Source: a virus
Reading direction: 5' to 3' (one strand)
DNA length: 36,791 nucleotides
Virus record (IMG/VR): IMGVR_UViG_3300003635_000012
Span: 1 to 36,791 of that record
The notes under the pieces were generated by a model. The model had not been told where the DNA came from, searched no databases, and saw only the letters and a program-made list of their open reading frames with translations. Position numbers and translations under genes: made by a program. Shown one piece after another: positions 1 through 36,791 of this stretch (position 1 is the first letter of the stretch; every line of letters begins with the position of its first letter).

Positions 1-89
1 ACGACGCGTCCTCTGTCGCAGATGCTGCTGCTAAGGCGGCGGCGTCAAAAGGCCAGGGTCACGAACGTTTTTTCGAACAAATCCAGTGA
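1..89 (+). CDS. 3' end of the 98-aa zinc-binding protein gene crossing the circle junction
   Basis: Partial copy of the gene at 36485..36781, produced by the assembly overlap. Base 1 is the second base of an Asn codon; the frame runs through an Ala-rich helix and ends with TGA at 87..89. It should be counted once in the circular genome. Confidence 0.9.
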   Translation, partial: DASSVADAAAKAAASKGQGHERFFEQIQ

Positions 90-99
90 CCGATTCGCG
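1..99. repeat. Left copy of 99-bp terminal direct repeat
   Basis: Bases 1..99 are identical to 36693..36791. A 99-bp overlap is what a k=99 de Bruijn assembler leaves at the ends of a circular contig, so I read it as proof of circular (or circularly permuted) DNA rather than a biological terminal repeat. It falls inside the coding sequence of the 98-aa gene that crosses the junction, which also argues against a genuine terminal repeat. Confidence 0.95.
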
Positions 100-133
100 G
101 GTAGACACCAACCGCGTTCCGTGGTAACTGAAG

Positions 134-256
134 GTGAAATATGAGACCGTTACAACGACCAAAGCCACCCAAGACGTTGAGATTACGACCACAACGGAGG
201 AGAGAACCGCAGAGGCGAAGGTAGGCGGCACGGGAGGGGTTACTGTGTCTGAATAG
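134..256 (+). CDS. Small Thr-rich acidic protein, 40 aa (tentative)
   Basis: An open frame starting at GTG 134 and ending TAG 254..256 encodes a Thr/Glu-rich, Gly-containing 40-aa protein whose composition matches the virus's other acidic proteins. It fills the otherwise empty gap between the gene ending at 89 and the one starting at 294. The sequence AAGG directly before the GTG could serve as a weak ribosome site. Reading frames on the opposite strand here look like shadows. No family is recognised; the GTG start is the weakest point. Confidence 0.35.
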   Translation: MKYETVTTTKATQDVEITTTTEERTAEAKVGGTGGVTVSE

Positions 257-293
257 GCCACAATACAAGTTGTAAGCGGTTCTTTTCTTGGGT

Positions 294-554
294 ATGTTGC
301 CGGACTGGTTGAAAAGCGGCGGGGCGACTAAGGAAAACGAGACAGAGCGAGACGGGTTCTTGAGCTATAGCGCAGAGATTCATAGCGTCGGGCTTGGCGT
401 CTATGACGGGATGAAAACGTGGCGAGTTCGACCAAAGAAAATGCGTGACAATTCGGACGTTCAAGCGGAAAAACACTATTACGCAGGAGGATATGTTGTG
501 GGCACTCTGTTTCAGGCACTCATATTCTTAATGATTGCAACTATTTCACTCTAA
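294..554 (+). CDS. Tail-anchored membrane protein, 86 aa, unknown function
   Basis: The ATG at 294 lies behind a T-rich promoter-like stretch (ttcttttcttg). The first 60 residues are hydrophilic and charged; the last 25 form one hydrophobic segment (Gly-Gly-Tyr-Val-Val through Leu-Met-Ile-Ala-Thr-Ile) that ends at the C-terminus, typical of a tail-anchored protein. It is the last rightward gene before the leftward block, and its stop overlaps the end of the convergent HNH gene by 14 bp. A role in lysis or envelope interaction is possible but not shown. Confidence 0.65.
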   Translation: MLPDWLKSGGATKENETERDGFLSYSAEIHSVGLGVYDGMKTWRVRPKKMRDNSDVQAEKHYYAGGYVVGTLFQALIFLMIATISL

Positions 555-1008
555 GAAACTGTCCGGTGTCCTCATCGTGGTCCATTTTATCGGCTTGCTT
601 TTCGCCGTGGTGTCTCATATGCTCACCGGGGGTTAGAAGCTCGATATTGTCTGGCCTATTATCCATTCTATGTTCGTTTTTGTGATGTACGTCCATGCCC
701 TTAATTTCGTCAAACCCATATTTTGCTACAGCGAGTAACCGATGAACTTTGACGTGTTCCATCTGTTTCTTGTCTTTGTTCCAAGCAGCGACGTTAGGAT
801 AACCATGTGACCCAACAAAGTATGATGCACGTTCAACCCTGTCAAACTGTCCGGCTTCTATTCCGGGGTTAATATCGTGCCTATTCATCCATTCAGAAAT
901 GGTTTGATGGACTACGCCGAACTTTTCGGCAATCTCTTTCTGAGACAACCCCTCTTCAAAATACAATTTTTCAAGAACCTCTTTATCGTGATATGGTCTT
1001 TTAGCCAT
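541..1008 (-). CDS. HTH-HNH homing endonuclease, 155 aa
   Basis: The N-terminus has a helix-turn-helix (about residues 10-40: GLSQKEIAEKFGVVHQTISE), as in resolvase and homing-enzyme DNA-binding heads. The C-terminal half carries the HNH_3-type signature: VHRLLAVAKYG, then MDVHHKNEH, then DNRPDNIELL and a final HMRHH. Such free-standing enzymes cut DNA at a specific site and spread by repair. I start at ATG 1008; an in-frame ATG at 1035 would add nine residues. It is paralogous to the HNH protein at 28732..29262. It lies at the 3' end of the leftward block, so it was probably inserted at the operon end. Confidence 0.9.
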   Translation of the reverse strand: MAKRPYHDKEVLEKLYFEEGLSQKEIAEKFGVVHQTISEWMNRHDINPGIEAGQFDRVERASYFVGSHGYPNVAAWNKDKKQMEHVKVHRLLAVAKYGFDEIKGMDVHHKNEHRMDNRPDNIELLTPGEHMRHHGEKQADKMDHDEDTGQFLRVK

Positions 1009-1045
1009 GCACCACACTATACAATGTGGCTCCATAACTCTACCG

Positions 1046-1183
1046 CTACGTATTTGGGACGATCCTGCAATTTGTGATAGTGTTGGCTATCCTATCAATT
1101 GAGTCACCGCGATAGAGAACGGTACAGTAGGCTCCACAGCGACACTTTGGTTGGTCGGCATTGTTAATATATGACGTTGCCAT
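1046..1183 (-). CDS. Small Cys-containing protein, 45 aa
   Basis: ATG at 1181..1183, stop TAG at 1046..1048. The protein has a Cys-Arg-Cys pair followed by Tyr-Cys and a later Cys, which could bind one zinc. It sits in line with the leftward operon between the HNH gene and the 40-aa gene at 1227. No family recognised. Confidence 0.5.
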   Translation of the reverse strand: MATSYINNADQPKCRCGAYCTVLYRGDSIDRIANTITNCRIVPNT

Positions 1184-1226
1184 ACGCGGATAGAGGGTTA
1201 GGCACTAAACCGAAAAGAGGCTATCG

Positions 1227-1349
1227 CTATCCGTCTAGTTCTATGTAGTAATCGCTTTGGAGCCAAGCGTCTCCGTCGCACTTGTCGTAAATCACAATGC
1301 CATCGTCCCCCACGTTGACCCGTTGATAGCGTTGGTCTTGGTCGGGCAT
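1227..1349 (-). CDS. Small acidic protein, 40 aa
   Basis: ATG at 1347..1349, stop TAG at 1227..1229. The product is acidic (eight Asp) with a hydrophobic GIVIYDKC core and a C-terminal SDYYIELDG, composition like the neighbouring genes. It lies 40 bp downstream of the zinc-ribbon gene in the same direction. Function unknown. Confidence 0.55.
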   Translation of the reverse strand: MPDQDQRYQRVNVGDDGIVIYDKCDGDAWLQSDYYIELDG

Positions 1350-1389
1350 AGACGAGAGTACGCTTCAACCCGTGATAAAGACTAACGCA

Positions 1390-1602
1390 CTACGGTCCTA
1401 TCTCCCGGTCAAAGAAGGCTTCCGAGACGGATTCGGAGTGCCAATTTTCAGACTTGCACTCGGGGCAGACGGTCGTTTCAATCACGGTCAGACGCCTACC
1501 TTCCCCGACTGTCTTTTTGATTGCACGGCCCGCAAGCTCATCAATCGGGGCTGATTCGATATGCCCACAGTCGTAGCAACTCCACCGTTCGCTTTCGGTC
1601 AT
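1390..1602 (-). CDS. Zinc-ribbon protein, 70 aa
   Basis: Two CxxC pairs about 35 residues apart (CYDCGH near residue 9 and CPECKS near 47) form a classic zinc ribbon. The start ATG (1600..1602) overlaps the stop of the upstream gene by 4 bp, indicating translational coupling. Probably binds nucleic acid or protein; exact role unknown. Confidence 0.8.
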   Translation of the reverse strand: MTESERWSCYDCGHIESAPIDELAGRAIKKTVGEGRRLTVIETTVCPECKSENWHSESVSEAFFDREIGP

Positions 1603-1781
1603 GGTTCTACGTCGACCGGGTTTTCCATGTAGATTACTGCCTCTCCGTGGTCTTTCTCCCGGATCATGAGTCCGGTATAGCCGTCGTTGATAGGCCGGTA
1701 GGTTTTCGTGTCAGTCTCCGGCGGGTCGGTTCGTTCATCTGTCGCGTTCCAGCCGAGTTCCGTTAGGGTTGTTCCGTCCAT
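1599..1781 (-). CDS. Hypothetical protein, 60 aa
   Basis: Start placed at ATG 1781; an in-frame GTG at 1796 would add five residues, but the GGAG just upstream fits the ATG as well. The product is hydrophilic with a short beta-like core (YTGLMIREKDHGEAVIYM). It couples to the zinc-ribbon gene downstream through a 4-bp overlap. No family recognised. Confidence 0.65.
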   Translation of the reverse strand: MDGTTLTELGWNATDERTDPPETDTKTYRPINDGYTGLMIREKDHGEAVIYMENPVDVEP

Positions 1782-1799
1782 ATTTCGATCTAACACTCC

Positions 1800-2021
1800 T
1801 TATTCGGAATCTTGACCGGGTTGCATACTCCGCAGATTTTCGGACGTGTCCTTGAGTCGGTCCACCGTATTGTTGAGCTTCTCGACCACGCTTTCAGGAT
1901 CGTCGCCTTTGATTTTGACCTTGATTTCGTCTTGGTCACGGGTTCCACTCCCCCGCTTGACTTTAGTTTCTACTCGGATCTTGTCTGCGCTCTCGTTAAC
2001 GTTGTGCTGTTTGTCGGTCAT
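1800..2021 (-). CDS. Small charged protein, 73 aa (DUF7389-like)
   Basis: The core KRGSGTRDQDEIKVKIKGD followed by a helix (ESVVEKLNNTVDRLKDTSENL) resembles, from memory, a small haloarchaeal/haloviral family with a G(T/S)GTRDQD motif (DUF7389-type). The predicted fold is a two-stranded sheet plus coiled helix. Function unknown; conserved occurrence in haloviruses would be consistent with an early-region accessory role. Confidence 0.65.
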   Translation of the reverse strand: MTDKQHNVNESADKIRVETKVKRGSGTRDQDEIKVKIKGDDPESVVEKLNNTVDRLKDTSENLRSMQPGQDSE

Positions 2022-2023
2022 TG

Positions 2024-2242
2024 TTATTCGCTGTTGTAGTGGTCCGCTTTCGGTCGGTATGCAGTTTCGATTTCAACCACAGGATTGTCTCGACTATCGT
2101 GCCAAGCGTCTACTAGCCGCTCTACGTCGTTCCACGTCTTACAGTAGACATGGCTATGCCACCCGAGAGAGTCCGCATCACCGACCGTCCCGAGTGAGAT
2201 TTTGTATTCGTAGTTCGTACCTTGGAAGGGGATTTCATTCAT
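2024..2242 (-). CDS. Hypothetical protein, 72 aa
   Basis: I choose the ATG at 2242 because it overlaps the stop of the upstream zinc-ribbon gene by 8 bp, like other gene pairs here; the longer in-frame reading to 2386 would be basic and overlap that gene fully. The product contains His/Cys/Trp residues (WHSHVYCKTW) and a helix VERLVDAWHDSR. No family recognised. Confidence 0.6.
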   Translation of the reverse strand: MNEIPFQGTNYEYKISLGTVGDADSLGWHSHVYCKTWNDVERLVDAWHDSRDNPVVEIETAYRPKADHYNSE

Positions 2243-2459
2243 AGGACTTGCACGCTCCGTGAAACGTCTCTTTGATACTCGGCCCGCGTTCATCCACCTT
2301 GTAAGTACCCGTCGCGCCACAGTGATTACACTCGTAGATTTCGGACCACTGTTGCGTTTCTTTGGCCTTGTCCGGGTCGGTACCACTGTCGATTTGCAGC
2401 ATCCCGACGTTACACCGCTGGCACGTCGTGAGGCTGGTAGTGGGTTCTTTGAGACTCAT
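2235..2459 (-). CDS. Zinc-ribbon protein, 74 aa
   Basis: Two CxxC knuckles, CQRC near residue 13 and CNHCGATG near residue 44, define a zinc ribbon. The ATG overlaps the stop of the 41-aa gene upstream by 4 bp (gaATGA arrangement). Part of the leftward chain of coupled small genes; probable nucleic-acid or protein binding. Confidence 0.8.
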   Translation of the reverse strand: MSLKEPTTSLTTCQRCNVGMLQIDSGTDPDKAKETQQWSEIYECNHCGATGTYKVDERGPSIKETFHGACKSYE

Positions 2460-2581
2460 TCTTGCGCCCCTCGGTAATACTCAATCAGTCGCCCGATTGA
2501 GCTAGGGATAGTCCCGTCAAACTCTGCCTCTAGCCATTCTTTGTCCGACTCGTTGATTCGGACATGGGTAGTGTCACCCAT
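2456..2581 (-). CDS. Ribbon-helix-helix-like protein, 41 aa
   Basis: ATG 2579..2581, stop TGA overlapping the next start. The order beta strand (THVRINES), helix (DKEWLEAEF) and second helix (SSIGRLIEYYRG) fits a minimal CopG/Arc-type ribbon-helix-helix, a DNA-binding dimer often acting as repressor or antitoxin. Overlap-coupled to the zinc ribbon downstream. Confidence 0.6.
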   Translation of the reverse strand: MGDTTHVRINESDKEWLEAEFDGTIPSSIGRLIEYYRGAQE

Positions 2582-2620
2582 AGGCCCACGATAGCCGATG
2601 AGACTATACAATTCGTGGGT

Positions 2621-2941
2621 TTAGTTCAGGCCGACACGCGAGAGAACGCGATCCCGAACGTCGTTCATTTCGTCCGGCTCTCGCGCCGGGAAGGAATTGG
2701 AGTGTCCCTTTTCCTTGTTGTTGGCGTAGAAGCCAACTTCAAACAAGAACGTGTCTTTCTTGACGGACATACGGAACACGTTGCCCGATTTATCCTCGAA
2801 AATGTAGTTCGTAACTTTGCTAAAATCTAGCGTCTCGTCATGGGTGAAACCCTCAGGCACGAACTCGCAAACGTCAACGTCGGAGGTTTCGTATTTGTCG
2901 GCGGTGTGCTTGTACACAACTTCGGACTGGTGCGCTTCCAT
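2621..2941 (-). CDS. Hypothetical protein, 106 aa
   Basis: An acidic protein with alternating hydrophobic strands (NYIFEDKSGNVFRMSVKKD, FLFEVGFYANN), suggesting an alpha/beta domain. It starts at ATG 2941 after a 56-bp intergenic gap that contains a short dyad, so it may have its own promoter within the leftward block. No family recognised. Confidence 0.65.
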   Translation of the reverse strand: MEAHQSEVVYKHTADKYETSDVDVCEFVPEGFTHDETLDFSKVTNYIFEDKSGNVFRMSVKKDTFLFEVGFYANNKEKGHSNSFPAREPDEMNDVRDRVLSRVGLN

Positions 2942-2997
2942 ACCTACAACATATACCGCATGGGTAATAAAGTTAACGGAGCGTTACCGTAAACAGG

Positions 2998-3123
2998 CTA
3001 CAGTAGGTCCTCTATCTCGTCGGCACACTCCGCAGGCGTCTTGAGTGGGTCACTTCTCCATTCCGCTATCTTCTCCCGTAGCTCTTGCCTGAGCGTTCCA
3101 CGTTCAGGATGCTCACTAGTCAC
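2998..3123 (-). CDS. Small helical protein, 41 aa (GTG start)
   Basis: The GTG at 3121..3123 overlaps the stop of the upstream gene by 8 bp, the same coupling seen in neighbours. The product is helix-rich (RGTLRQELREKIAEW, then AECADEIEDLL). Function unknown; support is the overlap and composition only. Confidence 0.45.
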   Translation of the reverse strand: MTSEHPERGTLRQELREKIAEWRSDPLKTPAECADEIEDLL

Positions 3124-3355
3124 CGTTATACTCCGTGCCGTATTTGAGGCTCTTGGCTAGGTTGTTCACTTTCTTTCCCTTGTTCTGTGTGCCGATATTC
3201 CGGCCTTCAACACAATGCGGGCACGGGTCTAAGTCTTTGTACTGGACATATTCATCACTCCGCTCGACGTATTTCTCTGGATTGTTAATCGCAAAACAAC
3301 CCTCCCGATCAACGTGATAATGGGTACTCACCGGACTTGCGTATTTCTTGGTCAT
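3116..3355 (-). CDS. Zinc-binding protein, 79 aa
   Basis: Contains YHVDREGCFAI followed by DPCPHCVEGRNIGT, giving His/Cys ligands spaced like an HxxxxxC...CxxC zinc site. This CxxC-with-upstream-Cys layout is frequent in small haloarchaeal proteins. ATG at 3355 overlaps the upstream stop by 4 bp. Role unknown. Confidence 0.7.
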   Translation of the reverse strand: MTKKYASPVSTHYHVDREGCFAINNPEKYVERSDEYVQYKDLDPCPHCVEGRNIGTQNKGKKVNNLAKSLKYGTEYNGD

Positions 3356-3564
3356 TCTCGTAGATTCTCCATGAGCGTCTTAATATCCTGTTTCACGCCC
3401 TCATCGGCCCCGCAACGGTTCGCTTCATTCCATGCGTCTACTGCATTGTCTATCTCCCGAACGCCGTTTAAGAGCGGATACGGACTCATATCTGTGGTAA
3501 ACACTTTGTGCCAGATGTTGCGATAGTCCGACCCTCCGGCTTGGTTTTGGTTGGTGCTAGGCAT
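3352..3564 (-). CDS. Hypothetical protein, 70 aa
   Basis: Helical protein with Trp-containing segments (YRNIWHKVF, AVDAWNEANRC). It overlaps its upstream and downstream neighbours by a few bases in the leftward operon. No family recognised. Confidence 0.65.
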   Translation of the reverse strand: MPSTNQNQAGGSDYRNIWHKVFTTDMSPYPLLNGVREIDNAVDAWNEANRCGADEGVKQDIKTLMENLRE

Positions 3565-3691
3565 TGTACCCCTCGCATGGAAGATGGGCGGGCAACTGTT
3601 TCACCGTCTCACCACAAAACGGACAGTCGTGACTGGTGTATTCACTCGGGTTGTTCCCGGCCGTGATATTTGGGTTTCCGTTATCACTCAT
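3557..3691 (-). CDS. C2H2/C-type zinc finger microprotein, 44 aa
   Basis: ATG 3689..3691; stop TAG 3557..3559. CPFCGETVKQLPAHLPC supplies a CxxC, a His and a further Cys, a compact zinc finger. It overlaps the winged-helix gene upstream by 8 bp and the next gene downstream by 8 bp, supporting translation. Confidence 0.65.
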   Translation of the reverse strand: MSDNGNPNITAGNNPSEYTSHDCPFCGETVKQLPAHLPCEGYNA

Positions 3692-4031
3692 GCGTGTGTC
3701 GATTGAACGCTTTTGCCAGCTCTTTGCGAGTGTCTTTCCGCGTTTCTATCTCGTCTTGAATCCGGTCTAACTCTCGCTCTAAATCGTTCGTGTCCTGAAT
3801 GACATAGTAGCCCTTACTACAGGCGACAATCGGGATCGTGTACTCTCGCCTAATCTCGGGTATCAAGTCCCGAACGGTTGTCGCCTTGAGTCCGACCATG
3901 CCCGCTAACGCGCTAGAGGATACAGCATCGTCTCTATTGGTCTTGTGCCGAAGGGTTTGATACAACTCCCCTTTGGCGGCTTCAATGCTTATCTCGTCAC
4001 TGTCTGCGTGGTCCTTGGCGCGTTGACTCAT
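3684..4031 (-). CDS. Winged-helix DNA-binding protein, 115 aa
   Basis: Residues about 20-85 form a helix-turn-helix plus wing: VSSSALAGMVGLKATTVR gives helices 2 and 3, and IPIVACSKGYYVIQD the wing. The C-terminal 35 residues are a coiled coil (DLERELDRIQDEIETRKD). Such proteins are common phage regulators or replication adaptors. The ATG overlaps the stop of the 196-aa gene upstream by 4 bp, so the two are probably made together and may act on the inverted repeats at 4658..4725. Confidence 0.75.
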   Translation of the reverse strand: MSQRAKDHADSDEISIEAAKGELYQTLRHKTNRDDAVSSSALAGMVGLKATTVRDLIPEIRREYTIPIVACSKGYYVIQDTNDLERELDRIQDEIETRKDTRKELAKAFNRHTHE

Positions 4032-4618
4032 GATAGCTTCTCCATTTCCTCGCTTGCCTCTTTCTCTGCCTGTTCTTGCACGGCTTCTTTGACCTTCTCT
4101 ATTTGATCACCCCATACGAGAACATCCGTATTGTTCGGGTGAACCTTCGCACCGAGAGAGTCAATCACCGATTCGACGTATTTCTCTGCCGTGCGATCCC
4201 CAAACCCGAACTCGTTTTTCACCCTCTCTTTGATTTCCTCGCTAGTTGTAGATCCTGATTGCGGGTCGTAGATTTCTGACGTTAGCCAAGCAACCTTTTC
4301 CGACCGGGGCGCGTTCGGGTTCGGTTTCTTGTTTGTATTTTCGGCGCGTGCGTGTGTGTTATCGCCCTCAGGTGAGTGGGCCACACTCCCCCCGTCTGCC
4401 TCTGCCCGTGCGACGTTTGCTTTGATTGTCGCTATATCATCCTCTATCCTCGCTAGCCGATCCTTCTCGGAATCGACCTTACGATACTCCCTAAGGGCGT
4501 TTTCTATCTCTGTTGAGAGGTGCCCGCGTGTCTTTCCGTGGGTGTCTTGCACAAACTGTTTGAACTTGATATACTCCTCTTTGCTGATTTCCGTGGGTTG
4601 CGTGGTTTCGCCCCTCAT
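4028..4618 (-). CDS. DNA-binding coiled-coil protein, 196 aa (replication/partition candidate)
   Basis: Start placed at ATG 4618; the frame extends to a TTG at 4648. Three parts are visible: an N-terminal helical region (KEEYIKFKQFVQDTHGK, then LSTEIENALREYRK), a coiled coil (DRLARIEDDIATIKANVA), an Asn/Pro/Gly linker, and a C-terminal winged-helix-like domain (SEKVAWLTSEI to VLVWGDQIEKV). Similar layouts occur, from memory, in haloarchaeal plasmid and virus proteins near replication regions. The gene begins directly beside an AT-rich inverted-repeat cluster, so binding there as replication initiator helper, partition protein or autorepressor is the best inference. Confidence 0.7.
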   Translation of the reverse strand: MRGETTQPTEISKEEYIKFKQFVQDTHGKTRGHLSTEIENALREYRKVDSEKDRLARIEDDIATIKANVARAEADGGSVAHSPEGDNTHARAENTNKKPNPNAPRSEKVAWLTSEIYDPQSGSTTSEEIKERVKNEFGFGDRTAEKYVESVIDSLGAKVHPNNTDVLVWGDQIEKVKEAVQEQAEKEASEEMEKLS

Positions 4619-4657
4619 GATCCACCAGTACAAACTAGTTCCGAACAACGCGAGTTA

Positions 4658-4725
4658 CTACAAACAAGATTGTAGCACAAACTAATTACACACTCTACGA
4701 GTGCGTAATTAATAATTAGTTTGTG
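4658..4725. repeat. Cluster of abutting inverted repeats in AT-rich DNA (candidate origin or operator)
   Basis: Three dyads lie end to end. First, CTACAA (4658..4663) pairs with TTGTAG (4670..4675). Second, CACAAACTAATTA (4676..4688) is the perfect 13-bp reverse complement of 4713..4725. Nested inside, 4683..4695 pairs with 4699..4711 with one mismatch around a 3-base centre. The element could extrude a 50-bp cruciform and is the most AT-rich stretch of the leftward region. It lies just upstream of the 196-aa DNA-binding gene. Confidence 0.75.
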
Positions 4726-4728
4726 TTT

Positions 4729-4790
4729 CAAAACAACAACAACACAACGCAGACAGCACAGCAAAACAGCATCGGCACAGACAGCACCTC
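4729..4790. other. T-depleted A/C-rich tract with repeated CAGACAGCAC
   Basis: Next to the inverted-repeat cluster, about 60 bases contain almost no T on the plus strand (one T), beginning AAAACAACAACAACACAACG. The decamer CAGACAGCAC occurs twice (from 4750 and from 4778). A strand-biased tract with short direct repeats beside AT-rich dyads fits a replication-origin or promoter-control region. The remaining gap to 4871 shows T-rich DNA (ctttttcattttctctt) and no convincing gene. Confidence 0.5.
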
Positions 4791-4871
4791 TACCGCGCTT
4801 TTTCATTTTCTCTTGTGCTGTTAGACTGTTCCTAACCCGGCTTGCACGCACACACGCGGTTCCACTCATCT

Positions 4872-5237
4872 TCAGGTACTCCGAAGGTGGTCGGTGCGTG
4901 GCTCGTATACCTCGCCCTTCTGTTTCAGCTTGTCAATCGCTTCGTGTGCCATATCTTCGTTCACGTCGGAGGATTCCACAACCCTTTCAACGACTGTATT
5001 AATCGGCACACCTTCGCCGTTCTCGTTTTGTTCAACAATCTCTTTCGCGGTACGGGCAAGGTCGAGACTATCCTTCGGGTCTAACGCTGCAAGCGGGTCC
5101 CATTCAACTTCTAGGGTGACTGTCGCGGCATCGTACCGGCCCGTAGTATGTTGCCAGTCTTCTACATCCCACGGTGTATTATCGTCAATCTGTGCAACAA
5201 GCGCGTCAATGTCGTCAGGGGTCGGATCGTCGGTCAT
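4872..5237 (-). CDS. Stand-alone MCM C-terminal-like winged helix, 121 aa
   Basis: Start at ATG 5237; an in-frame GTG at 5261 is possible. The last 60 residues match the C-terminal winged helix of archaeal MCM helicase as I know it: a helix ending IVEQNENGEGVPINTVVERV, a recognition part with DMAHEAIDKLKQKGEVYEPR, and a terminal Leu-Arg. The N-terminal half is acidic and contains VTLEVEWDPLAALDPKDS, unlike MCM. No AAA+ domain is encoded anywhere in the genome. It may bind host MCM or Cdc6/Orc to recruit or block replication. A plain winged-helix transcription factor is the alternative. Confidence 0.65.
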   Translation of the reverse strand: MTDDPTPDDIDALVAQIDDNTPWDVEDWQHTTGRYDAATVTLEVEWDPLAALDPKDSLDLARTAKEIVEQNENGEGVPINTVVERVVESSDVNEDMAHEAIDKLKQKGEVYEPRTDHLRST

Positions 5238-5361
5238 GGTTGGGTCGGGCGCAAGACCCACAGCTAACGGGAAACACTTAACCCGCCAGCCGCGTAAGAG
5301 AAGAACGTCCTACGGTCCTTCTCCGGTCTTTTGCCTTACTCCGTAGTTGTATCTACGTCGG

Positions 5362-5368
5362 TAAAAAG
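5362..5368 (-). terminator. Oligo-T terminator of the upstream part of the leftward block
   Basis: Read leftward, T5 (aaaaa on the plus strand) follows the last gene of the 5415..7788 group by about 50 bp. Archaeal polymerases stop at short oligo-T runs. The hairpin CGTAG/CTACG next to it (about 5342..5357) lies beyond the T-run. The gap 5238..5414 otherwise holds only promoter-like sequence (ggttaagtgttt) for the MCM-like gene. Confidence 0.45.
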
Positions 5369-5414
5369 GTTTCCCGTAGGGTTTGCCGGTGCTTACTAAC
5401 CGAGTAAGGAGTCT

Positions 5415-5714
5415 TTACCGCCGCAACGCAATTTGTTGGATACACTCGCCACAATACTGATACTGGACGTTTCGCTTCCCACAGCGTTCACATTCCTTCT
5501 CGGAGGGTTCAATAGAGATACCGCTATCCCACTCGGCAAAGTATTCCTCGCACCAACTACACAGGTCGACGTGACCCTCTGGATACGCTTCAGACGGACG
5601 TTTGGTATACTCGGATTCATCCTTATGCCGGAGATACTTACAGTTGGTATCCAAATGGATCTTCCCGGCGTGGCGAACGACGTAAACGAACTCTTGAATC
5701 TCGGTTAGGTTCAT
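5415..5714 (-). CDS. Two-knuckle zinc protein, 99 aa
   Basis: Begins with VYVVRHAGKIHLDTNCKYL, then LCSWCEEYF near residue 52 and CERCGKRNVQYQYCGEC near residue 75. This gives one His/Cys plus CxxC site and a second CxxC...CxxC ribbon. ATG overlaps the stop of the 249-aa gene upstream by 4 bp. An overlapping frame at 5396..5620 is a shadow. Probably a nucleic-acid or protein adaptor; no family recognised. Confidence 0.8.
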   Translation of the reverse strand: MNLTEIQEFVYVVRHAGKIHLDTNCKYLRHKDESEYTKRPSEAYPEGHVDLCSWCEEYFAEWDSGISIEPSEKECERCGKRNVQYQYCGECIQQIALRR

Positions 5715-6460
5715 GCCCTACGTCGGACGCCGTATAGGGTGCTGGCGTCACTCTTGGTTTCTTTCGTCAGGATTTCAGACGCGCTCTTTCGAGTCATGCC
5801 AAAAATCGGCCCAATCTTCACGGGGCTATACTCTCGGCAGAGGACCATGATACTCCGCGCGATCTTACGTCTTGACTCTCTGTTTAACTCCCTGATATTA
5901 ATACCCCATTCTTGTGTTTCTCCCGTTCCGATATGGTGGCCGTCTGGATACCCAAGCCGGTTGCTAATCCCTGTGGCCGTGTGTCCATGCTGATAGGCGT
6001 CAATGACAATATCGCGGCGGTTCTTTAACAGCTCCAACTCGGTTTTCTTTCGCATGATTTTCGTGCAATTCTCGTTGTGTTCTTGGTGGTGTGCTGGTTG
6101 TTTCTCACCTTCGCTAAATTGCTGTCGGAGAACGGGAATCCCACACCCACACCGTACCACAACATCGGAGTAATGCTGTGCATGGACGTAGTTTGGATTC
6201 ACCCACTTTTGCCGCGCACCACTCAAGATTAGATCCGGTGCCCGCCACGCGCCGGTTAGTTTCACGACCCCATCGGGAATGTTCGACAGTTTCAAATCTA
6301 ACTCATGGAGTGTGAACGTCGCTCTCGTCTTAGGTAGGTTTTCAACGTGGTTTCTGATTTCTAACGCGGTTTCTACATGACCGTCTAAGAAGCTATGCCA
6401 CTCCGAATCATCCTTGGGGAACGATACGGGATCGTCTAAGCGACTGGTTTGGGTTGGCAT
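5711..6460 (-). CDS. Zinc- and HTH-containing protein, 249 aa
   Basis: The middle has a Cys-Gly-Cys followed by HHQEHNENC (about residues 103-131), a likely zinc site. After it come two helix-turn-helix-like stretches: RDIVIDAYQHGHTATGISNRLGY and VKIGPIFGMTRKSASEIL. Such HTH-rich proteins may be DNA-binding regulators or recombination accessories. It starts at ATG 6460, overlapping the Hjc stop by one base (TAATG), so it is coupled to the resolvase. Confidence 0.7.
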   Translation of the reverse strand: MPTQTSRLDDPVSFPKDDSEWHSFLDGHVETALEIRNHVENLPKTRATFTLHELDLKLSNIPDGVVKLTGAWRAPDLILSGARQKWVNPNYVHAQHYSDVVVRCGCGIPVLRQQFSEGEKQPAHHQEHNENCTKIMRKKTELELLKNRRDIVIDAYQHGHTATGISNRLGYPDGHHIGTGETQEWGINIRELNRESRRKIARSIMVLCREYSPVKIGPIFGMTRKSASEILTKETKSDASTLYGVRRRA

Positions 6461-6861
6461 TATCCAAACACCCGTTGGATGCTTTCACACCGCTCATGGT
6501 CTTGCTTTCGGACACTATACCCCTTTTCGGTTTCATGGAGTTGGCTTGTGTGCATGACTAACCAGTGGTCAAAACTCCGTAGGTCGGGCTTGACTGCAAT
6601 GTAGGGTTCAACCCCGGCCTTAGTCGCCCACCGCTCTAGCGCGTCTATCTCGTCACTTGTGAACGTCACAGTTCCATCCGGTCGCTTCTTAATCTCGACA
6701 GCAAAGCCAACGTCCGGTTCCATCTTCCCTGCCCGGAGAGCGACGGCGTCGGGGCGTTCTCTTTGTGTTCGCCCACCGCTACCCGGCGCTCGAAGGCAGC
6801 CATATCCATAGTCGTCGCTCAAGATATTGATGAACTCGCGTTCTACGTCGCTACCCGTCAA
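6460..6861 (-). CDS. hjc: Hjc-type Holliday junction resolvase, 133 aa
   Basis: Hjc cleaves four-way junctions during recombination or before packaging of branched viral DNA. The family pattern is clear: VEREFINIL near residue 6, the APGSGG loop near 25, PDAVAL with the catalytic Asp near 37, FAVEIKK (ExK) near 53, and PYIAVKPD near 86. Length matches archaeal Hjc. The start is TTG 6861; no ATG or GTG fits. It overlaps the 30-aa membrane-protein gene upstream by 11 bp. Together with the PD-(D/E)XK-like neighbour it forms a recombination cluster. Confidence 0.85.
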   Translation of the reverse strand: MTGSDVEREFINILSDDYGYGCLRAPGSGGRTQRERPDAVALRAGKMEPDVGFAVEIKKRPDGTVTFTSDEIDALERWATKAGVEPYIAVKPDLRSFDHWLVMHTSQLHETEKGYSVRKQDHERCESIQRVFG

Positions 6862-6943
6862 GGTACCACCATAGCCCCGCGCCGATGAGTACGATCATGG
6901 ATAGGTACACTACCCCGGCGAGTAGGGTTGTCTCTGTGTTCAT
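6851..6943 (-). CDS. Single-pass membrane microprotein, 30 aa
   Basis: ATG 6941..6943 overlaps the upstream stop as ATGA, and the stop lies 11 bp inside the Hjc gene. The product is almost entirely one hydrophobic helix (LLAGVVYLSMIVLIGAGLWWYL) with a short hydrophilic end. Translational coupling on both sides argues that it is real. It could be a membrane effector or merely a spacer peptide that carries ribosomes to hjc. Confidence 0.6.
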   Translation of the reverse strand: MNTETTLLAGVVYLSMIVLIGAGLWWYLDG

Positions 6944-7344
6944 GGTTCTAGACCGAGTTGATCCGCTACCCATGCGACGGCTTCAAACCTATCTTTCGGG
7001 AGATTGTTGATGTTGATTAGGCAGAGTTCATCAAGCGGAGTGCTTAGTACGTACCGCTCTAACTTACTCTCTTTCACCTCTGCCGTAGGGCTATGCTCCA
7101 ACTCGACAGCGTAACTAAGCCGGTCGGGGTGGCCGAATAACACTACGTCAATCTCGCCCTTGGGACACCGCACTTCCGATGAAACGCGGTATCCGTTCGT
7201 AACCCCAAGGTGGCCCACGATGACCTTAGCGAGTACGTGTGTACTGGTTTCACTACCTGAATTGAACTCTATTGAATTGGTCTTGTCTACCTCTACGGAC
7301 CAATCTTTTAACTCGCGGTATTCCGAAAGCTGGTTCGGGTTCAT
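6940..7344 (-). CDS. PD-(D/E)XK nuclease-like protein, 134 aa
   Basis: Start at ATG 7344, overlapping the zinc-ribbon gene by 4 bp; the longer frame to 7488 would be an internal overlap. The central PKGEIDVVLFG...YAVELEHS gives an Asp on one strand and ExE on the next, spaced like the PD-(D/E)XK fold, followed by helix KESKLERYV. This fold covers restriction enzymes and resolvases. With Hjc next door, a DNA-processing role is plausible, but the Lys of the motif is replaced by Glu. Confidence 0.55.
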   Translation of the reverse strand: MNPNQLSEYRELKDWSVEVDKTNSIEFNSGSETSTHVLAKVIVGHLGVTNGYRVSSEVRCPKGEIDVVLFGHPDRLSYAVELEHSPTAEVKESKLERYVLSTPLDELCLININNLPKDRFEAVAWVADQLGLEP

Positions 7345-7514
7345 GCAGTAATCGGGCCGTCCGTTTCGTTGTTCTTGACGTGGTTGGTCGTTCCACAGTT
7401 GGCACACCGAACCCGCTGGCCCTCCGAGTCGTTGCTTGCCACTTCGCCGGGGATGAGTGCCGAGACGTGATTGCCACAGCCCCGACAATCGGTATGGTAC
7501 CTAACTCGACTCAT
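7341..7514 (-). CDS. Zinc-ribbon protein, 57 aa
   Basis: CRGCGNH near residue 10 and CANCGTTNH near residue 37 make a two-knuckle zinc ribbon. I start at ATG 7514; a TTG at 7526 is in frame. It overlaps the stop of the winged-helix gene by 14 bp and the next start by 4 bp. Confidence 0.75.
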   Translation of the reverse strand: MSRVRYHTDCRGCGNHVSALIPGEVASNDSEGQRVRCANCGTTNHVKNNETDGPITA

Positions 7515-7788
7515 CGTCAACCCCAAGGTATGACGCCACTTTTTCGCCCTCTGCGGTCAAGTTATATATCCTACCTTTCTTGGTATCCTCATTAACCAAG
7601 AGTTGCGTAATCTCTTTCTCGCGCATATCCGTAAGGGCACGACTAACGTGGGCAATGTCCGATCCTGTCTTGTCGCTAATCTCACTCGGCATCATGGGCT
7701 GACTAGCGAGACACTCGACAACCTGTGATCGGTAGGTGCTACGCTTCACGAAACTCAATAGGTCGAAATCTGGGTCTGTTTCGGCCAC
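7501..7788 (-). CDS. Winged-helix transcriptional regulator, 95 aa
   Basis: Starts at GTG 7788. Residues 20-75 give a typical haloarchaeal winged helix: YRSQVVECLASQPMMPSEIS, DIAHVSRALTDMREKE (recognition helix), and the wing NEDTKKGRIYNLTAEGEKV. It is the first gene of the leftward block and faces the rightward genes across a 91-bp gap, the usual site for a regulator controlling a divergent early/late switch and itself. Confidence 0.85.
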   Translation of the reverse strand: MAETDPDFDLLSFVKRSTYRSQVVECLASQPMMPSEISDKTGSDIAHVSRALTDMREKEITQLLVNEDTKKGRIYNLTAEGEKVASYLGVDDESS

Positions 7789-7879
7789 GCACCTGTATTA
7801 GCGGGCAACTAACATAGGCGTTACGGAACCTAACCCAATAGTAACCACTAAGTAAAAGCGCGTTAATGGATGATACGCA
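7789..7879. promoter_or_regulatory. Divergent promoter region between leftward and rightward blocks
   Basis: The 91-bp gap contains opposed elements, including GTTAC (about 7820) and GTAAC (about 7841) in inverted orientation around CCTAACCC, and a TATA-like ACTAAGTAAAAG about 28 bases before ATG 7880. Spacing fits a leaderless rightward transcript. The winged-helix protein encoded on the left is the obvious candidate to bind here. Confidence 0.6.
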
Positions 7880-8014
7880 ATGCAAGAGTGCAACCATGTC
7901 GGCTGTGACGGTGCGACCGTGTGCCGTGGGGCACGCGAAGTTGAGGGTAATCAACTAGCCGAGAAATACGAGTGCGAGTTTAGCCACACGTTCCACGAAA
8001 CGATTGAGCTATGA
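7880..8014 (+). CDS. Cys/His-rich microprotein, 44 aa
   Basis: Six Cys/His residues (CNHVGC, a mid Cys, CEFSHTFH) can coordinate zinc. ATG at 7880 is placed about 28 bases behind the TATA-like box; TGA overlaps the next ATG at 8011. First gene of the rightward block. No family recognised. Confidence 0.65.
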   Translation: MQECNHVGCDGATVCRGAREVEGNQLAEKYECEFSHTFHETIEL

Positions 8015-8610
8015 CTGTCACGCTCATAGACCACGACAGAGGCAAAGAGAAAGAGTTTGACAATCGCGCCGTCGCCGAGGAAAAGAAACAGGAGATGATA
8101 GACCTTGGTGTGGATAAGTCAGACTTAGAAATCAGCATGGACACAGAGACGGACGGGGGCAACGCCAAGCCTGCCGAACCCGTGGAACCTGAACCAGTCA
8201 CACAAGAGCAACCCGAACCCGTCGAGACGATCCCCAACGAGAAGCCTGCCCTAGACGACGATCCGGTCGACTGGATGCCCGCGCATTTCGTTGACGAGAT
8301 TCAGGGTGTCCCGACACTGAATCGCAAGGGATACGCGGTCATGGCCGAAAGGTTCAACGTCTCTGTTACGTCTGAACCCGTGGTTAGAGCGTCGGAAACA
8401 GACTTTGAGTATGCCGAGTTCCGGGCGACGGCTATCACGGAAGACGGAACGGAATACTCTGGATTCGGGAGCGCACACGTCGACCGCCAAGACGGGGACG
8501 ATGAATACCTCTTGAACGAGCTTGCACAGACGCGAGCCATGAAACGGGCGGCTTCTTGGGCGCTCGGGGTTGGCATGACGGCGAAAGAGGAAATGGAAAA
8601 TACGCTATGA
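8011..8610 (+). CDS. Candidate ssDNA-annealing/recombination protein, 199 aa
   Basis: The first 50 residues are charged; residues 50-85 are a Pro/Glu linker; the C-terminal 110 form a compact domain: PTLNRKGYAVMAERFNV, an alternating strand part with ATAITEDGTEYSGFGSAHVD, then LNELAQTRAMKRAASWALG. The last helix (TRAxKRAxxxALG) recalls the end of Erf/Rad52-like annealing proteins, where ATRAxGRALG-type helices recur. Being first among early rightward genes fits recombination or replication. The assignment rests on pattern memory only. Confidence 0.45.
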   Translation: MTVTLIDHDRGKEKEFDNRAVAEEKKQEMIDLGVDKSDLEISMDTETDGGNAKPAEPVEPEPVTQEQPEPVETIPNEKPALDDDPVDWMPAHFVDEIQGVPTLNRKGYAVMAERFNVSVTSEPVVRASETDFEYAEFRATAITEDGTEYSGFGSAHVDRQDGDDEYLLNELAQTRAMKRAASWALGVGMTAKEEMENTL

Positions 8611-8999
8611 TACACACGGCCCCCATCGACCTTGAACAACTCGCAGAGGGCGACAGCACAAGCAAACCCATAGAGCTTGATGTGTGGTCTACATGGTACT
8701 CACATGGCTTCCCCGTGGATGAAATTGTAGAGGCTTACTGTGCTGTCCATGAGAAGGTTGACGCCGAAGACACTGCACACATTGTAACTAAGGTTCAAAC
8801 CTTAGAGAAGCCCATTGACCACGCTGATATTGTCGCTGACTCCGCAACGCGATGGGCGTGTGACTGTGGCCGGTTCCAGTATCACGAAAAAGTAGACCTT
8901 GAGATGAATACAGTCATGGACTGGGGAAATTGCCACCATATAGAAAGCGTGGACAAGTCTCTAAGGGCCGACCAAGATAAGAATCAAGAGACGCTATGA
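8607..8999 (+). CDS. SWIM-type zinc-finger protein, 130 aa
   Basis: Start at ATG 8607 overlapping the previous stop by 4 bp. The C-terminal half has CDC (about residue 84) followed by CHH about 25 residues later, the CxCx(n)CxH pattern of SWIM zinc fingers, which bind DNA or protein and occur in recombination factors. The N-terminal half is helical. Coupled to the candidate annealing protein, it may be its partner. Confidence 0.6.
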   Translation: MIHTAPIDLEQLAEGDSTSKPIELDVWSTWYSHGFPVDEIVEAYCAVHEKVDAEDTAHIVTKVQTLEKPIDHADIVADSATRWACDCGRFQYHEKVDLEMNTVMDWGNCHHIESVDKSLRADQDKNQETL

Positions 9000-9115
9000 C
9001 TCAAGAAAGCCCGATTGTACTGTGTAACTATTGCCAGCGAGTGATCGCTACCGATCCCGTGAGTTATCGCGGCGAGAAGTATCACCGCGAGTGTTTCACA
9101 GACGCCAAACCATAG
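8996..9115 (+). CDS. Zinc-finger microprotein, 39 aa
   Basis: ATG 8996 overlaps the previous TGA by 4 bp. LCNYCQR and YHREC give CxxC and HxxC, like half a LIM finger. Very short but supported by coupling and clear zinc ligands. Confidence 0.65.
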   Translation: MTQESPIVLCNYCQRVIATDPVSYRGEKYHRECFTDAKP

Positions 9116-9152
9116 CCGCACAGTAAAGTGTGCCAATAGCCTACACGATTCT

Positions 9153-9461
9153 ATGCAGGCACAGTATGACATAGAGGTACACCGGGACGCAAGCAAGGAT
9201 CTACAGGATCTAAACAGTAAGAACCGGGAAAGAGTCACGGACTGTATTACGGACGTAGCCCAAACCCGAGAGGTAGCAAAGCATCCCAAGGTTGAAATCA
9301 TGCACAACCAGCAGGATGTAAAGCTCTACAAGATTAGAGTGGGTGACTTTCGGGTACTCGCTCACTTGGAGAAACCGAAGTTCAAAGTCCTACAGATAGG
9401 CCGGAGAAACGGGTTTTACTCTGACGTGGACAAACTCGCAGGAAAGTTAGCGGGACAGTAA
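9153..9461 (+). CDS. RelE/ParE-family toxin, 102 aa
   Basis: The sequence follows the RelE fold: YDIEVHRDASKDLQDLN, helical RERVTDCITDV, then VKLYKIRVGDFRVLAHL and FKVLQIGRRNGFY. The core Arg residues of the family (LYKIRVGDFR) are present. RelE enzymes cleave mRNA at the ribosome and are normally neutralised by an adjacent antitoxin. None of the usual RelB or AbrB type overlaps this gene; the 39-aa zinc protein lies 37 bp upstream. In a virus it may shut down host translation or compete with host toxin-antitoxin systems. Confidence 0.8.
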   Translation: MQAQYDIEVHRDASKDLQDLNSKNRERVTDCITDVAQTREVAKHPKVEIMHNQQDVKLYKIRVGDFRVLAHLEKPKFKVLQIGRRNGFYSDVDKLAGKLAGQ

Positions 9462-9462
9462 C

Positions 9463-9492
9463 CATTTTACCGTATCCTACCCAACGGATACG
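9463..9492 (+). promoter_or_regulatory. Promoter with inverted-repeat operator before the terminase genes
   Basis: A TATA-like cattttac (9463..9470) is followed by CGTATCC (9471..9477) and its exact reverse complement GGATACG (9486..9492), just before ATG 9494. A dyad between TATA and start covers the transcription start of a leaderless mRNA, an ideal repressor site for delaying packaging genes. Confidence 0.65.
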
Positions 9493-9493
9493 T

Positions 9494-9988
9494 ATGTCAG
9501 ACGATGTATGCGGGAGTACGGACACCTCAAGCGGCGACCCGTGCCAATTCTCGCCTGCCGATTCCTGCCCGTGGCATAACGAGGATAAGAACCCGGACAG
9601 CAGGAATACCGAATTAGAAGACGACCATTCAATTGTTGACCTTGTAGCGGGACAACTTCAAAACGGCGATACAGTCCCCGAAGCGTGTGCAGAGGCGAAT
9701 ATCTCCGAGGATCAATACTATTCGTGGCGTCGGCGTGGGTTGGAAGACGACGGCATTTTCGCCAAGTTTCGCAAGGAAACCGCGCGAGCGCGTAAGACTG
9801 CCGGGAAACGCGACCGGGAGAGACTTCGGCGAGAGTGCAAAGAAAACGGCGACACTCGCACATGGTTCAAGTTGCACATGAACCAGTACGGCGACACCTA
9901 CGGCGACGAGGATACGGATATGCGCGACGGGACGGAGATTGTACTTCATGAGTCAGAAGACACCTACACAGCCGCGCTCGAAAACTAA
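9494..9988 (+). CDS. terS: Terminase small subunit, 164 aa
   Basis: TerS recognises viral DNA and hands it to the motor. Here an N-terminal Cys/His-rich part (CQFSPADSCPWH) precedes a helix-turn-helix (VPEACAEANISEDQYYSWRRR), then a basic coiled helix (AKFRKETARARKTAGKRDRE) suited to oligomerisation. It lies directly before and overlaps TerL by 41 bp. The Cys/His N-terminus is an addition not usual for TerS and may bind zinc. Confidence 0.8.
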   Translation: MSDDVCGSTDTSSGDPCQFSPADSCPWHNEDKNPDSRNTELEDDHSIVDLVAGQLQNGDTVPEACAEANISEDQYYSWRRRGLEDDGIFAKFRKETARARKTAGKRDRERLRRECKENGDTRTWFKLHMNQYGDTYGDEDTDMRDGTEIVLHESEDTYTAALEN

Positions 9989-11297
9989 GCACATCGGGCC
10001 ATACGAGGAACAAGAGCCATTTCTATGGAAAGATAAACGCTACACCGGCTTTGTCGCAGGTGTCGGGTCGGGAAAAACACACATCGGAATGGCCCGAGTC
10101 GCCAAGAACATAGAGGAATGGAACCCCGGAGAAATGGGTGCGATTGTAGCCCCCGCGAGTCGGATGATCAAAGACACGATTATCCCGCTCATGCGAGAGT
10201 ACGACCTAATCGGGGACGGTGGGGCATGGGACTATGAAAGCTCCTACGCTACAGAACCAGGGATTCACGCACCGAATGGGGCACGGGTCCTAATTCTCTC
10301 GGCAGACAACTCACGCACCATTGAGCGGCTTAAGGGCCTGAATCTTGGTTGGTGGTGGATGGACGAAAGAGCGGAGATACCCGAACGCGCCCAGCAGATT
10401 CTACAGCAGCGGCTACGGGTTGGGGAATATCGTAACGGATTCATCACCACAACGCCGAGTGGGTATGACTCTGTGTATGATTTTTTCGTGGATACCGTCA
10501 ATCACACCACTCGGGAATGGGGGGACGGGACGCTCTATGAAGCCGAAGACAGGCGGGCGATTGTTGGCGTTCCCACTGATGCTAATCCGTTTACTCCCGA
10601 CGATTACAAGAAATCAATGCAGGACCTACCCGACGAGATTCGGGCGCAAGAGGTTGAGGGTCACTTTGTCGAGATAGGATCGGGTGTCTTTGAGAAAGAC
10701 ATGCTGTCTTTCGTCGGGGCCGAACAGTTGGACACTGATAGAACGCTCCAGTGGGTCTTAGCCGTCGACCCGGCGGTTCAAGCCGATTCAGGTAGGGCAG
10801 AGGATTCAGATTCAGACTATTGGGCGGCTACGCTTGGCGCTCTGGATAAGTTCGCTGGGGATCTATACATCGTTGATACCACTCGAAAGCGGGGACTCAC
10901 GCTCAGGCAGGGTGTTGACTGGATAAAGCGAATCGGGGGCGACGACGCGGATAAGATATATGTGGAATGCAATGCCGCCCAGCGTTGGCTTCGCCAAGCA
11001 CTCAATGACGCCGGGCTAAACGCCGTGCCTATCCAAAGTTATCGAGACAAAGAGGAACGGATTATAGACCTTTCAGTCCCGATAGAGCGGGGCACTATCC
11101 AGTTCGTGAATCGGGAGATGGACGATAAGTTAGGCTACGATCCACGGTGGCAGGATATGATACAGGAACTCTTGGCCTTTCCTGAATCTTCCCACGATGA
11201 CCTAATTGACTCTCTCCATTTACTAATAGACAATTGTGAATTAGGTTCTGCCACCACTATACTAGGGGCAAACCCACGCTCCCAATCCGAAGATTAA
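9948..11297 (+). CDS. terL: Terminase large subunit, 449 aa
   Basis: The packaging ATPase-nuclease. From ATG 9948: Walker A GVGSGKT at residues 38-44, Walker B with catalytic acid WWWMDE at 135-140, coupling motif ITTTP at 166-170. The RNase H-like nuclease has Asp274 (LAVDPAV), Glu340 (IYVE) and Asp417/418 (SHDDLIDSLHLL). Length is normal. A TTG at 9939 is an alternative start. A LAGLIDADG endonuclease gene follows immediately, a common landing place for homing genes. Confidence 0.95.
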   Translation: MSQKTPTQPRSKTKHIGPYEEQEPFLWKDKRYTGFVAGVGSGKTHIGMARVAKNIEEWNPGEMGAIVAPASRMIKDTIIPLMREYDLIGDGGAWDYESSYATEPGIHAPNGARVLILSADNSRTIERLKGLNLGWWWMDERAEIPERAQQILQQRLRVGEYRNGFITTTPSGYDSVYDFFVDTVNHTTREWGDGTLYEAEDRRAIVGVPTDANPFTPDDYKKSMQDLPDEIRAQEVEGHFVEIGSGVFEKDMLSFVGAEQLDTDRTLQWVLAVDPAVQADSGRAEDSDSDYWAATLGALDKFAGDLYIVDTTRKRGLTLRQGVDWIKRIGGDDADKIYVECNAAQRWLRQALNDAGLNAVPIQSYRDKEERIIDLSVPIERGTIQFVNREMDDKLGYDPRWQDMIQELLAFPESSHDDLIDSLHLLIDNCELGSATTILGANPRSQSED

Positions 11298-11323
11298 TGC
11301 CTCTTGCGGGAATTGTATAAGCC

Positions 11324-12241
11324 ATGTCGCCACGGTATGAACGGTTGTCTGATGAGGCTTGGCTACGCGAAAAATATGTTGGAGAGGGTCTATCACAGTC
11401 GGATATTGCTGAAATGGTGGGTTGTACACAGACTGCTGTATCCAATCGCATACGGCAATTTGACATTGACACGCGGGATCACAAATACCCGGAGTTAAAC
11501 AACCCTCAATGGCTTAGCGAACAGCACCACTCGGAAAATAGGGGTTTGGCCGATATAGCTAATGAGGTGGGCTGTACACGCTCTGCCGTTGGATATGCAA
11601 TGAGGCGGAACGATATTGAGGTGCGAAGAAACACGCTTGTTCATGAGGTAGACGGACGCCTCACCGATAGGCAGAGAGAAATCATAGAAGGCGAGTTATT
11701 AGGAGATGGCTGTATTCCCAAGCCACGCGCCAATGCGGGTGCAAAGTTCACATATGGTACCTCTCGAAAACGCTACCGAGATTGGTTGCGTGACTTGCTA
11801 GAGAACATAGGATTTGAAACCCGTTCGTATGAGTATACCCAAGACGATGATCGGGATGGGTGGTCAAAGACAGAGACATATCGGCTTGAAACTCTTGTCC
11901 ATTTTGAATTGAGTGATTTTCGCAAGCGGTGGTATCCAGAGGGTGAGAAGATCATCCCACCAGACTTTGAACTATCGCCCCTTAGCCTTCGGCATTTGCA
12001 TATCGGGGACGGTTGTTTTGATGAGGGTAATTACTCAATATACCTGTACACAGACGGGTTTGAAACGGATTCGTTAGCCCGTCTACAGTCGGAACTCCGG
12101 GAGAAGGCTGGCGTGAAATCATCAATAACGCACCGTGGAAGCTTGCATATCCAGAAGGCACAATCCCGACAGAGGTACTTTGATTATATTGCGCCACTCC
12201 CGCCGGAATTGGAAAGTGTCTACGGTTACAAGTGGCCGTAA
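11324..12241 (+). CDS. LAGLIDADG homing endonuclease with double HTH, 305 aa
   Basis: Residues 10-85 hold two helix-turn-helix repeats (GLSQSDIAEMVGCTQTAVSN and RGLADIANEVGCTRSAVGYA). Two LAGLIDADG-like helices follow, EIIEGELLGDGCI near 120 and LRHLHIGDGCF near 220, each ending in the catalytic acid. This gives a monomeric enzyme of usual size. It is free-standing 26 bp after terL, not inside an intein or visible intron. Codon use looks more AT-rich than the terminase, consistent with recent arrival. Confidence 0.9.
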   Translation: MSPRYERLSDEAWLREKYVGEGLSQSDIAEMVGCTQTAVSNRIRQFDIDTRDHKYPELNNPQWLSEQHHSENRGLADIANEVGCTRSAVGYAMRRNDIEVRRNTLVHEVDGRLTDRQREIIEGELLGDGCIPKPRANAGAKFTYGTSRKRYRDWLRDLLENIGFETRSYEYTQDDDRDGWSKTETYRLETLVHFELSDFRKRWYPEGEKIIPPDFELSPLSLRHLHIGDGCFDEGNYSIYLYTDGFETDSLARLQSELREKAGVKSSITHRGSLHIQKAQSRQRYFDYIAPLPPELESVYGYKWP

Positions 12242-12243
12242 CG

Positions 12244-12477
12244 ATGGATTCATTACCAGACCTTTCAGAGAGCGCAGAGAAGGCCAGAGAGAGCGTTAAG
12301 AACCTAATCAGTTGGTTGCCCGACCCATACGAGTGCGAGCAATGCGGACGGTTGTGTGACGCCGAGACGACGTATTCAGCACAAGAGGCGGCTTTCTATC
12401 CAATGGGCGAAGTCCCGAGTTGGTACTGTCCCGAGTGCGATAGACACTATCGAAGGGTAGAGGGGTGGCACGACTAA
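12244..12477 (+). CDS. Zinc-ribbon protein, 77 aa
   Basis: CEQCGRLC near residue 32 and CPECDRHY near 63 form a zinc ribbon. Start at ATG 12244, two bases after the homing-enzyme stop; a GTG at 12232 is in frame. Sits between terL and portal with other small genes; role unknown. Confidence 0.75.
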   Translation: MDSLPDLSESAEKARESVKNLISWLPDPYECEQCGRLCDAETTYSAQEAAFYPMGEVPSWYCPECDRHYRRVEGWHD

Positions 12478-12518
12478 CAACAAGACTTAATACATAGGCA
12501 TACACAGGGTAATACGCA

Positions 12519-12710
12519 ATGCCAGAAAATGCAAAGCCGGAAGCCATTCCTGAAAGTTGGATCGAGTCGCCAAATGTGAAAGAGCGGTCGCTTTGGTTCA
12601 AAGGCGAAGATAGAACGTACCCACGGATATTCATAGAGGTGAACGGCGTTCTCCTAACTGTGGATGGGGCCAAAGAAATGCGCGACGAATTAAACGAGGT
12701 TCTAGAATGA
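12519..12710 (+). CDS. Hypothetical protein, 63 aa
   Basis: A promoter-like TTAATACAT centred about 28 bases before ATG 12519 suggests a leaderless transcript for this six-gene run. The product has strands YPRIFIEVNGVLLTV and a helix AKEMRDELNEVL, a small beta-beta-alpha unit. No family recognised. Confidence 0.7.
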   Translation: MPENAKPEAIPESWIESPNVKERSLWFKGEDRTYPRIFIEVNGVLLTVDGAKEMRDELNEVLE

Positions 12711-13006
12711 CTGAAAGCAAAGAGTGGGTGACTATCAAGGTGCCCAAGGAAATCCGCGACGACGCCAGAGAAGACAGCCGGACCTACGGCGAGATAATGC
12801 AGGCGGGACTGGGTAAGGATGTTACTACGAATGGCGGGCTACAGTCGGGGGACATTGATGAGTTAGAGGATCGGATAGTAGTTCGTATGGCGCGGGAGTA
12901 TGCCGACGACTTGGAGAACTTTGAGAATCAACTAGACAAGCTACAAGAGTTGGTCGAACGGGTGCCGGAGGAAACCGCCGAGGAGTTCGGGAGGAAATAC
13001 CGATGA
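12707..13006 (+). CDS. Ribbon-helix-helix/coiled-coil protein, 99 aa
   Basis: N-terminal VTIKVPKEIRDDAREDSR resembles the strand and first helix of a CopG-like ribbon-helix-helix; the second half is a long coiled coil (DDLENFENQLDKLQELVERV). ATG overlaps the previous stop by 4 bp. Likely a DNA-binding or oligomeric accessory protein. Confidence 0.6.
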   Translation: MTESKEWVTIKVPKEIRDDAREDSRTYGEIMQAGLGKDVTTNGGLQSGDIDELEDRIVVRMAREYADDLENFENQLDKLQELVERVPEETAEEFGRKYR

Positions 13007-13167
13007 GGGTAAAAAACCTCTCTCGCGTGAAATGGAACAATGCAAAGGACGCCTACATGGGAATTGAGGTTAAGTGTGATGACGTATCTATCACGCTTGA
13101 CTTGTCCAAAGAACAATGGGAACGGCTACAGTCAAACACTGGATGGTTGAACAATGACGGGGAGTGA
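13003..13167 (+). CDS. Hypothetical protein, 54 aa
   Basis: ATG 13003 overlaps the previous TGA by 4 bp. Strands (AYMGIEVKC, VSITLDL) and a helix (KEQWERLQSN) suggest a small alpha/beta protein. It overlaps the next gene by 14 bp. Confidence 0.6.
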   Translation: MRVKNLSRVKWNNAKDAYMGIEVKCDDVSITLDLSKEQWERLQSNTGWLNNDGE

Positions 13168-13312
13168 CGACAGCCCAAGTCCGGGTAGTGATGAGGCACT
13201 CAACAACGGTTGCACTTGCCCTGTGTTAGAGAACAACCACGGAAAGGGAAACCACCTTGGGTCTTACACAATTAGCATGGACTGTCCAATTCACGGTGAT
13301 ACGGATGAGTGA
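13154..13312 (+). CDS. Cys/His zinc microprotein, 52 aa
   Basis: CTCPVLENNHG and MDCPIHG supply CxC and CxxH ligands. This pattern (Cys-Cys-Pro, Asn-Asn-His-Gly, then CPxHG) is familiar from small phage proteins found in many tailed phages, of unknown role. Overlapping starts and stops on both sides support it. Confidence 0.65.
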   Translation: MTGSDDSPSPGSDEALNNGCTCPVLENNHGKGNHLGSYTISMDCPIHGDTDE

Positions 13313-13613
13313 CGACAGCGGGCCGGACTCTTACGACGTGACAGCACAGTGGACCACAGCGCCCGACAGAAACCTTGTAACGCTTACCTGCAAGTCCCGA
13401 GAACCGAGAGAGGCACAGGACATTATGGACACGCTCAAGCCGATCATAGACGAGAGGTTAGACGATGAGAGTCTGATAGCGGAGTTGGAACAGTTGGCCG
13501 ATGAGTTCATACGACAGCGGACAGGGGACGCCGCAGTTGACCAAGCGTTTGAGAACGCCGGGAGTAGAATCTACAGGCTCCTAGCCGACTACCGGGGTGA
13601 TGAGGGTGAGTGA
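13305..13613 (+). CDS. Hypothetical acidic protein, 102 aa
   Basis: Start chosen at ATG 13305, overlapping the previous stop by 8 bp. After a strand-rich N-terminus (YDVTAQWTT, LVTLTCKS) the rest is helical and acidic (ESLIAELEQLADEFIRQ). No family recognised. Confidence 0.65.
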   Translation: MSDDSGPDSYDVTAQWTTAPDRNLVTLTCKSREPREAQDIMDTLKPIIDERLDDESLIAELEQLADEFIRQRTGDAAVDQAFENAGSRIYRLLADYRGDEGE

Positions 13614-13767
13614 GAAAGCCGTTGCGGCGTTTCTAAGCGGTATAGGTACGGCAATGCCGGCAGCGTGGTTGATAGGACACACCTATGGTCCTAAGACCAT
13701 GATTGGCGTATCTGCTATGGCTCTCACTCTGATATTCGCGTCATTCGTAATTGACAAAAGGCGCTAA
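13600..13767 (+). CDS. Two-helix membrane protein, 55 aa (holin candidate)
   Basis: ATG 13600 overlaps the previous gene by 14 bp. Two hydrophobic segments (AVAAFLSGIGTAMPAAWLIG and MIGVSAMALTLIFASFVI) are joined by a short polar turn, with a basic C-terminus (DKRR). Size and topology fit a small holin, but similar proteins occur at 27775 and 29993, so the role is open. Confidence 0.6.
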   Translation: MRVSEKAVAAFLSGIGTAMPAAWLIGHTYGPKTMIGVSAMALTLIFASFVIDKRR

Positions 13768-13777
13768 CTCGGCAGAG

Positions 13778-13801
13778 TAGCCAAAACCCTTTGCCCTTTT
13801 A
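13778..13801 (+). promoter_or_regulatory. Late-type promoter before portal
   Basis: TAGCCAAAACCC followed by TTTGCCCTTTTAG is one copy of the recurring BRE-TATA box (see 16973, 21104, 21694, 23145, 31537, 35711). The TTTTAG lies about 20 bases before ATG 13819. Here the leading TAG is not a stop codon, so it belongs to the box. Confidence 0.65.
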
Positions 13802-13818
13802 GCGGGTAAGCGAAGTTA

Positions 13819-15753
13819 ATGGGACTATTCGGTACATCAAAGACGTTGCTTTCTACGTGGGCAGAGACTAAGAAGCGACAACTACAGAACCGTGGCACGC
13901 CGGACACTCGCGTCGACAGTGGCGGCACCCGAGACAACTACACCTTTGACGGGCAAGAACTATCCCGTTCGGACCTACGGGAAATCAAGCACATCCGAGA
14001 ATCTGGCGGCTTTGTCTCACAGTTAGTACACGGCAAAGCCCTAATGCAGTTCGGGATGGGCGCTACTTTCGAGTGCGAAAACGACGAAGCGGGCGAGTGG
14101 CTTCTTGACCAATTCGGGGATCTTGATAACCTCCTAATCGACATAGGCGAAGACGCTACGTGGTTCCCTTACGCTCTCGGTGAAATCGTAGAGACACAAG
14201 GCGGGGATTTCTCCCATCTTGAGCTTATTGAACCGTGGACGATGCTCCCCATTGAGAACGAACACGGGGAGATAATCGCGTGGGAACAGGAAATCAAAGG
14301 CGACTTTGAGAGTATTACAGAGACGTTTGAACCCGACGAGATAGCTACCTTTGTTCTCAATAAGGCATACGGTCGGGACAAGACAGGCGTCTCGGAAGTC
14401 AAGCGGGCAGAGGATGAAATCAGGAACTACAAGGAAAACCAGAAGACTATCAACGAGGCTCTTGAGTACCTGATTCCGCATAATCACTGGAAAGTCGGGA
14501 AAGAAGGGGGCGCGGTCATTGACGATAACGAACTCAAGAGGGTTCGGAACAAGATCAACGACATGAGCGGGGACACCCAAGTCATTACCGGGCATGACGT
14601 TGACCAAGAGGCGATTGAACTCCCGACGTTTGACGTGCAAACGATTACGGATAACGACGTTCGGCAACTCTGTGTTGCGCTCGGTGTCCCGATTGAGTTA
14701 GCGTCTGTTATCTCTGAGGGGCTTGGATCGGGCGAACAGAGTAACGCCCGAGAGATGTTTTTCCAATTAGAGCGGAGAGCGAAACAGCGGGCGCTTGGCG
14801 GGCAGTTTATCGAACAGGTGGCGCGTATCCTCCTACGCGATTACTCGCCGTATGACGCCGAGCAACAGCTTGATTTGGTCTTTGACGAGACGCAACAGGT
14901 GTCCGAACGGAAGGCTATCGTTGACGCCGTTGGGGACGATATGACTGTCAACGAGCGGAGAGAGTTGTTTGACATGGCTCCGCTGGATAACGAGGAAATC
15001 GGAGAAGACTTTGAGCGCCCGGCGAAGGATTCGGGCGACGATATGGGCGGACTGTTCGCAGAGGGTGATACGGATTTTAGGGGCCTTGCGGACGGTATGG
15101 CAGAGTGGGAACAGACGTTTCTAGAACTCCATGAGCGGACGCACAACGCCGACAAAGAAAGAAACCTTTTGGAGTTCGGGACGGATAACCAAGTCCCCGA
15201 GTTCGTAAAGAACCGACTCAGAGACGCGATTTGGTCGGAAGGTGTCTTCTCCGATATTGAAAGCATTGACTCTAGCGACCGGATGCAACTTCAAGAGTTC
15301 CTAACCGAGAGTCTGACTAGCGACCGCTGGAGCATTGACGGGATCGCGGATCAAATCGAACAGTTGGGCGTAGACTCTGATATGGCCGAGACTATCGCCC
15401 GGACGGAAACCCACGAACTCGTAGCCGACGCGCGGGAAATGGGCTACGAGGAACGCGGCGATATGGAGGGTGAATTGTTCTATTGGACGGGCGACACAGG
15501 CGACAGAACTACCGATACGTGCAAGTATCTCATAGAGGGCACCAACGCGGACCTAGATAATCCGGGCGCGTTTAGCAGTCTGGATAGGCCGGACGGGACG
15601 AATCCGCTCCGGGGCGGTGAACCCATGCCGATAGATGAGCTAAAGGCACATCTGAAAGAGGTAGCCAAGGCCGATCCACAGTTGAACACCAAGCCCCGAG
15701 AGTGGACGCCCCATATCAACTGTAGAAAGACGTTTGTTCGACACGTCGAGTAA
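13819..15753 (+). CDS. Portal protein fused to MuF-like head protein, 644 aa
   Basis: The portal is the dodecameric DNA channel of the head. Residues about 40-400 match portals in order and composition (FVSQLVHGKALMQFGMG; PIELASVISEGLGSGEQSNA; an ARDYSPY-like segment). Residues about 520-644 resemble the Mu F/SPP1 gp7 minor head protein: ETIARTETHELVADAREMGY, then WTGDTGDRTTDTCKYL and a final HINCRKTF. In most phages these are two genes. A promoter box lies just upstream. Confidence in portal is high and in the MuF part good. Confidence 0.88.
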   Translation: MGLFGTSKTLLSTWAETKKRQLQNRGTPDTRVDSGGTRDNYTFDGQELSRSDLREIKHIRESGGFVSQLVHGKALMQFGMGATFECENDEAGEWLLDQFGDLDNLLIDIGEDATWFPYALGEIVETQGGDFSHLELIEPWTMLPIENEHGEIIAWEQEIKGDFESITETFEPDEIATFVLNKAYGRDKTGVSEVKRAEDEIRNYKENQKTINEALEYLIPHNHWKVGKEGGAVIDDNELKRVRNKINDMSGDTQVITGHDVDQEAIELPTFDVQTITDNDVRQLCVALGVPIELASVISEGLGSGEQSNAREMFFQLERRAKQRALGGQFIEQVARILLRDYSPYDAEQQLDLVFDETQQVSERKAIVDAVGDDMTVNERRELFDMAPLDNEEIGEDFERPAKDSGDDMGGLFAEGDTDFRGLADGMAEWEQTFLELHERTHNADKERNLLEFGTDNQVPEFVKNRLRDAIWSEGVFSDIESIDSSDRMQLQEFLTESLTSDRWSIDGIADQIEQLGVDSDMAETIARTETHELVADAREMGYEERGDMEGELFYWTGDTGDRTTDTCKYLIEGTNADLDNPGAFSSLDRPDGTNPLRGGEPMPIDELKAHLKEVAKADPQLNTKPREWTPHINCRKTFVRHVE

Positions 15754-15788
15754 GGCACCCCAAACCCGTAGGAAAGCATTAAGTAACT

Positions 15789-16235
15789 ATGCCACGATCA
15801 TATGGCATGGGCAAACGGGTAGTTCTAATCCAGTGTACCGACGCGAAACGAGACGAGAAAGCACCGGCCAAGGACCTATACGATGAAAGTTCGTTCTTCC
15901 GAGCGCAGAAAGGCTATGCCAAAGCCAAACACCGTGACTATAAAATCCTAAGCGGGAAGCACGGCCTTGTCGATCCCGAGACAGTGCTTGAACCCTATGA
16001 TGCAATGGGGCTATCCGAGTCACAGTGCGTTGAAATAGCGGAGGAACTAGCCGAGTCGGGGTATACCTACGCCGAGATCGTAGCGGGCGACAAAGAGTAT
16101 GCTAACCCGCTTACGCCGGAGTTAGAGAAGCGTGGTATGACAGTCGTGACTAACTTTAGCGGGCTACGAATTGGAGAGCGTGAGAAACAGCTTAATATCG
16201 AACGGCGAAAACTCATGAATCAACAGTTATGCTAA
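15789..16235 (+). CDS. DUF6884-like protein, 148 aa
   Basis: The N-terminal core VVLIQCTDAKRDEKAPAKDLY, a helix (FFRAQKGYAKAK) and ILSGKHGLVDPETVLEPYD match the DUF6884 pattern: a Cys-containing strand, a Lys/Asp loop, then the conserved (L)S(G/A)KHGL and final PYD. From memory these domains often occur near 7-deazaguanine or tRNA-guanine-transglycosylase-like genes; here the next gene is one and overlaps by 7 bp. It is probably a partner in base modification. An alternative start is ATG 15807. Confidence 0.75.
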   Translation: MPRSYGMGKRVVLIQCTDAKRDEKAPAKDLYDESSFFRAQKGYAKAKHRDYKILSGKHGLVDPETVLEPYDAMGLSESQCVEIAEELAESGYTYAEIVAGDKEYANPLTPELEKRGMTVVTNFSGLRIGEREKQLNIERRKLMNQQLC

Positions 16236-16975
16236 GAGACGAGTACCTTCGCCGGTTGGTCGACGGGGCACACATTGAGTTATATCTGAGTGCGAACGAC
16301 GGGGCACGCCTCTATTGGCCGTGGCGGATGCAACCACCGAAAGAAGCCACGCGGAGTTATCGAAACTCATGTGAGAAGTACATCATAGATAGCGACCCGT
16401 TAGACGACGACGTGACCGCGACGGACGTGTTGGATATGGCCTTCAAGCTAGACGCCGAAGTTGCCTCTCTCCAAGACGTATATCTCGACAAAGATGCAAC
16501 CGTTGGATCCCTCTCTCACGGCTTAGAAGTCGCAGACGATCACCCGTTTGACGGTGAGTTACTCCTACCGCTCCAAGAGCCATATGTAGAGTGTTGGCAG
16601 GAACTTGGAGAGCCTACAGACCACCTCTTAGGAATCGGTGGGCTGAAAGACAGCACGCCTAAGAAACGCCTCAAAGCGACGATAGAGTTGCGCCAAGCAG
16701 TCGGGGAAGACGTTTGGATACATGGCTTCGGGTGGGGTATTGACGGCCTTGCGGAGCATATCCGTTCCTCTCCGAGATTGTTAGACTCGGTGGATTACTC
16801 GACACCGATGCAAGACGCGGCTACTGACTCATGCACACCGGGGAAAGAGCGGATGAGCGTGGCGGCAATGGGCGCGGCCAAACGGCTAGTTCGTGACCTT
16901 CGGGAAGTCTCGGAGTATCCGCGAGACGCTACGCCAGAGGACTTACGCGAAGACGATCAGGCGGCACTCATATAG
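16229..16975 (+). CDS. DpdA-like tRNA-guanine transglycosylase family protein, 248 aa
   Basis: TGT enzymes swap guanine for a 7-deazaguanine base; DpdA relatives do this in DNA. TGT landmarks appear in order: YIIDSD near 52 (the IDSGGF position), LLPLQEP near 112, GIGGLKD at 135-141, IHGFG at 164-168 and LLDSVDYSTP at 184-193, whose Asp could be the nucleophile. It is much shorter than tRNA TGT and lacks an RNA-binding PUA domain, which favours a DNA role. No preQ0 synthesis genes are present; a haloarchaeal host makes preQ0 for archaeosine. Catalytic residues need alignment. Confidence 0.75.
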   Translation: MLRDEYLRRLVDGAHIELYLSANDGARLYWPWRMQPPKEATRSYRNSCEKYIIDSDPLDDDVTATDVLDMAFKLDAEVASLQDVYLDKDATVGSLSHGLEVADDHPFDGELLLPLQEPYVECWQELGEPTDHLLGIGGLKDSTPKKRLKATIELRQAVGEDVWIHGFGWGIDGLAEHIRSSPRLLDSVDYSTPMQDAATDSCTPGKERMSVAAMGAAKRLVRDLREVSEYPRDATPEDLREDDQAALI

Positions 16976-17000
16976 GCAAACCCCTTTGCCGGTTTAGCGT
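16973..17000 (+). promoter_or_regulatory. Late-type promoter before protease-scaffold
   Basis: TAGGCAAACCCCTTTGCC and then GGTTTAGCG, with TTTAG about 20 bases before ATG 17014. The TAG is also the stop codon of the DpdA-like gene. Confidence 0.7.
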
Positions 17001-17013
17001 CTGTTCTCTCGTA

Positions 17014-18396
17014 ATGAGTCCTAAGAAGGTAGACGACTGTGTTGAATCAGTCCTAGCCGATAATCCTGACATGGACGAGAGTACCGCCTACGCGATTTGC
17101 CAGGATATGGAGAATAAGGGCGAACTCGGGGATAGTTGCCCGAACGTGAATATGGCCGGTGACTGTCCCGAGGGGCAGTTTGAGGTAGACGGCGAGTGTC
17201 GAGACGTTGAAAGCGTAGACTCTCCGCCCGGAGTGCTGGATATGAGTGAACCGAACGTATACGCACTTTCGGATCTTGCGACCGAACCAATCAAGCGCGT
17301 AGAAGACGGTGATACCGTTCGCTACCAATCAGTACGCCTACTCGGGCCGGGTGTGTGGACCGACAATAAATCCCGAGAAACGATTTGGTATTCTCCGAAC
17401 GGGATTGATAACCTCTCTGTTGAGTCGGATAACACGCTTAATATGATGCATGACGAGAACAATGCAGTCTCGGATATTGGGCATATTGACCCGGAGAGCG
17501 TGGAAACCGACAAAAGTGGGTACCTCTACGGTGATTTAGTCTTGCATATGGATAATAGCGCGTCTGAATATGCAGATGAAAACCTACAGACGACGCTTGA
17601 AACAGAGGGCGCTAAAGGATTCGGTGGCCCAAGTGTCGAGATTACCAACGAACCCGACGACGTAGAATACAACTCGCAAAAGGGGATGCAAGAGTTAGTC
17701 GGTGGGAACCTAACCGGCGCGGCACTTGTTTCAAACCCCGCGAGTAAGAACGTGGCCTTCTCGACTCAGACCGCACAGCGGGGCGTAGCCCTCGCAAGTG
17801 ACCAAAGCGATAAGGCGGTTTACACACAACGAACTCTCATGGATCCAGAAGAAGCGCGAGAAATCCTTGAGAAGTTTGGCTTCGAGACTGGCGATATGGA
17901 CGACGAGGATGTTGTTGACATGCTCAAGGACATGGGAGAGGAGATTAGCGACTACATGGACTCGGGAGAGTCCGAGGGCGAAGGCGACGGCGACGGGCAG
18001 GATATGGAAGACTACGAAGACGACGAGGAAATGCCCGACGACGAGGAAGACGAGGATGAAGATATGGATATGGAAGCCGACGAAATGGCCCAGAAAATCC
18101 AGTCGCTTGATGAGCGCCTGCAGAACGTTGAGGATATGGTCGAACAGGCAATGGCCGCCGAAGACGTTAGCGAGGAGCTTGAAGACCTACAGAGCGACCT
18201 TGCCGACGCGGAAACTGTGTCCGAACTCGCGGACGCAATTGAGGAACACGACAAGCGCCTGTCTAGCGTAGAGGATGAACCGGAGAATCCCCGAAGCCTC
18301 TCCGAGGGCGCGGTCGAAAGCGAGAGTGAACCCGACGCTGGTTCGGCCACGCTCATGCACGAATACGACGAGCGCGACGGGACGATTACCCGATAA
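17014..18396 (+). CDS. Capsid maturation protease-scaffold fusion, 460 aa
   Basis: Two halves. Residues about 75-265 look like a phage prohead protease/S78-like domain (YQSVRLLGPGVW, NMMHDENNAVSDIGHI with a candidate catalytic His, then GPSVEIT and GAALVSNPAS). Residues about 275-460 are an extremely acidic low-complexity stretch and coiled coil (IQSLDERLQNVEDMVEQAM), a typical scaffold. It lies just before cement and capsid genes. The first 70 residues carry a Cys-rich piece (DSCPNVNMAGDCPEGQFEVD) of unknown use. Confidence 0.8.
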   Translation: MSPKKVDDCVESVLADNPDMDESTAYAICQDMENKGELGDSCPNVNMAGDCPEGQFEVDGECRDVESVDSPPGVLDMSEPNVYALSDLATEPIKRVEDGDTVRYQSVRLLGPGVWTDNKSRETIWYSPNGIDNLSVESDNTLNMMHDENNAVSDIGHIDPESVETDKSGYLYGDLVLHMDNSASEYADENLQTTLETEGAKGFGGPSVEITNEPDDVEYNSQKGMQELVGGNLTGAALVSNPASKNVAFSTQTAQRGVALASDQSDKAVYTQRTLMDPEEAREILEKFGFETGDMDDEDVVDMLKDMGEEISDYMDSGESEGEGDGDGQDMEDYEDDEEMPDDEEDEDEDMDMEADEMAQKIQSLDERLQNVEDMVEQAMAAEDVSEELEDLQSDLADAETVSELADAIEEHDKRLSSVEDEPENPRSLSEGAVESESEPDAGSATLMHEYDERDGTITR

Positions 18397-18452
18397 CCGC
18401 TAGTCGTAGGCTATTGTTTAAGTCGGGTAGTGAGTAATTACGGAGTAGAAGC

Positions 18453-18866
18453 ATGGCTTTCAGCGAACCCGGTCAGGATATTGAACTCCTTGACCAGCGA
18501 ACTAATGCCGCCGCTTACTCCTTCAACGCAGGGGTTGACGTTGTGGCGGGACAGGTTGTAAAGCTCACCGGGGATAACACAGTCGCCCCGAGTGACACGG
18601 ACGGCGAACAGTGTGTTGGGGTTGCCACGCAGACCCGATCCTCTGGCGATCAGGTTCAGGTGGCAGGCCCCGGCACTCGCGTTCGCTTTAGCGCGGGCGG
18701 GTCCGTTTCGGTCAACACGCAGGTTGCGTCTCACGGCGGGACTGGCGAGGAGGGCGAAGTCGCGGACGCCGCCACGGGTGACTATGCTATCGGGCAGGCG
18801 TTTGAAGGTGCGGCGGACGGTGAAACGTTCGTTGGCATGGTCACTGTTGGCGGGCAGGTGAACTAA
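18453..18866 (+). CDS. Capsid decoration (cement) protein, 137 aa
   Basis: A Gly/Val-rich all-beta protein (DVVAGQVVKLTGDNTVAPS, CVGVATQTRSSGDQVQVAGPG, GDYAIGQAFEGA, GETFVGMVTVGG) typical of DUF2190/gpD-like trimers that stabilise expanded capsids. Position directly before the major capsid gene supports it. TATA-like TTTAAGT lies about 32 bases upstream of ATG 18453. Confidence 0.8.
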   Translation: MAFSEPGQDIELLDQRTNAAAYSFNAGVDVVAGQVVKLTGDNTVAPSDTDGEQCVGVATQTRSSGDQVQVAGPGTRVRFSAGGSVSVNTQVASHGGTGEEGEVADAATGDYAIGQAFEGAADGETFVGMVTVGGQVN

Positions 18867-18867
18867 A

Positions 18868-20055
18868 ATGGCTACTGCTACTCAGGCGAAACGGAAGCTG
18901 CACAGTCTCGCACGCAACGGCGGCAACTGGCGTCTTAAGGGGATGTACCTTGCGGAACTCCCCAAGACCGAGTTTAGCCCGTCTGACGTTGCGAAAGCGT
19001 GGCCGACTAACAAGAGCGAATACCGATTCCTTGGCGACGGACAGCAGGGCCATATGTCCTATGCACCTGATCGGACTATCACCGTCGATGAGGACAGCGA
19101 GGACTACCGCCGTCTGTCCGACGCGACGAAAAACGCCGAGTGGAACGACGCGGGCGACGGTGCCAAGTCCATCCATCTCGACAAGGCGCTCAAGCGGTGT
19201 CTCGCCTACGGTGAGACTAACGAGGAATTCAACACCCTCTGGCGCGAGCAGCTGATGGACACGGTGATTGAAGGCTCTCGCAAGAAGCAGGTTGCGCGAG
19301 ACGCTGCCACCGTGATCAACGTTGAAACGAACTCCGGTAGCCACCCGCGCGGCGAGAACGCGAGTTTCGCAACGGAAGTTGCGGAAGGGGCGGCTATCCC
19401 GGACGACCGTGAGAACTACGACGACGTTACGTGGGACACCACTAAGTTCGGGGACGGTGCGCGTGCGACGGATGAGCTTATCGACCACTCGCTCATTGAC
19501 CTGATTGAGCGACAGGTTGAATGGCTCGGTCGCAAGTGTGAGAACTCGCTTAACCGGGTTTGGCTCACGGAGCTTATCGACAACGCCGACGCCTCTAACG
19601 ACGTGGATACGTCGGCAGAGTCCAACCGGGATATTGCGTCTGTGAACGCGGCAATCACGAATATCGACCTTGCGGACTTTGAGGCCGATACGCTCGTGAC
19701 CCACCCCCGCTATCGTAAGACGCTGTTCGATTCCGACAACCTCGTTTACTCCAACCGTGCGGGGAGTGATGAGGGGCTTCGGAACCGGACGTATAACCCG
19801 CTGTTCGACGTGGAAATGGTCAACGCTTCCAACGGGATGCTTGACCCGGACAGTTCCAATACGTGGGACTTTGACGCCGCCGACGAGATTGGTGGGGTTG
19901 TCTACAACCGCGACCTTATCGGGATTTACATGTATTCCGATATTCAGGTCAAGGACTACGAGGACCCGATCCGGGACCTTGAGGGTGTCAACGCGCGGAT
20001 CAACGTTGACGCAAACTATCACCAGCCGGCGTCTTCGAGCCGTCTGGTTTATTAG
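18868..20055 (+). CDS. Major capsid protein, HK97 fold, 395 aa
   Basis: Forms the icosahedral shell. A basic N-terminus is followed by an acidic body with the usual HK97 landmarks: an E-loop-like region, a spine helix (LWREQLMDTVIEGSRKKQ), DELIDHSLIDLIERQVEWLG, the A-domain ADTLVTHPRYRKTL, and a C-terminal VNARINVDANYHQP. It is the third gene after protease-scaffold and cement, in classical order. Codon bias appears strong (GAC, CTC, GCG), as for a highly expressed gene. The long open frame on the opposite strand is a shadow of this bias. Confidence 0.92.
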   Translation: MATATQAKRKLHSLARNGGNWRLKGMYLAELPKTEFSPSDVAKAWPTNKSEYRFLGDGQQGHMSYAPDRTITVDEDSEDYRRLSDATKNAEWNDAGDGAKSIHLDKALKRCLAYGETNEEFNTLWREQLMDTVIEGSRKKQVARDAATVINVETNSGSHPRGENASFATEVAEGAAIPDDRENYDDVTWDTTKFGDGARATDELIDHSLIDLIERQVEWLGRKCENSLNRVWLTELIDNADASNDVDTSAESNRDIASVNAAITNIDLADFEADTLVTHPRYRKTLFDSDNLVYSNRAGSDEGLRNRTYNPLFDVEMVNASNGMLDPDSSNTWDFDAADEIGGVVYNRDLIGIYMYSDIQVKDYEDPIRDLEGVNARINVDANYHQPASSSRLVY

Positions 20056-20066
20056 AGCGGTTCACA

Positions 20067-20081
20067 CTTCTTTATTATTTT
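20067..20081 (+). terminator. Oligo-T terminator after the capsid gene
   Basis: CTTCTTTATTATTTT lies 12 bases after the capsid stop, a T-rich signal at which archaeal RNA polymerase ends; it may close the strong head transcript. Confidence 0.55.
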
Positions 20082-20103
20082 CCGGTGCATAGTCACAACT
20101 ACA

Positions 20104-20367
20104 ATGGTCGGGATGCCGTTCGGAAACGACGGGAAGTTTGTCAACAAAGAGTATCACGCCAAGCGCCAAGAAGCCCGGACAGAGACGTATGGGCTGTTTG
20201 AATGGGGCGACATAGACATAGAGAAGTTTGACCTTGACAATATTGAGTTTGACCGCTCGCAGAAAGACAGCACGCATATCACGGAATCCAAAGTTGATGT
20301 TGTGGCCGGTGCCAAGGGCGGGGTTGATGTGAGAAAGTTTCCCGACCTAACGTATAGCACGGAATAG
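20104..20367 (+). CDS. Hypothetical protein, 87 aa
   Basis: Starts after the oligo-T stretch, whose TTTATTATT could also act as TATA box about 28 bases upstream. The protein has aromatic/acidic segments (YGLFEWGDIDIEKFDLD). It may be a minor head or connector protein by position; no family recognised. Confidence 0.65.
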   Translation: MVGMPFGNDGKFVNKEYHAKRQEARTETYGLFEWGDIDIEKFDLDNIEFDRSQKDSTHITESKVDVVAGAKGGVDVRKFPDLTYSTE

Positions 20368-20394
20368 GTATGCACATTGTGGCCCAAAAGGGAT

Positions 20395-20422
20395 AACTTT
20401 ATATGTAGGGCACCATATGGTG
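20395..20422 (+). promoter_or_regulatory. TATA box with perfect 12-bp palindrome
   Basis: AACTTTATATG (20395..20405) centred 28 bases before ATG 20428 is the best TATA box of the window. CACCATATGGTG at 20411..20422 is a perfect palindrome between TATA and start, placed to block initiation when bound. Confidence 0.7.
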
Positions 20423-20427
20423 TTAGT

Positions 20428-20841
20428 ATGGAAGCGCACCAGACCGAAGCCGAAGGCGTTGAGGGTGAATACGAATGTGTCGACTGTAAGACCCGGTGGG
20501 AAGTTAGCATTTCCAACGTCAAGACCACCTGCGAAAATTGGGTTCCCACCTGCCCGGTTTGTGGAACCGACGACTCTACCCGTAGCGTTGACGAGACGGA
20601 TTCCGAAGTCGTCAACTACCGACGCCGTGACGCCGGAGAACTTTCGTATGAAATCCGTGACGCTCTCGACTCATACGACCGGGTGGAAATTTGGTCCGAT
20701 GAAATGCAACTGCTAGCTACGGCAGACTCATCAACTCACGTCTTTGAACCAGAACAGGGGCGCAAAGTTAGAGTCGGTCGCGAAACCGTCAGTCCCGAGA
20801 GAGTGGTTGAACTCACTTTCGTTAACACGGAGGATGAGTAA
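20428..20841 (+). CDS. Zinc-ribbon protein, 137 aa
   Basis: ATG 20428 chosen for its promoter spacing; the frame extends upstream to a TTG. CVDCKTRW near residue 13 and CPVCGTDDST near 42 form a zinc ribbon. The C-terminal half is a strand-rich domain (YDRVEIWSDEMQLLATAD, KVRVGRETV). The single palindromic operator suggests it starts a separately regulated early or host-interaction unit with the next two genes. Confidence 0.7.
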   Translation: MEAHQTEAEGVEGEYECVDCKTRWEVSISNVKTTCENWVPTCPVCGTDDSTRSVDETDSEVVNYRRRDAGELSYEIRDALDSYDRVEIWSDEMQLLATADSSTHVFEPEQGRKVRVGRETVSPERVVELTFVNTEDE

Positions 20842-20993
20842 TGGTGCTGGCCGACTCACCCAACGACGGCAGTCTACACGATTACACGCTTGAACTCACG
20901 GAGAAAGAAGCCGAAGCACTCAAAGAAGCCGTGAAAGACGCGGACGGACGCAAGAGCGAAGTCAAACTTGCCCGGAAGGTGCTTGGACTGTGA
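20841..20993 (+). CDS. Small helical protein, 50 aa (paralog of 24429..24578)
   Basis: ATG 20841 overlaps the previous TAA by one base. The helix-rich sequence TEKEAEALKEAV and DADGRKSEVKLARKVLGL is nearly the same as the product of 24429..24578. It could be an antitoxin-like or DNA-binding peptide. The strong conservation of both copies shows that it is translated. Confidence 0.7.
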   Translation: MVLADSPNDGSLHDYTLELTEKEAEALKEAVKDADGRKSEVKLARKVLGL

Positions 20994-21106
20994 CTGAGCG
21001 CAAGAACCTCAAGGTAAGCACAGAGACGTATGAACGACTAAAAGACGAGAAGGGGAAATACGAGACGTGGGACGGGCTGTTCAACCGTCTGGTTGACGGC
21101 GAATAG
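20990..21106 (+). CDS. VapB-like antitoxin microprotein, 38 aa
   Basis: GTG 20990 overlaps the previous TGA (GTGA). LKVSTETYERLKDEKGKYETWDGLFNRLV matches the short strand-helix-helix antitoxin type common in haloarchaea (VapB/DUF7557-like). No VapC-type PIN toxin is adjacent, so it may neutralise a host toxin. Confidence 0.6.
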   Translation: MTERKNLKVSTETYERLKDEKGKYETWDGLFNRLVDGE

Positions 21107-21120
21107 CCAAACCGCTTAGT
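21104..21120 (+). promoter_or_regulatory. Late-type promoter box
   Basis: TAGCCAAACCGCTTAGT ends 23 bases before ATG 21144. An identical 17-mer is found at 23145..23161. The first three bases are the stop codon of the antitoxin-like gene. Confidence 0.75.
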
Positions 21121-21143
21121 ACGTCACTGTTCTATTCGGTGGT

Positions 21144-21335
21144 ATGAGTCTTGAAGACGAGATACAGACTGTGGACGGCGTAGGGCCAAAGACCGCCGAG
21201 AAGGTCATTGCTATCGTGGAAGCAAATGAAACCGACTCACAGGCCCAAGAGCTTGTCGAGATGGCTCTTGCAGAGTTGGACGAGGGTCGGCCCGGCTACG
21301 CTCGGAAGTATCTTGAGCGAGTTGGTAACAACTAA
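21144..21335 (+). CDS. Helix-hairpin-helix protein, 63 aa
   Basis: IQTVDGVGPKTAEKVIAIVE is a clear helix-hairpin-helix, which grips the DNA backbone without sequence preference. A second helical pair follows (LVEMALAELDEGRPGYARKYLERV). Leaderless promoter directly upstream; the structured RNA region begins right after its stop. Confidence 0.75.
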   Translation: MSLEDEIQTVDGVGPKTAEKVIAIVEANETDSQAQELVEMALAELDEGRPGYARKYLERVGNN

Positions 21336-21690
21336 GTGGCTGGCAAGTATACACCCACTTGGTTCAGGACGGGTGCCGTGCCTGTCTTTTGCGGGCCACA
21401 TGGGTGTACCGCGCGGAATGAACTGAGCGGAGGGATGGCCGGAGTTGGGGGACGCCCCGATCGCCCACACGGGCAAAGCGGTAACGCACAAGGCACTGCC
21501 CCTCTGTAAAGAAAAGCGCGGAATCGGGTTCAAATCCCGATTGGTCCATGCCCGATAAGGCGAGAGAAGGGTAATGACTTCGCCAACCCGTGAAAAGCGG
21601 GAGAGTAGCCGGATGGGAACCCGACTCTTGCACGGGCATCTCTGTATGCTACGACGTGCCGGGCACTCGCCCACACGTTTTCACATTCCC
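21336..21690 (+). ncRNA. Highly structured non-coding RNA region with a tRNA T-arm
   Basis: This 355-base gap has no plausible gene but many perfect stems: TACACCCA 21350..21357 with TGGGTGTA 21401..21408; hairpin 21365..21384; GGGG/CCCC 21448..21458; GCCC/GGGC 21463..21474; GCG-GTAA-CGC 21478..21487 with a GNRA loop. A canonical tRNA T-arm follows (TCGGG 21524, TTCAAAT 21529..21535, CCCGA to 21540) with an acceptor-like TTGGTCC and discriminator A at 21548. Next, ATGCCCG 21548..21554 pairs with CGGGCAT 21633..21639 around two inner hairpins. No partner GGACCAA for a full tRNA was found. It is read with the upstream late promoter or on its own. Confidence 0.7.
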
Positions 21691-21693
21691 GAG

Positions 21694-21710
21694 TAGGCAA
21701 ACCACTTAGT
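21694..21710 (+). promoter_or_regulatory. Late-type promoter box
   Basis: TAGGCAAACCACTTAGT ends 22 bases before ATG 21733. Here TAG is not the end of any gene, so it belongs to the box itself. Confidence 0.75.
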
Positions 21711-21732
21711 CGTTACACGGTCATGCATCAGT

Positions 21733-22110
21733 ATGACCAACCAGCAGTATACGATTTCCAACACAGACGTAACCGGGACCGCGTTTACCGTTCCGGGCGA
21801 CCAAGACGGCGGGGCTGGGGACGATAGTTTTCGGGTTGAAGACACCGGGTTAAACAAATCGCATGATAGCTACGTTCACATTGACAACGGCTTTAACGAG
21901 AACGTAGACGTGACGTTGCGCGGGTCACACTGGCAAGACGAAAGTATGAGTTCTGCTGCAGATGACGGAAGCGCAGTCACCGTGAACTCCGGTGGTACTG
22001 ACTTTTTCGACATAACGAGTTCACACACGTTTATTGAGCTAAACGTCGATCCCGCTGCCGACCCAACTAGCGGAGATTTGGTTATCACCTGCCAGAGTCG
22101 GGAGGCATAA
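21733..22110 (+). CDS. Putative virion protein, 125 aa
   Basis: All-beta, Asn/Asp/Thr-rich protein (TGTAFTVPGDQDGG; VDVTLRGSHWQD; GTDFFDITSSHTFIELNVD; GDLVITCQS) of the type found in halovirus minor capsid or fibre components. Late promoter upstream; one base separates it from the next gene. Function inferred from position and composition. Confidence 0.65.
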   Translation: MTNQQYTISNTDVTGTAFTVPGDQDGGAGDDSFRVEDTGLNKSHDSYVHIDNGFNENVDVTLRGSHWQDESMSSAADDGSAVTVNSGGTDFFDITSSHTFIELNVDPAADPTSGDLVITCQSREA

Positions 22111-22111
22111 A

Positions 22112-22621
22112 ATGGCTGAAAGAGGCCATAGGAGAACAAACGGCATCCCTACGTCAGAGTCACGTATAATGTGGGGCCGTGTGTTCTCAGTCCGGGAAAA
22201 TTGGAATGGGATAGGCGACGGCACAAGCCGAAATATCGTCTTGACCAATCCCCCCGATAGTGGTATCTCAATGCTGACAACCTCTCCGAATTTCGCGGCG
22301 GAACAAGCGGCATTTGTTGAGAAAATCCAGAACGTGACAATTGATACGGCAGGGACGGCAATCACGCCACTGAATAAGAAAGTTGGCGATAGTAGAACGT
22401 CAGAAATCGCTGCAGAGACGGGCGGTAGTTATTCCGGCGGCACAAGCCGGGGTATAAGCACAATCGGGAGTAACACAGGCGGGGGCGGTGCTGGGGCAAT
22501 TGGAGACGTAGATTTAGCCCTTGAAATCCCGCCGGGAAATAACGTTCAATATAGAATTGAGTCCGATTCGAGTGGTAACGATATGAGTATTGGACTGAAT
22601 TGGATAGAGGAACCAGTATGA
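22112..22621 (+). CDS. Putative virion protein, 169 aa
   Basis: Strand-rich with a Gly/Ser-rich loop (GGSYSGGTSRGIST, GGGGAGAIGD) and a final beta part (VDLALEIPPGNNVQYRIES). It probably pairs with the 125-aa protein just before it as surface or neck component. No family recognised. The 113 bases after it hold AT-rich DNA with TTTGACC repeats and a TATA-like CTATTTTATAG before the next gene. Confidence 0.65.
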   Translation: MAERGHRRTNGIPTSESRIMWGRVFSVRENWNGIGDGTSRNIVLTNPPDSGISMLTTSPNFAAEQAAFVEKIQNVTIDTAGTAITPLNKKVGDSRTSEIAAETGGSYSGGTSRGISTIGSNTGGGGAGAIGDVDLALEIPPGNNVQYRIESDSSGNDMSIGLNWIEEPV

Positions 22622-22734
22622 CCACCGGGCACATTTGACCGCAAATCAATTGGTCGGATTTGACCTTTACAATCTGAACTTTGAAGGTTGAACAGTCCAT
22701 TAACTATTTTATAGTTGCCACCTAACGCGAGGGT

Positions 22735-22929
22735 ATGCCAGAGATTTTCCCGTCCCTGTTGCCAGACGGCGAGGACTTTGTAGACGATTCATACAGTAGG
22801 GCGGAGTTAGAGCGGATGGAGTGGACTGAATTGCGGAGTGTAGCCGCCGAACACCCTACAGAGGAAGTGAATGGACAATCCGAGGCAGAGGAAATCAAAG
22901 AAGTTCTCACAGGTAAAGAGCGAGTATGA
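22735..22929 (+). CDS. SAP-like small protein, 64 aa
   Basis: YSRAELERMEWTELRSVAAE followed by an Asn-Gly-Gln-Ser turn and helix EEIKEVL has the helix-turn-helix layout of SAP/Rho-N-like domains seen in phage connector-region genes. It is a diverged tandem paralog of the next gene. TATA-like TATTTTATAG lies about 28 bases upstream. Confidence 0.7.
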   Translation: MPEIFPSLLPDGEDFVDDSYSRAELERMEWTELRSVAAEHPTEEVNGQSEAEEIKEVLTGKERV

Positions 22930-23147
22930 GCATTAGTTTCGACGTGGATTCGGACGGGTTAGTTTCCGAGACTGCAGAAGACAATGACGATCCCACCTTT
23001 ACCACAGAGGAACTGGAGCGATTCGACTATCAGTTACTCCGAAATATGGCGGCAGAGGCGAATACGGACGAGATTCACGGTAAGAGTCCGATGATGCTTG
23101 TTAAGAGTTACTTTAAACGGCAATACACCCTGAGTGATTTTGAATAG
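22926..23147 (+). CDS. SAP-like small protein, 73 aa
   Basis: FTTEELERFDYQLLRNMAAE and IHGKSPMMLVKSYF repeat the pattern of the previous gene with different side chains. ATG overlaps the previous stop by 4 bp. These proteins may bind nucleic acid during head completion or act as regulators. Confidence 0.7.
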   Translation: MSISFDVDSDGLVSETAEDNDDPTFTTEELERFDYQLLRNMAAEANTDEIHGKSPMMLVKSYFKRQYTLSDFE

Positions 23148-23161
23148 CCAAACCGCTTAGT
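23145..23161 (+). promoter_or_regulatory. Late-type promoter box
   Basis: TAGCCAAACCGCTTAGT, identical to 21104..21120, ending 22 bases before ATG 23184. TAG is the stop codon of the SAP-like gene. Confidence 0.75.
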
Positions 23162-23183
23162 CCTTACAGACTAACCTCTAGGT

Positions 23184-23549
23184 ATGGCACCGACTGTTTC
23201 CGAGGTTGAATCATTATCCTCGAAGGGTTGGAACTCGCTGGATAGCACCAAGAAACAAGAGTTGTTAGACATGGCAGAGAGAGAAGCGGACCACCTGTAT
23301 AGTGGGAACGTTTCAACCCTGCCGGAGATTGAGGGGGACAGAGACGACTTTATCAAGCTCTTGGCCGCTCACAAGTGGGAACTCGCGGAAGGGGGCGAAG
23401 CGCAGAGTGAAAGTAATACCGGCGGGAGTGTGAACTACAATACAGTGACGGGCGACACGATTGATAATCTAAGTCAGACGCGCTACGGTCGGGAAGCGGA
23501 GAGTTACCTACGCAACTCTGCGAGTATCGGCATAATTACGAGCTATTAG
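23184..23549 (+). CDS. Head-tail connector protein, 121 aa
   Basis: Helical protein of connector size (VESLSSKGWNSLDSTKKQELLDMA; RDDFIKLLAAHKWELAEGG), with a Ser/Thr-rich C-terminus. Its place between capsid and gp10-like gene is where adaptor proteins (HK97 gp6 type) are encoded. Identification depends on position and size. Confidence 0.6.
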   Translation: MAPTVSEVESLSSKGWNSLDSTKKQELLDMAEREADHLYSGNVSTLPEIEGDRDDFIKLLAAHKWELAEGGEAQSESNTGGSVNYNTVTGDTIDNLSQTRYGREAESYLRNSASIGIITSY

Positions 23550-23568
23550 GGTTGTAGAAGGGAATACT

Positions 23569-24009
23569 ATGGTAATCAGCATTGAGACGGACATAGAAAC
23601 CAATAAAGACGCCTCTGGAGCGGTGGAACGAGCCCAACGCAAGCGGATGAAAGACGGGGCACAGTATGGCTTGAATCACGCTGTCGAGAAGGCACCGGAA
23701 GACAGGGGCACGCTCACACAGGATTTGATAGATCCGGAATGGCGTGGTGACACTCTGATTTGGGGGTTCGGAGCCAACCACGCGCGTCCGGTTAACTTCG
23801 GTACGGAAGCTTACTATCCGCCCGTAAAGCCGCTCTTAGAATGGAGCGAGCGAGTCACGGGCGATACAGGCTTAGGGTGGTACGTCGCCAAGGTGAAAAT
23901 CCCGACCGAGGGGATAGAGGGCCAGCATTTCGCGGAGGAGGGACGGGAGCGGCAGATTCAATGGTACAAGTCGAACCCCTTGAGCGGCTATCTCGACCGC
24001 GAGTTATAG
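23569..24009 (+). CDS. HK97 gp10-like neck/tail-completion protein, 146 aa
   Basis: Shows the gp10 pattern: early helix (GAVERAQRKRMKDGAQYGLNHA), VEKAPEDRGTL, then WGFGANHARPVNFGTEAYYPP, the familiar YaxxvefGT-xxxPpxP motif, and a C-terminal EGRERQIQWY helix. Such proteins join neck and tail. A GTGGG/CCCAC hairpin follows the stop (about 24018..24033). Confidence 0.85.
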   Translation: MVISIETDIETNKDASGAVERAQRKRMKDGAQYGLNHAVEKAPEDRGTLTQDLIDPEWRGDTLIWGFGANHARPVNFGTEAYYPPVKPLLEWSERVTGDTGLGWYVAKVKIPTEGIEGQHFAEEGRERQIQWYKSNPLSGYLDREL

Positions 24010-24101
24010 CCTGTTCTGTGGGTACTACCCCACACCAATACCCGCACCAACCCACAAAGTATAAGTGGTTGCCCACACAAGCCAGTAGTAGGTGCAAGCC
24101 T

Positions 24102-24428
24102 ATGAGAGCAAAAGTCCAGTTCGGTTCAATGGGTCGTATCACTGTGACCACTATTGACAAGTACGGCAACACTCGGAACTACCGTTTCAACGCCAACAGT
24201 GGGGCCGCGACCCCGCAAGACGGCTACACGCCTGTCGTTCTCAAGGCCCTGTGGGACGAGGGCGTTCCCGTTGACTGGTCGCCCGATGAACTCACGGCGA
24301 GTCAGCGGGCACAGATTGACGGATTCTGTTCTGAGTGTGGTTCAAAACTCAACCATCAACAGGTCGGACGAGACGACTACGAGACGTGGTGCGGCGAGTG
24401 TGACAAGAATCCGGCGGAGGTGGCTTAG
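24102..24428 (+). CDS. Zinc-ribbon protein, 108 aa
   Basis: Start at ATG 24102. N-terminal strands (VQFGSMGRITVTTIDKYG) are followed by DELTASQRAQIDGFCSECG and WCGECDKN, giving CxxC...CxxC. Upstream, TATA-like AGTATAAGTG and near-repeats CACCAATACCC and CACCAACCC (24033..24053) suggest a regulated promoter. It opens an accessory gene group inside the connector region. Confidence 0.7.
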   Translation: MRAKVQFGSMGRITVTTIDKYGNTRNYRFNANSGAATPQDGYTPVVLKALWDEGVPVDWSPDELTASQRAQIDGFCSECGSKLNHQQVGRDDYETWCGECDKNPAEVA

Positions 24429-24578
24429 ATGCTGTCACGAATGCCCGATGACGGGAGCCTGGCCGACTACACGCTCGAACTCACGGAGGAAGAAGCAGAG
24501 GCGTTAAAGGAAGTCGTCAAGGACGCTGACGGACGTAAGAGCGAGGTGAAACTTGCTCGGAAAGTCCTTGGACTCTAA
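24429..24578 (+). CDS. Small helical protein, 49 aa (paralog of 20841..20993)
   Basis: ATG 24429 follows the previous TAG at once. From Asp-Asp-Gly-Ser-Leu on, the protein is nearly the same as that of 20841..20993 (shared YTLELTE, EAEALKE, DADGRKSEVKLARKVLGL) with many silent differences. Both copies follow a zinc-ribbon gene, so a two-gene unit may have been duplicated. Confidence 0.75.
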   Translation: MLSRMPDDGSLADYTLELTEEEAEALKEVVKDADGRKSEVKLARKVLGL

Positions 24579-24622
24579 TCACCGATTGTATAGTCTCACA
24601 GGCTACGGTGGGCGTGCGGACA

Positions 24623-24754
24623 ATGCCATTGAAAGTTGAGATAGAACCGAAAGAACTAGTCGAAAAGACAGCAGACAGTAGAGGCCGTATCACGCTCGGG
24701 AGTGAGTACGCCAATCAAGACGTGAAACTCCTAATCGTGGGTGAGTCCGACTAA
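24623..24754 (+). CDS. AbrB-like protein, 43 aa
   Basis: VEKTADSRGRITLGSEYANQ and DVKLLIV match the swapped-hairpin SpoVT/AbrB pattern (SRGRIT...G..). AbrB-like proteins are DNA-binding antitoxins or regulators. ATG 24623; TAA overlaps the next ATG by one base. Confidence 0.7.
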   Translation: MPLKVEIEPKELVEKTADSRGRITLGSEYANQDVKLLIVGESD

Positions 24755-24924
24755 TGCCACTCCCCGACGAGATAGACCAAGTATCCGAAGTTGTTGAGTA
24801 CCTGCAAGAGCATCCAGCAGTCGTCACACAGTCCGTTGACTGTCAAGTCTCGCAACGATCATTCACGGACGTAACGTTTCACGTCAAACTCAAGCGAGCG
24901 AGGGATACCGATGACTTTGCCTGA
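24754..24924 (+). CDS. Hypothetical protein, 56 aa
   Basis: A helix (EIDQVSEVVEYLQEH) followed by strands (VVTQSVDCQV, FTDVTFHVKLKR). Overlaps its neighbours at both ends. No family recognised; position after the AbrB-like gene leaves a partner role open. Confidence 0.6.
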   Translation: MPLPDEIDQVSEVVEYLQEHPAVVTQSVDCQVSQRSFTDVTFHVKLKRARDTDDFA

Positions 24925-25180
24925 GCAAGTCGACCAATACGAGGAGCAATTTGAAGACATAGACCCAAAGACAATCCAGATTTGGCAGTTAGCCGAATTG
25001 AGTGCAATCAGACAGCAGTTAGAGATTATGAATGGCACCCAATCGGAAGACACCACAGAGACGTATCTGTGCAAGTCGTGTCAATCCGAGATACCCGAGG
25101 ATGAGCTACAGGATCATGCAGAGAACGCACACAACGCACCGCCGGGAATTGACCCGATGGAATTGGGGCTATACGAATGA
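24911..25180 (+). CDS. C2H2 zinc-finger protein, 89 aa
   Basis: Helical first half, then LCKSCQSEIPEDELQDHAENAH, a C2H2 finger of haloarchaeal type. It overlaps the previous gene by 14 bp. Probable DNA-, RNA- or protein-binding adaptor. Confidence 0.75.
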   Translation: MTLPEQVDQYEEQFEDIDPKTIQIWQLAELSAIRQQLEIMNGTQSEDTTETYLCKSCQSEIPEDELQDHAENAHNAPPGIDPMELGLYE

Positions 25181-25464
25181 GTGACCTATTCACCGAAGCC
25201 GACTTAGAAACGCTACAAGAAGCCATTGATACGTGGGGTATTGAAGCGCAGGCAGACATGGCCGAAGAAGAAGCCGCCGAGTTTATCGCGGCTTCAAAGC
25301 ATTTCAAGCGCGGCAAAACAGACATGAGTGCCGTGGTGGATGAACTCGCAGACTTGCGGATAATGCAAGAGCAATTGAGTATGTTCATCGGCCAAGAGCG
25401 AGTAGACCAACGAGTGACCGAAAAGATGGATCGGCTACGGGAGCGATTAGAGGATAATGAGTGA
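25177..25464 (+). CDS. MazG-like nucleotide pyrophosphohydrolase, 95 aa
   Basis: All-alpha NTP pyrophosphatases of the MazG/dUTPase group hydrolyse (d)NTPs using EExxE and ExxD. Here AEEEAAEFIAASKHFKRGK and VVDELADLRIMQEQL supply both in correct order and spacing. Viral versions tune nucleotide pools or destroy alarmones and signal nucleotides. ATG overlaps the previous stop by 4 bp. Confidence 0.8.
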   Translation: MSDLFTEADLETLQEAIDTWGIEAQADMAEEEAAEFIAASKHFKRGKTDMSAVVDELADLRIMQEQLSMFIGQERVDQRVTEKMDRLRERLEDNE

Positions 25465-25783
25465 CGGTGTTAGCCTCTCGCACCTGCATGACGTACCGTA
25501 TAGCAACATCGAAGGCGCTTACGTCAAGGTGAAACAAGAAGTGACGGACCACATGGCCGCTCCGGTCGGAGAGGTAGAGCGGTCCACAGAGGAAAGAGAA
25601 GGCCGTATCATCGGCAGGGGCAACGGGCGGGGTGTGGTGTGGGATAGAGGCGAGAAGGCGAACAAAACCGTCTCTATAGGCCCGAGTATCTATCTGGATA
25701 CGCCGGAGGATACAATCTTAGAAGTGCGGACGGACAAACTAGAGAACGAACTACTAGCGTTTGAACCAGAATCCGATGAGTAG
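25457..25783 (+). CDS. Hypothetical protein, 108 aa
   Basis: Polar N-terminus, a basic Gly/Arg loop (RIIGRGNGRGVVWDRG), then strands (VSIGPSIYLDTPEDTILEV) and an acidic end. It could contain an OB- or SH3-like barrel. Overlaps the MazG-like gene by 8 bp. No family recognised. Confidence 0.6.
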   Translation: MSDGVSLSHLHDVPYSNIEGAYVKVKQEVTDHMAAPVGEVERSTEEREGRIIGRGNGRGVVWDRGEKANKTVSIGPSIYLDTPEDTILEVRTDKLENELLAFEPESDE

Positions 25784-25946
25784 GAACGTAACCGACTGTC
25801 CCGAATGTGGCGGGCCGTCCAAGTTGGTCGACCGACAGACGATATGGAATCAGGAAATGCGGCACGTTCGTCTGTGTCGAGACTGTCCGGTGGAATATGT
25901 CGTTAGTTATGGGAATCCAGTAATTGAGGAAGTGACCGAACCATGA
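25776..25946 (+). CDS. Zinc-ribbon protein, 56 aa
   Basis: CPECGGPSKLVD near residue 8 and LCRDCPVEYVVSYG near 33 form a zinc ribbon. ATG 25776 overlaps the previous stop by 8 bp. Confidence 0.75.
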   Translation: MSRNVTDCPECGGPSKLVDRQTIWNQEMRHVRLCRDCPVEYVVSYGNPVIEEVTEP

Positions 25947-26068
25947 GTAAGTGTCCGTGTGGGATGGACTACTACGACGACATGATTGAAGTAGGCTCAC
26001 GACTCCGACCGCGTAGCGAAAGTGAAATCTGCGTTGACTGCCGGTTTTCGTGGGGCGTGAAAGACTAG
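25943..26068 (+). CDS. Zinc microprotein, 41 aa
   Basis: KCPCGMDYYDDM and ICVDCRFSW give CxC and CxxC ligands. ATG 25943 overlaps the previous stop by 4 bp. Last gene of the accessory group; a T5 run follows at about 26082. Confidence 0.65.
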   Translation: MSKCPCGMDYYDDMIEVGSRLRPRSESEICVDCRFSWGVKD

Positions 26069-26101
26069 GATACCGACCCGCTTTTTGACCGAACCACTAT
26101 G

Positions 26102-26120
26102 GGGGTTTAGCGGCAACCCC
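26102..26120 (+). promoter_or_regulatory. Hairpin/dyad over a TATA-like box
   Basis: GGGGTT (26102..26107) pairs with AACCCC (26115..26120) around TAGCGGC, directly before ATG 26126. The TTTAG element of the promoter lies within the dyad, so it could be an operator for the tail genes or a hairpin at the mRNA 5' end. Confidence 0.55.
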
Positions 26121-26125
26121 AGAGT

Positions 26126-26572
26126 ATGACGCAAGACATTCTCGTTGATACGGGAGAGGAGTTTGTCGTTAAGAACGACCTGAGCGGTGTGAGTGTCGAT
26201 ATTGGACTCTACAACGACGCCACGGACAATATCACAGACACGGATAACCTCTCCGCAATCACTACCGAACCCGCTAATGCGAACTATGCTCGACAGTCCA
26301 CCACCCTGAGCGTGGCTGATCTGTCCGGTGACTGGGGATCGGAGACCGGGAGTGCAATCACGTTTGACTTTAGCGACGTGCAGCCCGGAGACGCCGAAGA
26401 CGTGACCGTTGATACCGGCTTTTTCGTCGTTAACTACCAGTCTACCGACGCCGGAGACGGTGGTGCAGCCGACAACCTCTTTGGGACGTTCGCGCTCACT
26501 CAGAACCGACAGACGGGGGAGTTTGACGAGCTAGAGATTGCCGCCGGAGACGCCGAGTTCACGCTAGACTAA
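26126..26572 (+). CDS. Putative tail or neck protein, 148 aa
   Basis: Acidic, strand-rich (ILVDTGEEFVVKNDLSGVSVDIGLYND; TTLSVADLSG; VTVDTGFFVVNYQS) and Asp/Thr-rich as in halovirus structural proteins. It comes before the tail terminator-like gene. No family recognised. Confidence 0.65.
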   Translation: MTQDILVDTGEEFVVKNDLSGVSVDIGLYNDATDNITDTDNLSAITTEPANANYARQSTTLSVADLSGDWGSETGSAITFDFSDVQPGDAEDVTVDTGFFVVNYQSTDAGDGGAADNLFGTFALTQNRQTGEFDELEIAAGDAEFTLD

Positions 26573-26576
26573 ATAA

Positions 26577-27755
26577 ATGGTCACAGAGTCGGGCCGCATT
26601 ACGGCAAGTGGGAGCCTACTCTCATACGGCTATAGCGAAGACTACGGCGAGTCCTATGGTGGCCCGACGCCGACCACTCGCGCCGTCTCGACTGGTTCAA
26701 TCCCAACCACAGCGACAACCACAGGCACCGAATCAACACTCGCCACGGAGAGCGGAACAACGCCAGCCACCGGGACACCGACCGGGGTAGACGTTGCCCT
26801 CGTTGACGAGTCCGGATCACTCGTCGCCACGGGGACGCTTGACGTTCTTGAAGTAACGGAACCCCGCTTTGAACAAGGCACGATTCCCGCACAAGCCAAC
26901 TTCAACGCGACAGAAACAGCCTTCTCCGCAGAGTCGGGAAGTCTTGAAGCCGTCGCAACGCTTGACGGCTTAGACGTTAAGGTCGGCCGTCTGAGCGGGG
27001 CCACCGAAGCCACGGCCCAAGTGACGGGCACGGAGGCAAGCCAAGCCACAGAAGCCGGACAGACGGCTAGCACACTTTCCTATACTATCACCGAGTCGGG
27101 CTATGCGTTTGAGTCCGGCGAGACAACCACGCTTGGCGACTTTGATAGTGACCCGCTTGCGTTTCTCCAAATCCCACCAACCAGCTTTAGCGCGGATGCA
27201 ACACTTTCAGGGTTCGACGTAGCCCAAGTAATCGAATCAGGCAGCATCAACGCCGAGAGCCTGATTTTCTATACGCCGTTCGTTCAGACCGACGCCCGCG
27301 ATCCTGTGGCGGCTATCGTCGACATTCTCACCGGGATTAACAACCAGTTTTGGACGATGGCCCCGCCGGACAGTGACAATATAAACCCGGTGTGGGAAAC
27401 CACGGAAAAAGGCCGACAGAACAACCCAGAAAACGCCCTTTACGTTTGGAGTCCGACCGACACGGACATTCAGCAATTTGACGGCGAATACAGTCAAACC
27501 ATTCAAAACGCCACGGTTGAAGTGCAGGTTTGGACGTTAGATGAGGGCGAGACAGAACGGGGTTATAGAGACGTTGTGAACATCTTGACATCCTACGCGA
27601 ATAACAACGAGAGCATTACGAACTTTCAGTACATCCGCCCGCAGACGATGGCCGATAATCGAAGCGAGAAAATCGCCAGACAGACGGATCATTACATAGC
27701 TAGCGTGCAGATAGAGACACGGTATTTCCGCGATGTTGGCGGGTTGACCCGATAA
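26577..27755 (+). CDS. Tail terminator-like protein with repeat-rich N-terminus, 392 aa
   Basis: Residues 1-220 consist of degenerate repeats about 25-30 aa long centred on ESGS followed by a Thr/Ala-rich strand (for example ESGSLVATGTLD, ESGSLEAVATLDGLDV). Residues 240-392 look like a tail-completion/terminator domain: DPVAAIVDILTGINNQFW, YSQTIQNATVEVQVWT, RGYRDVVNILTSYAN and DHYIASVQIETRYFRDVG. Terminators are normally about 130-150 aa, so the repeat half is an addition, maybe a surface decoration. Confidence 0.65.
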   Translation: MVTESGRITASGSLLSYGYSEDYGESYGGPTPTTRAVSTGSIPTTATTTGTESTLATESGTTPATGTPTGVDVALVDESGSLVATGTLDVLEVTEPRFEQGTIPAQANFNATETAFSAESGSLEAVATLDGLDVKVGRLSGATEATAQVTGTEASQATEAGQTASTLSYTITESGYAFESGETTTLGDFDSDPLAFLQIPPTSFSADATLSGFDVAQVIESGSINAESLIFYTPFVQTDARDPVAAIVDILTGINNQFWTMAPPDSDNINPVWETTEKGRQNNPENALYVWSPTDTDIQQFDGEYSQTIQNATVEVQVWTLDEGETERGYRDVVNILTSYANNNESITNFQYIRPQTMADNRSEKIARQTDHYIASVQIETRYFRDVGGLTR

Positions 27756-27774
27756 CTAAGGTCGTGTAAGAGTC

Positions 27775-28065
27775 ATGTCTACTAGATGGGACCCTGTGAC
27801 GCTACAGAACGACCGGGCGTATCTTGACTGTTATCAGGGCCACACTATGAGCCGACTATCCATACTCAAGGGCATTATTTACGCGATTGTAATGGGGATA
27901 GTGGCAATAGTCGGCATTGTGGAAAATGGCAATGCAACATATATTGTCTTATCGTTCCTCTTAGGCGCGTTGCTAATCTTTGGGGTAGAGATCAATACAA
28001 TTGCGATTGGGGATTTCCTTAAGATAGATTTCACGGAGAGTGAGGAAGGCGACGACGAGAATTGA
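27775..28065 (+). CDS. Two-helix membrane protein, 96 aa (holin candidate)
   Basis: Hydrophobic segments GIIYAIVMGIVAIVGIV and YIVLSFLLGALLIFGVEI flank a short polar loop, with an acidic C-terminus. The first ATG (27775) gives 96 aa; an in-frame ATG at 27847 gives a 72-aa form starting near the first helix, a dual start like holin/antiholin genes. Located among tail genes. Confidence 0.6.
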   Translation: MSTRWDPVTLQNDRAYLDCYQGHTMSRLSILKGIIYAIVMGIVAIVGIVENGNATYIVLSFLLGALLIFGVEINTIAIGDFLKIDFTESEEGDDEN

Positions 28066-28112
28066 ACAAAGAATAAAGGCGGTTTAGTGGGTAGCGTAGG
28101 GTAGACACCGCA

Positions 28113-28595
28113 ATGCCTGACGCATACTATTTCGACTCGTTCACCACGCTAGAGTTGTCAACCGAGGGCGGCGGAACGACAACGCCCGTCGCAGGGATTC
28201 AAGGCGTTAGTATCATCCCAAGTGTAAGCATCGAACAGCTGTATACCGGGGATACCGCCAAGATTGAGGCACAGCAACAGCACGAATACAGTGTTGACGT
28301 ATCCATTGAATACGCGAAGTGGGCAGAGACGGCCGACGTAGTGCAACAGTGGCTTGGTGGGGACGGTAGTAGCGCGGAATCGTGGACGGATACGAACGAC
28401 CCACAGAAATTCCAGATTAATGCAGTGTGGGACTCGGTTGGTGGGGATCGCACGCTTGACGCCACGGTGACGGGGATCACCTTCGAGGAAATGCCTATCA
28501 TTGACGGCTCTATGGGTGAATATCTGAGTCGTGACCTTAGCGGGACGGGCGAAGACGTGACCGATCTCACTATGGTAGATAATACAACTGCATAA
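28113..28595 (+). CDS. Major tail tube protein, 160 aa
   Basis: Strand-rich protein with the tail-tube pattern: an N-terminal hairpin, IQGVSIIPSVSIEQLYTGDTAKI, YSVDVSIEYAKW and final strands (LDATVTGITFEEMPI; EDVTDLTMVD). It lies before the chaperone and tape-measure genes, where tube proteins are encoded, apart from the intruding HNH gene. GGTTTAG promoter box about 30 bases upstream. Confidence 0.75.
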   Translation: MPDAYYFDSFTTLELSTEGGGTTTPVAGIQGVSIIPSVSIEQLYTGDTAKIEAQQQHEYSVDVSIEYAKWAETADVVQQWLGGDGSSAESWTDTNDPQKFQINAVWDSVGGDRTLDATVTGITFEEMPIIDGSMGEYLSRDLSGTGEDVTDLTMVDNTTA

Positions 28596-28617
28596 CACAA
28601 TAAATAAGGTAAACCAC

Positions 28618-28731
28618 ACCTAACGGTAGGACAGACAGTAAAAGCCGGGGAGAAGGCCCCACGACTCTGTGCAACCTACGCTTTCGGGCGTAGCGTGTTA
28701 GGTCTTTTCCTTGGCTACTGTCTTGGTAGCC
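28618..28731 (+). ncRNA. Structured leader with two exclusive pairings before the HNH gene
   Basis: ACCTAAC 28618..28624 pairs with GTTAGGT 28697..28703, closing an 86-base element. Inside are GGGG/CCCC (28647..28660) and a 7-bp hairpin with a TTCG loop (28676..28693). AGACAGTA 28633..28640 can pair with TACTGTCT 28716..28723, while GGCTAC 28713..28718 can instead pair with GTAGCC 28726..28731, next to ATG 28732. The two cannot form together, as in riboswitches and attenuators. Confidence 0.6.
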
Positions 28732-29262
28732 ATGAGTGAAACACACAAATGCGACCGTTGTGGTGGAGAGTTTGAAACAGCCGGTGGAATGGCTCGACAC
28801 AAGTCATGGACTCATTACAATCCGTGGGACGATGAGCGAGTTCTACGGACGCTTTACTACGATGAGTTAATGTCTATGCAGCAGATTGCTGATGAATTGG
28901 ACTGTTCCTCAGACACGGTTGAACGCCGCATGAAAGAGTTTGATTTAGATAGGCGGAAAGCACCGGACGATCCAACTCGCCCGCCTTGCCATACCTTCAA
29001 CCCCTATTCAGAGGAGGTTGGGGCTGTTTATGAGAAGGCGTATTGTAGAATAGACGGCGAACTGTATCAGGCACAGATACACCGTCTTATTGCTGTCGGG
29101 CATGGGCTACTAGACCCAGAGGAGTTCTTTGATAACTCTGTTCTAATCCACCACAAGACAGAACACGGGTTAGACAACCGGCCAGACAATTTAGAACGCA
29201 TGGATCGGGGTGACCATATAAGGCACCATGAGATTTGGAAAGGTAGCGACTGTATTGACTAA
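28732..29262 (+). CDS. C2H2-HTH-HNH homing endonuclease, 176 aa
   Basis: Three modules: zinc finger CDRCGGEFETAGGMARHKSW (residues 7-27), helix-turn-helix MSMQQIADELDCSSDTVERR (47-68), and HNH (IHRLIAVGHG, VLIHHKTEHG, DNRPDNLERM, HIRHH). It interrupts the tail genes between tube protein and chaperone. Closely related in its C-terminal part to the HNH protein at 541..1008. The upstream TTG at 28711 is less likely than ATG 28732, which follows the structured leader. Confidence 0.9.
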   Translation: MSETHKCDRCGGEFETAGGMARHKSWTHYNPWDDERVLRTLYYDELMSMQQIADELDCSSDTVERRMKEFDLDRRKAPDDPTRPPCHTFNPYSEEVGAVYEKAYCRIDGELYQAQIHRLIAVGHGLLDPEEFFDNSVLIHHKTEHGLDNRPDNLERMDRGDHIRHHEIWKGSDCID

Positions 29263-29294
29263 AGCATAAACAAGTGCGTTTCTTAGGCGGTATC

Positions 29295-29795
29295 ATGTCC
29301 GAACTCACCGACGCCGAGAGAGAACAGAAGCGCCAAGAACTCATTGAAGACGCCAAGGAAACCAAGCACGAACTTGAAGCCCAAGAGAGCGAAATGCTTC
29401 AGGCCGTCGCGTCGGGCGACGACGCGATTGAAGTGGGCGATACCGAAACCGTGCAAGTCGGGGAAGTGACCGTAACCGTCAAATCCTATATGCCCGGCGA
29501 CTCGCTCAACTCGATCAAACGCGCTCAGAACCTCGCCAAGCGGGAGAACGTTGAGGCGGCGGTAGACTCTATCCATACCATGTGCGAGGGCATGACCGTA
29601 GTCACAGAACGCTTAGAGCATCCTGACAGTGGGACTGTGTTTGAAGACGCCGAACGAATCCGAGGGTTCTGGAAGGGAATGTTTAACGAGTGGGGGGTTC
29701 AGGGCTTTCAGCAAGCCGCGCAGACTGTCTTAGAACCTGCGAGCGAGGACATGGAGGAAAAGGCGGACAGCGCCCAATCCTTTCGCGGCCACTAA
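29295..29795 (+). CDS. Tail assembly chaperone, short form, 166 aa
   Basis: Analogue of lambda gpG: helical N-terminus (TDAEREQKRQELIEDAKET), an acid-rich middle and IRGFWKGMFNEWG, lying just before the tape measure. ATG 29295 is used; GTG 29274 is in frame. The frame ends TAA 29793..29795, but the next frame is open past it and encodes a second domain (see 29782..29955). Confidence 0.75.
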   Translation: MSELTDAEREQKRQELIEDAKETKHELEAQESEMLQAVASGDDAIEVGDTETVQVGEVTVTVKSYMPGDSLNSIKRAQNLAKRENVEAAVDSIHTMCEGMTVVTERLEHPDSGTVFEDAERIRGFWKGMFNEWGVQGFQQAAQTVLEPASEDMEEKADSAQSFRGH

Positions 29796-29955
29796 TCGCG
29801 GTCGGGGTTTGGCGTTAGCCTGCGAACTCACGGGGAAGACGCCGGGAGAAGTCCTAACAATGGATGAGTTGGAAGGGCAATTGCTTCAAGCCCTAGCGGT
29901 GGAACTCGAAAAGTATCGATGGGAGCAATGGAGCAAGCTGATGGGGGCCAAGTGA
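29782..29955 (+). other. +1 frame extension of the tail assembly chaperone (programmed frameshift candidate)
   Basis: After TCC TTT C (29778..29784), slipping tRNA-Phe from TTT to TTC enters the +1 frame, which stays open to TGA 29953..29955. The fused product would have 219 aa, adding GRGLALACELTGKTPGEVLT, DELEGQLLQALAVELEKY and WEQWSKLMGAK, the typical helical T domain (a tail-chaperone ending with Trp/Lys-rich helix). The region has no early start codon and no other role, which supports frameshifting. A -2 shift reaches the same frame. Confidence 0.7.
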
Positions 29956-29992
29956 CCGAATAACTAACCCTATTGATTCCATACGGTCGGGT

Positions 29993-30193
29993 ATGAACCC
30001 AACCGTCTCGCCACTCCGAAACCTTGGCGTGCGACTCCTACGGGCGATCATGGTCGTTTCGTTCAGCGGGGCGTCTCTCGCGTGGCTATCCTACACGTTT
30101 ACGAGCGATTACTACGTGTTCGTGACCGCAATGACGCTTTCAGTGATCGGCCTACTCACGACGGCCATTGTGGGGGTGTTTGATCTTGGCTGA
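29993..30193 (+). CDS. Two-helix membrane protein, 66 aa
   Basis: Two hydrophobic helices (AIMVVSFSGASLAWLSY and VFVTAMTLSVIGLLTTAIVG) after a short basic N-terminus. Its end overlaps the proposed TTG start of the tape measure by 8 bp. Position inside the tail module is unusual for a holin; it could also help inject DNA through the membrane. Confidence 0.65.
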   Translation: MNPTVSPLRNLGVRLLRAIMVVSFSGASLAWLSYTFTSDYYVFVTAMTLSVIGLLTTAIVGVFDLG

Positions 30194-31535
30194 AAGCGTC
30201 GAGGAGCTTGTCGTCGCAGCCCGGCCCGAGGGCCTTGATGAAACGGTTGACGGCCTTGGGAATATGGAGGAACAGTTTGACGAAACGGCCGGATCATTTG
30301 AGGAAACTGCCGGTCAATTTGAAGACCTTTCAAGCAAATGGGAGGGTGCATTAGGGGCGATCCTCGGTGGCCTATCGGTAGCGGTGGGTGGCCTACTCTC
30401 GACTGTTCCGGTCCTCGGCGAATTGATGGGTGGCCTTGGTGCAATCCTGAGCGCGGTCGGCTATCAAATTGACCAAGTGCTTCGGCCCGCTTTAACTCCT
30501 CTCGTAAATGGACTGTATGAACTCTCGTCGGTTGTCTTCAACCTCAACGGGTTGGCTGGCGACTTAGCAGGCATTTGGGCGACCGTTTCAACGTTCATCC
30601 TTAGTGCAGCATCGGCCGCACTCGCGTTCATCGGCTATACGCAAGGATTAGGAGCGGCATGGGCGGCAATCACGGGCGTCTTGGGGACGGCGGCAACCAC
30701 GCTTGGGGCTATTGCGTCAGCTATCGGTGGGGCCATTGCGAGTGTGATTTCTTTGCCCGCACTCTTAGCCGTAGCCGCCGCCGCGATTGTAGGCTTTGCC
30801 GCCGCTTGGATCACCAACTTCGGTGGAGTACGCGACAAAACCAAAAAGATTCTCGGGAAAATCGGCAAGTGGATCGGCGGGCTTGTCGGTGATTTCCTCA
30901 AATGGGGCGGGAATATGGTCAAAAACCTCGCCAAAGGGCTAGGGAACTTCATTTCTAACGTCGCTCAGAAAGCCGGCGAGGTAGCGGGTGCCGTGTCTGA
31001 CGCGATCACTGGACTAGTCGACGACGCTCTTACGTGGGGTGAAAACGTTGTGAAAGACTTTGCCTCTGGATTAGCGAGCCTGATTGACTGGGTGGCTACC
31101 TCTGCTAGTAACGTCGCGGATAAAGTAATCACAAATATCGGGGAGTTGTGGAAAGACGCGAAACAGTGGGGCAAAGACCTAATTGACGAGTTCGTAGCCG
31201 GGATTAAATCCAAGATACAAGCCGTCAAAGACGCCGCGAATAGGATTGCGGAAGTGGTTGACGAGCGAATGCCCGGTTCCCCGGCTGACGTAGGCCCACT
31301 GTCAGACCTTGACCAAGCCGGGCCGGGATTAGTGGATACCTTTGCGAGTGGGATGAGTAGCAGTGTCGGGACGGCGGCGAGTGCGGCGTCAGATGTTGCC
31401 GAAGCGAGTGATCCGAGTGGGTTCGGTGCCTCTCGAAGCAAACAACTTCAAGTCTATATTGACGGGCGGCAGGCATCGAGAGGTGTTGAGAAATATAACG
31501 CCGACTCAACCAGTCGCCGGGGGCGCTATTCGTAA
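30186..31535 (+). CDS. Tape measure protein, 449 aa
   Basis: Sets tail length. N-terminal coiled coil (EGLDETVDGLGNMEEQFDE), then long hydrophobic Ala/Gly segments (residues about 55-215, e.g. AILGGLSVAVGGLLSTV) and amphipathic repeats containing WGKDLIDEFVAGIKSK; ends with RSKQLQVYIDGR, as usual. No ATG fits; TTG 30186 (Met-Ala-Glu-Ser) overlaps the previous stop and is best, with TTG 30168 as alternative. It is short for a tape measure, so a tail of well under 100 nm is expected. Confidence 0.88.
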   Translation: MAESVEELVVAARPEGLDETVDGLGNMEEQFDETAGSFEETAGQFEDLSSKWEGALGAILGGLSVAVGGLLSTVPVLGELMGGLGAILSAVGYQIDQVLRPALTPLVNGLYELSSVVFNLNGLAGDLAGIWATVSTFILSAASAALAFIGYTQGLGAAWAAITGVLGTAATTLGAIASAIGGAIASVISLPALLAVAAAAIVGFAAAWITNFGGVRDKTKKILGKIGKWIGGLVGDFLKWGGNMVKNLAKGLGNFISNVAQKAGEVAGAVSDAITGLVDDALTWGENVVKDFASGLASLIDWVATSASNVADKVITNIGELWKDAKQWGKDLIDEFVAGIKSKIQAVKDAANRIAEVVDERMPGSPADVGPLSDLDQAGPGLVDTFASGMSSSVGTAASAASDVAEASDPSGFGASRSKQLQVYIDGRQASRGVEKYNADSTSRRGRYS

Positions 31536-31536
31536 G

Positions 31537-31553
31537 TAGGCAAACCGCTTTCC
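31537..31553 (+). promoter_or_regulatory. Late-type promoter box
   Basis: TAGGCAAACCGCTTTCC, 24 bases before ATG 31578. The TAG is additional to the TAA stop of the tape measure, so it is part of the box. Confidence 0.6.
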
Positions 31554-31577
31554 TTTCTGAGACGGTAGCACAGGAAA

Positions 31578-32435
31578 ATGGCTACCGCTACGCTTGAACG
31601 CGGGACTACAACCCTCTCACTTGACCTAATCACGCAAAGCGGTTCTCCCGTCGCAGGGGTTGACACCGGCAAACCCAACCTAGAGTTTCGGCGCACCGGA
31701 TCACTCAACCCCCGGAGTAGCGACCAATTCTCCGCACTCAGAACCTATACCATACTCGGCAGATTTAGAGGGTCGAACGCTTTTACTGACGCAATCAACC
31801 TAGCCACGCTTATCAAGTCTAATCCCAACGGCGAGACGATCACGCTCAATATTGATATGCCGGAATTTGACACGGATATACCCGTGGTGCCTGCGGCGAG
31901 TCAAGACGCTGCGATCAACCTCAACTTCCCGCCCGGAAAAACGAACACGGTGGAAGTAGACGTAGGACTCACGCGCGTTATCGGGACTCGCGGCGGGGCA
32001 CAACAACAAGCCACGATCCCAACCACAAGCGGGACCGGCCCAATCCAGATTACAGACGGGACAAACACAGTTGACCTAGTGCGGGACATCAACGTGTCAT
32101 GGAGCCTTGGACGGCCACAGGATACGATTCAGAAGCGCCCGACCGAACAATACCCACAGCACACGGCCAAGCAAAAAACCGCGTATGAGGCCTTTGAGCT
32201 TGGGCTACAGTTCGGTGAGAATACAGTCGCAAAGGTAAACCAACTCTCGGAAATGTTCGCCACGCAATTAGGCTATGACTCGCTCACGCTAGATTTTAAC
32301 GGGTTATACGGTCTTGGTGCGTTCGACGTAGTGCCTGACGGATCGGGGGCGCTCCGTACAGTGAGAGAAGCCGGGCGGAAAGACACGATTGTTACGCCCA
32401 CTATTAACCTCCGTCGTGTTCTATCAAACCAGTAA
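31578..32435 (+). CDS. Distal tail-like protein, 285 aa
   Basis: Strand-rich protein directly before the hub gene, in the place of Dit proteins. Begins TTLSLDLITQSGSPVAGVD and has a middle like tail-tip adaptors (TYTILGRFRGSNAFTDAINLATLI) and a final LNFPPGKTNTVEVDVGLTRV. TAA overlaps the next ATG by one base. Assignment rests on position and strand pattern. Confidence 0.7.
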   Translation: MATATLERGTTTLSLDLITQSGSPVAGVDTGKPNLEFRRTGSLNPRSSDQFSALRTYTILGRFRGSNAFTDAINLATLIKSNPNGETITLNIDMPEFDTDIPVVPAASQDAAINLNFPPGKTNTVEVDVGLTRVIGTRGGAQQQATIPTTSGTGPIQITDGTNTVDLVRDINVSWSLGRPQDTIQKRPTEQYPQHTAKQKTAYEAFELGLQFGENTVAKVNQLSEMFATQLGYDSLTLDFNGLYGLGAFDVVPDGSGALRTVREAGRKDTIVTPTINLRRVLSNQ

Positions 32436-35400
32436 TGCCAGAGTTTCAGGTCTTCCGCGACGGTCAATTTGAGGATGCCTTGTTTGACGCCGAAGTGACG
32501 GATACCTTCAACCCCTTCGGGAATTACGGAATCGCGTATATCGAAGACGTAGAAGGCAACAAATTTGACCAATACACCCGCGGGACTCGGCTAGAGTTTC
32601 ACATTGGCGACGAATTTGACGGATTTGAAAACGGCAACCTCAACGAGTGGACTGTAAACAACCTCTCGACAGCACAGGATCGCGTGTGGGCTGGGGAGTA
32701 TTCTGCCTTCGCAGACACAGTAGAAACCACACAGCCGCTCGCTTCGCAGGCGCTCTTTGACGGCACAGAAATCCCCATCTTTAGCTTTGCATTTCAAGAA
32801 ACGTCGGCTTCAAACGGCGGGGGAATCCGACTCAAGAACTCGAATGGAGACTATGAGTTAGGGATAGCGACGGATAACCCACAGTGGATTATAGACGACA
32901 ATAACGGCGAAAGTCAAGTCTATGCAGGCGACGGAACAGATAGGTGGGTCCGCTTTGAAATCTCGTTTGACTGGTTAGATAATACGTTCCGATTCAAAGG
33001 CCGAGACTATGAATCGGGCGAAGTGATCACAGAGGATACGCGCCCACTCAAGCAAGGCGTAGATATTGAGACGGTTGAGATATGGAGTTACGGCAGCGGA
33101 TGGGGTGGTGGCTCCGATATAGAGATGTGGTTTGACAACGTGGGCGACGTAATCAACCGACTCAATGGCTACGTTGTTGAAGCGAGAGGTAGGGACCGAA
33201 CTGGTTCGGACTCACTGGAAGTTGAGTGCTATAGTTTTGACCAATTCCTGCGCCGTGGGACTGTCTCAAATGACCAATCCGGCAACCTCGTTTCTGAGGT
33301 TCTACAAGATATTATTGAGACGGATACGCCGGTTTCATGGGACGGGTCAAACGTTGACGTAACCAACGACGAGCAGGTGACGCGCTCGTATCAAGGCGAG
33401 AAAGTCGAGAACGTGTTACTCTCACTCAGGAACGGGAGCGCAGGGGAAATCTTCGGCGTCACGCCCGACCTTGATTTCTATTGGCGCGAAGCCGAAAGCG
33501 GGCCAGCCCCACGGAACATAGACAATACGCAATGGTTTGATTACGACATTCCCGAAGTGGGCAAAGAGACGGTTAACGAGGTAACAGTCTACTATGCAGA
33601 CGGCGATAAGAGCGTGACCGTCTCTAACGGCACCGACAAACTCCAACTACAGGATTCAATCGGGACAGCCGATCCCGTAGGGTTCTCTATCGAAGTGAAT
33701 CGCCCGCTCATCACGGAGGTTGGAGACGCGCGGGCGGTCGGGAAAAACATCTTAGACAATCGCGCCAGCACGCTCACAGGCACCGTAACAAGCTATCAAC
33801 TCTTTGCCGCCGAACCCGGCGAAGTTCTCACAATCACAATTCCGCCGCGGGGGATTGATGCTGATTTTCGACTTGCGGAGTTATCCTATACGTGGGCGGA
33901 CGATACGGTAACGTGTACTATCGCGGAGAAAAAGGGCAATCAGGATGATATGCTGGTTCGATTGTCTGATACCGTGGGGCGAAATGAAACCCGTGGCGTA
34001 GATAGAGACGGGCCGAATACACGGGTCACAAGCACGGAATTGGGCGTTACGCTAGACGGGGAGACGTATTTAGAACAAGAGCAAGAAGACGTTAGAATCA
34101 CGAATATAGCGCGACAGAAAATTCGTGACGCATGGGGTGGGGACGGAAATCTTGACGTTACGGAACTAGCGTTAGGGGATGATCCGAGGCAAGCGCGTAG
34201 GACCGATACAGATTTATACGACGAGCAAAGTGCTGGCCGCCTACCCGTTTCAGTGTCGTATCCCGATAGTAAGACAGTTAGGTTTGAAACCGATCCAATC
34301 ACGTTCAACGCCGGAGAAATTGGACTCTATGACTCGTCGGGAGATTTGATTGTAAGATCGGCGGCAGGCTATATCACTGTCAACGGGCAAGAGCAACCGC
34401 TTCTAGTCGGCGGGAATAACGTACCGGTATACGTAGAAATCACGGTTGAAAACGACTCACAGTTTGAGTTAGGTGTGGTCACGAACGACGGCCAGACGGC
34501 CATTCGAGACATTATCGCAGACAATAGCCCGAAACTCCCGGTTGACTATGTGTATGGATCTGACGACACTCGCCCCACCGTCTCAGATACGTCTCTCGGG
34601 AACTTCACCGTTGATAGACCGCTAGACGAGATTGTTGTTCAAGACGCCCAAACTAGCGACGATTGGGAAACGATCACAGAGATAGCAGACGACCAACCCA
34701 TTCAGATAGATAACGGAGAGTTAGCAACCACGCAAACAGCCTACTGGATAGAAGCCGAAAACATGGACTCAAACGTTGGACTAACCACCGTAAGCGAGTC
34801 CAATGCGTCAAATGGGTCTGCTATCAGTATCTTTGACCAAGCACAGACCGGGCGGGCGACATTTGTAACCGATCACACAATCCCCGCGTCAGAGGTTGGC
34901 GTGGCTGTTCGATTCAGGTATCCGCCGAGCCTTTCGCGAGTCGGCGTCAACTTCGCGTTAGATGGAACATACCTCTGTTCAATCCCGCAGGGTGGAGACC
35001 CAACTACAAACAATTACCAATGGGTAGAAGAATGGCAATCTCCGAGCGAGGACCTAACGCCCGGCCAGCACAGTATTGAATTTACCGTGCCTGTTGGGAG
35101 TGCCGACGACAACTCACTCATAGACGCAATCGTAATCTTTGACCGGCGGTTTGACACTACATTAGACAACACCGTAGACGCGAATAACACACTCTCAAAC
35201 CCCGAAGCTTACCCGTCTAGCTATGACGTTGACCTAAACAATGTCGCCACTCGACGGCCGATCCAAGCCGCGCGAGTTACACAGGGTTGGGATAACACGA
35301 CCAACAATCAAGCCATTAGCCTATCAAACGACGGGAATACCTATATTACAACCAACAACTCCGAAACCGCAGACGTGACGTTTGCTAGCCCGAACGACCA

Positions 35401-35713
35401 ACTCTATACGAGGGTGACGTTCTCTAACTACACGTCAGACGCTACGACGACGCCCTCTAGTGGAGATAGCGGGCAGTCTATTTCCGCGCACACGCTCTTT
35501 AGCGACATAGACACGATCCGGCCAGAGGCAATCGGGAAAGCCAAAGTGCAAGCGTTCATCCCGCCGAACACGCAAACCGGCGCAACACTCCGAGAGGGGG
35601 GCCAACGTGCGAGTGATAACACACTCCTAACGAGAGCCGTCTTTGACGAGTTTACTATCTCACAGGATCAACGAGTCTCTAGCGACGAGCGGATCGGGTT
35701 TCGGAACAACTAG
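32435..35713 (+). CDS. Tail hub/receptor-binding protein with carbohydrate-binding-like modules, 1092 aa
   Basis: Residues 1-60 and about 235-530 look like a gp27/gpD-type hub (VFRDGQFEDALFDAEV; LEVECYSFDQFLRRG; ANKNILDNRAS-like region). Between them, residues about 62-232 form a concanavalin/LamG-like insertion (FENGNLNEWTVNN... FSFAFQETSASNGGGIRLKN ... WVRFEISFDWLDNTFRFKG). Residues about 770-905 resemble a CBM6/CBM35 module (YWIEAENMDSNVGLT to SLIDAIVIFDRRF). This combination suggests binding to glycans of the host S-layer. Promoter box at its end serves the fibre gene. Confidence 0.75.
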   Translation: MPEFQVFRDGQFEDALFDAEVTDTFNPFGNYGIAYIEDVEGNKFDQYTRGTRLEFHIGDEFDGFENGNLNEWTVNNLSTAQDRVWAGEYSAFADTVETTQPLASQALFDGTEIPIFSFAFQETSASNGGGIRLKNSNGDYELGIATDNPQWIIDDNNGESQVYAGDGTDRWVRFEISFDWLDNTFRFKGRDYESGEVITEDTRPLKQGVDIETVEIWSYGSGWGGGSDIEMWFDNVGDVINRLNGYVVEARGRDRTGSDSLEVECYSFDQFLRRGTVSNDQSGNLVSEVLQDIIETDTPVSWDGSNVDVTNDEQVTRSYQGEKVENVLLSLRNGSAGEIFGVTPDLDFYWREAESGPAPRNIDNTQWFDYDIPEVGKETVNEVTVYYADGDKSVTVSNGTDKLQLQDSIGTADPVGFSIEVNRPLITEVGDARAVGKNILDNRASTLTGTVTSYQLFAAEPGEVLTITIPPRGIDADFRLAELSYTWADDTVTCTIAEKKGNQDDMLVRLSDTVGRNETRGVDRDGPNTRVTSTELGVTLDGETYLEQEQEDVRITNIARQKIRDAWGGDGNLDVTELALGDDPRQARRTDTDLYDEQSAGRLPVSVSYPDSKTVRFETDPITFNAGEIGLYDSSGDLIVRSAAGYITVNGQEQPLLVGGNNVPVYVEITVENDSQFELGVVTNDGQTAIRDIIADNSPKLPVDYVYGSDDTRPTVSDTSLGNFTVDRPLDEIVVQDAQTSDDWETITEIADDQPIQIDNGELATTQTAYWIEAENMDSNVGLTTVSESNASNGSAISIFDQAQTGRATFVTDHTIPASEVGVAVRFRYPPSLSRVGVNFALDGTYLCSIPQGGDPTTNNYQWVEEWQSPSEDLTPGQHSIEFTVPVGSADDNSLIDAIVIFDRRFDTTLDNTVDANNTLSNPEAYPSSYDVDLNNVATRRPIQAARVTQGWDNTTNNQAISLSNDGNTYITTNNSETADVTFASPNDQLYTRVTFSNYTSDATTTPSSGDSGQSISAHTLFSDIDTIRPEAIGKAKVQAFIPPNTQTGATLREGGQRASDNTLLTRAVFDEFTISQDQRVSSDERIGFRNN

Positions 35714-35727
35714 GCAAATCGTTTTAC
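35711..35727 (+). promoter_or_regulatory. Late-type promoter box
   Basis: TAGGCAAATCGTTTTAC, ending 23 bases before ATG 35751; TAG is the stop codon of the hub gene. Confidence 0.65.
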
Positions 35728-35750
35728 TCACGGATTGAGAACGATTGTAT

Positions 35751-36488
35751 ATGCCGACACAGACGCCCCGGTTTAATTTAGACAAATACCAACCGGGAGA
35801 CGATAGTTGGTCCCATAGCGATACCGTGGACTGGTTGGATGAGTCGGCGGTAGCCCGCGGGCCGATTGCCGACCGGCCAGCGAGTGGAGACTATGACGAC
35901 GCGATGTATTATGCGACGGACCAACTCACGTTGTACCAGTGGGATGAGACTGGTACGACATGGAACGCGATTGGCGGGCTTGGAACGGAGGCAAACCCGC
36001 TCCCACAAGTGTATGCGCAAACGGTCAGTGCAGACGACGGAACGTTCAACAGCACACTCACCGATCCAGATGGTGTCTCACACTCTGGAGAGTTAAAAGA
36101 CGCATCTGATGCTCCAATCGCCGGAGGGGTTGACGAGTTGGTCGTCGAAGACCTTGCTGCAAACAGCACCAACTCCTCTGCCGTGATTAAACCAGACGGA
36201 GACGGGGGCGTTACCGTTGGGTCTGTCTCCCCGATTACTGAGTTTGGTCAAATTGACCACGGATCTGTCAGTGGCGGTTCTACGTCTGAGGTGACTGTGA
36301 CATTTTCAGATTCGTACTCAGACATCCCGCTGGTGTTCACCACACTCGTCACGACTGGATCGTTCACAGGATCAGTTCCGACAGTAATCTTATCAATATC
36401 TACAAGCGATTTCGTCTCTCAAGTCGATAATGACACGAGCAACCCCGTCGACCACAGCAATACCCCGTACTTGGTGATTGGTCAATGA
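35751..36488 (+). CDS. Tail fibre/receptor-binding protein, 245 aa
   Basis: Begins TPRFNLDKYQPGDDSWSHSD, the usual N-terminus of halovirus and phage fibre proteins that attach to the tail tip, followed by ADRPASGDYDDAMYYATDQL. The C-terminal 80 residues (SGGSTSEVTVTFSDSYSDIPLVFTTL) look like an H-type-lectin/tail-spike binding domain. Start ATG 35751 fits the promoter; the TTG at 35745 is less likely. Confidence 0.75.
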   Translation: MPTQTPRFNLDKYQPGDDSWSHSDTVDWLDESAVARGPIADRPASGDYDDAMYYATDQLTLYQWDETGTTWNAIGGLGTEANPLPQVYAQTVSADDGTFNSTLTDPDGVSHSGELKDASDAPIAGGVDELVVEDLAANSTNSSAVIKPDGDGGVTVGSVSPITEFGQIDHGSVSGGSTSEVTVTFSDSYSDIPLVFTTLVTTGSFTGSVPTVILSISTSDFVSQVDNDTSNPVDHSNTPYLVIGQ

Positions 36489-36781
36489 CTCAAGAAGAAG
36501 CTGAAAGTTGGATTGAGAGTAATCTCCCAACGACTGATCGAAGGGGCAAACAGTGCGTCTACGTCACCCATGACACCGATGGGACTACTGACTGTTCGAT
36601 TTGCGGTCGCCCGCACGACCCAACGACAGAATACCATACTGTTAAATCTCTAACAGATCAGTATCACGAGGAAATCAGTTCGGAGTTGCCCAACGACGCG
36701 TCCTCTGTCGCAGATGCTGCTGCTAAGGCGGCGGCGTCAAAAGGCCAGGGTCACGAACGTTTTTTCGAACAAATCCAGTGA
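36485..36781 (+). CDS. Zinc-binding protein, 98 aa, spans the junction
   Basis: ATG 36485 overlaps the fibre stop by 4 bp. CVYVTHDTDG and DCSICGRPHD supply Cys/His ligands near residues 24-44, and a C-terminal Ala-rich helix (ASSVADAAAKAAASKGQGH) follows. Its 3' end is repeated at 1..89 by the assembly overlap. Might chaperone the fibre as it is coupled to it; no family recognised. Confidence 0.75.
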   Translation: MTQEEAESWIESNLPTTDRRGKQCVYVTHDTDGTTDCSICGRPHDPTTEYHTVKSLTDQYHEEISSELPNDASSVADAAAKAAASKGQGHERFFEQIQ

Positions 36782-36791
36782 CCGATTCGCG
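36693..36791. repeat. Right copy of 99-bp terminal direct repeat
   Basis: Identical to 1..99; see the left copy. Joining the two gives a 36,692-bp circle with an uninterrupted gene across the junction. Confidence 0.95.

Follow-up and report, generated by a model that had tools for sequence, protein, structure and literature searches.

The window analysed here, a 36,791-nt stretch of viral DNA, contains a closed tRNA-like RNA of 156 nt (positions 21393-21548) that represents a new RNA family, a variant of the t-elements. Its recurrence in an unrelated virus and on two plasmids of archaea shows it to be real and under selection. Our preferred reading, to which we assign a probability of about 0.65, takes it for an enlarged form of the haloarchaeal t-element, a mobile non-coding RNA associated with viruses, which would be excised by host enzymes and act in trans through its inner domain.

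The element lies in a gap bounded upstream by the stop codon (21335) of a gene for a 63-aa helix-hairpin-helix (HHH) protein, 21144-21335, and downstream by a promoter-like motif at 21699. A sequence-only reading of this DNA had described the gap as free of genes, and we likewise find no convincing gene in it. It had also placed the gap between two promoters, which fits the occurrence of the motif AAACCRCTTAGT at 21109, 21699 and 23150, each time ∼35 nt before an ATG. The T-arm, the acceptor TTGGTCC with its discriminator A, the GNRA-capped hairpin and a downstream 92-nt element with a 7-bp closing stem, all reported there, were confirmed at the positions listed below. The same reading had found no 5′ partner for the acceptor strand; the partner of TTGGTCC-A is GGGCCAC at 21393-21399, 155 nt upstream. 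The sequence taken there for a D-arm, GCAAAGCGGTAACGCAC, forms the conserved GNRA hairpin within the inner domain, and the part upstream of the element, supposed to be structured, gives a non-significant fold score (z -0.8 for 21336-21398). The features are as follows.

21109-21124, + strand: promoter-like motif AAACCGCTTAGTACGT preceding the HHH gene; the RNA would be part of the transcript of this gene
21393-21548, + strand: whole tRNA-like RNA (family A), matched by covariance model R1; homologues at L002 (HATV-3), L164 and L165
Before G21393 and after A21548, + strand: predicted RNase P site and predicted tRNase Z site, respectively
21393-21398, + strand: acceptor stem, 5′ strand GGGCCA, pairing with TGGTCC at 21542-21547 (alignment A1, pair counts)
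21400-21408, + strand: D-loop mimic ATGGGTGTA, 9 nt, without a D-stem, GG invariant (alignment A1; compare the linker GG of mini t-elements)
21409-21414, + strand: P2, 5′ strand CCGCGC, partner GCGCGG at 21516-21521; compensatory changes in 5 of 6 pairs
21416-21427, + strand: 5′ side of the conserved internal loop, GAATGAACTGAG; all four homologues share GAATSAACYGAG
21428-21434, + strand: P3, 5′ strand CGGAGGG, partner CCCTCTG at 21500-21506; compensatory changes in 5 of 7 pairs
21438-21440, + strand: P4, 5′ strand GCC, partner GGC at 21492-21494
21445-21460, + strand: P5 hairpin TTGGGG-GACG-CCCCGA (inspection of the four loci)
21478-21487, + strand: GNRA-capped hairpin GCG-GTAA-CGC; GNRA loop in all four (GTAA, GCAA, GCGA, GCGA)
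21507-21515, + strand: 3′ side of the internal loop, TAAAGAAAA, opposite GAATGAACTGAG; TGAAGAAAC-like in the other homologues
21516-21521, + strand: P2, 3′ strand
21524-21540, + strand: T-arm TCGGG-TTCAAAT-CCCGA
21542-21548, + strand: acceptor 3′ strand TGGTCC and discriminator A
21548-21639, + strand: structured element of 92 nt downstream of the RNA, with ATGCCCG/CGGGCAT as closing stem (fold z -3.41)

From its 5′ end, the RNA runs through one strand of a 6-bp acceptor stem, ATGGNNGTN with no D-stem, a 6-bp helix P2, the conserved GAATSAACYGAG, a 7-bp P3, a 3-bp P4 and a set of hairpins, one of them with a GNRA loop. It then returns through P4 and P3 to the sequence GTGAAGARAM, the second strand of P2, the T-arm, the acceptor and A73. 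The conserved inner domain (P2-P3-P4 and the hairpins) amounts to over 100 nt and is inserted between the D-loop and the T-arm, the position of the P2 helix in tmRNA. The P5 loop GACG is present in both plasmid copies, and a longer hairpin takes its place in HATV-3. The 92-nt downstream element shares base 21548 with the tRNA-like RNA; a blastn search of phages returned no match to it.

Homologues of the RNA were found by blastn in Haloarcula tailed virus 3 (HATV-3), on a Halorussus vallis plasmid and on the Halobaculum CBA1158 plasmid pCBA1158-3, with identities of 57-74% among the four sequences. Both plasmid copies are unannotated. The window itself is a virus record related to the haloarchaeal tailed viruses BLv36, HRTV-4, HRTV-29 and HFTV1, with which its major capsid protein is 38-48% identical. 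HATV-3 belongs to a family, the Pyrstoviridae, other than that of the window's nearest relatives. With two plasmids among its carriers as well, the RNA therefore moves between unrelated elements.

In HATV-3, the RNA is overlapped by the annotated ORF gp21 (L002 3001-3297), whose start is annotated ahead of the RNA; translation probably begins instead at the in-frame ATG 1 nt past the predicted 3′ end of the RNA. A coding explanation was considered and rejected: gp21 and a minus-strand ORF of the window (21237-21674) both cross the RNA, yet no frame is open in all four homologues.

The fold is supported by strong covariation. All 28 proposed pairs are kept in all four sequences (112/112 pair cells are standard), and 16 of them show compensatory, double changes; none of 500 shuffles reached any of these measures. 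Sliding the alignment by one column lowers pairing from 100% to under 50%. RNAalifold, given the alignment alone, predicted 37 pairs, 18 of them changed on both sides, in the same helices; the 28-pair structure is a conservative version of this prediction. The consensus energy of the four homologues is -50.2 kcal/mol, compared to -15.3 ± 3.3 kcal/mol for column-shuffled alignments (z -10.6). By itself, the 156-nt element of the window already takes this fold, and it folds better than 199 of 200 shuffles, although the z-score is modest (-2.84). The sequence-only reading had named a lack of compensatory changes in homologous viruses as grounds for refuting its claim; the homologues do show such changes, and neither ARAGORN, even in intron mode, nor any Rfam family recognises the RNA. 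Its description as a structured RNA not reported before, which has a real tRNA T-arm yet falls short of a full tRNA, is thus supported.

We then searched for further members. A covariance model (R1) built from the four sequences, the window among them, scores all of them at 160-167 bits by construction (167.5 bits for the window). When R1 was run on other halovirus genomes lacking a blastn match, nothing convincing was found. The interval of BLv36 that corresponds to the window RNA is a 200-nt gap (L122 8894-9093) which folds slightly better than shuffles; the RNA is absent from it, and an unfiltered R1 run there gave noise. Pattern scans of viral contigs revealed no homologue beyond HATV-3: the conserved T-arm 27-mer had no match, GGGCCACATGGGTG alone and GGGTGT...GAATGAACTGA each gave chance matches and HATV-3 only, and relaxed patterns gave chance matches in L186 and L236 plus HATV-3. 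An exact-pattern scan of the genome collection produced a single chance match, in a Lachnospiraceae MAG. Relatives sought in viral contigs by two neighbouring proteins of the window were not found. Nor did any protein co-occur with the RNA in all four carriers, based on searches for DpdA and RtcB and a comparison of ORFs from the window and pCBA1158-3.

Some neighbouring genes were recorded along the way. Plasmid pCBA1158-3 encodes DpdA and a HerA-like ATPase. In the window, ORF 16229-16975 is 75% identical to an HRTV-29 protein annotated as DpdA, and the Pfam DpdA model has no match to this ORF. The window also carries homing-endonuclease-like genes, LAGLIDADG and HNH, at 11324-12241 and 541-1035.

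The closest known counterparts are the t-elements of haloarchaea. In Haloferax volcanii, 5S rRNA, for example, is preceded by such a tRNA-like element (Hoelzle et al. 2008, 2012, cited by PMC4326828), and t-elements are cut in vivo by both RNase P and tRNase Z (PMC4326828). An acceptor stem and a T-arm with a tRNA-type T-loop are present in all four homologues of the 156-nt RNA. It too is predicted to be a tRNA-like element within a longer haloarchaeal transcript, and the same enzymes would act on both of its ends. It differs in that it has a conserved inner domain of >100 nt, is borne by viruses and plasmids and occurs in arrays, and in that its cleavage is a prediction. Its P2-P4 domain, conserved in four genomes, takes it beyond minimal size and makes it a variant rather than a plain t-element, if minimal size belongs to the published definition.

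Because t-elements are processed in this way by established haloarchaeal enzymology, the 156-nt RNA is probably excised from viral transcripts by host RNase P and tRNase Z as well. In a transcript starting at the HHH gene, RNase P would cut before G21393 and tRNase Z after A21548. These cuts would free an RNA of ∼156 nt from the flanking mRNA, to which CCA could be added. The freed RNA might be stable, with its inner domain acting in trans, and a protein or another partner might bind during infection to the invariant sequences of the inner loop, GAATSAACYGAG and the GTGAAGARAM that faces it; we hold these last two steps less firmly. One caveat here is that archaeal RNase P and tRNase Z may be intolerant of an elbow that lacks a D-stem, although t-elements suggest tolerance.

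Much smaller elements of ∼40 nt, which reduce the shell of the 156-nt RNA to an acceptor stem, a GG-containing loop and a T-arm, also occur between genes. A scan for a T-arm and acceptor closed within 33-48 nt identified 19 such places in 16 halovirus and plasmid genomes, compared to 0-3 (mean ∼1.4) in 20 shuffles; these are places rather than independent elements, five on the H. vallis plasmid being duplicates or weak. The matches in HSTV-1, which lies inside a CDS, and in HHTV-1, which is weak, are probably due to chance. Pairing was a search criterion, so the shuffle control serves as the test; pair counts on the MAFFT alignment of the minis (A3) were not used, as the 5′ acceptor is one column off in several rows. 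The mini of BLv36 fills its gap exactly, with the preceding gene ending at 14356, the mini at 14357-14395 and the following gene starting at 14395. Minis between co-directional genes are also seen in HRTV-4, HFTV1, HCTV-2 and HHTV-2. Discriminators vary among them. The D-loop of a tRNA needs GG to dock on the T-loop, and the linker GG is present in 11/11 aligned minis (random expectation 2.7; maximum 8 in 2000 draws); the GG of the 156-nt RNA occupies the matching place, before P2. These mini-elements between halovirus and plasmid genes are probable viral t-elements. Their places include the following.

L174, 14357-14395: mini t-element
L176, 9742-9780: mini t-element
L181, 15058-15098: mini t-element
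L184, 5171-5210 and 16146-16186: mini t-elements
L183, 13297-13337 (+ strand) and 6920-6959 (- strand): mini t-elements
L187, 37665-37706 (- strand): mini t-element

On the H. vallis plasmid, a mini (76146-76186), an element B (76190-76368), an element C (76372-76542) and the homologue of the 156-nt RNA (76545-76687) stand in tandem, separated by spacers of 3, 3 and 2 nt. Such head-to-tail packing is as expected if the end of each element is a processing site. On pCBA1158-3, element B is likewise followed by the homologue of the 156-nt RNA. Element B (L184 16190-16368; L183 6597-6769, minus strand) is a second large tRNA-like RNA, common to the two plasmids, whose shell is that of the 156-nt RNA but whose inner domain differs: it begins with an acceptor and GG-loop and ends with a T-arm, and between these lie the complementary invariant blocks GCGCGAC and GTCGCG. 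Element C (L164 5829-5999) and HFTV1 6434-6552 (L180) have canonical D- and T-arms and a large insertion at the anticodon arm; both are positive with the Rfam tRNA model, the HFTV1 one passing its threshold, and both are scored as intron-bearing tRNAs. An RNA-seq study of HFTV1 counts one putative tRNA among the profiled viral genes (PMC12542753), and HFTV1 6434-6552, unannotated in its record, may be this 'putative tRNA'.

The main rival to action in trans is a role in cis only, in which the RNA does no more than mark the sites where polycistronic viral mRNA is processed and cut, and the inner domain is passive. In its favour, minis lacking any inner domain are present between genes. The predicted cut in HATV-3 would leave T-ATG, so that the downstream mRNA would be almost leaderless, its ATG following 1 nt after the cut; in BLv36, the discriminator A of the mini falls within the ATG annotated for the downstream gene. 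However, the inner domain is kept in both structure and unpaired sequence over four distant genomes, beyond the needs of a passive insert, and the next gene of the window has a promoter motif of its own. On balance, we consider pure punctuation unlikely. Improbable, to our minds, is an aminoacylated tRNA mimic or decoy, acting for instance against a tRNA-directed host defence or as a synthetase sink. The acceptor and T-arm do form a minihelix with A73, and G3·U70, the classic alanine identity pair, is present as the third acceptor pair in the window and HATV-3, which suggests alanine charging. Both plasmid copies instead have G3-C70, which argues against it; the RNA also lacks an anticodon arm, and the discriminators of the minis are varied.

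The remaining alternatives fare worse. An archaeal-virus tmRNA for trans-translation would account for a layout resembling the tRNA-like domain of tmRNA (acceptor, stemless D-loop, P2, T-arm), with G3·U70 in two of the four sequences, but we give this reading almost no weight: no sense or tag frame is open in all four, the pairing is explained without a pseudoknot, ARAGORN in tmRNA mode reports 0 genes and the Rfam tmRNA model has no match in the window. SmpB and tmRNA are not known to occur in archaea. It is very improbable that the sequence is an attP site, a tRNA gene 3′ end retained for insertion at a host tRNA gene, the interpretation given to the tRNA-like gene of HF2 (PMC8707807). A tyrosine integrase gene does lie beside the H. 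vallis plasmid array; in the window record, though, integrase PF00589 is absent (control genomes were positive), the 5′ acceptor strand and the covarying inner domain would serve no purpose in an att site, and several elements with different ends stand in tandem. Hardly tenable is the view that it is a tRNA pseudogene or an ordinary tRNA interrupted by a large intron. The two wider-class elements scored as intron-bearing tRNAs (HFTV1 6434-6552 and H. vallis 76372-76542) speak for it. Yet ARAGORN finds no tRNA in the 156-nt element whether introns are allowed or not, the Rfam tRNA score is 12.7 bits against a cut-off of 29 with the wrong pairing, and there is neither a D-stem nor an anticodon stem-loop. 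Among the options in the sequence-only reading, a heavily interrupted tRNA comes closest in geometry, except that the interruption is a conserved domain replacing the D-stem and anticodon arm. A permuted tRNA is excluded by the normal order of parts, 5′ acceptor first and T-arm last, and an intron-like ribozyme or a packaging RNA found no support.

Comparison with other known systems places the RNA apart from each of them. Like tmRNA (RF00023), it has a stemless D-loop, P2 in place of the anticodon arm, a T-arm and sometimes G3·U70; unlike tmRNA, it is without a tag frame or pseudoknot ring, is about half the size, has an unrelated inner domain and comes from a host domain with no known SmpB. 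In eukaryotes, the tRNA-like fold of mascRNA/menRNA and of the herpesvirus TMER RNAs allows an RNA to be cut out of a longer transcript by tRNA-processing enzymes, the same use of a tRNA-like fold as predicted for the 156-nt RNA. These RNAs have no sequence relation to it (Rfam mascRNA-menRNA 12.4 bits, cut-off 42.5), and its inner domain is another one. HrrHF2_450 of HF2 is also a tRNA-like sequence in a haloarchaeal tailed virus (PMC8707807), but it is a low-scoring tRNA that matches host tRNA genes and lies beside an integrase, whereas the window has no integrase and a full closed fold. The literature covered on tRNA-like elements in haloviruses and archaeal viruses, a set to which most subscription journals do not belong, describes attP-type remnants and host t-elements and nothing comparable.

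A bolder reading, less likely than not, is that this RNA founds a class of archaeal viral RNAs in which the tRNA shell is a reusable cassette: host tRNA enzymes would set the ends, CCA and perhaps an amino acid would be added, and swapped inner domains at the anticodon position would give activities in trans, such as that of a tmRNA-like ribosome agent or a counter-defence RNA. Hardly any structured non-coding RNAs have been described from archaeal tailed viruses. This one has a strongly covarying fold, is present in HATV-3, which is an isolated virus, as well as on two plasmids of archaea, and is open to immediate testing. Gene control via tRNA-processing enzymes has no report for archaeal viruses in the literature searched; together with the minis, the 156-nt RNA suggests that haloarchaeal viruses use these host enzymes to cut their own mRNAs and to make stable RNAs.
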